A stretch of DNA of 64,000 bases from Pseudoxanthomonas sp. NC8 (GTDB taxonomy: Bacteria > Pseudomonadota > Gammaproteobacteria > Xanthomonadales > Xanthomonadaceae). The translations under genes and the position numbers were made by a program. The notes under the pieces are model-generated. The model was not told the DNA's origin. It worked only from the letters and a program-made list of their open reading frames with translations, and did no database searches. Location: contig CP060419.1 of the NCBI GenBank assembly GCA_025232375.1, positions 2,293,001 through 2,357,000 on the forward strand, in the 5' to 3' direction. Every line of letters begins with the position of its first letter. The first letter of the stretch is position 1. Positions 1-64,000 of the stretch are shown here, in pieces.

Positions 1-447
1 CGCGGACGCCGCCGAGCTCCACCACCTTGAGCGCGTCGCCGCCGGCGATGATGCCGGTCGCCCTCTCGAAGCCGGTCAGCTGCAGCTTGTCCTGCCACAT
101 GTGGCCGCCATCGGGTGCGAACAGGTCGCTGCGGTTGCGGTAGCGCCCATCGGCGTGGGCGAGCAGGAAACTGCCGGCGAGCACGTGCATGCCGGTCGTG
201 CGGGGCAGGTCGGAAAACAGCGCCAGCCACTGCGCGCGCAACGGCTGGAGCGCCGCCAGCGAAGCGTGCAGGTCGCGGGCCAGGTCTTATGGAACGTCGC
301 CGCCAGTTCCAGCGACAGGTACTCCGGCAACACCGCCACCTGCGCACCCTGCGCGGCGGCGGCGTCGAGCAGGCGCCGCTGCTTGTGTGCGAACGCGGCG
401 AAATCGGCCGGCTCCCCGACCGGATACTTGCAGACCGCGACTTTCAT
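1..447 (-). CDS. Nitrilase/carbon-nitrogen hydrolase family protein (partial, frameshifted)
   Basis: Hydrolase that cleaves a non-peptide C-N bond (amide or nitrile); the substrate cannot be told. The first 70 or so residues contain LPEYLSLE with the expected catalytic Glu of the Glu-Lys-Cys triad, and DKLQLTGFER further on carries the Lys. The Cys lies beyond the window edge, so the C-terminus is missing. Near 285-290 the frame breaks where a CACCAGGAC-like site reads CATAAGAC; after it the frame continues cleanly to base 1. The start ATG overlaps the stop of the upstream acetyltransferase gene as ATGA, so the two are probably translationally coupled. Confidence 0.8.
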
Positions 448-1052
448 GCCGCCACTCCCGACCAGTCGCGCAACCAGAAGGTCAGCGCGTGGCCGACTTC
501 GCCGCGGCCGCGTTCATTCCACGGCAGCTGCATGGTCATGCCCGGCTGCCGGGCGTAACCGCGCCCGTGCCAGAACGCATCGTTGGGCCGATGGCCCGCC
601 GGCCGGCGCGGATCGTCCTCCTCGCGGTCGACCGCGCAGAACGCGGTCCAGCGGAACCCGCCCAGCGCGCGCGCATGTGCTTCGCGCCGGTCGAAGAACG
701 CATGGCCCACGCCCAGGCCGCGGTACTCGGGCAGCAGCACCGATTCGCCGAAATAGAACACCTGCTCGACGGGTGGACCCGAGGCGCGGAAAGGCTCGGC
801 GAAAGCGGGCGCGTCGTCGGCCAGCGGCAGCCCGGTCGACGCGCCGACCACGCGATCGCCGTCGATGGCCAGGACGAAGACGCTGTCCGGCGAGCGCGCG
901 TACGCGGACAGGTAGTCGCGCTCGTAGGCGGCATCGCCCTCGTACAGGTAAGGCCAATCGCGGAACACCGCGATGCGCAGGCGCGCGACGTCGTCCAGCC
1001 ACGGCTCGATGGCGGTGCCGCTGACATGGCGGATGCGGGGAGTAGAAGGCAT
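444..1052 (-). CDS. GNAT-family N-acetyltransferase
   Basis: Intact 202-residue protein predicted to transfer an acetyl group from acetyl-CoA to an unknown acceptor in the cytoplasm. The GNAT fold is suggested by the order of segments: an N-terminal strand with IRHVSG, VFVLAIDGDRVVGAST (strands 2-3), FYFGESVLLPEYRGLGVGHAFF (strand 4 and the R/Q-x-x-G-x-G/A-like acetyl-CoA loop, here RGLGVG) and a C-terminal GYARQPGMTM. It overlaps the nitrilase gene by four bases, a pairing that suggests a shared role in a small-molecule amide pathway, but nothing identifies the substrate. Confidence 0.8.
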   Translation of the reverse strand: MPSTPRIRHVSGTAIEPWLDDVARLRIAVFRDWPYLYEGDAAYERDYLSAYARSPDSVFVLAIDGDRVVGASTGLPLADDAPAFAEPFRASGPPVEQVFYFGESVLLPEYRGLGVGHAFFDRREAHARALGGFRWTAFCAVDREEDDPRRPAGHRPNDAFWHGRGYARQPGMTMQLPWNERGRGEVGHALTFWLRDWSGVAA

Positions 1053-1111
1053 GCGTCGATTCTAGCCGCCGTCGCGAAAACGAACGGGTCGCGCCGCCCC
1101 GCGACCTCCGG

Positions 1112-1843
1112 TCAACGCGCCGGGGCAATGCGACCGAGCGCGGCCGCCATTTCCCACGACTTCAGCCCGCGCGGGCCCGGGTGGTGGGCCAGCACGGCCC
1201 GCAGCGGCATGCGCAGACTGGCCAGGTCGGCCTGTTCCGGGCGCGCATCGGCCGCCAGTGCGAGCAGCGCCCGGCCGGTGGCCGCGGCGCTGCGCTCGGA
1301 CTGGCCGCGATCGCTGAGCAGGCGCCGCGGACCGTGCTCGGGATCGAGCAGGTAGCGGGCGGCCGGGTCGATCGCCTCGCCATCGCCGTCGCTGTGCAGT
1401 TCGAAACCCACGCCCAGCGCGTCGAGCAGGTCGCGCTCGAAGCGGCGCAGGGTCCAGGCCAGCGCGTCGCCGGCACGCAACCGTTCGCGCGTGCGCGCGT
1501 AGGCCGCGTCCAGCTCGGGCAGCGGGTCCTGGCGCGGCGCGAGGCGCAGCACCAGCTCGTTGAGGTAGAACGCCGCCAGCAGCGCATCTCCGGACAGTAC
1601 CGGCGCGGCGTCCAGCGCCTCGGCGGCGCGCAACTGGGCCAGTTCGCCGGCCAGTACCGCGTCGAAACGGATGTATTGCAACGGCTGCAGCGCCGCGCGC
1701 AGCACCTGCCGCTTCGGCGAATGCACGCCGCGCGACCAGGCCGAGGCGGCGGCCTGGCCCGCGCTCAGCACTTCAACCAGCAGGCTGGTCTCGCGCCACG
1801 GCCGCGCATGCAGGACGAAGCCGGTTTCGCCTTCGATCCGCAT
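1112..1843 (-). CDS. recO: DNA repair protein RecO
   Basis: RecO helps RecR load RecA onto single-stranded DNA in the RecFOR gap-repair pathway. The 243-residue protein has the N-terminal OB-fold start (GFVLHARPWRETSLLVE) and the family feature RGVHSPKR at about residues 38-45, followed by the helical C-terminal domain. No cysteines are present, so the zinc finger of some RecO proteins is absent. Residues 27-37 (SAGQAAASAWS) do not fit the family, which normally has a HGRxGLVA-like turn here; two compensating indels at a CCAGG and a CCTGG site would explain it. Position directly after era is the usual order. Confidence 0.9.
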   Translation of the reverse strand: MRIEGETGFVLHARPWRETSLLVEVLSAGQAAASAWSRGVHSPKRQVLRAALQPLQYIRFDAVLAGELAQLRAAEALDAAPVLSGDALLAAFYLNELVLRLAPRQDPLPELDAAYARTRERLRAGDALAWTLRRFERDLLDALGVGFELHSDGDGEAIDPAARYLLDPEHGPRRLLSDRGQSERSAAATGRALLALAADARPEQADLASLRMPLRAVLAHHPGPRGLKSWEMAAALGRIAPAR

Positions 1844-1863
1844 GCCGGCGGCCGCGATGGCGG

Positions 1864-2819
1864 TCAGTTCTCGCCGTAGCCGAAGGCCTTCAGCGCCGCC
1901 TCGTCGTCGGACCAGCCTTCGCGCACGCGTACCCAGGTCTCGAGGAACACCTTGCGCCCGAACAGGCGTTCCATCTGCTGGCGCGCCTTGCTGCCGATCT
2001 CGCGCAGGCGGGTGCCGGCCTTGCCGATGACGATCGGCTTCTGGCCTTCGCGCTCGACCCAGACCACCGCGCCGATCCGCAGCAGCTCGCCGTCCTCGGC
2101 GAAGCGCTCGATCTCAACCGTGGTCGCGTACGGCAGCTCGTCGCCGAGCTGGCGCATCAGCTGCTCGCGGACCAGCTCGCCGGCGAGGAAGCGCTGGCTG
2201 CGGTCGGTGATCTCGTCTTCCTCGTACATGGGCGGTGCCTCGGGCACCAGCCGCAGCAGGTCGCGCACCAGCGCGTCCAGGCCCTTGTGCTTGAGCGCGG
2301 ATACCGGATGGATCGCGGCGAAATCACGGCCTTCGCTGACCTATAGGTAGGAACGGCAGCAGCGTGCTCTTGTCCTTCAGCCGGTCGACCTTGTTGACCG
2401 CCAATACAACCGGGATGCCGCCGTCGCGCAGGACCTTGAAGACCAGCGTGTCCTCCTCGTCCCAGCGCCCGGCCTCGACCACCATCAGCGCCGCATCCAC
2501 GTCCTCGACCGCGCCGCGCGCGGTGCGGTTCATCACCCGGCTCATCGCCGAGGCCTTGAACCGGCCCTCGCCGCGATGCAGCCCGGGCGTATCCACCAGC
2601 AGCAGCTGGCCGCCTTCAACGGTCGCGATACCCAGCAGCCGGTGCCGGGTGGTCTGCGGCCGGTTGGAGACGATGCTGACCTTGGCACCGACCAGGGCGT
2701 TGACCAGGTCGACTTGCCGACGTTGGGCCGGCCGATCACCGCGACGCTGCCGCAGTGGTGGGGGATTCCTGATTGTTTTCGGAGTTCACTTTGGCCTGAA
2801 GCTGGAGAGAAGCGCTCAT
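1864..2819 (-). CDS. era: GTPase Era (frameshifted)
   Basis: Essential GTPase that binds 16S rRNA near its 3' end and assists 30S maturation. In order: G1 loop GRPNVGKS, G3 DTPG, G4 NKVD, and a C-terminal KH domain with [13 protein letters not shown]. These lie in three frames. Breaks are at about 2706 (CCCTGGTC shortened to CCTGGTC just after the P-loop) and about 2338 (CCTATAGG between NKVDRLKDK and the VSEGRDF segment). The ATG at 2819 overlaps the rnc stop as ATGA, but a further indel (perhaps the C-run near 2757) is needed to join it to the G1 frame, so the N-terminus is uncertain. Confidence 0.9.
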
Positions 2820-3509
2820 GGATGCCGGGGCGAAGGCTCCAGCCGTTCCAGCACTGCGGCTGCGGCGGCCTGCTCGGCCAGCCGGCGCGAAGTGCCCTGC
2901 CCGTCGGCATTTACCGGGGTTCGTTCAGGGTACACCGGGAAACGAAGACCTTGGCGTGCTCCTCGCCGCTTTCGGAAACCAGTTCATACGCCGGCAAGGG
3001 GCGCTGCCGCGCCTGCAGCCACTCCTGCAGCCGGGTCTTGGCATCCTTTTCCGGGCGGCCGGCCGGCAGCGCGGCCAGGGCCTGCTCGAACCAGGGCAGG
3101 ACCACGCGCCGGCAGGCCTCGTAGCCGGCGTCCAGGTAGATCGCCGCGACCACCGCCTCCAGCGCATCGGTAAGGATCGAGTCGCGGCGGAAGCCGCCGG
3201 ATTTCAGTTCGCCCGGTCCGAGGGTGAGGCGTTCGCCCGGGTCAGGTGGCGTGCGATGGCCGCCAGCGAGGCTTCGCGGACGAGTTCGGCGCGCGCCCGG
3301 GTCAGCACGCCTTCGTCGGCGGTGGGCCAGCGCTGGTACAGCGCCTCGGCGACGAACAGGTTGACCACCCCGTCGCCGAGGAATTCCAGGCGCTCGTTGT
3401 GCGGCATGCCGGCGCTGCGGTGGGTCAGCGCCTGCGCAAGCAGCGCCGGATCGGCGAACTCATGGCCGATCCGGTCGCGCAGGACAGTGCGGTCAGTCCG
3501 TAACACCAC
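2816..3509 (-). CDS. rnc: Ribonuclease III (frameshifted)
   Basis: Double-strand-specific endonuclease that processes rRNA precursors and some mRNAs, acting as a homodimer. The catalytic signature [11 protein letters not shown] is near residue 38 and the second acidic cluster is [12 protein letters not shown]. The double-stranded RNA-binding domain follows ([22 protein letters not shown]). Breaks are near 3220, where CACCTGGACCC reads CACCTGACCC, and near 2931, where CCCCTGGTAA reads CCCCGGTAA; restoring one base at each gives a normal-length protein. The start is GTG at 3509, or 3506, inside the end of the DUF4845 gene. It precedes era with an ATGA overlap. Confidence 0.9.
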
Positions 3510-3873
3510 GCCGCGTCAGCTCCTGCGTGCTGTCGAAGCGGCCGACCACGTCCAGGTTGCCGACCAGCGGACGGCGCACTTCATAGTAGACCCGCATCTT
3601 CCAGCCGCCGTCACCGCGCTCGAACTTGACGTTCTGCGGCTTCACGTTCTCGGAGTAGTTGATGAACAGGCGACGGAAGAACAGGTCCTGGATCTTGGCC
3701 GGGTCCATGTCGCCCACGCCCGGCTCGTTGGTAAGGCCCTTCATCGCGGAACGCACCGCGTAGTACTCCTGGTACATCGGGAACAGCTTCATGCCGAGGT
3801 AGGCGGCGAAACCGGCTACCGCCAGCACGACCAGGAACCCCAACAAGCTCAGACCGCGTTGCTTGCGCTTCAT
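3493..3873 (-). CDS. DUF4845 family membrane protein
   Basis: Short protein of about 126 residues with an N-terminal membrane segment ([21 protein letters not shown]) after a basic MKRKQRG start, which looks like a type-IV-pilin-like or single-pass anchor. The rest ([31 protein letters not shown]) is the family's periplasmic part. Function is unknown; it sits between lepB and rnc, as in other Xanthomonadaceae. As the sequence stands, a missing base in the lepB C-terminus makes lepB read through into this gene, but the ATG at 3873 is the natural start. Confidence 0.8.
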
Positions 3874-3940
3874 TGCCAATCCCCCATGAACTTGGATGCG
3901 TGCGTGCACGCCGCCAGTTGTATTCGAATCCGGCGACGCG

Positions 3941-4740
3941 TTACTTGATCGGCGTCCCGATCCGGGAAGGATCGAAACTCCCCTGCAGAACCACCCCTCA
4001 CAGTTCAGCCAGATCAGGAACGCCCTGCCCCGCAGGTTCTCCTCGGGCAGGAAATGGGTCTGGGTCCAGAACCGGCTGTCCTCGCTATTATCACGATTGT
4101 CGCCCATTACGAAATACTGGCCCGGCGGCACCGTCCATTCGCCCTGGCCGGCCGGGTTGGCGCGGTCCAGCCACTCCAGCACCTTGTGCTCGCGGCCCGG
4201 CAGCTCCTCCAGCAGCAGGGTAGTGCCGTTCATCTCCGCCCCGCGGCCCTGGCCGACGAATTCGCCCAGCTCCTGGTACCGAATCGCCTCGCCATTGATG
4301 TACAGCGTGTCGCCATGGAAGCCGATCTTGTCGCCGGGCAGGCCGATCACGCGCTTGATCCAGTTCTGGTCCGGCGCGTGCGGCGGCTTGAACACGACCA
4401 CGTCGCCACGCTCGGGCTCGCCCAGCGCGAGGAACTTGTGGTTGTTCACCGGCAGGCGCAGGCCGTAGGCGAACTTGTTGACCAGGATGAAGTCGCCGAT
4501 CAGCAGGTTGGGCATCATCGAACTGGACGGGATCTTGTACGGCTCGGCGACGAAGCTGCGCAGCACCAGCACCAGCGCAAGCACCGGGAAGAACGCGCGC
4601 GAGTAGTCGACGATCACCGGTTCTTCATCCAGCAATCCGCCGCCGGCGGCGCGGCGCTTGGCGAAGAACAGCCGGTCGACCAGCCAGATCAGGCCGGTGG
4701 CAAAGGTCAGCACGACCAGTCCAAGCTCAAACCATTTCAT
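3941..4740 (-). CDS. lepB: Signal peptidase I (frameshifted near the end)
   Basis: Inner-membrane serine protease that removes Sec and Tat signal peptides on the periplasmic side. Two N-terminal membrane segments are visible (LGLVVLTFATGLIWLV and FFPVLALVLVLRSFV). The nucleophile is the Ser of IPSSSMMP, about residue 74, and the general-base Lys is in WIKRVIGLPGD; VMGDNRDNSEDSRFW is the C-terminal box. The length of about 266 residues matches the family. Near 3983-3987 a G-run appears one base short; adding a G gives an ending at the TAA at 3941. Without it the frame runs on into the DUF4845 gene, an apparent fusion that I do not believe. Confidence 0.93.
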
Positions 4741-4830
4741 TCGTTGTCCTTGGCGACGGAAGCGGGAATCTGAACGGGATAGGGAACGGAAATGCGGGCC
4801 ATGGCCGGCCGCAATGACCGGAGTCCGGAC

Positions 4831-6638
4831 TTACTTGCTGTCCACCTGCAGCACGGCGAGGAAGGCCTCCTGCGGGATTTCCACCCGGCCGACCTGCTTC
4901 ATCCGCTTCTTGCCTTCCTTCTGCTTCTCGAGGAGCTTCTTCTTGCGGCTGATGTCGCCGCCATAGCACTTGGCCAGCACGTTCTTGCGCATCGCCTTGA
5001 CCGTGGAGCGGGAGATGATCTGCGAACCGACCGCTGCCTGGATCGCCACGTCGAACATCTGCCGCGGGATCAGGTCCTTCATCTTCTCGCACAGCTCGCG
5101 ACCGCGCCGGTCGGCGTGGCTGCGGTGCACGATCAGCGACAGCGCATCCACGCGGTCACCGTTGATCAGCGTGTCCAGGCGCACGAACGGGCCCTCCTGG
5201 AAGCGCAGGAAGTGGTAGTCCAGCGAGGCATAGCCACGACTGACCGACTTGAGCTTGTCGAAGAAGTCCAGCACCACCTCGGCCATCGGCAGCTCGTAGC
5301 TGATCTGCACCTTGGCTGGCCATGTAGGTGATGCTGATCTGCACGCCGCGCTTTTCCTCGCACAGCTTGATGATGTTGCCGATGTAGGCTTCGGGCGTGA
5401 GGATGTTGGCGCGGATGATCGGCTCGCGCACCTCGTTGATCAGGTTGGGCTGCGGGAGCTTGGCCGGATTGTCCAGCAAGGCGACCGTGCCGTCGGTCCT
5501 GAGGACTTCATAGACCACCGTCGGCGCGGTGGTGATCAGGTCCAGGTCGTACTCGCGCTCCAGGCGCTCCTGCACGATCTCCATGTGCAGCATGCCGAGG
5601 AAGCCGCAGCGGAAGCCGAAGCCCATCGCCTCCGAGCTTTCCGGCTCGAAGCGCAGCGCCGCGTCGTTCAGGCGCAGCTTTTTGGGAGCCTCGCGCAGCG
5701 CCGGGTAGTCCTCCGCATTGACCGGGAACAGGCCGGCGAACACGCGCGGCTGCATTTCCTGGAAGCCGGGCAGCGGCTTGGGCGCCGGATCGCCGGTAAG
5801 GGTCAGGGTGTCGCCGACCGGCGCGCCATGCACGTCCTTGATCGACGCATTGATCCAGCCCACTTCGCCCGCGCGCAGCGCCGGAAGCTCCTTGCGCTTG
5901 GGGGTGAACACGCCGACCTTGTCGACCAGGTGGGTGCGTCCGGTCGACATCACCAGGATCTTGCTGCCCGGCTTGATCTCGCCCTGCATCACGCGGACCA
6001 GCGAGACCACGCCTGGGTAGTTGTCGAACCAGGAGTCGATGATCAGCGCCTGCAGCTTGTCGGTATCGCGCGGCACCGGCGGCGGGATGCGGTGGACGAT
6101 CGCCTCCAGCACCTGCTCCACGTTCAGGCCGGTCTTGGCGCTGACCGCGACCGCGTCGTCGGCATCGATGCCGATCACCGCCTCGATCTCGGCCTTGGCA
6201 CGGTCGATGTCGGCGGTGGGCAGGTCGATCTTGTTCAGCACCGGCACCACCCAGGCCCTGCTCCACCGCGGTGTAGCAGTTGGCGACCGACTGCGCCTCC
6301 ACGCCCTGGGCGGCGTCGACCACCAGCAGCGCGCCTTCGCAGGCGGCCAGCGAACGGCTGACCTCGTAGGAGAAGTCGACGTGCCCGGGGGTGTCGATGA
6401 AGTTCAGGAAATAGGTATTGCCGTCCTGCGCCTTGTACGGCAGCGAGACGGACTGGGCCTTGATGGTGATGCCGCGCTCGCGCTCGATCGGGTTGGAATC
6501 GAGCACCTGCGCTTCCATCTCGCGCGCCTCGAGGCCGCCGCACAGCTGGATGATGCGGTCGGCGAGGGTCGACTTGCCGTGGTCGACGTGCGCGATGATG
6601 GAGAAATTGCGGATGAACCGCATGGAATCGGAAGACAT
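4831..6638 (-). CDS. lepA: Elongation factor 4 (LepA, frameshifted)
   Basis: Ribosome-associated translational GTPase, about 600 residues, proposed to act in back-translocation or 30S assembly. G1 HVDHGKST, G3 DTPGHVDF and G4 NKID are visible, followed by domain II, the EF-G-like domains and the LepA-specific C-terminal domain ([21 protein letters not shown]). Breaks are at about 6252, where GGCCTGGAGGTGG reads GGCCTGGGTGG, and at about 5315, where AGCCAGGTGC reads AGCCAAGGTGC; both are CCWGG sites. The start ATG gives [12 protein letters not shown], with a second ATG five codons in. It is first in a run with lepB, DUF4845, rnc, era and recO. Confidence 0.93.
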
Positions 6639-6738
6639 GGGGGCGGCGGTCTCGTACCGTCGTCGGACAACGGCGGATTATCGCACGCCGGACGTGGTTC
6701 CAGACCCGACCGGCTCGCCGGGCGGTGGACACGGCTTC

Positions 6739-6762
6739 GGCGGCGCCCGTGAAGGCGCCGCC
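6739..6762 (-). terminator. GC-rich hairpin downstream of mucD
   Basis: A perfect 9-bp inverted repeat (GGCGGCGCC / GGCGCCGCC, 6-base loop) starts 12 bases after the mucD stop on the minus strand, between mucD and lepA. No T-run follows, so it is either a weak terminator or an mRNA-stabilising hairpin. Confidence 0.45.
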
Positions 6763-6774
6763 GCCCGTGGCGAC

Positions 6775-8316
6775 TCAGTCCCCGGAACCCACGGTCAGGG
6801 CCACGTAGGTCGTGGTGCCGGCCGGGGTGCGCACCAGCAGCATCACCGCATCACCTTCGCGGGCACCGCCCAGCTCGCGGTCCAGTGCGGCGACGCTGCC
6901 GACGGGGTGCGGCCGACCCGCAGGATCACCATGCCGGGCTGCAGGCGGGCCTCGCGCGCCTCGACGCTGTCCACGCCGGTAATGCGCACGCCCTCGCCCG
7001 GATCCAGGTTCAGCTGGCGGCGCGACTGCGCGTCCAGCTCGGCGACGCGCAGGCCCAGCTTGCCCACCGCCGAGGCGGTGGCCGGGCTGGCGTCGTCCTC
7101 GTCAGGCGAGGCCGCCGCGCGCTGCGCGTCGCTGGGCAGTTCGCCGAGGGTGACCGCCAGTTCGCGCGGCTTGCCATCGCGGATCACACCGACTTTGGCC
7201 TTCGTGCCCGGCGCCAGCATGCCGACGATCGGCGGCAGGTCGGCGCTGGTGGTCACCGTGCGGCCGTTCACCGAGACGATCACGTCGCCGATCTCGACGC
7301 CGCCCCTGTCCGCCGCGCTGCCCGGCTCGACGCTGTTGACCAGCGCGCCGTCGTTGCTGGCCAGCCCCATCGCCCGCGCGCGGGTCGCGTCCAGGCCTGG
7401 ACCTGCACGCCGAGCATGCCGCGGCTGACCCGGCCGGTCTTCTTGATCTGTTCGACCGCGGCCATCGCCAGGTCCATCGGGATGGCGAAGCTCACGCCCA
7501 TGTAGCCGCCGGAATTGCTCAGGATCTGCGAATTGATCCCGACCGCCTCGCCCGAGGTGTTGAGCAGCGGGCCGCCGGAATTGCCGCGGTTGATCGCCAC
7601 GTCGGTCTGGATGAAGGGCACGTACTGCTGGCCCGGGTTGCCGGTGCGGCCGACCGCGCTGACGATGCCGGCGGTCACCGACTGGTCCAGGCCCAGCGGC
7701 GAACCGATCGCGACCACCCACTGGCCCGGACGCAACGCTCCGGACTGGCCCCTGGCGCAGCACCGGCAGGCCCTTGCCCTCGACCTTGAGCACGGCCACG
7801 TCGTAGGTCTCGTCGCTGCCGACCAGCCGGGCGGTGAGCTCGCGGCGGTCGGACAGGCGGACGGTAATGCTGTCGGCGCCATCGACCACGTGGTGGTTGG
7901 TCAGGATGTAGCCGTCCGCCGAGATGATGAAGCCCGAGCCGACCGAACGGCCTGACGGCGCGTCCGGACCCGGCTGTCCGGGCCGGCCCGGCATGCCCGG
8001 GAAGTCCGGGCCGAAGAAGCGGCGGAAGATCTCCGGGATCTGCTCCTCGTCCGGCGCGCCGCCGTCGGCCGCGGCGGTACGCGGACTGATCCGTGCCTCG
8101 ATGTTGACCACCGCGGGCGCCACCTGTTCGACCAGGCGGGTGAAATCGGGCAGGCCGGTCACCAGCGGCGCGGCCGGGGTGGCCGCAACGGTGGTCGCGG
8201 GCGCCGCGGACTGCGCGGCGGGCGGGCCGGCAGGCTCGGGCGCACGGGCGCACGCCACCAGGGGGAGCGGTCAGGACCAGAGCGGCGAGCAGGCTTGGAC
8301 GGACACGGGAATTCAT
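6775..8316 (-). CDS. mucD: Periplasmic serine endoprotease MucD/DegP family (frameshifted)
   Basis: HtrA-type protease and chaperone for misfolded envelope proteins, last gene of the sigma-E operon. Catalytic triad: His in TNHHVV, Asp in TYDVAVLK, Ser in RGNSGGP. Two PDZ domains follow (GVEIGDVIVSVNGR; RLQPGMVILRVGR). The N-terminus has a hydrophobic leader ending LVAC, a possible lipobox. Breaks are at about 8264 (extra C before CCTGG), 7748 (extra G at CCAGGG), 7397 (GCCCTGGAC shortened) and 6900 (a base lost in CCCCGG). Repaired, the protein is about 510 residues and ends VALTVGSGD at 6775. Confidence 0.9.
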
Positions 8317-8430
8317 CGGGATCTTGCCTTCAGGGTCGGTGGGGAACGGCCACGGTTGACCGCGCCGTGGAACACGGATCGGGGGAGTGCACGGGAAAAA
8401 CCTGCGCCGGCGCAGGCGACGCACGGGCGT

Positions 8431-9292
8431 TCAGCGCCCGTCGCCCTCCGGCGGCGGCAGGTCATCGGTCTGTTCGGCGGGCGTCGGAGCGACGACCGCA
8501 GGCAGGCCCGGTTCGAACGGATAGAACGGGCGCGATGCGACCGGTTCACCGAAGCTGGCGGTGAAGGCGCCCGACGAAGGCTGCGCCAGCACCGCCCGCG
8601 GCCACGGGCGCGCATGCAACGGCATCGCCGAAGCGAAGGGATCGTCGGGGACAGCGCCACCGCGCCGGCTTCGGCGACGGCAACTGCGACCGGCGCGGCC
8701 ACCTGCGCCGACGCGACGGCCGCGGCCACGCGCGACGGTCCGCGACGGGACGCGACGGCGGGCTGCGTCGAAGCGATGGCCGCCCGCGAGGGAAGTGCCG
8801 CCTGCACCTGCACCGGCGGCATCGCCACGCGCGCCTCGGTGGACGGCAGGGTCTGCATGGCCACCATGGGCGCGGACGTGCCGGCCGGCTGCGGCAATTC
8901 CTCGCGACCGGCCACCATCATCGCGATCGCGGCGACCGAAGCGGCGAGTGCGGCACCCCCGCCCCACCGCAGCAATCCGCGCCGTGGGCCCGCGGCTGGC
9001 AGCCCAGGCGATGCGATGTCCGCTGCCGGCAGCGTCGCGATTGCCGCGGCGATGCGTTCGGACAGGTCCGCGGCGGCCGTGCGCCGCACCTGCCCGCGCA
9101 ACACGTCGCCGCTCAGCTGCCAGCGTTCATAGCGGCCGGACAGTTCGGTGTCGTGCTGCAGGCGGCGCAGCAGGAAGCGCGCCTCGTCGGGCGCGAGCTC
9201 GCCATCGACCAGCGCCGACAACTGCTGGCGGGCGTGGAGCTCGAGTTTGTCGACGCTGGCATCGGCGTTGATGGCGTGGGATTATGGCTCAT
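8431..9292 (-). CDS. rseA: Anti-sigma-E factor RseA/MucA-like (frameshifted)
   Basis: Inner-membrane anti-sigma factor expected to hold sigma-E inactive until envelope stress triggers its proteolysis. The N-terminal sigma-binding domain is recognisable (LSALVDGELAPDEARFLLRR), a single membrane helix follows (AALAASVAAIAMMVAG, about residue 120), and the periplasmic part is Ala/Pro-rich. The start ATG at 9292 overlaps the rpoE stop (ATGA). Breaks are at about 9283, where a CCAGGA site reads CCATAAT and creates a stop four codons in, and at about 8655, where GCTGGTCC reads GCTGTCC. The C-terminal part is poorly conserved in this family. Confidence 0.8.
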
Positions 9293-9920
9293 GGGCGGTT
9301 TCGTTCGCGGGTGGCGCTCTGGATGTCGAGCAGGGGCCGCAATTCGGCATCGATGGCCTCGCGCGCCCGGTAGATGCGCGAGCGCACCGTGCCGATCGGG
9401 CTTGCCATCCTCTGCGCGATCTCCTCGTAGCTCAGGCCGTCCACCTCGCGCAGGGTGATGGCGGTCCGCAATTCCTCCGGCAACCCGTCCACCGCCTTCA
9501 TCACGGTCCGCTCCAGTTCCTCGCGCATCGCCTCGCGCTCGGGCGTGTCGGTATCGCGCAGGCGCGCGCCGGCGTCGTACTGCTCGGCGTCGCTGGCGTC
9601 GATGTCGTCCGTGGGCGGACGGCGGTTGTGGGCGACCAGGTGGTTCTTGGCGGTATTCACGGCGATGCGGTGCAACCATAGGTATAGAACTGGGCGTCGC
9701 CGCGGAAATTCCCCAGCGCGCGGTAAGCACGCAGGAAGGTTTCCTGGGCCACGTCCTGACATTCACTCCAGTCCGCGATGTAGCGCCCGATCAGCCCGGT
9801 GATCCGGTGCTGGTACTTGCGCACCAGCAGGTCGAATGCCGCGCTGTCGCCGCGTTGCACGCGACGGACCAGTTCGAGGTCCAGCTCCTGGGTCGGATCC
9901 TTTGGCGTTCCTTCGGCCAT
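9289..9920 (-). CDS. rpoE: RNA polymerase sigma-E factor (frameshifted)
   Basis: ECF sigma factor for envelope stress. Region 2 is seen in FDLLVRKYQHRI and DVAQETFLRAYRAL, and region 4 in LREVDGLSYEEIAQRM with the recognition helix SPIGTVRSRIYRARE. The start at 9920 (MAEGTPKDPTQELD) gives about 210 residues, slightly longer than E. coli RpoE. The only break is at about 9681, where TACCTGGTTGC reads TACCTATGGTTGC, a 2-base insertion. It is followed by rseA and mucD with overlapping ends, the Xanthomonadaceae sigma-E operon, and is preceded by a sigma-E-like promoter. Confidence 0.93.
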
Positions 9921-9959
9921 TCCGGGCCACACTCCTGATCGGCCCGGCGTTCCGGACCT

Positions 9960-9986
9960 TGTGACCGCCGTTTCCGGAAAAAGTTC
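9960..9986 (-). promoter_or_regulatory. Candidate sigma-E autoregulatory promoter of rpoE
   Basis: On the minus strand, GAACTT (9986-9981) is followed after exactly 16 bases by TCACA (9964-9960), close to the sigma-E consensus GAACTT-N16-TCTGA. It lies 40 bases upstream of the rpoE start codon. Autoregulation of rpoE by sigma-E is known in this family; that this copy works is inference. Confidence 0.6.
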
Positions 9987-10216
9987 AGCGACCTGGCGGA
10001 AGCCGCTGCCCGGTGGGACATGCAAGGGAATCCGGGCCTCGTGCCGCCCGCGGCGGTGCCGCTGGAAAGCGTCATGCAGGACCTTAACCGCGCGCCCAGT
10101 ATGGTCGGGCTCGCCGCCGTCCGCGACGACCCGTTTCCCTTGATCGGGATTTGACGTCGCGGAAACAACCTCGGGATGATAGCGGCCTCCTCCATACACA
10201 ACCGGATGGTCAGGCC

Positions 10217-12300
10217 ATGCTCCCAGGCTTCGATGGACTGCGATTCAGCCACTGGCAAGCCGCGCAGCGCGACGACGGCGTGGTGGTGCTGTCGCTGGAT
10301 CGCCAGGGCGCGCCGGTCAACGCACTCTCGCAGGACGTGCTGATCGAGCTGGGCGACATCGTCGAGCGGCTGGCGATCGATCCGCCGAAAGGCGTGCTGT
10401 TCCGTTCGGCCAAGGCCTCCGGCTTCATTGCCGGCGCCGACCTGAAGGAATTCCAGGAGTTCGACCGCAAGGGCACCGTCAACGACGCGATCCACCGCGG
10501 CGGTAAGGCCGTGTTCCAGAAGGTGGCCGAGCTGCCCTGCCCGACCGTCGCCGCGATCCACGGCTTCTGCATGGGCGGCGGCACCGAGCTGTCGCTGGCC
10601 TGCGATTACCGCGTCGCCTCGAACGATCCCTCCACCCGCATCGGCCTGCCCGAGACCAAGCTCGGCATCTTCCCCGGCTGGGGCGGAAGCGCGCGCCTGC
10701 CGCGCCTTGGTCGGTGCTCCGGCGGCGATGGACCTGATGCTGACCGGCCGCACGCTCTCGGCTGCGGCCGCACGCGGCATGGGCCTTGGTCGACAAGGTG
10801 GTCGAACCGGCGCTGCTGGAGGATGCGTCCGCCACGCTGGCACTCAACGGCACGCAGCGGCCATTCAAGCAGCGCCTCATCGGCTGGGCCACCAATACCT
10901 TGGCCGGCGCGCAAGATCCTGGCTCCGCAGATGGCCAAGCAGGTCGCGCGCAAGGCGAAGAAGGACCAGTACCCCGCCCCGTACGCGCTGATCGGCGTGT
11001 GGGAACGCGCCGGCGGCAGCGGCATCCAGGCGGCGCCTGGACGCTGAGCGCAAGGCGGTGGTCAAGCTGGCCGGCACGCCGACCGCACGCAACCTGATCC
11101 GGATCTTCTTCCTCACCGAGCGGCTCAAGGGCCTGGGCGGCAAGGACCACGGCATCCGCAACGTGCACGTGGTCGGTGCCGGGGTGATGGGCGGCGACAT
11201 CGCCGCGTGGTCGGCCTACAAGGGCTTCGAGGTCACCCTGCAGGACCGCGAGCAGCGCTTCATCGACGGCGCACTCGGCCGCGCGCAGGAACTGTTCGGC
11301 AAGCGGGTGAAGGACGCGGTAAGGCGCCCGGCCGTGGCCGCGCGGCTGAAAGGCGATCTCGACGGCACCGGCGTGGCCGAAGCCGACCTGGTGATCGAAG
11401 CGATCATCGAGAGCCCGGAAGCCAAGCGCGCGCTGTACGAGACCGTCGAGCCGCGGTTGAAGGCCAACGCGCTGCTGGTCACCAACACCTCGTCGATCCC
11501 GCTGGACGAACTGCGCGAGCACATCGACCGGCCGGCACAGTTCGCCGGCCTGCACTACTTCAACCCGGTGGCGATGATGCCGCTGGTCGAGATCGTCCAG
11601 CACGACCGCCTGGATCCGGCGGCGGTCAAGCGCCTTACCGCGTTCTGCAAGGCGCTGGACAAGTTCCCGGTGCCGGTCGCCGGCACGCCGGGCTTCCTGG
11701 TCAACCGGGTGCTGTTCCCGTACATGCTCGAGGCGGCCACCGCCTACGCCGAGGGCATCCCCGGCGTGGTCATCGACAAGGCCGCGGTGGCGTTCGGCAT
11801 GCCGATGGGCCCGGTCGAACTGATCGACACGGTCGGTATGGACGTGGCCTGGGGCGTGGGCGCGGAACTGTCGCCGTTCCTCGGCCTGCAGGTGCCTTCG
11901 ACGCTGGCGACGGTCGAACCCGGCAAACGCGGCAAGAAGGACGGTAAGGGCATCTACAAGTGGGAGCAGACCGACAAGGGCAGCAGGCCGGTAAAGCCCG
12001 AAGCGCCGGCCGGGTACCAGGCGCCGTCCGACCTGGAGGACCGCCTTGGTCCTGCCGCTGCTCAACGAGGCGGTGGCCTGCCTGCACGACGGGGTGGTCG
12101 CCGATGCCGACCTGCTCGATGCCGGGGTGATCTTCGGCACCGGTTTCGCCCCGTTCCGCGGCGGCCCGATCCAGCACATCCGCGCCACCGGCGCCGACGC
12201 GCTGGTCGAACGGCTGAAGGCCCTGCAGGCACGCCATGGCGACCGTTTCGCGCCGCGTCCGGGCTGGGACAACCCGCTGCTGCGGCAGCCGCCGGAGTAG
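10217..12300 (+). CDS. fadB: Fatty-acid oxidation multifunctional protein: enoyl-CoA hydratase / 3-hydroxyacyl-CoA dehydrogenase (frameshifted)
   Basis: Carries out the hydration and dehydrogenation steps of beta-oxidation. The N-terminal crotonase domain has GFIAGADLKEF and HGFCMGGGTEL; the NAD-binding dehydrogenase domain has VVGAGVMGGDIAAW, and the catalytic His is in HYFNPVAMMPLVE. After repair it is about 690 residues, the family's normal size. Five lesions: 10709, 10786, 10901 and 12045 are CCTGG read as CCTTGG, and near 11035 an extra G precedes CCTGG. MLPGFDGLRFSHW is the usual Xanthomonas start. No thiolase partner (fadA/fadI) is in the window. Confidence 0.92.
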
Positions 12301-12311
12301 TCCGTCTTTCC

Positions 12312-12382
12312 GTAGAGCGGGGCTTGCCCCGCTGCTCTCGCCGATCGGGGCCTGAAAGGCAGCGGGGCAAGCCCCGCTCTAC
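12312..12382. repeat. GTAG-type REP pair (inverted BIME)
   Basis: Two 24-base elements in perfect inverted orientation (12312-12335 beginning GTAG, 12359-12382 ending CTAC), each itself an imperfect palindrome built on GCGGGGC/GCCCCGC, separated by 23 bases. The terminal GTAG tetranucleotide is the hallmark of REP elements mobilised by RAYT transposases in Stenotrophomonas and relatives. It lies between convergent fadB and the next minus-strand gene and probably terminates both. Confidence 0.75.
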
Positions 12383-13425
12383 TCCATGCCCGCCTCGGCC
12401 AGCATCCGCTCGAGGAACGCCAGCTGCGCATCGCGACGATCCGGGCCGTCGTACTTGCGCACCACCCACCACTGCCGCGCGGTGGTCGCTGCGGCCGGCT
12501 CCAGCGTCGCGTACGGGCTGTGCACTTCCAGTTCGAACAGGCCGGTGTCGGCCTGCCCCGGCCGCCAGTCGAGGTAGAGCTCGACCTACTTTGGTCGGGA
12601 TGGATCCGCTCCAGCGGTTCGGGCTGGAAACGGATCAGGAACGCCTGGCCGGCCCTGAACCCGGCGATCCAGCCGGCGCGCGGCTGGATGAATACCTTGC
12701 CGCGTCGCCCCTGCAGGTCCCCGGACGGGGGCAGCAGTTCCAGCGAGAACAGCCCGTCGGCGCTGCTGCTGACTAAGGCCGTCGAAACCGTCGCCGGTAT
12801 CCGCGCGCACGCGCACGCCGCTGCCATCGCGCGCCACCGGCACGAACACGCGCGTTTCCGGCGGCACCCGCGAGTTGAACCAGATGTCATGCCCGACCGG
12901 CACCTTGCGGATGTTGCGCATCTCCACCGCCAGCTCGGCGGTGCCGGGCCGGTCCGCTGCGATCGAGAACGTCTTGGTCAGCTGCACGCCACTGACCGGA
13001 CTGGCGGCGCCCTGCAGCACCAGCCGGTCGCGGTCCTGCGCCAGCACCTGCGCCGGTGCGTGCGCCAGCCACGGATCCGGCGGCCATTGCGCGGCGGCCT
13101 CGCGCCGCGCCGGATTGAGCGTCTGGTCCAGCCACCAGGCCGCCTGCGGGCCAACCCAGACCTCATGGCCGAGATACGGGATGTTCTCGCCCGCCGCGTC
13201 GACCCGGGGATCGGGCTGGCTCTCCACCGCCTCGCCGGCAAGCAGCAGGTTCGGTTCGCCCGGCAGCGAAAGATGCAGCATGCGCCCGCCCAGCCGCGGC
13301 GATACCTCGACCACCAGCTGCGGGCTTTGCAGGCGCACCCGCGAGGGCACCGGGTCCGCCGCGGCCGCGCGCGTGCACGGCAGGACGACCAGCAAAATGG
13401 TCAGCAAACCCGCGGCAAAGCGCAT
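12380..13425 (-). CDS. Secreted DUF4380-like protein (frameshifted)
   Basis: Exported protein of about 345 residues with a Sec signal peptide (MRFAAGLLTILLVVLPC...AAAA). The body looks like a carbohydrate-binding beta-sandwich of the DUF4380 kind (LGGRMLHLSLPGEPNLL, PYLGHEVWVGPQAAWW); function unknown. The start at 13425 has GGAGG six bases upstream; the ATG at 13431 is too close to it. Breaks: about 12774 (GGCCTGGTCA read GGCCTTAGTCA) and 12592 (GACCAGGTC read GACCAAAGTAGGTC). The restored C-terminus ends RMLAEAGME, and its TAG stop is the outer CTAC/GTAG end of the downstream REP. Confidence 0.7.
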
Positions 13426-13469
13426 GCGCATCCTCCCGGACATTCCTGCGGAACCGGCGCAGGCACCGG

Positions 13470-13819
13470 TCACATGGTCTGGGTCGGCTTGTCCGCGTTG
13501 AGCGTGCCGGCCAGCAGGATCTCGATCCGGCTCTTCACCGTCTCACCCTCCGGCCCTTCGGGGAACTGCACGCCGATGCCGGCGGTGCGGTTGCCCTGCG
13601 CACCGGCCGGAGTCACCCAGACCACCTTGCCGGCGATCGGCAGGCGGTCGCTGGAATCGGGCAGGGTCAGCAGCAGGAACACCTCGTCGCCGAGGAAATA
13701 GCGCTTGGGCGTGGGCACGAAGATGCCGCCATGCCGGATGTACGGCATGTAGGCGTTGTACAGCGCCGCCTTGTCCTTGACCGCCAGCGACAGGATGCCC
13801 TGACGCCCACTCGCAGCAC

Positions 13820-13823
<4 letters not shown>
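13470..13823 (-). CDS. pilZ: PilZ-domain type IV pilus protein
   Basis: Intact 117-residue PilZ-domain protein required for type IV pilus biogenesis in Xanthomonas and Pseudomonas. It is of the degenerate PilZ class that does not bind c-di-GMP well: the usual RxxxR motif is absent and the D/NxSxxG region reads TAGIGVQFPE. Its start overlaps the holB stop as ATGA and it lies at the end of the yceD-holB gene run, the conserved position. Confidence 0.88.
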
Positions 13824-15459
<1,636 letters not shown>

Positions 15460-15463
<4 letters not shown>

Positions 15464-16544
15464 CGCTGCCGCGCTCCGTCCTGTGCCTTGGCCGGGAACC
15501 ACGCCGGCCGGGCAACGCCGGCGCTGGTAGCAGTCCACCGCCGCGTTGTGCTCGGCATAGGTGGCCGAGAAGATGTGGCTGCCGTCGTTGCGGGCGACGA
15601 AATACAGCGCGTCGCCGGCAGCCGGATTCACCGCCGCCTGCAGCGCGGCGCGGCCGGGCATGGCGATCGGCGTCGGCGGCAGGCCCGGGCGCGTGTAGGT
15701 GTTGTACGGCGTATCGGTGGTCAGGTCGCGCTTGCGGATGTTGCCGTCGTAGCCGTTGCCCAATCCGTAGATCACGGTCGGGTCGGTCTGCAGCAACATG
15801 CCCTTCTGCAGGCGCCGGGCGAACACGCCGGCGATCTGCGGCCGCTCGTGCGCCTTGGCCGGTCTCCTTCTCGACGATCGAGGCCAGGATCAGCGCCTCG
15901 TCGGGCGACTTCAGCGGCAGGTCCGGTGCGCGCGACGCCCAGGCCTGCGCCAGTGCGTCCTCCATCGCGGCATGGGCGCGGCGCAGGATGTCGAGGTCGC
16001 TGTCGCCGCGCTGGTAGAGGTAGGTTTCGGGCAGGAAGCGTCCTTCGGGATGCTGGCCGGGGTGACCCAGCGCCGCCATCACCGCCGGATCGTCCATGTC
16101 GCCGGCCTCGTGCTGCAGCGGCCCGGCCGCTGCCATAGCCACGCGCAGCTGGCGGAAGCTCCAGCCCTCGACCAGGGTGACCCGGTACTGGATCACGCGG
16201 CCATCGCGCATGCGCTGCAGCAGTTCGCGCGGGGTCAGGCCGGGGTCGAGCGCGTACTCGCCGACCTTGAGCCGGCCGGCCGCGTCCATCCGCCGCGCCA
16301 GCAGGCGCCATTCGAGGTCATGCCCCGCAGCCACGCCCGCCTCGCGCAGGCGGCCGAGCACCGTGGCGAAGCCATCCCCACGCTCGATCCGCACGCTGGC
16401 ACCGGTGTCGCCGACGACGACCGGCGCGTCGGCGAAACGCTGGAAGCGCGACCAGCCCCAGCCCGCCAGCGCGGCCACCACGAGCAGCAGCAGGCACGAC
16501 ACCCCAAGTCCCCAGCGCAATGCGCTCTTACGTCCGCCGGCCAC
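15460..16544 (-). CDS. mltG: Endolytic murein transglycosylase MltG (frameshifted)
   Basis: Inner-membrane lytic transglycosylase thought to end nascent glycan strands. One N-terminal membrane helix (VSCLLLLVVAALAGWGW), then a LysM-like part and the YceG domain with EALILASIVEKET holding the catalytic Glu, and QTDPTVIYGLGNGY. GTG at 16544 is chosen because a GAAGAGG lies five bases upstream. Breaks: about 15859 (GGCCAGGCGC read GGCCAAGGCGC) and 15490 (GGCCAGGCAC read GGCCAAGGCAC). Fixing the second removes an apparent fusion with tmk and gives a TGA overlapping the tmk ATG. Confidence 0.88.
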
Positions 16545-16628
16545 GTCCACCTCTTCGATCACGATCCGGCCAGCATACCGCGAGCGCCCGCCGCACTTGC
16601 GTGCGGTGGCACCCGCATCGGACAACGG

Positions 16629-17981
16629 TCACGGCCGCTCCAGCGCACGCAGCAGGCCGCGCGCCTTGGCCCGGGTCTCGTCGAGCTCGCGCTCGGGCAC
16701 CGAGTCGGCCACGATCCCGGCGCCGGTGCGGAACAACGCTTCGCGCCCCTGCACCTCCGCGCTGCGGATCAGGATGTTCAGGTCCAGGTCGCCATTGCGG
16801 TCCAGCCAGCCGATCGCGCCGGTGTAGGCGCCGCGTGGCGTCGCTTCCAGTTCGGCAATGATCTGCATGCAGCGGACCTTCGGGCAGCCGGTGATGGTGC
16901 CACCCGGATACACCGCGGCGATCACCTGCCCTGGCGTGGCGTCCCCCGAAGGATGCCGCGCACGTTGCTGACGATGTGGTGGACGTGCGCGTAGCTTTCC
17001 ACCGTCATCAGCTCGTCGACCTGCACGCTGCCAGGCTCGCAGACGCGGCCAAGATCATTGCGCTCCAGGTCGATCAGCATCACGTGTTCGGCACGCTCCT
17101 TCGGGTGGCCGACCAGCTCGCGGATCCGTGCGGCGTCATCATCGCCCTCGAAACGCGGGCGCGTACCGGCGATCGGGCGGGTTTCCACGACACGCCCCCG
17201 CACCGACACCAGCCGCTCGGGAGAAGAACTGGCCACCGCCCAGCCGTCGCCGGCGAACAGGCCGGCGAACGGCGCCGGATTGGCCTGGCGCAGGCGCGCA
17301 TACAGCGCGGCGGGATCCAGCGGCGCGTCGAAGCGCGCGCGCCATGCCCGCGACAGGTTGACCTGGAACACGTCACCCGCGCGGAGGTACCAGGATCCGG
17401 CCGACGCCGTCGAGGAAGCGCTGCGGCTCGTCTTCGACGATCGCCGCCGGCGCCTGCCATGGCGGCAACGGCTCCAACCCGCGTGCGGCGTCCAGGTCGT
17501 CGACGATGGCCTGCAGCAGCGCCTCGTGCGCGTGCTCCGCAACAACGATGCATTCGCCGCTGGCGCGATCGCGCAGCACGGCGGCGGGACAGCGCAGCGC
17601 CAGTGCCGGTGGCCGTCCGGCGCCGCCGCGCCGCGGCAGGTCGAGCACCGGCTCGACCTGCGCCGCCAGCTCGTAGTCCAGCAGCAGCGCCCAACCACCG
17701 TGGAACGGCCAGCGCGGTTCATCGGCGGCGACCTGCGCACCCCGCCAGTGCGTATCCAGCACGTCGAGGAACGTGCCGTCGCAGGCGGCACCGGCCAGGT
17801 CGCGCGTGGTTCCGTCATCGCCCAGCTGCAGGCCGGTGCCGTCGGTGGCCAGCAGCAGGTCCCAGCGCCCCTGCGCCGTGCCCGAGGCGACCGATTCCAG
17901 CAGCAGCGGATAGCGCGCCGGCGCCTGCCGGTGCAGCGCCAGCAGGTCGGTGTCGGCGGGGAGCGGATGGAAACGGAGCAT
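16629..17981 (-). CDS. pabB: Aminodeoxychorismate synthase component I (frameshifted)
   Basis: Makes 4-amino-4-deoxychorismate from chorismate for folate synthesis. The chorismate-binding domain shows FQVNLSRAW, RPIAGTRPRF, LIDLERNDLGRV and PGGTITGCPK. About 450 residues after repair. Breaks: about 17388 (two bases lost at CCTGG before the YLRAGDVFQVN segment) and about 16935 (one base lost in a G-run, CTTCGGGGGACG). It lies between fabF and mltG; in many relatives a pabC lyase gene follows pabB, but here mltG comes next, 84 bases away. Confidence 0.88.
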
Positions 17982-18004
17982 CGCGGCGGGCGCGCCGTCC
18001 CGGA

Positions 18005-19244
<1,240 letters not shown>

Positions 19245-19311
19245 GGACGGCTCCTCGTGATCTCTGGATGTGTTGCAGTCCGCGCGGCGCGCGATGGCGC
19301 CAGACGCGCAC

Positions 19312-19370
19312 GGGGCCGCACGCAGCGGCCCCGGTTGTGATGCGGCGCCGCGGGCCGGTACGGCCCGCGG
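19312..19370 (-). promoter_or_regulatory. Two hairpins between acpP and fabF
   Basis: 19348-19370 is a perfect 9-bp inverted repeat (CCGCGGGCC / GGCCCGCGG, 5-base loop) beginning 12 bases after the acpP stop; 19312-19332 is a second (8-bp arms GGGGCCGC / GCGGCCCC). No T-run follows. They may protect or partially terminate the abundant acpP transcript before fabF. Confidence 0.5.
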
Positions 19371-19382
19371 TCGCAGCGTACG

Positions 19383-19622
19383 TCAGCTCTTGACGTGCGC
19401 CTTGATGTAGTCGATCGCCTGCTGGACGGAGGTGATCTTCTCGGCCTCTTCGTCCGGGATCTCGCACTCGAACTCTTCCTCGAGGGCCATCACCAGCTCG
19501 ACGGTATCGAGCGAGTCGGCGCCCAGGTCGTCGACGAACGATGCGCTGTTGGTCACTTCATCTTCCTTGACGCCGAGCTGTTCGACGACGATTTTCTTGA
19601 CGCGCTCTTCGATGGTGCTCAT
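19383..19622 (-). CDS. acpP: Acyl carrier protein
   Basis: Intact 79-residue acidic carrier protein of fatty-acid synthesis. The phosphopantetheine Ser lies in [18 protein letters not shown] (Ser at about residue 38). The start [18 protein letters not shown] is typical. It sits between fabG and fabF as in most proteobacteria. Confidence 0.97.
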
Positions 19623-19802
19623 GGGTTTGCTGCTCCAGGCGGAGTGGTTGTCGATACGATGCGCCGACGATGCGCCGGCGCGGGGGTCACTTTCCAAGGC
19701 GGATAGTGTAGTCAAAAGCCGCGGCAGCGGGCACTGCCCGGCAACCGCAACCAGATCAAAAGCTTACGAAGCTTTTGAAATCCTTCTTCTGGCCGTCGGG
19801 GC

Positions 19803-20551
19803 TCAGGCCATGTACATGCCGCCGTTGACGTGCAGGGTTTCGCCGGTGATGTAGCCGGCATCGGGGCCGGCCATGGGAAGGCCACGGCACGGGCGATGTC
19901 GGCCGGCTCGCCGAAGCGGCCGAGGGCGATCTGGCCGAGCATCGCGTTCTTGGCGTCCTCGGGCAGCTCGCGGGTCATGTCGGTGTCGATGAAGCCGGGC
20001 GCGACCACATTGACGGTGACGTTGCGGCTGCCGATCTCCTTGGCCAGCGACTTGCTGAAGGCGATGATGCCGGCCTTGGCCGCGGCGTAGTTCGCCTGCC
20101 CGGCGTTGCCGGTGGCGCCGATCACCGAGGCGATGTTGACGATGCGGCCCTTGCGCGCCTTCATCATGCCGCGCATCACCGCCTTGGAGGTCCGGTAGAC
20201 GCTGGTCAGGTTGGTGTCCAGGATCGCCTGCCAGTCTTCTTCCTTCATCCGCATCAGCAGGTTGTCGCGGGTGATGCCGGCGTTGTTGACCAGGATCGAG
20301 ACCGGGCCGAACTCCTTGCCGATCGCATCGATCAGCGCATCCACCGCGGCCGCGTCGGTGACATCCAGCCTGCGCCCGTGCCCGCCCTTGCCGGTAAGGC
20401 GGCTGCCGATGGCCTCGGCGCCACTGTCGCTGGTCGCGGTGCCGATCACGGTCGCGCCGCGCGCGGCCAGCTCATCGGCGATCGCCGCGCCGATGCCGCG
20501 GCTGGCGCCGGTGACCAGCGCGATCTCACCGGTAAGGGACTGGTTGCTCAT
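19803..20551 (-). CDS. fabG: 3-oxoacyl-ACP reductase (frameshifted)
   Basis: NADPH-dependent short-chain dehydrogenase that reduces 3-oxoacyl-ACP. TGASRGIG is the nucleotide-binding motif, NNAG follows, and the catalytic Ser-Tyr-Lys are in NIASVIG and YAAAK. The break is at about 19876, where TTCCTGGCC reads TTCCCATGGCC (two bases gained); the restored end is ITGETLHVNGGMYMA with TGA at 19803. The start at 20551 gives 248 residues, the normal length. Confidence 0.94.
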
Positions 20552-20609
20552 GGTGGGCCTCGTTGTTCGTGGAAAGCGGCGGCGCATGGCCACCCGTGGC
20601 GTAAGCGGA

Positions 20610-21551
20610 TCAGCGCCAGTCGGCCAGCGCGGCTTCGAAGTCGCCGACCGTACCCAGCGCACGCGCGTCCAGCGACTTGTCGATGCGCTTGACCAGGCCG
20701 GACAGGACCTTGCCGGGGCCGCATTCGGCCGCACGGGAAGCGCCACGCGCGGCAAGCGCCTGGACGCAATCGGTCCAGCGCACGGGCAGGTACAGCTGGC
20801 GGACCAGCGCGTCGCGGATCGCCTCGACGTTTCCGTGTGCCTGCGCATCGACGTTCTGCACCACCGGCAGGGTCGGCACGTGCCATTCCATCCCGGCCAT
20901 GGCCTCGGTAAGGCGATTGGCCGCTTCGCGCATCAGCGGCGTGTGCGACGGCACGCTTACCGCCAGCTTCACCGCCTTGCGCACGCCGCGCTCGGCGAGC
21001 AGCGCCAAGGCGCGATCGACCGCCGCCGCGTCGCCACCGATCACGATCTGGCCGGGCGAATTGAAGTTCGCCGGCACCACGACCTGGCTGCCGGACGCCT
21101 GCTCGCAGACCTCCTGCACCACCGCGTCGTCGGCACCAAGCACCGCCGCCATCGCACCGGTACCGGCCGGCGCGGCGTCCTGCATCAGCTGGCCACGCAG
21201 GCGCACCAAGTGTGCGCCGTCCTTCAGCGACAGCGCACCGGCAGCCACCAGCGCGGTGTATTCGCCGAGGCTGTGCCCGGCCAGAACGAACGGCTGCGCG
21301 CCGCCTTGCGCCTGCCATGCGCGCCACACGGCGATACCCGCGGCCAGCAATGCCGGCTGGGTGTATTCGGTGCGGTTGAGCATTTCCTCGGGGCCACCCT
21401 GCGAGAGCGCCCACAGATCGACACCGGCACCGTCGGAAGCTTCGGCGAAGGCTGCGCGTACCTGGGGATGCAGTTCGGCCAGTTCGGCCAACATGCCCAT
21501 GGACTGGGAGCCCTGTCCGGGAAAAACGAAAGCGAGCGTCGGATCGATCAC
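20610..21551 (-). CDS. fabD: Malonyl-CoA:ACP transacylase
   Basis: Loads malonate onto ACP. Intact, with FPGQGSQSMGM at the N-terminus, the nucleophile Ser in GHSLGEYTAL, Arg in LVRLRGQLMQ and the catalytic His in SVPSHTPLM. About 313 residues from the GTG at 21551 (VIDPTLAFVFPGQ); no ATG is near this point in frame and no strong ribosome-binding site is visible, so the exact start may differ by a few codons. Confidence 0.95.
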   Translation of the reverse strand: MIDPTLAFVFPGQGSQSMGMLAELAELHPQVRAAFAEASDGAGVDLWALSQGGPEEMLNRTEYTQPALLAAGIAVWRAWQAQGGAQPFVLAGHSLGEYTALVAAGALSLKDGAHLVRLRGQLMQDAAPAGTGAMAAVLGADDAVVQEVCEQASGSQVVVPANFNSPGQIVIGGDAAAVDRALALLAERGVRKAVKLAVSVPSHTPLMREAANRLTEAMAGMEWHVPTLPVVQNVDAQAHGNVEAIRDALVRQLYLPVRWTDCVQALAARGASRAAECGPGKVLSGLVKRIDKSLDARALGTVGDFEAALADWR

Positions 21552-21663
21552 GCGCAGCTGCAGATCAAGAAAGAGCGGCGATGATACGGGCGATCCCGCG
21601 GGTTTGTCTGTACCCGCCCGTATGTGCACGCGGCACGCCGGATCGCACGGTGCCGCTTGCTGG

Positions 21664-21695
21664 AAAAGCAGAAGGCCGCGCAATGCGCGGCCTTC
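21664..21695 (-). terminator. Rho-independent terminator after fabH
   Basis: Perfect 10-bp stem GAAGGCCGCG / CGCGGCCTTC with a 5-base loop (21671-21695), followed on the minus strand by GC-TTTT. It lies 30 bases after the fabH stop and would separate the yceD-rpmF-fabH transcript from fabD. Confidence 0.7.
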
Positions 21696-21725
21696 GCGGA
21701 CCCGAAACGGACGTCGACCACCCGG

Positions 21726-22709
21726 TCAGTAGCGCAGCAGCGCCGAACCCCAGGTGAAGCCGCCACCGAAAGCCTCCAGCAGCAGCAGCTGGCCGCGCTG
21801 CACGCGACCGGAACGGACCGCCTCGTCCAGCGCCAGCGGCACCGAGCCGGCCGAGGTGTTGCCGTGGCGATCGACGGTCACGATGACGCGATCCATCGAC
21901 ATGTCCAGGCTGCCTTGGCCGTGGCCTCGATGATGCGCAGGTTGGCCTTGGTGCGGAATCAGCCAGTCCAGGTCGTGCTTGTCCAGGCCATTGGCATCGA
22001 GGGTCTCGTCGACCACCCCGTCCAGCGCCTTGACGGCGTGCTTGAACACCTCGTTGCCCGCCATGACGATGTGCACGCCGGCGTTGTGCTCATGCTCCTT
22101 GAAACCGCTGGACACGCCCGCCGGGCAGCACAGCAGGTCCTTCTTGCTGCCATCCGCATGCAGGTGGGTGGACAGGATGCCGGTCTCGGCGTCGGCCTTG
22201 AGGATCACCGCGCCTGCACCGTCGCCGAACAGCACGCAGGTGGTGCGGTCGTTCCAGTCGACGATGCGGGTCAGGGTTTCGGCGCCGATCACCAGCGCGG
22301 TCTTCGCCGCGCCGCTGCGCACGAACTGGTCGGCCACGCTCAGTGCGAACACGAAGCCCGAACAGGCCGCATTGACGTCGAACGCCGCGCAGCCCGCGAT
22401 ACCCAGCTTCTGCTGGATCAGGCAGGCGGTGGACGGGAAAACCACGTCCGGCGTCGTGGTGCCTACGACGATCAGGTCGATCCCGGCGGCATCGATGCCG
22501 GCGGCTTCGATCGCCTTCAGCGCGGCCTAGTAACCCGGGTCGCTGGTGGTCTGCCCCTCGGCAGCCACGCGCCGTTCGCGAATGCCGGTCCGGCTGTGGA
22601 TCCATTCGTCGCTGGTGTCGACCACCTTGGTAAGGTCGTCGTTGGTCACCACCTTCTCCGGCAGATAGCTGCCGGTTCCGGCGATGCGCGAATAGATCCG
22701 CTCGCTCAT
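21726..22709 (-). CDS. fabH: Beta-ketoacyl-ACP synthase III (with in-frame stop)
   Basis: Starts fatty-acid chains by condensing acetyl-CoA with malonyl-ACP. The nucleophile Cys is in [11 protein letters not shown], the His in WLIPHQ and the Asn in [12 protein letters not shown] at 22530 interrupts the frame where TACCAGGCC reads TACTAGGCC. Around 21910-21975 the expected [14 protein letters not shown] is garbled to [14 protein letters not shown] by two compensating indels, one of them CACCAGGCC read CACCAAGGCC. About 327 residues after repair. Confidence 0.94.
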
Positions 22710-22797
22710 GCGCGTTCCCGCTGGAGGCTCCCGCGGAGCCGGGATGTCGTGTACCGCAAGATGCGGCGCGCGCGATGCGCGCGCGCCGGGGTCACGC

Positions 22798-22992
22798 TCA
22801 GTCTTCTTCGACGACCGAGGTCTTGGCCGCGATGACCTTCTTGCCGCGGTAGTAGCCGTCAGCGGTGACGTGATGGCGCAGGTGGGTCTCACCCGTGGTC
22901 GGGTCGGTCGCCAGCTGCTTGGCCGTCAGCGCATCGTGGGAACGGCGCTGGCCGCGGCGGGACGGGGTGACTCGGGATTTCTGCACAGCCAT
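22798..22992 (-). CDS. rpmF: 50S ribosomal protein L32
   Basis: Intact 64-residue ribosomal protein with the family start [20 protein letters not shown]. It follows yceD and precedes fabH, the conserved arrangement that links ribosome and lipid synthesis genes. The zinc-ribbon cysteines of some L32 proteins are absent. Confidence 0.96.
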
Positions 22993-23085
22993 GGGATTGC
23001 TCCAAACTCGTTTGATTGCGTTTTTGTGGGACCTGCAAGCCACCCGCCGGTGCCGTTGGGGCGCCTTCGGCGGCGGCGCGGCCGT

Positions 23086-23609
23086 CTACTTCTTCTTCAG
23101 CGAAGCCAGCGCCGCGAACGGGCTGGCCGCCTGCATTTCCTTCTCGCCCGCCGACCAGGTCTCCTCGACCGGTTCGCTGCCCGGGGCCATCGGCACCACC
23201 GGCAGCGCGAGCACGAGCTCGTCCTCGACTAAGGTCGGCCGGCCGCAGCAGGCCGTCCTCGGGCACCAGCAGCGCTTCATAACCCGGCGGCAACGCGGCC
23301 TCGTCGGCCTCGTCGCGGATCAGGCCGAGCCGCTGCACGGTCTTCACCGGGAACACGAACCGCTCAAGGCTGCGCTGGCACACCAGCGGCAGACCCGCAT
23401 CGATGGACAGTTCGACGAAGGGCACCTGCAGAACGTCCTGACCGAACTCCAGCGCGAAGCTGCATTCGCCCATTGTATCTGCTAAGGCTGCCACTGAGCC
23501 GGGACATCGCCGCCAGCGGCAGACGCCCTTCGAACTGACGCCTCGCGGCGACCATCCGCCAAGCATCCAATGTTTCGGGAACCTGCACGGCGGACGCACC
23601 AGCGGACAT
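23086..23609 (-). CDS. yceD: DUF177/YceD family protein (frameshifted)
   Basis: Small acidic protein linked to 23S rRNA accumulation in other organisms. The middle reads CSFALEFGQDVLQVPFVELS and CQRSLERFVFPV, the typical core with its Cys, though the second core Cys position is not clear. Breaks: about 23488 (AGCCTGGCAG read AGCCTTAGCAG) and 23231 (GACCTGGTCGAG read GACCTTAGTCGAG). The end SPFAALASLKKK is the family's usual C-terminus. About 173 residues; directly upstream of rpmF. Confidence 0.88.
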
Positions 23610-23729
23610 AAGCCGCTGAATGTTAAGGACCCGACCGCCCCCTGTCAAACAGGTTCAACGCGCGCCCGTACAGCATTGCCCCACCCCGCCCCCACGCCCA
23701 GACTGGGCACCCCGCCCCTGGACCCGGTC

Positions 23730-24298
23730 ATGCTGATCCTCGCTTCGACCTCCCCCTACCGCCGCGAGCTGCTGCAACGCCTGCGGCTGCCGTTCGACTG
23801 CGCCCGTCCCGAAGTCGATGAAACGCCGCTGCGCGCGGAGAACCCGGCCCAGCTGGCGCGCCCGCCTGGCCCGGGCCAAGGCCGAGGCGGTCGCCGCCCG
23901 CCATCCCGAGGCTGGGTCATCGGTTCGGACCAGGCCGCCGAAATCGACGGACAGATCCTCGGCAAGCCGGGCGACCGCGCGACGGCCATCGCCCAGCTGA
24001 GCGCAATGGCCGGACGCACCCTGCGCTTCCATACGGCCGTGTGCCTGCACCGTGGCCCCCACGCGCTGGAAGCGCTGGACCTGACCCAGGTGCGGGTCCG
24101 GCGGCTGTCGCCGGTGGAGATCGAACGCTACGTCGATGCCGAACAACCGCTCGACTGCGCCGGCAGCTTCAAGTGCGAGGGCTGGGCATCTCGCTCTTCG
24201 AGACCACCATCGAGTCGCACGACCCCACCGCGCTGGTCGGCATGCCGCTGATCGCGCTGGCCGGCCTGTTGCGCGAAGGCGGCTACGCGGTGCCCTGA
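23730..24298 (+). CDS. maf: Maf-like nucleoside-triphosphate pyrophosphatase (frameshifted)
   Basis: House-cleaning hydrolase of non-canonical or methylated nucleotides (YceF/Maf group). The start MLILASTSPYRRELLQRL is diagnostic; WVIGSDQAAEIDG carries the catalytic Asp and KCEGLGISLFE is near the end. Three indels: an inserted base near 23860 and a lost base near 23913 (GCCTGGGTC) compensate each other and garble about 18 residues; at 24189 GGGCCTGGGC lost a base. About 190 residues after repair. It is divergent from yceD. Confidence 0.88.
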
Positions 24299-24313
24299 CC
24301 CTGAACCGCATGT

Positions 24314-26169
24314 TCATGAGTGCGCCGGTACCGCACGGCACCACTGGTACGGGTGCGATTGCTGGCCAATCCGGCTGTCCAGCGCCATGCACGTCGCCGG
24401 GTCCAGGCGCAGGCCGTATCGCGCCAGGATCGCAACGCCCCGGTCGCGGATGATTCGATCGGCATCGGCGGTGTCCGCGACCCGCGCGGTCGCCTGGGCG
24501 AATTCGCACCGTCCGCTCTGCGCGCGCGCCGGCTCGACCAGCTGCATGCTGCGACTCCGTTTCACCAGCCAGCGAAGTGCCCGACAGTCGCCCGTGTCCA
24601 GCCCCAGTCGCCTGACCCAGCGATTGCGCCGCTGGACGCTTTCCGCATGCCGGTTCGCCGTCATCGGCAGAATGACGCCGGCCGCGCCTCCATGCATGCG
24701 CACGAGCTCGTCGATCCGCGCGGCATAGGCAGCCGATTCCGGAAAGTTGGAACCCACCGCGGCGTAGACAGGCTCCTGCGGGAGATAGGGAATCCATGGG
24801 AATGCGGCTCGTCCCCGACCAGCAACACTATAGGCCCGGCATCGGCCCCGATGGCCGCTCGACACGGAACGCGGTGCGCGACCAGCCGGCATGGCCCCAG
24901 TCGTTCCAGCCGCCCAAGGCCACCATCGCAGCCAGCGCGATCGCTCCCGCGGCCACGCGACCGGCAAGGCGCGTCGGCACGATGGCGTTCAGCAGCAGCC
25001 ACAGTGCCAGCGGGGCGAGCAGTTCCAGCACCACAAGATAGCGATGGATGCTGAACACCGGCAGCCAGATCACGAACGCGACCACGAAGAAGACGCCCAC
25101 GATGCGCCGCACCGCCACGACATCCGCGATCAAGGGAAGGACGGCGCGCCTGCGGACGAAATAAGGTGACGCCAGCGACAATCGCGGCCACGTAGAGCAG
25201 CGCCCAGGTCACCTGCGGCAGTGCGATTTCGCTGACCAGGTAGGGGTTTGCGGTAAACAGCAACGGGCGCACCAGCGCCTCGGCCCAACCCCGGGGCACC
25301 CAGCGCATGTCACCGACCGTCACCGGCGATGCCAGCGGCGCTATGGAACCACGCGTTGAACTGCGGGAACAGCGGATTGCCGAACGTGCTCCACAGCCGG
25401 TACAGTATGGGGCCCTGCCAATACCGCGAACACGGTAAGGGCGGCCAGCGCCAGACACAGCCCGCTGCGCAGGCGCTGACTCCACGGACGAGGTACCGCC
25501 AGCACGGCCAGTCCCAGCGCGACCGCATAGATCGCATTGGTCAGCTTGAAAGCCACCGCCATGCCGAGCAGCACCCCGGTAAGGACGGTGTTGCGCGTGC
25601 GCCACCGCCCATCCTCCGCCGGCAGCACCAGCGCAACCGCGCCCAGCACCAGCGGTGCGGTGGTGTTGTCACCCATGGTGTTGCCCAGCTCGGACAGGAA
25701 TGCCGCGCTGGCTGGTAAGGCCGGCCAGCCCCAGCAGGGGCGCCAGCCAGTGGCGACGCGGATCACTGGCCAGCGCGCGCCAGGCGATCCACGCCGCGGG
25801 CAGGAACGCCAGCCCGTGCAGCAGTCCCAGCAGCGCCCCTGCCAGCGGCGCGGGCGCGTGCTGCACGAGCAGGAAGTAAGGCACGTCCAGCAGCGGCACG
25901 AAGTAGCTCTGCATCTGCGCGGGGGCAATAAGGTCATGAGCCGATCCGGCCTTCAAGCAGCGCCCAGGCGTTGTAGACGTGGTAGTTGCGCAGGTCCCAG
26001 TTCGCGTCCTGCCCACGCAGCAGGGACAGCAGCGCGCACAGCATCGACACGGCGATGGTGGCCTGGTCCGGCCGCGACGTGTGGCGAAGCCGAACCCCTC
26101 CTGCACCGCCGCGAGCCACCGGACCAGCCGGTCACGCACGCGCGATGCGCGACCTCGTTCAGCGGGCAT
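24314..26169 (-). CDS. Polytopic membrane glycosyltransferase, GT-C/GT87-like (multiply frameshifted)
   Basis: Large integral membrane protein, about 615 residues, read in several frames. The first luminal loop has DANWDLRNYHVYNAWALLEGR, a GT-C-type acidic loop. Later segments are hydrophobic (LAGALLGLLHGLAFLPAAW, PLVLGAVALVLP, VGVFFVVAFVIWLPVF, LVVLELLAPLALWLLL), and a soluble C-terminal part carries PQEPVYAAVGSNFPES. It probably moves a sugar from a polyprenyl carrier. Breaks lie near 26075, 25940, 25735, 25440, 25335, 25165 and 24830; the frames join in the right order, so I treat it as one gene. The ATG at 26169 overlaps the end of the upstream glycosyltransferase gene. Confidence 0.65.
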
Positions 26170-27194
26170 CGGCGGCAGCCTTCGCGGCCAGCGTGGCGTT
26201 GCCGTCGTCTTCTGCCCCGGCACCCCGCATCACTCCGCGGGTGGCCGGTATGGCGAGATAGGCCAGGCGCTTGGCCTCGACGCGGCCGCGGGTGACGGTG
26301 TCGAGGATCAGGCCACAGGCCAGCAGCAGGGCCGAAAGCAGGACCAGCGCCGAGCACAGCACCGCGGTCGGCAGGCGTGGCACCAGCCCGGTATCCAGCC
26401 ATGTGGCCAGCAACGGCACGGCCAGCAGCAGCGACAGCAGCAGGGTCGCACCGGCGCCGAGTGAGAAGAACAGCAGCGGCCGCTCGGTCTTGAACAGACG
26501 GACGATGGTCGCCAGGATGCGCGCGCCGTCGCGGTACGTGTTGAGCTTGCTGGCCGAACCTTCCGGCCGCGCGCCGTATGCAGTGGGCATCTCGGCCACG
26601 GGCATGCGCAACTGCAATGCATGCACGGCCAGCTCGGTCTCGATCTCGAAGCCGGCCGCGTGCGCCGGGAACGACTTGACGTAGCGCCGCGAGAACACCC
26701 GGTAGCCGGACAGCATGTCCTCGAAGCTGTCGCCGAACAGCCGCGCCACGCAGCCGGTCAACAGGCGGTTGCCGAAGCGGTGACCGGCGCGATACGCGGC
26801 CGGATCCCTGGTCGACGCGCGTGCCCACGACCATGTCGAGGCCGTCATCGAGCAATCGACGCACCAGCGCCGGGGCAGCCGACGCGTCATAGGTGGCGTC
26901 GCCGTCGACCATGACGTAGACATCTGCTTCGATATCGGCGAAGGCGCGGCGGATGACATTGCCCTTGCCGCGCAGCGCCACTGGATGCACCGTCGCCCCC
27001 GCCGCGCGCGCCAGCGCGGCCGTGTCGTCCCCGGAGCGGTTGTCGAACACGTGGCAGCGTGCCTCCGGCAGGCTTTCGCGGAAGGCGGCGACCACGGCGG
27101 CCACCGTCGCGGCCTCGTTCCGGCACGGCACCAGCAGCGCGACCCGCAACGGTGCGGCGGCGCTTCCCGCTGTTCCCTTCCCGACTGCGTGCAT
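26159..27194 (-). CDS. Family 2 glycosyltransferase, DPM/GtrB-like (frameshifted)
   Basis: Predicted to transfer a sugar from a nucleotide donor to polyprenyl phosphate on the cytoplasmic face. The GT-A fold is shown by VALLVPCRNEAATV, the DXD motif in VDGDATYDASAAP, and LSGYRVFSRRYVKSFP. Two C-terminal membrane helices follow (FFSLGAGATLLLSLLLAVPLLATWL; AVLCSALVLLSALLLACGLIL). The break is at about 26814, where GACCAGGATCC reads GACCAGGGATCC. The start at 27194 has GGGGAG nine bases upstream. It sits between two GT-C-type genes, one of which may use its product. Confidence 0.82.
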
Positions 27195-27228
27195 CCCGCG
27201 TTGCTCCCCTATCCACTGGGCGCGCATG

Positions 27229-29096
27229 TTACCCGTGGTTGCCGTCGGCGACGATCCGCACCGCCTGCTGCGGCCATTCCTCGATGCTGCCGTCGCTGCC
27301 ATGCAGGCGCAGGCCCAGCCAGCGATGTCCGGCCTGGCTGGCCGGCACGTCGTCGAGGGCGCGGAAACCGACCTGCGGAAGCCGCGGATCGGCCGCCTCC
27401 GGGAACGCGCCGGATACATCGAACGGCAAGCCGTATTCCGCCTCGGCGACGACCGCACCATCCGGGGTGACCTCCACGCGGGACAGCCCGACACCTTGCC
27501 TGAACGCCCAGCCCTTCACCTCGAACCGCAGCGGCAGCGCCTGCCCGGGGGCGGGCGCGTCGATCCAGGCCAGCGCCGGCGCGACGCAGGCCCCGGCCGG
27601 CGGCGGCGACTGCGGACGCGGCGGCAACCGCAGCAGCAGGAAGCGTTGGGTACCGTGATCCACCATCACCGTGCGCGTGGGCGACGGCAACGGCCCCAGC
27701 GCCGCGCACAGGGCCTAGTAACGCTTCAGCAACGCCTTGAACGGCACGTCGCCGGGTGCAAGCACCAGCAGCGCGGGTGCCTGCGGCGCGGCATCGGCCT
27801 GCAGTCCCCACAACCGCAGCTGTGGTGCGCGCCCATGCGCATGGTTGAGCGGATGGTCGAGCACCGCGATGCGCGGGTCGTCCAGCGCAAAACCGAGCTC
27901 GGCACCGACCTTGAAGTTGTCGGCAAGCAGTCGCGTGCCTGGCGGCATCGCCGCCAGCTCCTCGCGCACCGCCGCGGCCAGCGGCCCCCAGCCGGAAAAA
28001 TTGCGCGGGTAGTACTTGGAGCCGGCGCTGGCCTCGCGCAGCCCGGGCGATCCCACGGTAAGGCACAAGGCCAGCGCCGCGAACAGACCCATCGCCATGG
28101 GACCGGGCCGCACGCCGCCAGGCCACATGCCATCCATCCAGCAGCATCGCCGCCGCCGGCAACAGCGCCAGGTAAGCAGGCACGGGCCAGTGGAAACTCA
28201 CCCGCCTGTTGTCGGCGAAAAACCCCAGCACGAACAGGCCCGCCAGCACGACCGTGCCGAACAGGGCGAGAAAGCGCCATTGCGGACGCGCCGGCCGCCG
28301 CTTCCAGCCGGTCAACCACGCCGCCTGCAACATCACCCAGCCCAGCAGCGGCGTGACCAGCAGCGCCTGCACCGGCAGGAACGCAAGGCCGCCGGCGTGC
28401 AGTGTCCACGGATGCCGGTCGAGCAGCTGGAAACGCAGCCCGGCCTCGCCGTTCTCCAGGTTCCACAGCAGCAACGGCAACCACGCCAGCATGCCCACCA
28501 GCAGCGCCAGCAGCACGCGCGGGTCGCGCAGCAGCCGCCTGCCCGGCGGCAACCACAGCATCACCAGCGCGCCGACCACCACCACGCCGGCGAACCGGTA
28601 ATGGCTCAACGCACCCTGGGGCCAGCCCCAGCGCCAGCTCGATAGCGCCGAACGGGGTGACCTGGTGGAGCAGCCGCGCCCCGGCGTGCAGGCACAGCAC
28701 CGTGGCCAGCGCCAGCGGCACGTCGGGCAACGCCATCACCCCGAGCATGCCGACCAGCGGCAGCAGTACCGCCAGCGTGCCCGCGCGCCAGCCGGTGATC
28801 ACGCCGAACCAGCGTTGCCCGATCCGCGCCACCCACCAGGGCAACAACGCGCCCATCAGCAGGAAGGGCAGGCGCAGCGCGAGCACATGCCCGCCACCGA
28901 GCGAGATCCCCAGGCGCGCCAGCCACGCCGACATGCCCGGCAGGTCGGAGTACGCGGACGCGAGGTGGCGTCCTTCCTGCCAGTAGAAGGCCTCGTCGAC
29001 GAACAGCGGCAGCCGGGCCGCCACGACCAGTTTTAGCGCGCATGCCAGCGTCCACCACACGATGAACGTCCGCCGCGCGCGATGCTCAGCCTCCAT
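27229..29096 (-). CDS. ArnT/PMT-like glycosyltransferase, GT83 type (with lesions)
   Basis: Polytopic inner-membrane glycosyltransferase of about 620 residues. The first periplasmic loop has LPLFVDEAFYWQEG, with the Asp-Glu pair typical of ArnT and protein mannosyltransferases. Some ten hydrophobic segments follow, then a soluble C-terminal domain (FKVGAELGFALDDPRIAVL, QALPLRFEVKGWAF). Breaks near 28618 and 28130; at 27717 a TAG replaces CAG where GGCCTGGTAAC reads GGCCTAGTAAC. It likely uses a lipid-linked sugar made with the neighbouring family 2 enzyme to modify lipid A or another surface acceptor. Confidence 0.75.
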
Positions 29097-29139
29097 CTCT
29101 GCCGCTACACTCCGTCCGAACCCAAGGTGCAGGAAGACG

Positions 29140-30096
29140 ATGACGCTGTCCGCGGAACCCTTGACCCCCATCCTAACCGACGCCCTGCGCGGGTCGCTCG
29201 CGCAGGCGCAGCGGCAGGTCAACAGCCTGGTGCTGGGCAAACCGCAGGAAGTGCGGCTGGCGTTCGTCGCGCTGCTGGCCGGCGGCCACGTGCTGATCGA
29301 GGACCTGCCCGGGCTGGGCAAGACCACGCTGGCCCACGCGCTGGCCGCCACGGTCGGGCTGTCCTTCCAGCGGATCCAGTTCACCTCCGACCTGCTGCCC
29401 GCCGACGTGCTGGGCGTTTCGGTCTACGAAGCAGGCTCGCGCCAGTTCCAGTTCCATCCCGGCCCGGTGTTTACCCAGGTCCTGCTGGCCGACGAGATCA
29501 ACCGCGCCCCGCCACGCACCCAGAGTGCGCTGCTGGAAGCGATGGCCGAACAGCAGGTCAGCATCGACGGCATCACCCATCCCCTGCCCGATCCGTTCTT
29601 CGTCATCGCCACGCAGAATCCGGTCGACCTGTCCGGCACCTTCCCGTTGCCGGACTCGCAGCTGGACCGTTTCCTGCTGCGCTTCTCGCTCGGCTACCCC
29701 AACGCCGAATCCGAACGCGCCCTGCTGACCGGCGCCGACCGCCGCGAACTGATCGCCCAGGCGATGCCGCTGCTCGCCGACGGCGACGTGCAGGCCTTGC
29801 GCCGCGCCGCCGAACAGGTCCACGCGAGCGAAGCGCTGGTCGGCTACGTGCAGGCCCTGCTGGCGCGCAGCCGCCAGCACCCGGGCGTGCGCGTCGGCCT
29901 CTCGCCGCGCGCGGGCGCAGCCCTGCTGCGCGCCGCGCGAGCGTACGCGTTGTTGCTCGGCCGTGGCCATGTCCTGCCCGAAGACGTGCAATCCCTCTTC
30001 ATCGGCGTGGCCGGGCACCGGCTGGTCGGAGAGGCCGAGGCCGGCAGTGGCACGGCACTGGCCAAGGCGATCCTGCACGCGGTGCCGGTGGACTGA
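29140..30096 (+). CDS. MoxR-family AAA+ ATPase
   Basis: Intact 318-residue chaperone-like ATPase. Walker A is DLPGLGKTTLA, Walker B is VLLADEINRAPP, and VIATQNPVDLSGTFPLPDSQLDRF is the sensor and arginine-finger region. The ATG at 29140 is preceded by AGGAAG. The stop overlaps the start of a DUF58 gene, and a transglutaminase gene follows: the MoxR-DUF58-TgpA module often linked to envelope protein maturation. No von Willebrand domain gene is present here. Confidence 0.9.
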   Translation: MTLSAEPLTPILTDALRGSLAQAQRQVNSLVLGKPQEVRLAFVALLAGGHVLIEDLPGLGKTTLAHALAATVGLSFQRIQFTSDLLPADVLGVSVYEAGSRQFQFHPGPVFTQVLLADEINRAPPRTQSALLEAMAEQQVSIDGITHPLPDPFFVIATQNPVDLSGTFPLPDSQLDRFLLRFSLGYPNAESERALLTGADRRELIAQAMPLLADGDVQALRRAAEQVHASEALVGYVQALLARSRQHPGVRVGLSPRAGAALLRAARAYALLLGRGHVLPEDVQSLFIGVAGHRLVGEAEAGSGTALAKAILHAVPVD

Positions 30097-31055
30097 TGCC
30101 GGAGGTGCTGCGCGGATTCCGCACGCGACTGGAGGCATTCGAACGGCCGCGCGCACCCGAGCCGCTGCCGGTACGGATCGGCCGTCGCCGCATCTACGTG
30201 CTGCCGACGCGCTTCGGCCTGTTCTATGGCGTGCTGGTAGCGGCCATGGCCCCGGCGCGCTGAACTACAACAACAATCCGGCGCTGATGCTGGCCCTGCT
30301 GCTCGGCGCCACGAGCCTGGCCAGCCTGATCGCCGCCCACCTCCAGCTTTCGGGCCTGCAGCTGGACGCGATATCCGCCGAACCGGTCGCCGCCGGCGAG
30401 GTCATGTGGTTGCGCCTTGGCCCTGTCCAGCCGTGATGGCCGGCGCCGGCGCGGCCTGCGCGGCGACCTTGGCCACGCGCTGGCGTGGACCGGCACCGGC
30501 GAGGACGGCACCGCGGAACTGGCCCTGGCCGTACCCACCCGGCGTCGCGGCTGGATCCACCCGGGGCGCATCCGCCTGTCCACGACCCAGCCGCTGGGCC
30601 TTGGCCCGCGCGCCTGGTCGCGGCTGTGGCCGCGGCAACCGCTGCTGGTCTATCCGCGCGCGGAGGCAAACCCGCCGCCACTGCCCGACACCGGCACCGA
30701 TGCGCAGCGCAGCCGGGTGCATCCGCTGGGCGACGAGCCGCACCAGCTGCGCGCCTACCGCGCCGGCGATGCCCCGCGGACGATCGCTGGAAACACAGCG
30801 CGCGCCGCGGCAGCCTTGGTCGTTCGCGAATACGAGCGCGCCCAGCAGCAGGACGTCATGCTCGACTGGCCGGCACTGCGCGCGCTGGCGTACGAGGACC
30901 GCATCTCGCGGCTGGCGGCATGGGTCAACCTGGCCGAACGCGAAGGCCGCCGCTACCGCCTCGGCCTGCCGGCGCAACCACCGCTCGGCCCAGGTCGCGG
31001 CCCCGAGCACCAGCACGCCTGCCTGCGCGCGCTCGCGCTGCTGCCGTACGCATGA
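30096..31055 (+). CDS. DUF58 domain protein (frameshifted)
   Basis: Membrane-anchored partner of MoxR ATPases. N-terminal membrane segments (FGLFYGVLVAAMA; NPALMLALLLGATSLASLIAAH) lead to the DUF58 motif around LRAYRAGDAPRTIAWKHSAR, which is garbled in the raw reading by two compensating lesions: 30788 (GCCTGGAAAC lost C) and 30815 (AGCCTGGTCG read AGCCTTGGTCG). Open breaks are near 30246 and at 30418 (CGCCTGGCCC read CGCCTTGGCCC). About 319 residues. The ends overlap moxR (TGATG) and the next gene (ATGA). Confidence 0.82.
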
Positions 31056-32995
31056 CGCCCCGCCCCGCCACCGCCGTGCCGCTCGACGCCGGCAGCCGGG
31101 CCTGGCCCGGCGGCCGCCGCGCTGGCCCTGCTGCCGCTGCTGGCGACACTGCCCCCAGCCTCGGCATCGGCTTCGGCCTGACCGCGCCGGTCGTGGCGGC
31201 GATGGCGTGGCGCAAGCCGCTGCCGGCCTGGCTGCGCGCGCTGCTGACGGTGGCCATGCTCATGGCCGTGGTCGCGGTGATGGGCACGCGGCCGGGACGC
31301 GATACCGGCGGCGCCCTGCTCGCGGCGATGCTGGCGATCAAGCCGGCCGAGCTGCGCAGCCTGCGCGACGCGCGCAGCCTGGTCGGGTTCGCGCTGTTCG
31401 CGCCACTGGCGGCGTTCCTGCTCGACCAAGGGGCCGCTGGTGATGGCCTGCGCGCTGGCGGCCGTGCTGGCCGGGCTGCTGACCCTGCAGCGCCTTGCCG
31501 ACCTGGAGGCATCGGTCGCGCCGCCGTCGCTGCGCGAACGGCTGGGCACGACCGGCAGGCTGGTGGCGATCGGACTGCCGCTGGCCCCTGGTCGGGTTCT
31601 GGCTGTTCCCGCGCCTGTCCTCGCCGCTGTGGGGCGTACCCGAGCGCGCGGTGACGCGCCCGGGCCTGTCCGACGAGATGAGTCCGGGCGGCTGGGCGGA
31701 CCTGATGGCCGACGACACGCCGGCGATGCGGGTCCAGTTCAATGGACCGGCGCCGGCGCTGGACCAGATGTACTGGCGTGGGCCGGTGCTGCTCGACTAC
31801 GACGGCCGCACCTGGACCCGCGCACGCTGGCTGGAAGGGCTGCCGGCGCCACCCGTGGACTCCGGCCCGGTGAGCTGGAGCTACGTGATGGAAATCGAGG
31901 CCACCGACCGGCGCGACCTGCCGGCGCTGGACCTTAGCCACCGTCGCGCCGGAAGGCAGCCAGATGGTCCACGGCCGCAGCCTGGTCACGCAGCAACCCC
32001 TGTCCGCCCCCAGCCGCTGGCGACTGCAGTCGGCACCACCGCTGCGCTTCGAGCCGCAGCTGCGTTCCACCCTGCGCCAGCGCACGCTTGACCTGCCGGT
32101 CGATCGCGATCCGCGCACGCGCGCGCTGGGGCGACAGTGGCGCTAAGGAAGCCGGCAGCAACGACCTAAGGCCATCGTCGACCGGGCGCTGGCCATGATC
32201 CGCGCCGACTTCGTCTACACGCTCGACGCCGAGCTGCCGGTGCGCGATGCGGTGGACCAATTCCTGTTCCAGACCCGCAGCGGCTACTGTGAACACTTCA
32301 GCTCGGCCTTCACCGTGCTGATGCGCGCCGCGGGCATACCGGCGCGCGTGGTGACCGGCTACGTGGGCGGCTATCGCAACCCGCTGGGTGGTTACTGGGT
32401 CGTGCGCAGGATGGATGCGCATGCCTGGGCCGAGGTCTGGCTGGAGGGGCGTGGCTGGGTGCGCGTGGACCCGACCGCGGCCGTCGCGCCGGAGCGCATC
32501 TACGACACGCTCGAACAGCGGGTGGCCGCGGGCGGCGTGCTCGATGCGCTGAGCATGGACAACCTCGGCGATCTCGCCGACTGGATGCGCCGCGGCTGGA
32601 ACGACTGGGTGCTCGGCTTCGACGCGGCCCGGCAGCAGGCGCTGCTGCGCCCGCTGGGCCTGCGACGGCTCGACCACTCGCAGCTGCTCGCGCTGTTCGC
32701 CGCCTTCGCCGCGCTCGCCCTTAGCCGGCATGATCTGGCTGCTGGCGCGGGGCGAACGCGAGCGCGACCCGCTGCTGCGCGCCTTGGCACCGGCTCGGCC
32801 GACGCTATGCGAGGCTGGGTCTGGGACGTCCGCCGCACGAACCGGCGTTGGCTGGGCCCGGCGCGTGGCCGCCGCGCATCCCCGATCGGGTGAAGCCCTG
32901 CTCGCACTCAGCCAACGTTTCGCCGAAGCGCGCTACGCTCGCGCTACTGGGGGATGCGGCAGCTGCTGGACGAGCTGAAGCGACACCGCCCCTGA
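31052..32995 (+). CDS. TgpA-like membrane transglutaminase (DUF3488 family, frameshifted)
   Basis: Protein of about 645 residues with several N-terminal membrane helices and a periplasmic transglutaminase-core domain. The catalytic Cys is in SGYCEHFSSAFTVLMR, the His in MDAHAWAEVW and the Asp in VDPTAAVAPERI. A last membrane helix (LLALFAAFAALALAGMIWLL) follows. Lesions: about 31600 (GCCCTGGTC), 31933 (GACCTGGCCACC read GACCTTAGCCACC), 32144 and 32167 (two CCAGG sites read CTAAGG, together adding three bases), 32719 (GCCCTGGCCGG read GCCCTTAGCCGG) and near 32945. Likely works with the upstream MoxR and DUF58 proteins. Confidence 0.85.
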
Positions 32996-33011
32996 AACAT
33001 CCGGAGGCCAC

Positions 33012-33555
33012 ATGTCTGCCCGCATCCTGTTCCGACTTTCCCTTGCCGCGGCCACCGCCGTGCTGCTCGGCGCGTGCGCCACCGCCCCGCAGCCGCTGCA
33101 GGGCAACTTCCTCGGCCTCACCCCCGAGCAGGCCGTGGCCGGCCAGCAGACCGGCGCGGCCGTGCGCTGGGGCGGACGCATCGTCGAGACCACCACCGGC
33201 CCGGGCAGCACCTGCTTAAGGTCGTGTCCACGCCGCTCAACTCCACTGGCCGCCCGGACAGCGACAGCGCCGACATGGCGCAGGGCCGCTTCCTCGCCTG
33301 CCGCCATGGGGCTTCTACGATCCGGCCGTGTTCACCGCGGGGCGCGAAGTGACCTTCGTCGGCCGCGTGCAGAGCACCACCGAATCGGTGCGCATCGGCG
33401 AGTACGACTACCGCCTGCCGCTGCTCGCCGCCGACGTGGTCTACCTGTGGCCGGTGATCACCGAGGTCCGGGTCGTCGCCGATCCATGGGGCCCCTGGGG
33501 TCCGTGGGGCTATCCCTATGGCCCGTGGGGTCGCTGGGGCTACTGGGGCTGGTAA
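33012..33555 (+). CDS. Slp-family outer-membrane lipoprotein (frameshifted)
   Basis: Lipoprotein with signal peptide and lipobox LLGAC (Cys at about residue 21). The body has WGGRIVETTTGPGST and TFVGRVQSTTESVRIGEYDYRLPLL, typical of Slp. The last 25 residues are a run of Trp, Gly, Pro and Tyr (WGPWGPWGYPYGPWGRWGYWGW), which is unusual. Breaks: about 33216 (a CCTGGAGG-like site read CTTAAGG) and about 33310 (CGCCATGGGGC, probably from CCTGG). GGAGG lies seven bases before the ATG. A terminator follows. Confidence 0.82.
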
Positions 33556-33590
33556 GCCCGCACGGCCCGTCGCATGACCTGGTCGCATGA

Positions 33591-33623
33591 AGAAACGCCG
33601 CCCGATGGGCGGCGTTTCTCTTT
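33591..33623 (+). terminator. Terminator after the slp-like gene
   Basis: Perfect 12-bp stem AGAAACGCCGCC / GGCGGCGTTTCT with a 5-base loop (33591-33619), followed by C-TTT. It lies between convergent genes and could serve both strands. Confidence 0.7.
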
Positions 33624-33647
33624 CCATCGTGCCTCGCGCAGCGCCGG

Positions 33648-33998
33648 TCAGGGCGTGCCGAAGTGTCCCAGCGGCGCGCCGGCGAGCAGGTGCAGGTGCA
33701 CGTGGAACACGGTCTGTCCGGCGTGTTCGCGGCAGTTCATCACCACCCGGTAGCCATCGCGCGCGAAGCCTTCGCGCCGCGCGTACCCGGCCGCGGCCAG
33801 CATCAGCCGGCCCAGCAGCGTCGCCTGCTCCGGCGTGGCGTCGTCCAGGGTCGGAATCACCGCGCCCTTGGGCACGAACAGCACGTGCACCGGCGCTTGC
33901 GGGGCGATGTCCTTGAAACCGAGGATGTCGTCGTCCTCGTAGACGATCGTCGCGGGGATCTCGCGGCGGATGATCCTGCCGAAGAGCGTGTCGTTCAT
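33648..33998 (-). CDS. HIT-family nucleotide hydrolase (HinT-like)
   Basis: Intact protein of about 116 residues. The histidine triad is HVHLHLLAG near the C-terminus. The start MNDTLFGRIIRREIPATIVYEDDDILGFKDI is typical of HinT/YcfF purine-nucleoside phosphoramidases. The ATG at 33998 is preferred to an upstream in-frame ATG at 34031 because it matches the family start. Confidence 0.9.
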   Translation of the reverse strand: MNDTLFGRIIRREIPATIVYEDDDILGFKDIAPQAPVHVLFVPKGAVIPTLDDATPEQATLLGRLMLAAAGYARREGFARDGYRVVMNCREHAGQTVFHVHLHLLAGAPLGHFGTP

Positions 33999-34066
33999 GG
34001 CCTGTCCGTGGACGCGTGGAAGAAGCGGCAAGGATAACCGCCACCCATGTCACCGCACCGTGCGCG

Positions 34067-34663
34067 TCAGTCGCGCATCTCGCCACGCGTACCGAACGCG
34101 TGCGACAGCGTGCCGCGGTCGACGTATTCCAGCTCGCCGCCCAGCGGCAGGCCCTGCGCCAGCCGGCTCGGCCGCGCGCCATGCTGGCGCGCCAGCTGCG
34201 CCAGGTAGTGCGCGGTGGCCTCGCCCTCGACCGTGGAACTGGTGGCCACGATCAGTTCGGTGACCTCGCCTCCGGCCAGCCGCGCGGCCAGCGCCAGGCC
34301 CAGCTCGCGCGGACCGATGCCGTCGAGCGGCGACAGCCGGCCCTGCAGCACGTAGTACAGGCCGCGGTAGCCGGTGGCGGTCTCGATGGCCAGGCGGTCG
34401 GCGGGCGATTCGACCACGCACAGCTGCTGGCGGTCGCGGCCGCCACTGGCGCAGACCGTGCAGACGTCGGTCTCGCTGAAGTCGCGGCACTGGCTGCAGT
34501 GGCCGATCCGCTCCACCGCCTCGGCCAGCACCTGCGCCAGGCGACGACCGCCGTCGCGGCCGCGCTCGAGCACGTGGTAGGCCATGCGCTGGGCGGTCTT
34601 GCGGCCGACACCGGGCAGCACGCGGAACGACTCGATCAGCTGTTCGAGCAGCGGCGAACTCAT
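34067..34663 (-). CDS. recR: Recombination protein RecR
   Basis: Intact 198-residue protein that with RecO and RecF helps RecA replace SSB. In order: helix-hairpin-helix ([18 protein letters not shown]), four-cysteine zinc finger ([16 protein letters not shown]), and a Toprim domain ([30 protein letters not shown]). It lies downstream of dnaX and ybaB, the standard dnaX-ybaB-recR order. Confidence 0.96.
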
Positions 34664-34685
34664 GGTCGTGCGGTACGCGCGTGGA

Positions 34686-35012
34686 TCAGAACGGCAGCTT
34701 CATGCCCGGCGGGATCGGCATGCCGGCGGTGGCCGCGCCCATCTTCGCCTTGGATTCGGTGTCGACCTTGTTGGCCGCGTCGTTGAACGCCGCCGCGACC
34801 AAGGTCCTCGATCATTTCCGGGTCCGGATCGGACAGCAGGCTCGGATCGATCCGCACCTTGCGGCACTCCTTGGTGCCGGTGAGGGTCACGCTGACCATG
34901 CCGCCGCCGGCGCTGCCGGTGACTTCGAGCTTGGCCAGTTCTTATGGGCGCGCTGCAGGTTCTCCTGCATCTTCTGCGCCTGTTGCATCAGCTGGGCGAT
35001 ATTGCCGCGCAT
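34686..35012 (-). CDS. ybaB: YbaB/EbfC nucleoid-associated protein (frameshifted)
   Basis: Small DNA-binding dimer, about 107 residues after repair. [20 protein letters not shown] at the start and [19 protein letters not shown] in the core are diagnostic. Breaks: about 34942 (GCCCAGGAAG read GCCCATAAG) and 34801 (GACCTGGTCGC read GACCTTGGTCGC). It begins three bases after the dnaX stop. Confidence 0.92.
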
Positions 35013-35015
35013 GGT

Positions 35016-36974
35016 TCAGTTCTCGTCGAGAGGTCGGATGGAGTCCGGCACCACGCGGGCGCCGTGCTGCTCGATCAGGCGCTTGACGCCCGGATCGTTG
35101 AGGAAGGCCTGCTCGGCCGCGCTCTGGCGCGAGTCGCGCTCGCTGGCCTTGGCGCTGGTGCAGGGTGTCGGCCTGGACGGCGCCGGCCGGATCGCGATCT
35201 TCGGCACGCCGCCGAGCGAGCCGGCCATCGCCTCGGCCAGCGCGGCGACCGAACGCTCGCTGCGCAGGTATTCGAAGCCCGGATCCAGGCCAGGGTCAGC
35301 ACGCCGTCGGCGTGGCCGACGAAGGCGGTGTGCGCGGCCAGCTGGCGGGCCGGGCCATTGAGCTCGCAGGCGGCCACGCGCCGCAGCCAGTCCTCGGCGT
35401 CGGCGACCACGGGGCCCGCTGCTGCGGCCTGCGCGCCTGCGGCCGGCGCGGCAGCGACCGGTGCGGCAGCCACGGCTGCCGGCGACGACGAAGGCATCAC
35501 GATGCCCGGTGCCAGCGCGGCGGCCGCCGCCGGCGGCGCGGTACCTGTCGAGGACGCTACGGCAGGCGCGTCGAGATCATCGAGCGCGGGCGCACGCCGC
35601 GCGACCGGCGGCGGCACCGCGGCCATCTCGGGGGCGACCACGGTCGTCGCTGCAGGACGCGCCGACATGGGCACCTCCCACGGCGGCGGATCGTCGGTGG
35701 CGGTGGCGAGCGAACGCGCGGACACCGGCTCGACCGGGGCGACGGCCGGCGTCGGCATCGCACGCGGCGGCGCGGTTTGTGCCGACGACACACCGGCATC
35801 GCCGGAAGCCGCCGACACCTGAGCAGGCCGCGAACCGGCACCGCCGGCATGGCCGCTGGCACCGGTGGCCGCCACGCCACCGGCGGGACCGGCATCGGCC
35901 TCCGGCCGGAACGCCAGCATCCGCAGCACGCTCATCTCGAAACCGACCCGCGGCGCCGGCGCCAGCTCCAGGTCGCGGCGGCCGTTGACCGCCATCTGGT
36001 ACCAGAGCTGGACCACTTCCGGGCGCAGCTGCGCGGCGTAGCGGCCCACATCCAGGCCCTCGTCGTCGCGGCTGGCGCCGGGCACCAGCTGCTTCACCTG
36101 GATCCGGTGCAGCGCCTCGGCCAGCGCCTCCAGCACGTTGCCCCAGTCCGGGGCGAAGCCGGCCACGGCCTCGATGGTGTCCAGCAGCTTCACCCCGTCC
36201 CCGTCGGCCAGCGCATCCAGCAGCGCGGCGACCCGGTGCGGTCGACGCTGCCGAGCATCGCCCGCACCGCGTCGTCATGCAGCGCACCACCGGCATAGGC
36301 GATGGCCTGGTCCAGCAGCGACAGGCCGTCGCGCAGGCTGCCGTCGGCGGCCCGGGCCAGCTGGCGGATCGCGCCGGCATCGGCCTCGATCTGCTCGGCG
36401 GCCAGGATCTTCGTCATCTGCCCTTCGATCTGGCCCTCGTCCAGCCGCTTCAGGTTGAACTGCAGGCAGCGCGACAGCACCGTCACCGGCAGCTTCTGCG
36501 GGTCGGTGGTGGCCAGCAGGAACTTCACGTGCCCCGGTGGTTCCTCCAGGGTCTTGAGCAGCGCGTTGAACGCCGCCTTGGACAGCATGTGCACTTCGTC
36601 GATCAGGTACACCTTGTACTGCCCGCGCGAGGGCATGTACTGCGCGTTCTCGATCACCTCGCGGACGTCGTCCACGCCGGTATTGGAGGCCGCGTCGATC
36701 TCCAGCAGGTCGATGTAGCGCCCGGCGTCGATGTCGGTGCAGGCCCCGCAGACCCCGCAGGGCTCGGCGCTGGTGCCCTTCTCGCAGTTCAGCGACTTGG
36801 CGAAGATCCGGGCGATGGTGGTCTTGCCCACCCCGCGGGTGCCGGTGAACAGGAAGGCGTGGTGGACCCGCCCGGTGTGGGGCGTTGCCCAGCGCGCGCA
36901 CGACATGTTCCTGCCCGACCAGCTCGGAAAACCGCTTCGGGCGCCACTTGCGGGCGAGGACGAGATAGGACATC
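35016..36974 (-). CDS. dnaX: DNA polymerase III gamma/tau subunit (frameshifted)
   Basis: Clamp-loader ATPase and replisome organiser. Walker A GTRGVGKTT, zinc site CEKGTSAEPCGVCGAC, Walker B LIDEVHMLS and the arginine-finger segment LSRCLQF are all seen. A long Ala/Pro-rich linker joins the AAA+ part to the C-terminal tau domain. Breaks: about 36888 (GCCCTGGACACC read GCCCCACACC), 36243 (C-run), 35292 (GCCCTGGATCC shortened) and 35163 (CGCCAGGCC read CGCCAAGGCC). No A-rich slippery sequence of the E. coli gamma type was noticed, and the breaks are elsewhere. About 650 residues. Confidence 0.93.
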
Positions 36975-37045
36975 GGACACCGTTTCGACCGGGACCGGCA
37001 TTGTGCCACGCCCGCCCCCGAGCCCGTCCCCCGCCCCGCCCGCGC

Positions 37046-37074
37046 TTGTGGCAAGTGCCCGCGAGCGCTAGAAT
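37046..37074 (+). promoter_or_regulatory. Promoter of tRNA-Ser
   Basis: TTGTGG (37046-37051) and TAGAAT (37069-37074) with 17 bases between them match a sigma-70 promoter and are followed by a GC-rich discriminator (TCGCGGCCC). The tRNA begins 42 bases after the -10 box. The block GCTAGAATTCGC recurs upstream of the SRP RNA gene. Confidence 0.6.
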
Positions 37075-37116
37075 TCGCGGCCCTGACGGGAGCCGGACGG
37101 CCCCTGACCAGGTTCC

Positions 37117-37210
37117 GGAGAGGTGTCCGAGTGGTTGAAGGAGCACGCCTTGGAAAGTGTGTAAGCGTCTAAACCGCGCTTCGGGGGTTCGAATCCCCCT
37201 CTCTCCGCCA
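37117..37210 (+). tRNA. tRNA-Ser (GGA), with an extra T in the anticodon arm
   Basis: A 94-base class II tRNA with encoded CCA. Acceptor GGAGAGG pairs with CCTCTCC, the T arm GGGGGTTCGAATCCCCC is perfect and a long variable arm is present. The anticodon region reads CACGCCTTGGAAAGTGTG, whereas the family has CACGCCTGGAAAGTGTG giving a 7-base loop with anticodon GGA. The extra T makes an 8-base loop or bulge. This is the same CCTGG to CCTTGG change seen in protein genes, so I regard it as an error and the gene as functional. Confidence 0.93.
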
Positions 37211-37221
37211 GATTATGAAAC

Positions 37222-37243
37222 AGGCCCCTCGTGGGGCCTTTTT
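37222..37243 (+). terminator. Rho-independent terminator of tRNA-Ser
   Basis: Stem AGGCCCC / GGGGCCT with a TCGT loop followed by five T (37239-37243), 12 bases after the tRNA CCA end. Confidence 0.85.
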
Positions 37244-37274
37244 CATATCTGGGGGTGTGAGGGGACTTGATGAG

Positions 37275-37357
37275 AACCCCAACGGGTTCGACCACCCGCG
37301 AAGCGGGTGGACACGACGGCGAAGCCGTCGCCCCGAAGGGGCAAGGCGCGAAGCGCC
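37275..37357. repeat. Array of short perfect hairpins with GAA loops
   Basis: Four consecutive perfect inverted repeats each close on a GAA triloop: 37292-37310 (8-bp arms), 37314-37330 (7-bp), 37330-37342 (5-bp) and 37345-37357 (5-bp). A fifth hairpin with a CAAC-type loop lies at 37275-37288. A single copy of the first (ACCCGC-GAA-GCGGGT) recurs at 41266-41280. No coding explanation is seen. Confidence 0.6.
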
Positions 37358-37434
37358 GCAGTGCATCCCCCTCTCCACGTGGCAAGGCATTTGAATTGCA
37401 CTTGCCCATGAGGGGGTCTTAGGCCACATCGACC

Positions 37435-37460
37435 GGAAGTGCACTCTGACCCCTGCTTCC
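37435..37460 (-). repeat. GGGGTCAG-type dispersed repeat, single copy
   Basis: Reads, on the minus strand, GGAAGCAGGGGTCAGAGTGC followed by ACTTCC. It is the first member of a family that clusters at 39.7-42.0 kb. It lies in the 385-base stretch between the tRNA terminator and the next gene, which otherwise holds only the hairpin array and no supported gene. Confidence 0.6.
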
Positions 37461-37596
37461 GGCACATGATGATCAGGCCGGCGCGAGCCGCACAACCTTT
37501 GCGGCCAGTTGCGCCAATGAGGCACGCAGCGTTAGGGGCGTAGCGACCCCGCCGACTTCGGGTTAGGCTTCAGCGGTCTGCGTGCGGGGAACGGAG

Positions 37597-38127
37597 ATGC
37601 CCACAATGGTGGAAGCGGATGGCTAAGATGGCGGCGCCGCCCCCGAGTTACTGGGTGACATCAACGTAATCTTGGGACTGCCCAAATACTGGGTCTCCGC
37701 TCCTGAGATCCAGTGGCGTGATGCTGGCGGTCGACCACGCGGATTCACCTTTAGGGAGCGACTCTCGATCTTGGGAGAGCTGCCCGCAGGCTTGTATATC
37801 GAGTGCTACTACAAGCCACCGACCATTCCTTAGTGGTGACGACAAGCTCAGTCTTGGCTTGTTCTACCGGACGCATCGCATTTACGCGATAGATGTTGGC
37901 GGGCCATCACGCCACTTCAATGCGACGGGCGTAGGCCGGCCCTTTCACGGAAAATTTGTCGGACACCCCCATCTTCACACCATCAGCGTCGACGCCATCG
38001 ACGGATATGCCGAGCCAATCGACGTCGTCAACTTCGAAGACTATTGGTCCATGTTCTTGATCGGAGCACAGATTCTTGGCGCGCCCCCTTCAAACTCCCA
38101 CCAATGCAATTCGGACTGCTGCCATGA
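37597..38127 (+). CDS. Orphan protein upstream of a DUF1828 gene (reconstructed)
   Basis: A frame of about 175 residues emerges once three lesions are fixed: 37622 (a stop TAA in GGCTAAGAT, probably CCAGG), 37830 (CCTTAGTGG, probably CCTGGTGG) and a C-run near 38090. It then runs MPTMVEADG through LLGDINVILGLPKYWVSAPE, LYIECYYKPPTIPGG, LFYRTHRIYAIDVGGPSRH and ISVDAIDGYAEPIDVVNFED to MQFGLLP, with TGA overlapping the next start (ATGA). GGAG lies just upstream. I do not recognise the family. The ATGA overlap shows it forms a two-gene unit with the DUF1828 protein. Codon use is less GC-rich than in the flanking housekeeping genes. Confidence 0.6.
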
Positions 38128-38873
38128 ACCACGACGCTATCAAACACGCGCTTTGCGGTCGGTACGTCCCCCTTACGGAAAGTTCGGGCTACCTTGAATC
38201 AAATTGGGCACTCCCAAACGACGGAACCCTGATCGGCGCGTACGTGATCGCCGCGGGGGACGATCGGGTCCACCTGACTGATGATGGCGACGTCATGTTC
38301 AACGCCGCTGCTGCTGGTTCCGACATAACGCCTGCACGCGCCGCGAGCTACCGCAAGGTTGCTGAAAGCTTCGGCGTTTCGCTTAGCGAGAATGGAGCAA
38401 TAGGAACAACCTGTCTTGTCCAAGAGCTGCCGCAGACAATTGCACGGTACGTGCAGGCAGCTTGTGCGATCGCCAATACGAGCCTGAAACACCGCCCACA
38501 GGAGGAAGACGAGCGCTTTGAGCGGATCGTCGGAGCCTTGCTTTCTAGGCAGTTCGGAAACAGGGTCACGCGGCGCCCAGAACTCATCGGGATCAGCGGA
38601 CATCAGCTCCGGTTCCCGTTTGCCATTGATTTCAACAGGGAGCGGCCTGTACTAATTCAAACCATCGGCGCTGAAGACGGCCGGCTCAATTGGAAAGTAA
38701 TCCACGAAGCCGGCGGCAAGATCATCGACCTAAAGCCTCTCGATCGGCCGTATCGATTCGTCGCGGTGCTTGAAGCGGCAAATGACAGTGAGCAGGCGAG
38801 CCGGTACTTTGCCGACACTGCGGACGTGGTCATCTACGATGGCAGCCCAATCCTGCGTATTGCAGTCGGATAA
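38124..38873 (+). CDS. DUF1828/DUF1829-like protein
   Basis: Intact 249-residue protein starting MNHDAIKHALCGRYVPL. The N-terminal third (GTLIGAYVIAAGDDRVHLTDDGDVMFNA followed by a helix and FGVSLSENGAIGT) has the layout of DUF1828, and the C-terminal half (SRQFGNRVTRRPELIGISGHQLRFPFAIDF...LIQTIG) that of DUF1829. Such proteins are found in phage- and island-borne loci, but their activity is unknown. It overlaps the preceding orphan gene by four bases. Its base composition is clearly lower in GC than the housekeeping genes, which together with the tRNA-Ser nearby suggests acquired DNA. Confidence 0.6.
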   Translation: MNHDAIKHALCGRYVPLTESSGYLESNWALPNDGTLIGAYVIAAGDDRVHLTDDGDVMFNAAAAGSDITPARAASYRKVAESFGVSLSENGAIGTTCLVQELPQTIARYVQAACAIANTSLKHRPQEEDERFERIVGALLSRQFGNRVTRRPELIGISGHQLRFPFAIDFNRERPVLIQTIGAEDGRLNWKVIHEAGGKIIDLKPLDRPYRFVAVLEAANDSEQASRYFADTADVVIYDGSPILRIAVG

Positions 38874-38956
38874 TTGGAACTCTGACCACGTTTATCTGAC
38901 CCGCATGTAAACAACGCGGCGCATCTTCATTTCTTGGATGAAGGCAGGAGAATTGA

Positions 38957-39694
38957 GTGCGAGCTTCATTGACGCAACTATTATCTAGTCGAATTGTGCT
39001 GTGTACATTCTTCTTTACTCTTGGCTTTGGCGCATGCGCCATTGGCTTTGGAGTTCCTGCAATAGCAGAAGCGCTCGAAAGGGAGGTCACCGCAAATTGG
39101 GTCGCGGCCATAGCTACATTTATTGCGGCCGCAATCGCGCTAGCTCTTGGTCTAATCCCGATCCTGGACACCGAGAACATCCGGCGCCGGCGTTCTAAAG
39201 CCCTCAGCTACATCACCTATTCGAGGGTCGACACTGAGGTAGGCTTTGTTCGCGCTGCTCAGATCCTATTTGAACGCTGCCCGGACGACGTCCACTACAA
39301 CACAGCCATGGGATTCGCCCTGCGCGCAGATAGTGAAATTTTTGATGGATTGGTCGCAGCATTCGATTGCATCCCGGAAGAAGTCACAGTAGCGATTGCA
39401 CATGTGGTCAGCGAAATCGAGCGATTCCGCCAAATCACCGCCCCGAAAGGAACACCCCTGATTGCTCCGGACGACTTCATCACTCTTCCGCCGCTCGACC
39501 AAGTTATGCAGCCTATGGTGGACGCGCTACTTGATGTACGCACAGTGCTGTTTCAGCACGCGGCAGGCAGGGAGCCTCCTCCCCTCGAGGTTGGGGCCAA
39601 GAAAGTAGCGGAAAAACTTGAGGCTGGGCTTCAAGAGGTCCTCGCCGAACACCGGTCCGGTGCCCGGCGCGAGGACGATCCCGGCCACACGTAA
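38957..39694 (+). CDS. Hypothetical protein with two N-terminal membrane helices
   Basis: Intact, 245 residues. Two membrane helices (VLCTFFFTLGFGACAIGFGVP, given here as overlapping parts VLCTFFFTLGFGA and CAIGFGVP, and NWVAAIATFIAAAIALALGL) are followed by a basic stop-transfer RRRRSK and a soluble C-terminal domain rich in charged helices (VVSEIERFRQI; AEKLEAGLQEVLAEH). GTG at 38957 has GGAG nine bases upstream. I do not recognise the family. Codon use is AT-richer than the flanks, and it lies between the DUF1828 cassette and the repeat cluster. Confidence 0.6.
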   Translation: MRASLTQLLSSRIVLCTFFFTLGFGACAIGFGVPAIAEALEREVTANWVAAIATFIAAAIALALGLIPILDTENIRRRRSKALSYITYSRVDTEVGFVRAAQILFERCPDDVHYNTAMGFALRADSEIFDGLVAAFDCIPEEVTVAIAHVVSEIERFRQITAPKGTPLIAPDDFITLPPLDQVMQPMVDALLDVRTVLFQHAAGREPPPLEVGAKKVAEKLEAGLQEVLAEHRSGARREDDPGHT

Positions 39695-39717
39695 CAGGGC
39701 AATCCCCCTTCAGGCCA

Positions 39718-39942
39718 GAAGAACGGGGTCAGATTCACTTCACCCGGAGCAGGGCGCGAAGGGAAACAGGGGTCAGAGCCCACTGTCCGACGAAGAACGG
39801 GATCAGGTTCACTTCTCCGTTGACGTTTTCTCCAGCACCTCATTCAACGACCAGCTACGCTTACCCCCTCACCGACGCCCCGCTTTCGATCGGCGATCTG
39901 GAGCCTGATCCCAGCGAAGACCGGAAGTGAACCTGACCCCGT
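39718..39942. repeat. Cluster of four GGGGTCAG dispersed repeats
   Basis: Copies at 39718-39742 (AACGGGGTCAGATTCACTTC), 39763-39788 (AACAGGGGTCAG...), 39793-39818 (AACGGGATCAGGTTCACTTC) and, inverted, 39922-39942 (GGAAGTGAACCTGACCCCGT). The unit is about 20-25 bases with two forms, one with AACGGGGTCAGGTTCACTT and one with AACAGGGGTCAGAGTGCACTT. It fills the gap between the two-helix protein and the beta-propeller gene; no gene is seen there. Confidence 0.7.
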
Positions 39943-39975
39943 TACCCCGTTTGGATAGTGGATAGGAAGTTCCGG

Positions 39976-41205
39976 TCAGTCTCGCGGCAGAGAATAGCCA
40001 AGTAGACGCCCACCCTTCGTGCCGACGACGAGAAGGCCCTGGAAGGCGACCGCTCGGACACGCGGCTCCAGCGCCAATCGCTCCTCCAGTGCGTAGTCCC
40101 GAACGGTAGCTCCGGTGGCCGGGTCCAAGGCCTGCAGGTGCGTGGCGCCCTGGGGATTCTGGACCAGAATCCAGAGGCGGCCGTTCTGATGGATGAGACC
40201 CGCAACCACGAGCATTCCAGGGTCGAAGGAGCGCTTCCACTGGACATCGAGGGTCTTCAGGCTGACGGACTGGAGAACTCCCATTCCACCGTCGACCTTC
40301 TTACCCCAGAAATAGGCCGCATCGCTCGCCACGGCCATCCCGCGATCGACCAACCCCGGGTTGCACCCTTCTTGAGCACCTTATGCGCGGCGAGGTCCAC
40401 CACGGCGTAAGACCCATCATCGAAGGGGTTGTGCAGCACCGCGAGAGAACCACTGACGTCGGACATGGAGCTTCCGAAGCCGAGGGTTTCACGCGCCAGG
40501 TCTGCCGGCCTGTGGCTGGATCGAAGGCCACGATGAACGGCCCGAAGGAAGAGAGCCCATGGAAGAACAGTTCGCGCCCGTGCGTGAGCACGCCGGCGCT
40601 GACATTCCACTCAAACGGAAGATTGAAATGCTGCACTTCCTTGCCTTCCGCATCCAGCCCCAAAGATGCGGTCCCCACGTTCCGTTCGCGGGTGTAGAGG
40701 TACACGCGGTCACCCAGCAGGACCGGACTTTCCGCGGATCGCCCTTCCCACTGAGCGGTCCATCGAGGCGCACCGGTGGCTTCATCGAGGAAAGTCACCT
40801 TGCTGTCCGTCTTCTGACTGCGGGTGAAGTCCGCGTTGATGGAGTGTGCGGTGCCAGATTCGGTCAGCAGGAACCCGCCAGAGGTGGCACTGATTCGCCC
40901 CGCCCCGGCCACCGCCTCAATCTGCCAGGTCCCGTCTCCCTTGGAGTGGATGAGGGAGAATCCCCGTTTGCAACATCCTTGGCCAGCAGGGCGGAATCCG
41001 TGGCCGACCAGCTGCCCTGGTAAGGGAAAAGCGTGGGCGCGGCGATCTTCTCAACCCCCACTTCCAAGCTGGGCTTAAGCGTGACGGTCTCGGTTGCGCA
41101 GACGTTCGCCCCTATCATCGAGCTGAGAAGGCCGGCCAACCAGACAACGCGCAAAACCGCTCTGGGCGCGGGCTGCGCGGTGGTCCTTGAGTTCATTGCA
41201 TTCAT
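39976..41205 (-). CDS. Secreted PQQ-like beta-propeller protein (frameshifted)
   Basis: About 410 residues with a signal peptide (VLRVVWLAGLLSSMIGANVCA). Repeating blades of the type LDPATGATVRDYALEE, FLDEATGAPRWTAQWEG and FDPATGRQTWRV are the PQQ-repeat pattern, but no cofactor or catalytic site is evident, so a scaffold role like BamB or an unknown function is possible. Breaks near 40965 (G-run), 40480 (A-run) and 40368 are not all at CCWGG sites. Its GC content is a little lower than that of core genes. It is isolated between two repeat clusters. Confidence 0.6.
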
Positions 41206-41265
41206 CGGGCTTTACCAGACTCCTATGGATATGACGGGAGAAGGCCTGACACCTGAATTGAGCCG

Positions 41266-41404
41266 ACCCGCGAAGCGGGTTCCAAGAACGGGGTCAGGTT
41301 TACTTTTCCGCTCGGGAGCTACCCGCACGGGGAGACAGGGGTCAGGGTGCACTTTCCCTTCCCAAGGCTCGAAGCGGGAAAGTCGAACCTGACCCCTGTT
41401 TTTT
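41266..41404. repeat. GAA-loop hairpin and three GGGGTCAG repeats
   Basis: 41266-41280 is ACCCGC-GAA-GCGGGT, matching the first hairpin of the array after tRNA-Ser. Repeats follow at 41284-41309 and 41331-41359 (direct) and at 41382-41404 (inverted, ending in a T-run that could act as a terminator). Confidence 0.65.
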
Positions 41405-41467
41405 GTTTTTTGGCCATGGCGGAACACCATTGCCGGGACTGGGCCCAGGCGCCCTTCCGCAACCGTT

Positions 41468-41687
41468 TCACCGCTTCAGCCCCGCCACGATCTCCGGAAC
41501 GCTAAGCCCGATCTCCAGCTGCACGCGCACGTAATCACGCTCCTTGCGCGACAGCGGGCGGCCGACCTCCAGGCGGATGTCCTCCGCCATAAGGATGCGC
41601 ATGATCCGGGGAAGCGCCGAGCCGATGGCGTCCTTGGCCGTAACCGGCTTCGCGCAGAGCGGTGCGGATGAGTGATTCAGCGTCCAT
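41468..41687 (-). CDS. Small hypothetical protein (frameshifted)
   Basis: A 72-residue frame, MDAESLIRTALREAGYGQDAIGSALPRIMRILMAEDIRLEVGRP..., appears if GGCCAAGGACG at 41633 is read GGCCAGGACG. It ends LSRKERDYVRVQLEIGLSVPEIVAGLKR, which looks like a helix-rich regulatory or antitoxin-like fold, but I do not recognise a family. The CTTATGG at 41588-41594 may be a 3-base insertion in another CCTGG. It sits between two repeat clusters. Confidence 0.5.
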
Positions 41688-41732
41688 GGAGCGTCCGGAT
41701 GATGGTCGGGCGTCGCATTGTGCGCTATCGGC

Positions 41733-41985
41733 GAAACAGGGGTCGGAGTGTGCGAAGAACGGGGTCAGGTTCACTTCCTAGAAGCATGACCCGCTGGCTC
41801 GCGGCTATCGGCCGACCCCGCTACCGGCCAGCGGTTCAACCCGCCCCGCTCCCCGTGCGGGGAGCGGCGTGGTCAGTGCTGGAGGCCACGCGGCCGAAGG
41901 TCCGCGGCGGCGCATCCAATCCACCGTCCTGCCTACAACTGCACCTGACCCCGTTTTCCTGCCTGCAACTGCACCTGACCCCGTT
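41733..41985. repeat. GGGGTCAG repeats, including a tandem inverted pair
   Basis: Direct copies at 41733-41753 and 41755-41779. Inverted copies at 41936-41961 and 41963-41985 form a 27-base tandem duplication (CAACTGCACCTGACCCCGTT twice). They flank the end of the DUF1254 gene. Confidence 0.65.
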
Positions 41986-41999
41986 CTCAGCCATCCGGA

Positions 42000-43534
42000 T
42001 CAGAGGGCCTTGGCTGACGGGGGAGGATTCCAACTACCCTCCGTAATGGCGGCGTCTGGCCAGTACGCACGTATGTACAGCGAGAACTCGTCCGCCGGCG
42101 CCGGCAGCCAGTTGCTTTCCTTGTCGGGACCGGGGAGGCATGCTGGATGTACAGCGTCAATGAGCCGTCATCGCCAAGCTTGAGATCCTTGTTCTTGGTG
42201 CCCACGCCGAACCGGTTCAAGGCATTGGGCTCGAACAGGTGGTGCTTGTTGTAAAGCGTCAACGACCAGAAGCCCTTCACAGGCGGGGTCTGGCCTTTCG
42301 GGAATGTCACCGTGTAGGTGCGGCCTCCCGCACCGTCCCAGGCGCGTACCGGCCGAGTCTACGTCGGTGTAGAGGTAGCGCGTTTCATTGGAGGCGTTGT
42401 CATAGATGTTGGACTTCGCCGAGGCCGCGCGCGAAAGGTAATCGAACCCCCATCGTGCGCCATTGGGCGGCGAGGTCCAGCCGTTTCCGACGGGCCGTCC
42501 GTTGTTCCGGAATTCGAACAGCGGTGCGATCACCTCCTGCTCGGTCGCCGCGGCGATGCGGACGAGCTGTTCCTTGACCCTCGGGTCCGCCGCCGCCGCA
42601 TCAAGCAACGACTGGGCGGTTGCGTAGATGGCCTCTTCCCCGGGCAACGGCGGAACGCCTTTGAGGATGACCGGAAGCTCGTCGAAGAACTTCTCGGGCA
42701 GGACGAACTTCATCTCGCCCTGGCCTTCGGTCTTCGGTGCCGGGAACACCGGCGTCCGGACCCAATCCTTGACTTTCATCGTTCCGTCGAACTGGTCGAG
42801 CGGGTACAGAACGACCTGGTTCACCAGCGGGCGGACCGCTTCGCGATCCGCGGGGGTGTCATCCATGAAGATGCGCGGCAGTACCGCGACCAGGTCGGTC
42901 GAAGACCGGCATACGTCGTTGATGCCCTCGGGCACTTCGCCTTTCCAGTTGGGTCCGACCAGCAGGTAGAAGCCCGGCTTTGTCCCGTACTGTTGCCCGA
43001 TTCTGCAGAATGATTCAGTGCGCGAGTCCGCCATCTGATAGACGAAGAAGCGATCACCGAAATCAGGCACCTGGATGACGACCGGTTTCGTGTCGAGCCG
43101 CTGGTAGCCTGCTCCGTAGACCGTGTCCTGGTTCGGGCAAGTCACGAATTTCTGGTCGGCCTGGATGTAGTCGGTGAGCATGCTGATCGACCCGGGCGGG
43201 GCTACCGGCAGCAGCGCCGCCGTTGCGCCCGGGCTCGGGGACATCGGCCATCGCCCGGGAGCGGTTGTAGTGGTTGACCAGCGGCCAGCCCCATACGTAA
43301 ACCATGCGGCCCGCCGTTTCGAGGTAGCCGGGTGGCATGACGGTTCCGGCTGGCGTGCCGGAAATGTCGGCGGCGGATGTGGGCGCTGGAACCTGCGTCG
43401 ACGAGATCGCCGCGGCGGCCCCGGACTTGGGCCGCCAGGCCACCGCTTGGTTGCGATGGCTCATCACGCTGGCAACCGATGGAAACTCCGCAGATCGCGA
43501 TCAGGGCGACCAAAGCGATGTGTGTCGAGCGCAT
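42000..43534 (-). CDS. DUF1254/DUF1214 domain lipoprotein (frameshifted)
   Basis: Protein of about 500 residues. The leader [21 protein letters not shown] suggests a lipoprotein. The DUF1254 part has [18 protein letters not shown] and [22 protein letters not shown]; the DUF1214 C-terminus has [22 protein letters not shown] and [22 protein letters not shown]. Function is unknown; the family is common in soil and marine bacteria. Breaks near 43425, 43230, 42350 (CGCCTGGACGG read CGCCTGGGACGG) and 42140. The stop at 42000 lies next to GCCAAGGCC, so the last codons are uncertain. Confidence 0.75.
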
Positions 43535-43759
43535 GGCATCCTCCTTTCGATTCCATTGGCTGTTACGGGAAAGTTGCGGTGACAAGACCCTGATTGCCGC
43601 GGGCGGCTACTCACGTCCACCATCCCTGTCAGTGGCTGCCCAAGCACCGAAACAGGAGGCAGAGTGCTCTTTCCCACCCTGCGACTGCCAAGGAAGCCAC
43701 AGATGGGCGACCACGAAAAGCCGCACCCCTGACCTTGGCGCCGCGATGACACATTCCCC

Positions 43760-44780
43760 CTAGTCCACCACCCCCACAAACGGATCCGGCAGGTCGATGC
43801 TCACCCCCAGCGTGCGGGCCATCGCCTCCTCGCTGCGATCGGTGGCGAACTCGACCCACAGCGGCAGGTGGTCGCTGATGCGCGGCGAGACCTGCGACTG
43901 GACCAGCTCCTTGAACACCGCGCCGGCGAAGTCTATGGTGCCGGCGCGGCCGCTGGGCCGCAGGCCGAAATCGTCACCGCGGAAAGCATGACCTGGTCGT
44001 AGTGCTTGGCCGCCTTGGCCGGTGGTGGTCTTCACCGACTGCAGCGCTTCGGGCACCCACAGGCCGGTCTCGACGAAGGCATCGAACAGCGGGTTGCCTG
44101 GCGCAGGTCGATGTTGAAGTCGCCCAGCACCAGCAGGTTGGGCTCCTCGCGGCTCTGCCCGGTGCGGGTGCGCTCGCGCAGCTCCTGCGCGGTGTGGCGG
44201 GCCAGCGCCCGCAACTCGGGGATGCGCGCATCGGGTAGCGCGCCGTAGCGGATGTGCGCCGTAAGCAGGGTGAAGTGCTCGTTGCCGGCGCGGAAACCGG
44301 CGATGTACGGCGTGCGGTCGAACTGCTCGGGCAGGCCGGCCGGCGCGGGCGGCAGTACCAGCTCGCCCGACAGCCCGGACAGGACCACCCGGCGGGTGTC
44401 ATACAGATAGGCCAACCGCTCGTTGTTGCCCTTGTCGCCCGAGGTCACGTCGCTCAGCAGCACCGCCCAGTGCGTCCCCAGGAACTGCTCCATCAGGTAG
44501 CGCAGCGCCGTGGTCTCGCGCTGCACCTCCTGCACGGCCACCACGTCGAAGCAGTGGATGACCTCGGCTCGGCGATCAGCGTAAGGCAGCGCAGGTTGCG
44601 CTTGGGACTGGACGGATTCTCCGACCACTGCAGGTGCAGCCCGCCGAACTTCTGGATGTTCCAGGTGCCGACGATGATGTTGCCGTCGGTGCGCCGCGGC
44701 GGCAGTCCCGCCCGCTGGATGCGGCGGCGCAGCCGGATGATGTCCTCCACGACCTGGGCGGGGTATTGGGCGTGGTCCAC
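43760..44780 (-). CDS. Endonuclease/exonuclease/phosphatase family protein (frameshifted)
   Basis: About 340 residues of the DNase I-like fold. Motifs in order: IIVGTWNIQKFGG, DVVAVQEVQ, LLTAHIRYG, LLVLGDFNID and ISDHLPLWVEF, covering the metal-binding Glu and the catalytic Asp-His pairs. Target could be DNA, RNA or a phosphoester. GTG at 44780 has AAGGAGG five to six bases upstream. Breaks: near 44572, 44098 (CGCCAGGGCAAC lost G), 44023 (GGCCAGGCGG read GGCCAAGGCGG) and 43980. The TAG at 43760 lies in CCCCTAGTCC and could itself be a changed CCTGG. Confidence 0.8.
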
Positions 44781-45221
44781 GGGCGCCTCCTTGCAGGGCG
44801 AGCGGGCGGAAGGAAGGCTCCGCGCCTGCCGTGCCCGTTCAACTCAGGAAACGCGCTCCGGGTCCTGTTTCAGAACACCGCCCGATCCTTCGCGTGGAAA
44901 TGTCGCCATCCGGCCACAAACGGACATCGACCAGCGCCGGAATCAAGCCGAACCGAGAAGTCGCCTCGACTTTGATCTGTCAGACCCGTCCACTGGGGAA
45001 ACTGGACGGAGCGATGCCGGGAGAGTGATGTCCGGGGCAAGGACGCATGCGCCTCGGGCTGGGGATGGAGGAGCTGCCTGGATCAGACGCAACGCCTGAC
45101 AGGAGCCTCACCCCGTGGAAGGCACGCCATTGCACTGCACACTGGCGGAAGAGCCTGCGCCGCAAGCAGCGTCAGCTGCTGGGCCACCTCGCCCACCACA
45201 GGCAATACGTCGACGCGACCC
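44781..45221. other. Intergenic stretch, no gene seen
   Basis: About 440 bases between two minus-strand genes. Open frames here are short and lack family features. I see no RNA gene, repeat or clear promoter. Confidence 0.5.
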
Positions 45222-45946
45222 TCAGCGGCGCGCGGTCCGTGTGCGCTTCCCATCGCCGCGTTGCGCAGTCACACGACTTTGCACGAACTCGGGGAATATC
45301 TCTGCCAGCGGGGCCGTGTCCGGCAGGATGTAGAACAGCCCGCCCTGCTCGAACGTCGGCCGGATGACCCCCTCGTAAAACTCGGGCGAGACGTTGATGC
45401 AGCCATGGGTGATGCGGTTGTCGTCCGGCGAAGGCGATGCAAGGCGTTCGGCGCGTTTCTCCGCCGGGACGCCGGTGGCCGTGGGGTGCATGGAGACCGC
45501 GGAATCGTAGTCCACCCACAACACGCGCCCGGCGTCGATTGACGGACCGAAACCGCCCACGAAGCGACCGGCAGGCGTCGTGCGATCCCGGCCCGGAATC
45601 TCCCGAAGCGCCAGGCCGGCGACGCCGGGGGCCGTATGGTCACCGACCGCCGAGCCAAACAGTCCCGGCGCCGCGCCACGAAGCCGGCCGTCGCCATCGA
45701 ATACTGGGATCTGCGCGGCGGCCTTGTCGATGACTGCGAACGGATAGCCCTGGCTGTCGCTGGTTGCGACCACCCAGCCGGCGAGATCGATCACCGTGTC
45801 GGACACTTTGGCCCTTGCGGAAGCTGGTCGACGGTGGCGTCCGGCGGCGCGACGGCCTCCTCGGCGCTGGCCACGCCGAAGCTCGCGAACGCCAGCGTCA
45901 ACGCCAGCGCACCACAGGCGGCCCGGATCGCAGTGTTTATGGACAT
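45222..45946 (-). CDS. L,D-transpeptidase, YkuD family (frameshifted)
   Basis: Periplasmic enzyme that makes 3-3 cross-links or attaches proteins to peptidoglycan. Signal peptide AACGALALTLAFASFGVASA. The YkuD motif is RITHGCINVSPEFYE, with the catalytic Cys, and MHPTATG upstream. About 240 residues. One break near 45815, just after the signal region (CTTCCGCAAGGG, probably one G short). A small Lpp-like lipoprotein gene lies 113 bases upstream on the same strand, so this enzyme may anchor it. Confidence 0.82.
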
Positions 45947-46059
45947 GCGGATGGGACGGTTCCTTGGAACGAAATACCGGATGAAGAAAGAAGACCGGTG
46001 GCCAGCTAAGGCCACCAGTCCCGGGCTCAAACTTCTCGTCACAAATTTTGCAAAAGCGG

Positions 46060-46327
46060 TTAACCGCGTGGCTCGCGACGCGGCTTCGCTTCGAGCGCCT
46101 GGACGCGGCTTTCGATCTGATCCAGCCGCTGGTTGGCCTGCTGCGCGGACTGGTTGGCGGATTCGGCGCTCTGGGCGGCGCCCTGCACCCGCGTGTCGAG
46201 TTGATCGAGGCGCGAGTTGATCGTTGCGAACTCGTCATCGTAGGTGGCGCAGCTGGCAAGGCCCAAGGTGACGACGATCGCCACACCGAGGGGACGCAAC
46301 ATAGCTAGAGGTTGCCTTGGTCAACAT
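46060..46327 (-). CDS. Lpp-like alanine-zipper lipoprotein
   Basis: Small outer-membrane lipoprotein with lipobox LASC, then a heptad-repeat helix (INSRLDQLDTRVQGAAQSAE; ANQRLDQIESRVQALE). The open frame as read starts at ATG 46302, but if CCAAGG at 46313-46318 is read CCAGG the frame opens upstream to ATG 46327, which has GGAGG eight bases before it and gives a more basic signal peptide (MLTRQPLAMLRPLG). It ends KPRREPRG without the C-terminal Lys that E. coli Lpp uses for attachment to murein. The next gene downstream is an L,D-transpeptidase. Confidence 0.75.
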
Positions 46328-46601
46328 TTCCAATCCTCCTTCTCCGTCTGGGGTCTCGGAATATAGCGGCCTTATCTGCCGAAGCCATGATCCACCTTCA
46401 GCCTACGTTGGAATACGTAGATGGATTGTGAAGGTGCGGCGGCCATCGACAGTTGCGGCTGGACGGCCCGCTTCGGGTCGGCAGCGGACATCGGTCCTGC
46501 TCGCTCAACGCCACCGCTTGTCCGCTACCAACCAGGGGACGGGCATGGTGCGAGCGACCCGCACAACCGCACGTCAGTGCACGGGGGGTGGCAAGCCGGA
46601 C

Positions 46602-47208
46602 TCAGCCGCCTTGAGGCCTCGCGGAACCCGTTCCCGAGCGTGCCTGCTTGCTTACCGCCCATGGGAACTCGGGATCCGGACGGCTCCCGACCTGCTCTGT
46701 CCGCGCCACCACGCGACCGTCCGCATCCAGCAGGATCAACGCGCTGGTGTGGTTGAACTCGCCGTCTTCCAGCTTGCGGTATCGCACCCCAGTACATTCG
46801 CGACGTCGCGCACCAGGACGGTGCGGGACTCGCGAGCGTCCATTGGCGGGTATCCAACCCCCGTTCCTTGACCACCGCGGCCAGCGCCTTGGGCGTATCA
46901 CGGTCAGGGTCCATGCTGACGAGCAGAATGCCGATGCTCGCGCGCTCGCCAGGCGTCAACGTGCGCTCGATAGCCTTGCCGCTGTCCACGATCAGCGGGC
47001 AGATGTACTGGCAGGATGTGTAGAACATGGCGACGATCTGCGGCCGGCCACGACGCGCGCTCCAGGCCCATGTCTTTCCGGACTGATCCGTCAGCTGCAC
47101 CGGCAACTGGTAGACCGAGTCCTTGGGCAGGGCCGGGGCACTGGCACCGGCGAACTCGATCGTGATTGCCGCAAGCAGCACTGCCAACGCGAAGGGCATA
47201 CGCCTCAT
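46602..47208 (-). CDS. SCO1/SenC-type copper chaperone (frameshifted)
   Basis: Thioredoxin-like periplasmic protein that delivers copper to oxidases or reductases. Signal peptide ALAVLLAAITIEFAGASA. The copper site CxxxC is in MFYTSCQYICPL and the ligand His in FNHTSALILLDADG. About 200 residues. Breaks lie between 46840 and 46790. The start ATG comes two bases after the stop of the FGE-domain gene, so it is the third gene of the nirK operon and may supply copper to NirK. Confidence 0.85.
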
Positions 47209-47210
47209 GG

Positions 47211-47981
47211 CTAATTCCTCGCACATCGAAATCCCAGGTTGAGGGTGACGTCCCGCCCCCCGGGGAAGAGAGCATCGCTACGCGCATCATCACCGCGTAG
47301 TTCTCGCGATCATCCATCGAGAGCGCACCCGCTCCGCAGAACTGGGTCTTGTCCGGGTCGCCCTGGTCGCGGTTGTCGGCCGAGACCAGCAGCGAGGAGT
47401 AGTCCTCGGTCCATTCCCAGACCAGCCCGTGGAGATCCTGGACACCGTACGCATTGGGCGTCTGCAGTCCGGCGCGCGGCAGAGCCTGATTGGATGGCTT
47501 GGAGTACATAAGGCAAGAATGCGCTCCCGCCACGCCGGGTCCCGCCGCGCATCGCGCCGTGTCTCGTCTGCAGCTGCCGCGTACTCCCACTCCGCCCATG
47601 TCGGCAGGCGGGCATCGATCGATTCGCAATAGGCGCTTGCGGCAAACCAGCTGACCTGGGTGACCGGCTGCTGCGGCAAGGCCCCGGGGCCAAGGGACGT
47701 TGCCGACTCCCAGTGCGACAGGTAACGCGGTTCGGTAAGGACGGTGGCGACTCGATCGCGCCGCCATTGCGGATTGGCCTGCACGAACGCCAGGAACTCG
47801 GCATTCGTGACTGGCTTTCGCATCAATGCGAACGGCGCAACCGGCACCCCTGCTTTGCGTCCTCGTACTTCAACACCGACTTGAACACGCCGCCGGGCAG
47901 GCCAGCGTATCGCGCCGTGCCACCGGCCAGCCCGGCCAGCGGCACGGCGATCAGCAGCGCGGTGAGCAGCAGCCTGCGCAT
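47211..47981 (-). CDS. nirV: Formylglycine-generating-enzyme-like protein, NirV type (frameshifted)
   Basis: About 256 residues with a signal peptide ([18 protein letters not shown]) and a sulfatase-modifying-factor fold: [47 protein letters not shown] and, after repair of a G-run near 47260, the closing GFRCAR. NirV proteins accompany copper nitrite reductase genes; their exact role is unknown. A second break at 47505 is GCCTGGTAC read GCCTTATGTAC; an earlier one is near 47845. It starts four bases after the nirK stop. Confidence 0.82.
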
Positions 47982-47985
47982 CGCA

Positions 47986-49506
47986 TCAATGGCCCTCCGA
48001 GGCGCTGGCCGGCTTGGCCTTGGCGGATCTGGGCAGCCTCCGCGCTGGTCACGCGGCCACCCGGGTTGCCCCAGCTGTTGAGCACGTAGGTCGCGATGTT
48101 GGCGACCTCGTCGTCGGTCAGCTGGCTCATTGGCGGCATGTTGGAGTTGTAGTCCTGGCCGTTGACCTTCACCGGCCCGACCTAAGGCCATGCAGGATCA
48201 CGCTCGGCACGCGCTTGGGATCGGCGGCGATGTAGTCGGACTTGGCCAGCGGCGGGAAGACGCCTGCCATGCCCTGCCCTTCGGGCTGGTGGCAGGTCGA
48301 GCAGGTGCCGGCGAACAGGGCCTTCCCGGCTTCAACCTGCTCTTCCACCGACAGGGCCCCGGTCTTGGCCGACGCGGCCGCGTTGGCCACCGCCTGCAGG
48401 TTCGGCTGCGCGCGGTCGCCCGGGTAGACGTCATCCACTTCCTTGCCGGAGTAGATCGCTTTGTTTTCCGGGCCATCGGCCTTGAGGATGGCCAGGGCAC
48501 CCTTGTTGAAAGCCCGGAAGATCGAATGGTCGACCAGCACGTAGCTTCCCGGCACCTCGAGTTTGAATTCCATCATTGCCGCGCCACCGGCCGGAATCAG
48601 CGTGGTCTGCACGTTCTCCCTGGAACCGCGTGCCACCCTCGAACCAGACCTTGTCGAAAATCTCGCCGATGACGTGGAAACTCGACACGAGGTTGGGACC
48701 ACCATTTCCGACGTACAGGCGCACCGTCTCGCCGACATTGGCCTTCAGGGCCTTCTCACCGGTGAGCGTACCTTCGCTGCCGTTGAACAGCACGTAGGTG
48801 GGCTGCTCGATGATCGCCTTCTCCATGTCAAAGGGCTGGTGTCCCTTTTCGCGGTACTTGCCGGTGGTATAGAAATCACCCTGCATCACGTAGTACTCGC
48901 GAGTGACGGGCGGCAAACCCTCCGGCGGTTCGACCAGGATCAGGCCGTACATGCCATTGGCGACGTGCATGCCCACCGGCGCGGTGGCGCAGTGATAGAC
49001 ATACAGACCCGCGTTGAGTGCCTTGAAGGTGAAGCGGGACGAATGGCCCGGCGCGGTAAAGCTGGAGGCCGCCCCGCCACCGGGTCCGGTCACACCGTGC
49101 AGGTCGATGTTGTGCGGCATCTTCGAGTCGGGCATGTTCCGCAGATGGAACTCGACCGTGTCGCCCTGGCGGATACGGATGAAGCTTCCGGGCACCGTGC
49201 CGCCGAAGGTCCAGAAGGTATAGGTGACGCCTTCGGAAATCGGCATCTCCTTCTCGATCACGTCGAGCTTGACGATGACCTTCGCAGGAGCGCTGCGGCC
49301 GGTGGGCGGCGGCACGTTCGGCGGTGCGGTCAGGACGGCTTCCACGGGTTCGCCTTGCGGCGGACCGAAATCGGCCTTGGGCGAAGCAGAGCTGTCGGAC
49401 GCCTGCGCGGTCTTGGCGGCGTCATCGGGCTTGCCCCGACAGCCCCCAAGGCAAATGCAGCCAACGTGAGCGCGACAATAAACCAGCGTGAATGCACTGC
49501 CTTCAT
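47986..49506 (-). CDS. nirK: Copper nitrite reductase with fused C-terminal cytochrome c (frameshifted)
   Basis: Periplasmic reduction of nitrite to nitric oxide. Two cupredoxin domains: copper ligands in [28 protein letters not shown] and [13 protein letters not shown]-terminal cytochrome c domain has [11 protein letters not shown] and an axial Met in [10 protein letters not shown]. The leader looks like a lipoprotein or Sec signal. About 505 residues. Breaks: near 49440 (G-run in the leader), 48622 (TTCCAGGAG read TTCCAGGGAG), 48183 (GGCCTGGTCGG read GGCCTTAGGTCGG) and 48022 (CGCCAGGCC read CGCCAAGGCC). No nitric-oxide reductase gene is in the window. Confidence 0.92.
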
Positions 49507-50125
49507 TTCCGACTCCTTTGATTGCTCAGAAGGGCGTGGACATCAGGGGCGGTGGCAATTTCGGAACCGCTGAACAGGTCACGAGGCAGTCGACGCCGCA
49601 GCGACATACGGCGGCGGCACGCGTGACCAGAAGCAAATGAACCCAGACGGTTATATGACGCGTGCGTGTGGACTCATGCTACGACTGTGGACGGCAGGGG
49701 TCCAGCTTGAAACCACGAGGGCAGTCAGCCGTTTGCGCTCGACCCGTCGGGAAAGGGAATTGCTGGCCGAGGCAGCTGCAGCACCGACCTTCCGTCACGC
49801 AACCTTAACCGTGCGGCCTTCCGCGGGAAGTGAAGCTGCCCCTCCTTCCACAGACCACCCTCGACAGCTGACCAGCTTCCTGCGGAGTCCAGGCCGACCT
49901 TATGGCGCGGTAGACCTGCTCCTGGGCGAATCCCTCGCGAGCAGCCGGAAGAACTGCAGGCCCGGCCGCATGCGTCGCCGGCGCCATCTCTAACCATGGC
50001 CCGCGTCGCATTGCCGGGGACCTGGGGTGCGGCGACTTGCCCGGGCGGATCAGGCAATCGTATGTTGGTCACACCGGCGATGGCGTCGGCACCTGGAGGC
50101 AGTCCGGACGGTGGCCCATCTCGGC
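49507..50125. other. Divergent intergenic stretch between nirK and the sensor kinase
   Basis: About 620 bases. It should hold promoters for nirK and the kinase. TTGAT at 49518-49522 is a half-site only; no full FNR/NNR palindrome is seen. Overlapping open frames of about 115 residues on both strands (49637-49993 and 49725-50072) lack recognisable features. Confidence 0.5.
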
Positions 50126-51254
50126 ATGGAAGAGCACGAAACGACGCGACCGGCGGGACGCGAGCCCCGGCTCAGCCGTCGGGGAGTGACCGTCCTTGGC
50201 GGCATGGACGCTGGTCGCGATGCTCTTCGCGGGGCAGGCTGGTTTGCCGCACAGGTGCGCGGCGAACCGTTGGCCTGGACCCGAGCAAGTGTCATCTGGC
50301 TCGTCTGGGCCGCGGCCTGGGCGGCCCTGACTCCGATCGCCCTGCGGCTGGCGGCGCGCTTCCCGCTCCAGCAGCCCAATGTCCTGCGCGCGATCGCGAT
50401 CCACGCCGTCGCATCGGCGACCTGCGCCCTGGCGAACCTGGCCCTGTTCGCGCTGGCGGCGCCCGTCATCGGCGCCACACCAGGTCGAGCCCACCTGGCT
50501 GGGCACCCTCGGTCGCCTGCTCGGCACGACGTTTCTCCTGAACCTTCCCGTGTATTGGCTCATCGTCGCCGCGGCGCATGTGGAGCGACTGGTGCGGACC
50601 GCCCGGGAACGGGAGCGCCGCCAGCTTCGCCTCGAAGCCCAGCTGGCAGATGCCCGCCTGGAGGCACTGCGCGCCCAGTTGCAGCCCCATTTCCTCTTCA
50701 ATGCCCTCAACACGATCTCGGTGCTGATGCACGAGAATGTCGACTCGGCGGAACGGATCCTCCTGCAGCTCAGCGCACTGCTGCGCCGGTCGCTGGACAG
50801 CAGCGAGGCACATGAGGTGGCGCTTGGCGAAGAGATCGGCTTTCTCGAAAGCTATCTCGAGATCGAACGGGCCCGCTTCGGCGGACGCCTGAGCTACGAG
50901 GTCCTGGTTCCCGACGAGGCCCTCGGCGCGCGGGTTCCAACGCTGATCCTCCAACCACTGGTCGAGAACGCGCTTCGCCACGGCATCGCCATGCGCGCCG
51001 GCCCGGGGCGCGTGGAGGTCAAGGCGCGCCGGCATGGCGACACCCTGCTGTTGAGCGTCTCCGATGACGGACAAGGCTTGTCGCAGGCCTCTGGCGAGCG
51101 CGTCGGGCTGGCGAACACGAGGGCGCGGTTGCGCCTGCTGTATGCGGACAGGCAGCGTTTCGGGTTGCGCAATTCCGACGACGGCGGCGTCATCGCCGAG
51201 ATCGAGCTTCCTGGCGACGTGCCGAATGACCATCCGCGTGCTGATCGTCGATGA
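50126..51254 (+). CDS. LytS-type sensor histidine kinase (frameshifted)
   Basis: Membrane sensor kinase of about 375 residues. Four hydrophobic segments (VIWLVWAAAWAALTPIALRL; AIAIHAVASATCALANLALF; TTFLLNLPVYWLIVAAAH) precede the His_kinase domain, whose phospho-His is in LQPHFLFNALNTISVLM, and an ATPase domain with LVENALRHGI and SDDGQG. The break is near 50483, where an extra base lies beside CCAGGTCG. It overlaps the response-regulator gene by about 29 bases. The signal is unknown; the family includes alginate (AlgZ) and autolysin regulators. Confidence 0.85.
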
Positions 51255-51987
51255 CGAACCGGTGGCCCGTCGCGGGCTGGTGCGGCTGCTGCGGCAGGAA
51301 CCGGACATCGAGGTCGTCGGAGAGTGCGGAGACGGCGGATCGGCGATCGCCGCCATCGGCGCACTTTCGCCCGATCTCGTCTTCCTCGACGTGCAGATGC
51401 CCGAGCTCGATGGCTTTGCCGTGATCGAGGCCATCGGCGGAAACCGCATGCCCGCGGTCGTGTTCGTGACCGCGTTCGACCAGCACGCCGTGCGGGCGTT
51501 CGATGCCCAGGCGATCGACTACGTACTCAAGCCGGTCGATCCGGAACGATTCCACCGCGCGATGCAACGCGCCCGTTCGCGCCTGTCCCACCCGGACGAC
51601 GGCTTTGTCCGCCAGGTGGCCGAGGCCTTGAAGCTGATCGACCGGGGAGAACTGCGCAACTACCCGACGCGACTGGCAATCCGTTCCGAGGGTCGCGTCC
51701 GATTGCTCGACATCGATGAAGTCGATCGCATCCTCGCCGCGGGAAACTACGCCGAAATCCATGCGGGCACCAGACAACACCTGCTGCGCGAGACGATGAA
51801 CAGCCTTGAGGCCCGCCTCGATCCGCAACGTTTCGTGCGTGTCTCGCGCGCGGCGATCGTCAGCATCGCCAGGATTCGCGAAGTGCAGCCGCTGTTCAAC
51901 GGCGACTTCGTGGTCCTGCTCAAGGATGGTGCGCAGGTCAACGGGAGTCGCCGGTATCGAGCGGCACTGGATGTACTGATCAGCTGA
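51226..51987 (+). CDS. LytTR-family response regulator
   Basis: Intact 253-residue regulator. Receiver domain: acidic pair in VLIVDDEPVARRG, phospho-Asp in LVFLDVQMPELDG, Thr/Lys in FVTAFDQHAVRAF and YVLKPVD. The C-terminal LytTR DNA-binding domain has LLDIDEVDRILAAGNYAEIH and RVSRAAIVSIARI. It is AlgR/LytR-like and pairs with the overlapping kinase gene. Confidence 0.92.
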   Translation: MTIRVLIVDDEPVARRGLVRLLRQEPDIEVVGECGDGGSAIAAIGALSPDLVFLDVQMPELDGFAVIEAIGGNRMPAVVFVTAFDQHAVRAFDAQAIDYVLKPVDPERFHRAMQRARSRLSHPDDGFVRQVAEALKLIDRGELRNYPTRLAIRSEGRVRLLDIDEVDRILAAGNYAEIHAGTRQHLLRETMNSLEARLDPQRFVRVSRAAIVSIARIREVQPLFNGDFVVLLKDGAQVNGSRRYRAALDVLIS

Positions 51988-52234
51988 GTCCCGTTGCCGG
52001 GCGACTCGAGGTCTCCGGAGCGGGCGACGCGGCCGATTTCCCTGCGCCGTGCACCGCGAACTGCCGCGCCATCCGTCGTCCGGGCCACGCCAGCCCTTGG
52101 CGCAGGAGCCCGGCCCATCACTGCGCGGCCCCCACTCCCCACAGCCCTGCCTCCGCCTGTCACCGGCAGGGCGCCAGCGGCCTTGAAACGCCCCCATCAT
52201 CCGCGCCACGCAATTCCGCGCCCGGGAGCTGGTC

Positions 52235-52972
52235 ATGAGAACACTCGATATTCTGCTGTCCGCTGCAGCGACTTTTGCCGCCATTTCCTGCGCAATGCCG
52301 TGCGGGGCCAATGCGGCCGGCGCTGCCCGTGAGGAGTCGCTCGAACTCAACAAGTCGATCGCCCGCAGGGTCTACGAAGAAGGCCTCAACCAGGGGCGGT
52401 TCGAGGTTCCGTACAGCGAAAACTTCGTGGGGCACGGCGGCAATTCAACCTTCACCCACGCCGACGGCATGGCCGAGGCCAAGGGATGGCGCGACGCATT
52501 TCCCGATATCAACATCACGGTCGACAAGCAGGTTGCCGAGAAGGATCTGGTGGCCGTGCGCTGGACGGCACGCGGGACCAACACTGGCACCGGGAACGGC
52601 CTCCCCGCAACCGGCCGGGCAGTGCATATCACCGGTACGACGCTGTTCCGGATGGCCGATGGGCGCATCGCCGAAGAGTGGACCTGCGCCAACTCCCTTG
52701 GCCTGATGAAGCAGCTGGGAATGCTGCAGACGACCGCGGCAGCACCCTCCTGGCGGCAGCGCGCCAGCTCCTGGGACTGCCTCTACTCACCAGAGTTCGA
52801 CGCCATCATCCGGGGGCGAATAGAGAGCATCACCGGGCCATACGTCAAACGCCTCGTACCAGGCTGGTCGTCGAAGCCAGCCTATTACGAGTGCCGAAAT
52901 TCTCAGCCACATCGACAAGGGGTTGATCGCTCGCGTGCTTGCCAGCGGGGTCGCATTCGCCTTCGGGCGTAG
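52235..52972 (+). CDS. Secreted SnoaL-like ester cyclase family protein
   Basis: Signal peptide (LLSAAATFAAISCAMPCGANA) and a SnoaL fold: NKSIARRVYEEGLNQG, WRDAFPDINITVDKQVAEKDLVAVRWTA in shorter parts, GTTLFRMADGRIAEEW and LMKQLGML. The family normally ends soon after LMKQLGML, about residue 170, while this frame runs 75 residues further without family similarity, so an indel near 52735 or a true extension is possible. GGGAG lies just upstream of the ATG. Enzymatic activity is not assured. Confidence 0.7.
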   Translation: MRTLDILLSAAATFAAISCAMPCGANAAGAAREESLELNKSIARRVYEEGLNQGRFEVPYSENFVGHGGNSTFTHADGMAEAKGWRDAFPDINITVDKQVAEKDLVAVRWTARGTNTGTGNGLPATGRAVHITGTTLFRMADGRIAEEWTCANSLGLMKQLGMLQTTAAAPSWRQRASSWDCLYSPEFDAIIRGRIESITGPYVKRLVPGWSSKPAYYECRNSQPHRQGVDRSRACQRGRIRLRA

Positions 52973-53368
52973 AGGCTTCATAGAAAACCTGGATGTCCGC
53001 TTCCGGCAAGAAGCAGACATCGTCAAACGCCGGATATATGCCTCACGCCAGCGTAACCAACGGAGGGCCACTTTGGCTGAAGGACGACTTCACCGCGATG
53101 GCGTAGATGATGCACCCCGGCACCGACGAGAGCCTGAAGCAATCAACAGCCATCCCGCCCGAAACAGAGCATCAAACCGGGGAGCAGGAACGGCGGGCCC
53201 AGGATCAGAATTCGGACGAAGGCGGAAAGCAAAGAGTATGGATGCGCCACCGAAAGCTACCTCGAAGGCCGCGCATCGCGCGGCTTTTTTGTCGGCCCTG
53301 ACTGACTACGAGCAACATGCACCGCCCCGTTTCGTTCCCGCTTTCCCCATAAGGCTCAGGTCCGCACC
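52973..53368. other. Intergenic stretch with a terminator
   Basis: About 400 bases. A 64-residue frame at 53107-53301 lacks a ribosome-binding site and runs through the terminator, so I do not call it. Confidence 0.45.
53265..53290 (+). terminator. Rho-independent terminator
   Basis: Stem AAGGCCGCGC / GCGCGGCTTT with an ATC loop followed by a T-run to 53290. It would end a plus-strand transcript, most likely from the ester-cyclase gene. Confidence 0.75.
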
Positions 53369-53899
53369 ATGATCACCGGAACGCCGATTCGGCCATACAG
53401 GACGCGGGACACGTTCGAACACGAGTTCCATGCCGTCATGGAATGGCTGCGCACCTATAACGGCAATGACAAGACCTACCGCCAGTTCGAAGACGAATAT
53501 CAAAAGGCGGCCAAGACCCTGGAGGGCCTGTTCAAGCTCAAAGAGCTTCCGGAGGACCTCCGGACCTGCCGCCGTGAGCTTTACAACACCATTGCTGGAC
53601 TTGGCCTCAGTCGCCTCACGCAGAGCGGCGAGCCGTCGGATGGAGAGTTGATTCGCGACCACCAGATACCGGGTGGAAAGCCCGTGAACCAGCACCGAGC
53701 CCCGCCGCGACCGAACATCCTGCGCATGCTGGCCGATATCGAGTTTGGAAACCCGGGAGCACAGCCGACCACTCTCAGCGATCGCATAGGCAAGGGCCGG
53801 GGGCATTTCGCAACACTCTGGCTATCCGAACGGGATGCCGCCTGGATCGAGCGCGAACTGCAGCGCATGGGTCGCGTGCCGGAGCCCATGCACAGCTGA
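53369..53899 (+). CDS. Hypothetical protein
   Basis: Intact, 176 residues, MITGTPIRPYRTRDTFEHEF at the start. It is charged and largely helical (EWLRTYNGNDKTYRQFEDEY, LFKLKELPEDLRTCRREL), with no signal peptide or membrane helix. I do not recognise a family. It is followed by two more small orphan genes on the same strand. Confidence 0.55.
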   Translation: MITGTPIRPYRTRDTFEHEFHAVMEWLRTYNGNDKTYRQFEDEYQKAAKTLEGLFKLKELPEDLRTCRRELYNTIAGLGLSRLTQSGEPSDGELIRDHQIPGGKPVNQHRAPPRPNILRMLADIEFGNPGAQPTTLSDRIGKGRGHFATLWLSERDAAWIERELQRMGRVPEPMHS

Positions 53900-54215
53900 T
53901 CCAGAACGCGGCCTGAGGACGTGATGCGCCTGGCCCATAACAAGGCAAGGCTCGCGGCGAGCGCAGCGGATCTTCGGCAACTCCCAATACAGAGCGCCAC
54001 TGCAGGGCATCGTCCGCAGCACCGCGGAGTGAATCCACCGGGTCTGTGACGCTACGGACAGCAGTGCATACTCCGTAAAGGACCTGCTTCAACCGGGCGG
54101 CTTGCCAGGCATACGCCAGCGGATCGCCCCCTCAGGAAACAATGCAGGCGGCCCCGGCTCGTCCGGTACTCGCACCCCCACAAGCGCACCACTACTACAA
54201 GCACCGGAAGGTCAC
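53900..54215. other. Intergenic stretch, nothing recognised
   Basis: About 315 bases between two orphan genes. No supported gene, RNA or repeat. Confidence 0.4.
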
Positions 54216-54469
54216 ATGAGCAACACGCCCGCCTTACTTGACCAGCTCCATGACTGGATCGTCGCTGGAATCCAGCGGGAAAAACACATGCCGAGTTCGG
54301 CAACGAACTGAGGGCCGCCAACTCCAAACTGGAAGGGCGCGTAGACCGGGACGAGCTCACTGCCGATGAGGTGGAGGCCTACAGCGCCCTGTTGTCGATG
54401 GCCGATGTTCGAGGCTTCTTCCCGGCGCAAGAATCTCCGGACGAACCGATCATCTCCGCGGAGCCGTGA
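54216..54469 (+). CDS. Small hypothetical protein (frameshifted)
   Basis: MSNTPALLDQLHDWIVAGIQ begins the frame; near 54290 the reading must shift to continue as EFGNELRAANSKLEGRVDRD and VEAYSALLSMADVRGFFPAQ, ending at TGA 54467. About 84 residues, acidic and helical. GGAAGG lies just upstream of the ATG. No family recognised; it may be related in function to the neighbouring orphan genes. Confidence 0.45.
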
Positions 54470-54843
54470 CGCCACCCGAAGGACGAACGCCGCGGAACCA
54501 GGCTTGGAGCCGCGCCGGGCAGGCATGCCCGAGAGGGATCGAGAAAAGGGCTCTCCCTACCCCCTGATTCCTGGCCCTGCTGATATCGCCTCCAGCCAGA
54601 AGCCGGCGGGCGAACACCTGGACAGTTCCCGACCGGAGAAGCCGGATCGGCTTGATAATGAATCGTTGTAAGCCCGGCCAGGGCCACCCCAGGCCTGCCG
54701 CCCTTGCACGTCCGTCAGGGGCGCCGCCGCCCGGGGTCCGAAGACCCGTTGCCCGGACCACCCCCGGCTCCACATCGGCTTTACAAAGCTCCGTCGACAC
54801 TCTGCTGCCCGGCAACGGTGCCGAGGCGACAAGGAGCCCCACC
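54470..54843. other. Intergenic stretch, nothing recognised
   Basis: About 370 bases upstream of a small stress-protein-like gene. Probably holds its promoter; no gene is supported. Confidence 0.4.
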
Positions 54844-54993
54844 ATGGCAACCAATCAGAACCAGCAGCGCAGGAACGACCTCATCGGACCGGGCCAGCCG
54901 TACGGGGACGAGGAGCGGGACCATAGGCCGGTCAGCGCCAGCAGGGCGGACGACCTGATGAAGAAGAAGAATGAATCGTTCGGATTGCGATAA
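54844..54993 (+). CDS. Small hydrophilic hypothetical protein
   Basis: Intact 49-residue protein, MATNQNQQRRNDLIGPGQPY at the start and MKKKNESFGLR at the end, very rich in Asn, Gln, Arg, Asp and Lys and probably disordered. A strong AAGGAG lies seven bases before the ATG and a hairpin follows the stop directly, so expression is well supported. No family recognised; the composition recalls small stress-induced proteins. Confidence 0.65.
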   Translation: MATNQNQQRRNDLIGPGQPYGDEERDHRPVSASRADDLMKKKNESFGLR

Positions 54994-55019
54994 AGAAGGC
55001 CCCCAACCGGGGGCCTTCT
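54994..55019 (+). terminator. Hairpin after the small hydrophilic protein gene
   Basis: Perfect 11-bp stem AGAAGGCCCCC / GGGGGCCTTCT with an AACC loop beginning right after the stop codon. There is no long T-run. Confidence 0.65.
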
Positions 55020-55033
55020 GCATGATGCGCAAC

Positions 55034-55060
55034 GGAAACAGGGGTCGGAGTGCACGTCCC
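55034..55060 (+). repeat. GGGGTCAG-type dispersed repeat, outlying copy
   Basis: AAACAGGGGTCGGAGTGCACGTCC, the second form of the family clustered at 39.7-42.0 kb, here between convergent genes. Confidence 0.55.
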
Positions 55061-55099
55061 CGCGGGCTTCAGCCCGACCCCACCGCAGCGCGGTCCGCG

Positions 55100-55471
55100 T
55101 CATCGCCCCAGATAGAACTCCAGCGGAACAAGCTCCACCGTCCACCCGCACTCCTCCCCCAGCATCGCCGCCGGATGCATGGACGCGATCCGCAGCGCCT
55201 CGTCCATGGCTGTCCGCCTCGATGATGAAGAGGCCGCCCACCACCTCCTTCGACTCGGTGTAGGGTCCGTCGCTGACCGGCGTCGTGCCGCCGCGCGGTC
55301 GAAGCGTCTTCCAGGTATGCAGGTCACCCAGCGAGGCGGAGACCAGGACCTTTCCGGTCGCCTGCATCTTCCCGTCCAGCGCGGGGCATTGGCGGGTCAG
55401 CGCCTCGACGGCGTCCGGCGTCATCGCGGCGAAGGCTCGGGGGTGTAGTAGGTAAGGCCAAGGTATTTCAT
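55100..55471 (-). CDS. YCII-related domain protein (frameshifted)
   Basis: Cytoplasmic protein of about 122 residues, MKYLGLTYYTPEAFAAMTPD at the start and VSDGPYTESKEVVGGLFIIE as the family core, ending AAMLGEECGWTVELVPLEFY. YCII proteins of this type often lie beside ECF sigma factors, but none is here. Breaks: near 55443 (GAGCCTTCGCC, one base short) and 55208 (AGCCTGGACG read AGCCATGGACG). Confidence 0.8.
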
Positions 55472-55782
55472 GGCAGTTCCTTGCGGTTGGATGCAGGAAT
55501 GACGAAGCGGGTGAGCGGAAATCGACGAAACAGGCGATCAGAATGCGCTTCCCAGCCTGCGCCGACCAAGCGGCCATGCGACGACCCTGCCGCTACATGC
55601 GCGGCCTGCGGGAAACCCTCCCGCCAAACCCGCACGGATACTGCACTCCGAGCCCTGTTCCGGTTCCCTGCGCCACCGAAGCCCCCAAGGGCTAGGCACA
55701 CCGCCCGAAACCATGACAATGGCTCCCCGTTCCGGCCAGCCCAGGTCGAACGGCCTGCGCAGTGCCGCAACAAGGGGAAACG
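55472..55782. other. Divergent intergenic stretch
   Basis: About 310 bases between the YCII gene and a DUF418 gene on opposite strands. It must carry both promoters; no clear boxes or genes are seen. Confidence 0.4.
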
Positions 55783-57018
55783 ATGAAGCTCCAACCAGGC
55801 CTGCGTCCGCCCCCGGAACGGCACGATGTGATCGACGCATTGCGCGGCTTCGCCCTGCTGGGCGTCTGCCTTAGTCAACCTCGTTTCGCTGAGCCTGTAC
55901 GAATTCCTCGATCCGCAGCAGGCCGGATCGGCGGACAGCGTGTTCAGTACCGTGGCCGTCGAGGCGATGAACTGGCTGGTGAACATCAAGTTCATCACGC
56001 TCTTCTCGCTGCTGTTCGGGCTGGGCTTTGCGCTGCAGCTCGAACGTGCATCGGCCCGTGGCCACGACGGCGTGCGCCGCTACGTGCGGCGGCTGCTCGT
56101 GCTGCTGGCCATCGGTGGAATCCACGCGTGGTTCGTGTGGTGGGGTGACATCCTGTTCACCTATGCGGCCGTCGGCCTGCTGCTGATCCCGTTCCGCAAT
56201 GCGTCCGACCGCGTCCTCCTTGGTCGCCGGGGTGCTCTTCGCGATCCTTCCGCCACTTCTCGCGCCGGCGGTCCGCGCCGTCCTGCCGGCATTGGCGTCG
56301 CAGGCGGAGATGTACGGCGGTGCGCTCGAAGCGTTCTCATCGCCTTCGTGGTCACGCGCGCTCGCGTTCAACATGGGGATGTCCACGTGGGCGCGCCTGT
56401 CCAACTGGGCCCCGGTGTGCTTCGTGCTGGGCCGGTTCCTGCTCGGCTACTGGGCCGGGCGGAAGGGCCTGCTGCAGTCGCCCGAGCGGCACCACGCGCT
56501 GCTGCGTGCCATCTTCGCCGGCGCGCTGGTCGCATGGTCCCTGGCCACCGTGCTGTCGCTGGTGCAGGCGCCGATGCGTGCAGCCTTAGCCAGGCAGGCA
56601 TCGACGTGGAACCGGTGAAGATGGCCATCCGCATGCTGCTGCGGGTGGCGCCGCTTGCGCTGGGCATCGCCTATGCGGCGGGGTTCGTGCTGCTGTTCCG
56701 CCGACCCGGCTGGTCGCGGCGGCTCGCCTTCCTCGCCCCGTTGGGGCGCATGGCGCTGAGCAACTACCTGGCCCCAGAGCCTTGGTCGGGATCGCGGTGT
56801 TCTACGGCATCGGCTCAGCTATGGGCCCCGCGCAGGGGATGGCCCCGGTACTGCTGGCCGGGGCATTGCTGCTCGCGCTGCAGATCCGGTGGAGCCGCTG
56901 GTGGCTCGATCGCTTCCGCTTTGGTCCGGTCGAATGGCTGTGGCGATGGCTCACTTATGGTGAGCGGCCGCGATTCCGGCGGGACACGCCGGCGCACGCC
57001 GGCATGCCATCGGCCTGA
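55783..57018 (+). CDS. DUF418 family membrane protein (frameshif­ted)
   Basis: Polytopic membrane protein of about 410 residues. The N-terminal RHDVIDALRGFALLGV and FSLLFGLGFALQLERA and the C-terminal GPVEWLWRWLTYG are DUF418 hallmarks. Function unknown. Lesions: 55872 (TGCCTGGTCA read TGCCTTAGTCA), 56220 (CTCCTGGTCG read CTCCTTGGTCG), near 56588 and 56775-56782 (AGCCTGGTCG read AGCCTTGGTCG with an extra C just before). AAGGGGAAA precedes the ATG. It ends one base from the stop of the convergent GH43 gene. Confidence 0.82.
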
Positions 57019-57019
57019 C

Positions 57020-58037
57020 CTAGCGCGGCGGCGGCGCCGACACCCCCGCCTCCGTCTGCACCACCGGCCTCATCGTGCCGTCGGCGTTGTACTGCAAGTG
57101 CTCGACGGTGACCGCGCGCCGGCCGATCGAGCCGTTCTGGTCCCCGACGGTCAGCGCGGCGTTGTGCAGGAACAGGTACCAGTCGCCCTTGAACTCGGCG
57201 ATGCCCGGATGGATGGTGAAGCTGTACTTGCCCGAGCCGGTCAGCTCGCCGCGGTAGGTCCACGGCCCGTGGATCGACGGCGCGGTGGCGTAGGACACCT
57301 TCTCGTCGCGGTGGGTGGCGCGGTCGAGCGACGCATAGGTCAGGTAGTACAGGTCGCCGCGCTTGTGCAGCCACGGGCCTTCCTCGAAATGCGGCGGGGT
57401 GATCTCGGTGACCGGGCCGTCGATCTCGATCATGTTCGGCTTGAGTTTGGCGATGTAGGCCTTGGCGGTTGCCCCAGGCGATCCAGGTGGTGCCGTCGTC
57501 ATCGGTGAACACCGTCGGATCGATGTCTTCCCAGCTGTGCGTGCCCTTGGGCGTCATCTCGTTGGTGATGAGCGCCGAGCCCTTCGCGTCGACGAACGGG
57601 CCGGTGGGTGAATCGGATACCGCGACCGCGATCGCCTTGCCCGGGTGGGTGTCGTCGTGCTCGACCGCGGCGTAGAACCAGAACCTCCCGTTCTTCTCGA
57701 TCGCCTGCGAGGCCCAGGCGTCGGCCTTGGCCCACCTGAAGTCGGCCACCTTCATGATCGGGTCGTGGCCGGTCCAGGTCTTCATGTCGGTGGTCGAATA
57801 GACCAGCCACTCGCGCATGTTGAACATCTCGTCGCGCTGGGCTTCGTCATGCCCCACGTAGAGATAGAGCCGGTCGCCGACCACCAGCGGTGCGGGATCG
57901 GCGGTGAACCTGTCGCGGACGATCGGATTGGATCCGGGCGCGGTGCCGGGTTGCGCCCGCCCGGCGACCGGCAGGATCGCCAGTGCCAGCAGGATCATCG
58001 ACATCACCGGCGTGGTCCGCCTTTCGCTGTTACCCAT
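57020..58037 (-). CDS. Secreted glycoside hydrolase family 43 protein (frameshifted)
   Basis: Arabinan/xylan-type five-bladed propeller hydrolase of about 338 residues. Signal peptide MSMILLALAILPVAGRA. The base Asp is in ADPAPLVVGDRLYLYVG, the second Asp in EDIDPTVFTDDDG and the acid Glu in HFEEGPWLHKRGDLYYL. The break is at 57470, where CGCCAGGCC reads CGCCAAGGCC. The ATG at 58037 has AAGGGG upstream. The TAG at 57020 lies in ACCTAGCG and might be an altered CCTGG. An esterase gene lies just upstream on the same strand, suggesting a hemicellulose side-chain operon. Confidence 0.88.
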
Positions 58038-58118
58038 TGCTGCCCCTTCTCGCTGACGAGCCCGTCGCAGGCCGGCCTGTCGCAGGCCGGAAAATTCCCG
58101 AACCACCCTCGACCGCGC

Positions 58119-59094
58119 TCAACGCGCGGCGGCCTGCGCGCGCGCACCGTCCTGCTTGCGCGCCAGGTATCCATGCATCTTCATCCAGCTGGCGAAGGCC
58201 TCGAACCAGCCCGTGCTGGTGGTTTCCTTCGGATACATGCCGAAGCCGTGGCCGCCCTGTTCGTAGAAGTGGAACTCGACCGGGCGCTTGGCCGCGCGCC
58301 AGCTGTCGATCAGGCCGAAGCCGCTGTTGGCGAACAACCCATCGTCGGCCGCCAGCGCGACGAACAGCGGCGGCGCATCCGCCGGCACCTGCAGCGGCGC
58401 CAGCGGGCCGTAGATGTCGCCGATGAAGGCCGGGCCTGGCGTCCTCGCCGGCGATGGTGGTGGCGATGGTGAGCATCGCGCCGGCGGAGAAGCCGACCAT
58501 GCCGATGCGATCCGGGTCCACGTTCCACTCGGCGGCGCGGCTGCGCACCGGGGCGAAGGCGGCGCGCGCGTCGGCGATCTGCGGGCCGAGGTTGGCGATC
58601 GACGCCATCGGATCGACGCGGTGCGCCGGCACCGGGCCGGACAGCATCTCGCGGATCGACTTTCCGAAACCGTCCAGGTCGGCCGGGGTCTGGTTGAGGC
58701 GGTACTTCAGCACGAACGCGGCCACGCCGCGGTCGGCCAGCGCGCGCGCCACGTCCCAGCCCTCGTTCTGCATCGACAGCGAGCGGAAGCCGCCGCCGGG
58801 GGCGACGATCACCGCAGTGCCGGTGGCCTTGGCCGGATCGGGCAGGAACGGGGTCAGCGTGGCGACGGTCACGTTGCGCGCGAACACGCTGCCGTACTGG
58901 CGGTGCCAGGCCTCCGGGTTCTTCGCCTCGGGCAGCGCCCCGGTGCCCAGTTCGATCGCGGCCGGCTGCGCGGGAATGGCGATGGAGGTCATCGCATCGT
59001 CCTGCGCGCTGGCCGGCGCGGCGATCGCCCACGACAGGAACGTCGCCAGCGCGACCCGGCCGAAGCTGGGCATGAAACGGAACTTCAAGGGCAT
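58119..59094 (-). CDS. Secreted alpha/beta-hydrolase, acetylxylan-esterase-like (frameshifted)
   Basis: About 325 residues with a signal peptide (VALATFLSWAIAAPASA). The oxyanion region is VIVAPGGGFRSL, the nucleophile Ser is in GMVGFSAGAML, the Asp in ALAADDGLF and the His in QGGHGFGMYPKE. It resembles endo-xylanase-linked acetyl esterases. The break is near 58437 in GCCAGGCCCGG. A GH43 gene follows on the same strand after about 80 bases, so the pair probably removes side groups from plant polysaccharide. Confidence 0.85.
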
Positions 59095-59401
59095 CGGTGT
59101 TCTCCATTGGGCCGCGGATGCGCGGATGGGCGAAATCGATGCCGAGTGTAGGGGCCGGCCCGCCGCGCACTGATCGGAAGTTCGCGCGCTGCGATATGCG
59201 TTTGCATATCGGCGGTGCGATGCCGTGGACGCATGACACCGCTTACCTGGCCCGTGTCGCGGCGGCGGGAACGTGCCGCCTCGCGGGCGCCGGCCTCGCC
59301 GCCCGCACCCTCGCCCCGCTATGCTCGCCGCACTGGGAGCAACACCGTGGACGCGCCTGCCGGCGAGACGGGCGGCACGTCGCTGTCCTGATGGGGAGCC
59401 T
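59095..59401. other. Divergent intergenic stretch between esterase and DUF418 genes
   Basis: About 300 bases, holding an operator-like palindrome at 59193-59210 and presumably both promoters. No gene is supported. Confidence 0.4.
59193..59210. promoter_or_regulatory. Operator-like palindrome upstream of the esterase-GH43 genes
   Basis: GATATGC-GTTT-GCATATC, a perfect 7-bp inverted repeat in an AT-rich patch within GC-rich DNA, 99 bases upstream of the esterase ATG and 192 upstream of the DUF418 ATG. It has the size and symmetry of a dimeric repressor or activator site; the regulator is not in the window. Confidence 0.5.
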
Positions 59402-60631
59402 ATGGAAAACGTCAGCTACACCCCGCGCATGGAGGGACTGGATGCGCTGCGCGGGTTCGCCCTGTTCGGGCTGTTCATCGTGCACATGCCGGAACTGTTC
59501 GAGCTGTACTGGGACCACCCGGCCACCGACCCGCTGCAGCTGGCGGTGCACGACACGGTGTGGCTGCTGTTCGCCGGCAAGGCCTTCGCCCTGCTGGCGC
59601 TGTGCTTCGGCGTGAGCTTCTTCATCATCATGGACCGCGCCGCGCGCCGTGGCGTGGACTTCACCGGGCGCTTCGTCTGGCGGCTGGCGCTGCTGGCGGC
59701 GATGGGCCTGCTGCACGGGCTGTGGTACCGCGGCGACGTACTCGAGGTGCTGGCGGTGATGGGCCTGTTCCTGCTGCCGTTCCACCGGGTGCGCTCGAAC
59801 CGCTGGCTGCTGGCGATCGCGGTGTTCTTCCTGCTGCAGCCGCTGATGCTGGTGCGCATCGTCGCGGGGCTCGGGGGCGCCGGCCCTGCACTGGGCGAAT
59901 GGGCGAACCAGCCGTTGCGCTTCTGGAGCGCGACCACGCCGCAGGTCTACCTGGACGGCGGCTTCGTCGAGACGCTGCGCACGAACATCCTGGACGGCTG
60001 GGGCTTCAAGTGGCTGTTCATGTACGAATCCGGGCGCCTGAGCCAGATCCTGGGCCTGTCGCTGATCGGCATGCTGCTGGGGCGGATCGGCTTCTTCAGC
60101 CGGCCGCGGGACTTCGCGCGAGCGCGCATCGTCGGCGTGCTGGTCGCGCTGGCCGTGGCGGTGGCGCTGCACTTCCTGCGCGAGCCGATCGCCGCGCTGG
60201 TGCCGGCGACCGAGGCCATGTTCATGCCGCGTGCGCTCGCCAACGCGCTGCTGGGCAGCCTGTCCGACCTGGCGGTGATGGCGGTGCTGATGCTCGGCTT
60301 CGTCGCGCTCTACTACGGCGGCGCGCACCGGGCGCTGGGCGTGCTCGCCCCGGCCGGGCGGATGACCCTGACCCTGTATGTGGTCCAGTCACTGGTGTTC
60401 GTGCCGGTGTTCTACGGTTACGGGCTGGGCCTGCATGCCAGCATGACCCAGCTGCAGGCGGTGCTGCTGGGACTGGCGGCGTTCGCCGTGCAGGTGCTGG
60501 TCGCCCACCTGTGGTTCCGGCGCTTCTACTACGGGCCGCTGGAGTGGCTGTGGCGGGCCGGCACCTACCTGACCCTGGACGTGCCGTTCGTCAGGCGCGG
60601 CGGCGGTACGGGCGAACGCGTGCCTGCCTGA
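59402..60631 (+). CDS. DUF418 family membrane protein
   Basis: Intact 409-residue polytopic protein. MEGLDALRGFALFGLFIVHM and LLALCFGVSFFIIMDRAARR at the N-terminus and YYGPLEWLWRAGTYLTL at the C-terminus are typical. About ten membrane segments. It is the second DUF418 gene within 5 kb, with the GH43/esterase pair between them. Function unknown, though a transport or acyl-transfer role has been suspected for the family. It contains several CCTGG sites, none damaged. Confidence 0.88.
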   Translation: MENVSYTPRMEGLDALRGFALFGLFIVHMPELFELYWDHPATDPLQLAVHDTVWLLFAGKAFALLALCFGVSFFIIMDRAARRGVDFTGRFVWRLALLAAMGLLHGLWYRGDVLEVLAVMGLFLLPFHRVRSNRWLLAIAVFFLLQPLMLVRIVAGLGGAGPALGEWANQPLRFWSATTPQVYLDGGFVETLRTNILDGWGFKWLFMYESGRLSQILGLSLIGMLLGRIGFFSRPRDFARARIVGVLVALAVAVALHFLREPIAALVPATEAMFMPRALANALLGSLSDLAVMAVLMLGFVALYYGGAHRALGVLAPAGRMTLTLYVVQSLVFVPVFYGYGLGLHASMTQLQAVLLGLAAFAVQVLVAHLWFRRFYYGPLEWLWRAGTYLTLDVPFVRRGGGTGERVPA

Positions 60632-60824
60632 ATCGCGGCCCCGATGGCGGCGTGCAGGCGCCGCCATCCCGGACGGATGCATGGCGCCCGGTGGCGTCGA
60701 TAGGGCTAGAATTCGCACCGCTTCGACGCGGCCATGGACCGCCCGGGGCATCCGCCTCCAGGCCGCGCTTCACGGCCGGAGCGCGCCAGACATACGGGTC
60801 GCGCGTCGCGCTACCCCGTCCTAT

Positions 60825-60935
60825 GGTGGCCCCGTCGGCCCCTCGCGACGCTAGATCGAAAATCCCGCCGGGGCCGGAAGGCAGCAACGGTATCGGTCGA
60901 TGCGGGCGCCGAGGCCAGCCGGCGGGGCCGCCACC
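60825..60935 (+). ncRNA. ffs: 4.5S signal recognition particle RNA
   Basis: RNA of about 111 bases that binds Ffh for co-translational protein targeting. The diagnostic apical region reads GGGCCGGAAGGCAGCAACGG (GGAA tetraloop and the AGCAA internal loop), and the two ends GGTGGCCCC and GGGGCCGCCACC form the long basal stem, followed by TTTT at 60936-60939. CCTATGG just before the 5' end may be an altered CCTGG. A TAGAAT box at 60707-60712 is 113 bases upstream of the mature end. The 3' half is repeated in tandem downstream. Confidence 0.88.
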
Positions 60936-61383
60936 TTTTCAGGGGCGCGAAAATCATCCCCTCTCCCTGCAGCAGGCCCGTGGCGACGGGCCGGACCGTC
61001 CTGCATCGGGTTCGCGCCGAGGGCGCGGCAGCAACGGTATCGGTCGATGCGGGCGCCGAGGCCAGCCGGCGGGGCCGCCACCTTTTCAGGGGCGCGAAAA
61101 TCATCCCCTCTCCCTGCAGCAGGCCCGTGGCGACGGGCCGGACCGTCCTGCATCGGGTTCGCGCCGAGGGCGCGGCAGCAACGGTATCGGTCGATGCGGG
61201 CGCCGAGGCCAGCCGGCGGGGCCGCCACCTTTTCAGGGGCGCGAAAATCGTCCCCTCTCCCTGCAGCAGGCCCGTGGCGACGGGCCGGACCGTCCTGCAT
61301 CGGGTTCGCGCCGAGGGGGCGCGGCAGCAACGGTATCGGTCGATGCGGGCGCCGAGGCCAGCCGGCGGGGCCGCCACCTTTTC
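60880..61383 (+). repeat. 147-bp tandem repeat carrying the 3' half of the SRP RNA gene
   Basis: A block of about 60 bases from GGCAGCAACGGTATCGG through the CCACCTTTTC terminator occurs four times, beginning at 60880 (inside ffs), 61027, 61174 and 61323. The first three are followed by an identical spacer of about 87 bases, giving periods of 147, 147 and 149 bases. The spacer contains a hairpin around GGCCCGT/ACGGGCC. The fourth copy diverges after the T-run. The differences between copies are one base (ATC to GTC near 61249) and two extra G near 61315. Confidence 0.85.
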
Positions 61384-61480
61384 GGGTGCACTGCAGAGCA
61401 GCGCCAGCCTGTTCGTAACGCGGGGCCGTGGCGACGGCCCGGGTGCATCTCGCGACGGGTGGACGCCGGGGGCGCGGCCG

Positions 61481-61942
61481 TTACTCCGCGGGCGCCACCG
61501 GCTCCGGATGCAGCCAGCCGGCGTCGCCGTCGGCGTAGCGCTCGTGCTTCCAGATCGGCACGCGCGCCTTGACCTCGTCGATCACGAAGCGGCAGGCGTC
61601 GAACGCGGCGCCGCGGTGGCCGGCGCTGACCCCGACCCATACCGCCAGATCGCCGATCGCAAGCTCGCCGGTGCGGTGCACGCAGTGCACGCCGGTGATG
61701 GCGAAGCGCACGGCGGCTTCCTCGACGATGCGCTGGCCCTCGGTCGCGGCCAGCGCGGCGTAGGCCTCGTAATGCAGGCCACGCACCGGGCGGCCGTCGT
61801 TGTGGTCGCGCACCCAGCCTTCGAAACTGGCGTAGGCACCGGCCCTGTCGTCGAGCAGGCGCGTGCGCAGCGGCGCGATGTCGAACGCCACTCCGGACAG
61901 TTCGAAGCGGGCCGGGACGATGCCCTGGTCGCGTGCGCCCAT
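61481..61942 (-). CDS. moaE: Molybdopterin synthase catalytic subunit
   Basis: Transfers sulfur from MoaD thiocarboxylate to precursor Z. Intact, 153 residues. GAYASFEGWVRDHNDGRPV, LHYEAYAALA, VHRTGELAIGDLAVWV and the active-site Lys in DEVKARVPIWKHE are seen. It begins one base after the moaD stop. Confidence 0.95.
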   Translation of the reverse strand: MGARDQGIVPARFELSGVAFDIAPLRTRLLDDRAGAYASFEGWVRDHNDGRPVRGLHYEAYAALAATEGQRIVEEAAVRFAITGVHCVHRTGELAIGDLAVWVGVSAGHRGAAFDACRFVIDEVKARVPIWKHERYADGDAGWLHPEPVAPAE

Positions 61943-61943
61943 C

Positions 61944-62186
61944 TCAGCCTCCCGAGACCGGCGGGATGAAGGCCACTTCGCTGCCATCGCGCAGGCCGTC
62001 GTCCCAGCGCGCGAACGCACCGTCCACCGCCACCCGCAGGCGCTCGCGCGGCCAATGCAGGTCGTGGCGCGCGGCCACTTCGGCATAGAGCGCGGTAAGG
62101 TCCGGCGCGGTGCTGTCCACGGCTTCGGTGTCGCGGCCGGCGGCCTCGCGCAGGCTGGCGAAGTACAGCAGGCGCACGGTCGCCAT
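61944..62186 (-). CDS. moaD: Molybdopterin synthase sulfur carrier subunit
   Basis: Ubiquitin-like carrier of 80 residues ending in the required Gly-Gly (FIPPVSGG). [19 protein letters not shown] is the usual start. Intact; the start overlaps the moaC stop as TGATG. Confidence 0.95.
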   Translation of the reverse strand: MATVRLLYFASLREAAGRDTEAVDSTAPDLTALYAEVAARHDLHWPRERLRVAVDGAFARWDDGLRDGSEVAFIPPVSGG

Positions 62187-62686
62187 CAGCCCGCCTTCCC
62201 GAAATCGCGCTTGCCGCCGTGCTTGCCGAGCAGCTTCGCCGGGCCGAGCACGATCGCGTGCGACAGCGCCTTGCTCATGTCGTACACGGTCAGCGCGGCC
62301 ACCGTGGCACCGGTCAGCGCTTCCATCTCCACCCCGGTGCGCGCGGTGGTGCGGGCGCTGCACTCGATCCGCAGCTCGCGTTCGTTGTGCCAGTCGATGG
62401 CGATGCGCAGTCCCTCCAGCGGCAACGCGTGGCAGAACGGGATCAGCTCATGGGTGCGCTTGGCCGCCAGCGTGCCGGCGATCACCGCGGTCTCTACGAT
62501 GCCGCCCTTGGCCGCGCGCAGGCCGCTGGCGCGCAGCTGCGCGGCGACGTCGGCCGGAAATTTCACCCGGCACTCGGCGGTCGCGCTGCGCGCGGTCACG
62601 GCCTTGGACGACACGTCGACCATGGCCGGGCGCCCTTCGGCGTCCAGGTGGGTCAGCGCGCTGCGGGAAGACTTGGTTCGTGCCAC
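62186..62686 (-). CDS. moaC: Cyclic pyranopterin monophosphate synthase
   Basis: Forms cPMP from the MoaA product. Intact, 166 residues. [23 protein letters not shown] is split here as [18 protein letters not shown] and [37 protein letters not shown] (shortened reading) and DMSKALSH are the family signatures. GTG at 62686 directly follows the moaA stop and is preceded by GGAGG. Confidence 0.94.
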
Positions 62687-63702
62687 TCAACCTCCGATCA
62701 GGCACATCTCGATGTGCTTGCGCGGCGCCAGCGGGTTGCCGCGGATTTCGCTGTAGCGGTCGCCCCGGCGCGACCACAGCGCGGCCACGTGGCTGGCCAG
62801 CGCCGCCTCGCCCTGTTCGAGCGCGGGCCTGAGATCGTGGCCGTCGGCGGCGAACAGGCATGTGTACAGGCGGCCGTCGGCGGAGACGCGCGCGCGGTGG
62901 CAGTCGCCGCAGAACGGCGTGCTGACTGAACTGACGAAACCGACCTCGCCGCCGCCATCGGCGAAGGCATAACGTTCGGCGACCTCGCCACGGTACTGCG
63001 ACTGCAGCGGCCGCAGCGGCCAGCGCACGGCGATGCGGTCGCGCAGTTCGAGCGACGACACCACCTGCTCCGGACGCCAGCCGTTGCAGGTGCCGACGTC
63101 CATGTATTCGATGAAGCGGACCACGTGGCTGCTGCCGCGGAAGCGCTCCAGCAGCGGCAGCACCTGGTCCTCGTTGGCGCCGCGCTGGACTACGCAGTTG
63201 ATCTTCAGCGCGGCGAAGCCGGCGGCCTCGGCGGCGGCGATGCCTTCCAGCACCGCGCCCACCTCGCCACGTCCGCCGGACATGGCCCGGAACACGCCGG
63301 GATCCAGCGCATCGAGGCTGACCGTGATCCGGTGCAGCCCGGCTGCGCGCAGCGCGTGGGCCTGGGCGGCCAGCAATGAACCGTTCGTGGTCAGGGTAAG
63401 GTCGTCGATGCCGGGAATCCGCGCCAGCCGCGCCACCAGGTCCGGCAGGCGCTTGCGCAGCAGCGGCTCGCCCCGGTCAGGCGCAGCTTGTGCACGCCGA
63501 CCGCGGCGAAGCCGCGCACCACCGTCTCGATCTGCTCGAAGGACAGCCGCCCGGCCGCGTCCAGGCCATGGTCGTCGGGGATGCGGTCGGCCGGCATGCA
63601 GTAGCCACAGCGGAAGTTGCAGGCGTCGATCACCGACAGGCGCAGGTCGTGCAGAGGCCGACCGAGGCGGTCCTGCGGCAACGCCTGCAGCGGCCGGGCC
63701 AT
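62687..63702 (-). CDS. moaA: GTP 3',8-cyclase (frameshifted)
   Basis: Radical SAM enzyme for the first step of molybdenum cofactor synthesis. The SAM cluster is CNFRCGYC, the C-terminal cluster is in FCGDCHRARVSADGRLYTCL, and the protein ends in the functional Gly-Gly (CLIGG). The break is near 63476, where ACCGGCGGCGAGCC reads ACCGGGGCGAGCC; unlike most lesions here it is not at CCWGG. About 339 residues after repair. First of four tightly packed moa genes. Confidence 0.93.
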
Positions 63703-63708
63703 GAAGGT

Positions 63709-64000
63709 TCATGGCAGCAGCGGCATCCCGGTCTTCGGCTCGGCCAGCGGCCACGACTCGCCGGGACGGGCGACCCGGCACCCGCGCGCGACCATCGCCG
63801 CGGCGTCGGCATGGCCGGCGTAGTGATACAGCAGCATGCGCTGGCGCAGCGCGGCGGGATATTCGCGCTCCAGGTCGTCCAGGCCGGTATGCGAGGGATT
63901 GCCGTGCAGCGCGCAGTCGTGGGCGATCAGCTCGCCGGCATCGGCGTGGCGCGCCAGCATCTCCGGGATCGGCCGGGTATCGCCGCTCCACACCAGGCTG
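63709..64000 (-). CDS. MBL-fold metallo-hydrolase (partial, C-terminal part)
   Basis: The last 96 or so residues: SLVWSGDTRPIPEMLARHAD, LIAHDCALHGNPSHTGLDDL and LYHYAGHADAAAMVARGCRV show the metal-binding Asp and His pattern of RNase Z-like hydrolases. The N-terminus lies beyond the window. It stops six bases before the moaA start, so it may be cotranscribed with the moa genes. Confidence 0.75.
   Translation of the reverse strand, partial: SLVWSGDTRPIPEMLARHADAGELIAHDCALHGNPSHTGLDDLEREYPAALRQRMLLYHYAGHADAAAMVARGCRVARPGESWPLAEPKTGMPLLP

Follow-up and report, generated by a model that had tools for sequence, protein, structure and literature searches.

Repeated half-copies of the SRP RNA gene in Pseudoxanthomonas sp. 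NC8 look like by-products of a small hairpin element

The half-genes repeated behind ffs, the gene of the bacterial small SRP RNA, in Pseudoxanthomonas sp. NC8 look like by-products of a small hairpin element rather than parts of a novel RNA system. Each spacer that separates two ffs tails belongs to a small interspersed palindromic element, named E here, which recurs across the family, has a sharp right joint, neighbours duplicated host ends, and is present at some loci and absent from others. Since the right end of E often adjoins a copy of the host sequence that precedes it, the ffs fragments look like passengers, probably devoid of any function of their own. What appeared to be an oddity of one ffs locus thereby becomes a family-wide, testable pattern, in which the right end of a hairpin repeat, matched by our model in 18 genera, joins sharply onto the copied end of a gene.

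The window, i.e. the whole stretch of 64,000 nucleotides that was analysed, corresponds to positions 2293001-2357000 of the genome's single 3.54 Mb contig. It contains one ffs, detected by cmscan on the plus strand at 60832-60928 (RF00169, 55.8 bits, E 1.6e-9), the 3' tail of which extends to a T-run at 60940. The last 61 bases of the gene (60880-60940), spanning GGCAGCAACGG to the T-run, return on the same strand at 61027-61087, 61174-61234 and 61323-61383, each copy being identical to the first at 61 of 61 positions. The four copies of the 3' half of ffs mentioned in the preliminary description are thus borne out, as are their spacings (147, 147 and 149 bases), and Tandem Repeats Finder reports the same array at 60880-61383 (period 147, 3.4 copies, 99% matches, score 983). 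Spacers of 86, 86 and 88 bases separate the tails. The first two are identical; one and the same 87-base spacer had been described, which is accurate to within about one base, but the third differs slightly (85 of 88 aligned columns match the first two). The array is also slightly larger than was then described, as the last tail is itself followed, at 61384-61478, by a fourth spacer, related to the others but diverged. It resembles the first spacer in 59 of 95 aligned columns (score 20, versus at most 15.5 in 1000 shuffles) and ends two bases short of the stop codon (61481-61483) of moaE, which lies on the minus strand (frame 61484-61942, Pfam MoaE).

All four spacers carry E on the plus strand. 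The first copy (60953-61029) has its hairpin at 60975-60992 and its right end, GGCGCGGC, at 61022-61029, where its last GGC overlaps the second ffs tail. The second (61100-61176, hairpin 61122-61139) scores 54.2 bits with our model R2, as does the first, and the third (61247-61325, hairpin 61269-61286), which has two additional G near its right end, scores 47.7 bits. The last and diverged copy, E2 (61400-61478, hairpin 61423-61440), reaches 62.9 bits; it is the final member of the array, with no native tail behind it. In the window, R2 detects these four spacers at E < 1e-5 and nothing else beyond chance-like scores (E of at least 0.67), bearing in mind that two of the four, the first copy and E2, belong to the model's own 22 training sequences. 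The three near-identical units look like the product of recent growth in copy number.

The number of units in the window rests on one assembly, because the genome consists of one contig scored only 57% complete. A tRNA-Ser-like gene elsewhere in the window (37117-37210) received a four-base anticodon call and reads GCCTTGGAAAG where Pseudoxanthomonas sp. PXM01 has GCCTGGAAAG, i.e. it is one base longer; together with the low completeness, the additional base suggests single-base insertion errors. In such an error-rich assembly the copy number could itself be an artefact. We regard this as extremely improbable, given that six public records contain comparable arrays whose spacers are different and that the diverged E2 comes after the array in the window.

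These six records were found by searching public genome contigs for the joint GGCGCGGCAGCAACGGTATCG, and belong to Pseudoxanthomonas helianthi, [Pseudomonas] boreopolis, Pseudoxanthomonas sp. PXM01, P. suwonensis J47, P. suwonensis DSM 17175 and Xanthomonas massiliensis. Each contains ffs, a spacer with an E-type hairpin and at least one additional ffs tail, the spacers differing from those of the window. A match to the ffs tail was present downstream in 22 of the 113 ffs loci examined, a count that is not a prevalence because the loci were chosen partly for their high rank in an earlier search, and that includes five genomes counted twice (L169/L036, L171/L048, L167/L225, L168/L206 and L170/L226). 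Among the 113, G017 and G030 are also represented twice, L204 has no downstream sequence and L169 and L261 have little; the run left out L015 (no core), L026 and L027 (repeats of other loci) and the window's own locus. Three of the 22 loci (L221, L236 and L255) are weak cases or lack E, and in L255 (G268) the diverged tail copy downstream of ffs is part of a longer repeat in which no E hairpin was seen. One plasmid record, from Legionella, was returned by a search of plasmids with the ffs array, and it matches part of ffs alone. At another locus, L009 (G027), a perfect 51-base copy of the 5' half of ffs, not the 3' half, stands downstream of the gene after a GTGGCGCGGCA sequence.

Copied ffs tails do not start at a single place. 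By reading, many loci start at AGCAACGG, others at CAGCCGGC, TATCGATCG, GCCGCCACC, ATGCGGGCG, TCAGCCGGC or CGGAAGGC, which amounts to at least seven distinct start points within the gene. In the single array of L203, copied ends begin at three host points; these tail pieces share 94-98% identity with the gene, and the spacers are, by eye, unlike between units. The final member also varies, being a tail in the boreopolis, massiliensis and helianthi arrays and E in those of the window, G015 and L203. In several g16 genomes, ffs is followed by one decayed E but by no further tail, other g16 genomes have no E, and G001 (L034) has a cut-down hairpin plus a stretch of N.

The model of E spans about 77 positions and starts with a conserved hairpin, centred on CCGTnGCGACGG, to which about 39 bases and then the end GGCGCGG(C) are added. 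When 22 copies belonging to several genera are aligned, the palindrome core CCGT-GCGA-GG is invariant, and GGCGCG is near-invariant at the right end, at a near-fixed distance from the hairpin core. The hairpin as it stands in the window, GGSCCGTGGCGACGGSCC, occurs in 6 of the 17 genomes of the genus, its reversed control pattern in none. A first model, R1, built from 13 sequences, detected E in 10 of these 17 genomes at E ≤ 0.1 and, at E ≤ 0.001, in 11 of 395 genomes of the family, nine of them within the genus. The second model, R2, built from the 22 aligned copies, raised the latter figure to 80 of 395 genomes and 18 of 54 genera at the same threshold, with strict filters that miss weak matches; it also matches 16 of 30 genomes in a set picked partly for holding arrays. 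No title or abstract on E was found in the literature, in a search that left subscription journals largely uncovered and hence constitutes weak evidence of absence.

E recurs after ffs and after parE, and once after a tRNA-Lys gene. Among the places where GGSCCGTGGCGACGGSCC occurs in the genus are some at which this hairpin separates tandem repeats of the parE 3' end, and parE hosts E in several genera, with three E in the arrays of G355 and G336 and four in those of G379 and G090. For G090 (L298), the identity of the gene as parE was established by TIGR01055 (E 1.4e-95, over its last 203 residues), and the other parE hosts were named by their likeness to it. In G126 (L352), the host is a tRNA-Lys gene called by ARAGORN, with repeats that start at TTCGAATCC; two further host sites with copied ends are L301 and L305, and in G015 the hairpin also lies between REP halves that form arrays. 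On C5 of G015, a 35-base REP segment is present 13 times and stands on both sides of E at seven places; where it precedes the flank GGATGGCGG, E is absent in two cases, and in one the segment is the right-hand copy behind E. The surrounding region, L163 (C5 72900-86000), is a dense REP mosaic with and without E that should be useful for dating gains and losses.

Other contexts of E were also observed. In G282 (L336, L337, L341 and L345), E forms inverted pairs with outer ends like GCCGCGCCAGGCAG and CTGCCTGGCGCGGC; these pairs adjoin GTAGGAGCGC-type repeats, which resemble Xanthomonas REPs listed in PMC2817692. Within G012 (L150, L151 and L152), E belongs to a longer dispersed repeat in which a GTATTGCGG...CCGCAATAC inverted repeat lies past the right end. 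E-like copies precede pseudopilin-like genes at L338, L340, L347, L353 and L310, where GCGCGG(C) of E falls on the codons for RG; the gene at L338 is gspG (TIGR01710), and the others were assigned by eye.

The breadth of hosts bears directly on the question of an RNA function. Because E is also followed by copied ends of other hosts (parE, a tRNA gene and REP repeats), from varying start points, E is not specific to SRP RNA, and a role linked to SRP is unlikely, since the same kind of element adjoins the ends of coding genes and of a tRNA gene. The preliminary description was right that the downstream copies cannot form normal 4.5S RNA: RF00169 is found only at 60832-60928, a search of 60930-61500 against Rfam returned no match in these copies even at E ≤ 1, and no full SRP RNA fold (RF00169) is present in them. 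Its further proposals, that the copies pair with ffs, act as serial terminators or serve as decoys, find no support in the promoter and terminator scans, in Rfam, in folding or in the unrelated hosts. Between 60600 and 61600 there is no sigma70-like promoter, the only type covered by the scan, and the one terminator-like site lies within ffs, on the minus strand. Folding of the 147-base unit does not exceed that of its shuffles (z +1.37, versus -2.47 for ffs). That a functional array of ffs-derived RNAs pairs with SRP RNA or buffers it is, on sequence evidence, very improbable. The tails in the window are perfectly conserved and the association with ffs recurs across several genera, as such an array would have it; against it stand, besides the promoter, Rfam and folding results, tails reduced elsewhere to stubs of fewer than 20 bases, the parE and tRNA gene ends that follow the same kind of element, and the 91 of 113 ffs loci, in a selected set, that have no tail match. 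An array of SRP-derived RNAs or decoys was therefore rejected on the Rfam, folding and promoter scans.

The joint between E and the copied end was quantified over the loci by a regular expression (hairpin plus end), which returned 59 distinct first-in-locus copies of E; for each, the bases from the right end of E onward were compared with the 150 bases preceding the hairpin. These 59 are distinct sequences and not independent events, several being related by descent and many coming from G015. At a score of 24, 35 of the 59 have a copy of the upstream host sequence, versus one for the reverse-complemented flank and one for the shuffled flank. The corresponding numbers of 59 are 35, 3 and 2 at a score of 22, and 33, 0 and 0 at a score of 28. 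In these 35, direct copies of the host sequence flank E on both sides, over an estimated length of about 19 to 114 bases. In a smaller run on 37 first copies, 29 reached score 24, as did none of 37 for the reverse complement; random stretches of the same loci scored in 42 of 626 cases, a control inflated by the repeat-rich nature of these loci. Of the 35 matches, 31 start at an identical base of E, namely the G that closes GGCGCG, although the true joint may lie 1-3 bases further because this G is common to E and host. The other 24 first copies score below 24, and most have no host-end copy by eye; among the E copies without one are the inverted pairs of G282 and those preceding pseudopilin-like genes.

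Our preferred explanation, which we hold to be somewhat more probable than otherwise, is that E is a REP- or YPAL-like palindromic mini-element that inserts with a target duplication of variable length, after which the duplicates recombine. E would settle at the 3' end of a gene, and the sequence just before it, here the 3' half of ffs, would be duplicated, so that an intact host gene would stand to the left of E, and its end would appear a second time behind the right end GGCGCGG(C). The three near-identical units of the window would stem from later unequal recombination between duplicated tails, with decay of E copies alongside. The family-wide matches of R2, the 35 of 59 first copies with a copied host end, their common starting base in E and the unrelated hosts (ffs, parE, tRNA-Lys, REP repeats, L301 and L305) argue for insertion, as do the varying host start points, the differing spacers of L203, the parE and REP sites with and without E, and the window tail before the last spacer, identical at 61 of 61 positions although that spacer matches in just 59 of 95 columns. 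Points against it include the 24 of 59 first copies below score 24, the single degenerate E that follows ffs without a second tail in several g16 genomes, the decayed E-like copy some way behind parE in G015, and the closure of the window array by E2 rather than by a native tail; moreover, alleles devoid of E could arise by deletion between direct repeats.

The main rival is replication slippage, or microhomology-mediated template switching, at a GC-rich hairpin. The polymerase would stall at the end of E, the nascent GGCGCGG would re-anneal upstream at a GG or GGC, and tail and E would be copied again, so that E would be an old, immobile 3'-end repeat and a hotspot of duplication. The short GG or GGC common to the joints (by eye), the variable left points, the arrays that close with E (window, G015 ffs, L203, L307 and L351) and the units that copy part of E only (G012 parE and L203) would all follow from such events. 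Slippage fits less well with a match that begins at the identical base of E in 31 of 35 copies across hosts, with arrays that close with a tail and no E after it (boreopolis, massiliensis, helianthi and G009 parE), and with tails that agree while their spacers differ (L203 and the window). We thus consider slippage a serious but unlikely source of the first duplication, which we think was probably made by the insertion event itself. Amplification by slippage had been raised in the preliminary description; recent growth of the units is indeed likely, but slippage ranks below insertion with duplication.

The parE loci allow forms with and without E to be compared. In G006, the end of parE, GCTTCGCTGGAAGTGTGA, is directly followed by AGGGCCGGGATTCGGGATTC (AGGGCCGGGATTC...) with no E, and G015 is likewise without E directly after parE, a decayed E-like copy standing about 120 bases further on. 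In G009, the functional parE end GCCTCGTTAGAGGTCTAA precedes E, and GCTTCGCTGGAGGTCTGA then AGGGCTCGGGATCCGGGATCC come after the last E. The second contig of G009 probably continues the first, the array being broken in assembly. A flank resembling the E-less one of G006 stands after the last tail copy, past the E units, and the functional tail of G009 is more unlike the E-less form than the displaced tail is. A native-looking flank after the last copy is what would be seen if something had entered the gene ahead of its end.

The displaced, native-looking end in G009 would also suit scars of attachment sites, left by an integrase that targets the 3' ends of genes (tRNA, ffs and parE), the incoming element restoring the end, the native end being displaced and tandem integrations giving arrays. 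The repeats that begin at TTCGAATCC in the 3' end of tRNA-Lys (L352) agree with this scheme, for which e14 in icd is reportedly a parallel. Several findings make it quite improbable: within any one target gene, a site-specific integrative element would keep the joint at a single fixed core, and ffs alone has at least seven start points, unlike the target of a site-specific recombinase; in G358 (L215), the tail is of local origin, since both ffs tail copies there have the GATCAACG variant; and REP repeats are hosts too. A link to dif and XerCD was also dropped, E not being dif-like by eye; the passages of PMC4076744 that concern dif do not name parE.

If insertion is the origin, a mobilising enzyme was presumably involved. 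Duplications as long and variable as these (roughly 20 to 110 bases) are unusual for DNA transposases, and we know of no DNA transposon that inserts with one base-exact end and one free end. We nevertheless put forward, as a doubtful possibility, that E is a minimal integrating element of fewer than 100 bases, a candidate for enzyme-driven movement, which has repeatedly entered indispensable genes (ffs, parE and tRNA-Lys) at their 3' ends across the family, with one base-exact end and one free end, the gene being kept whole by duplication of its end. Y1 transposases (Y1_Tnp) are found in 15 of the 17 genomes of the genus, including ones where R1 finds no E, and are absent from G010, which has E; they are too widespread to discriminate. 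The flanks of Y1 genes examined in G000 and G015 (L112 and L110) hold repeats other than E, and neither the presence survey nor these two flanks linked a RAYT, as a candidate mobiliser, to E. The window itself has, at 41927-41986, two head-to-tail 30-base units ending in CACCTGACCCCGTT, and similar GGGGTCAGGTTCAC repeats occur near the Y1 genes of L112 and L110. Reverse transcription, which would explain 5'-truncated copies with a constant 3' end, is weakened by the presence of reverse transcriptases (RVT_1) in only 2 of the 17 genomes (G011 and G015) and in none of the contigs of G000, a diverged or lost enzyme being possible.

Should insertion hold, a tiny element can settle in essential genes harmlessly, and the partial copies of ffs, parE and a tRNA gene that could mislead annotation are explained. 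Should slippage hold, E offers a natural hotspot in which to study hairpin-driven tandem duplication. Under either reading, the E array may serve as a variable-number marker.

Several families of small bacterial repeats invite comparison. REP palindromes fall into the GTAG and CGTC superfamilies, the latter having an unpaired tag at one end of the hairpin and a stem of 8-9 bp, and REP clusters may be reiterated together with flanking DNA, according to PMC3733652. Like REP, BIME and REPIN sequences, E is a small GC-rich interspersed palindrome, often found after genes as singles, inverted pairs (G282) or clusters, and so belongs to the broad REP/BIME class. E differs in its second conserved part, GGCGCGG, about 39 bases off, in its low copy number, in a sharp right joint often followed by a host-end copy, and in that no RAYT was linked to it. 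By eye, the E alignments show no GTAG-type tetranucleotide at the foot of the hairpin, and no CGTC-type tag lies beside it, the consensus stem measuring 6-7 bp, although single copies may pair further. YPAL (RU-2) of Yersinia, as described in PMC2229807, measures 168 bp, is not A+T-rich, has internal inverted repeats, generates target duplications of 3-26 bp and targets sites at or near dyad symmetry. E is likewise not A+T-rich, with internal inverted repeats and, if the insertion reading holds, target duplications of variable size, but it is shorter (about 77 model positions versus 168 bp), and its copied stretches are longer and often gene ends. The MIRU-VNTR of mycobacteria are short intergenic units of variable tandem number that lie beside genes, and E units are also short, intergenic, tandem and variable in number, with other sequences and in another phylum. 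Integrative elements at the 3' ends of tRNA, tmRNA or protein genes, such as e14 in icd, resemble E in having the end restored on one side and a displaced copy on the other; E, in contrast, has no sizeable cargo, no fixed core and many starts in one gene. E thus fits the broad REP/YPAL class, and is set apart within it by the missing REP tags, by having another conserved end, and by the sharpness with which that end joins the copied end of a gene.
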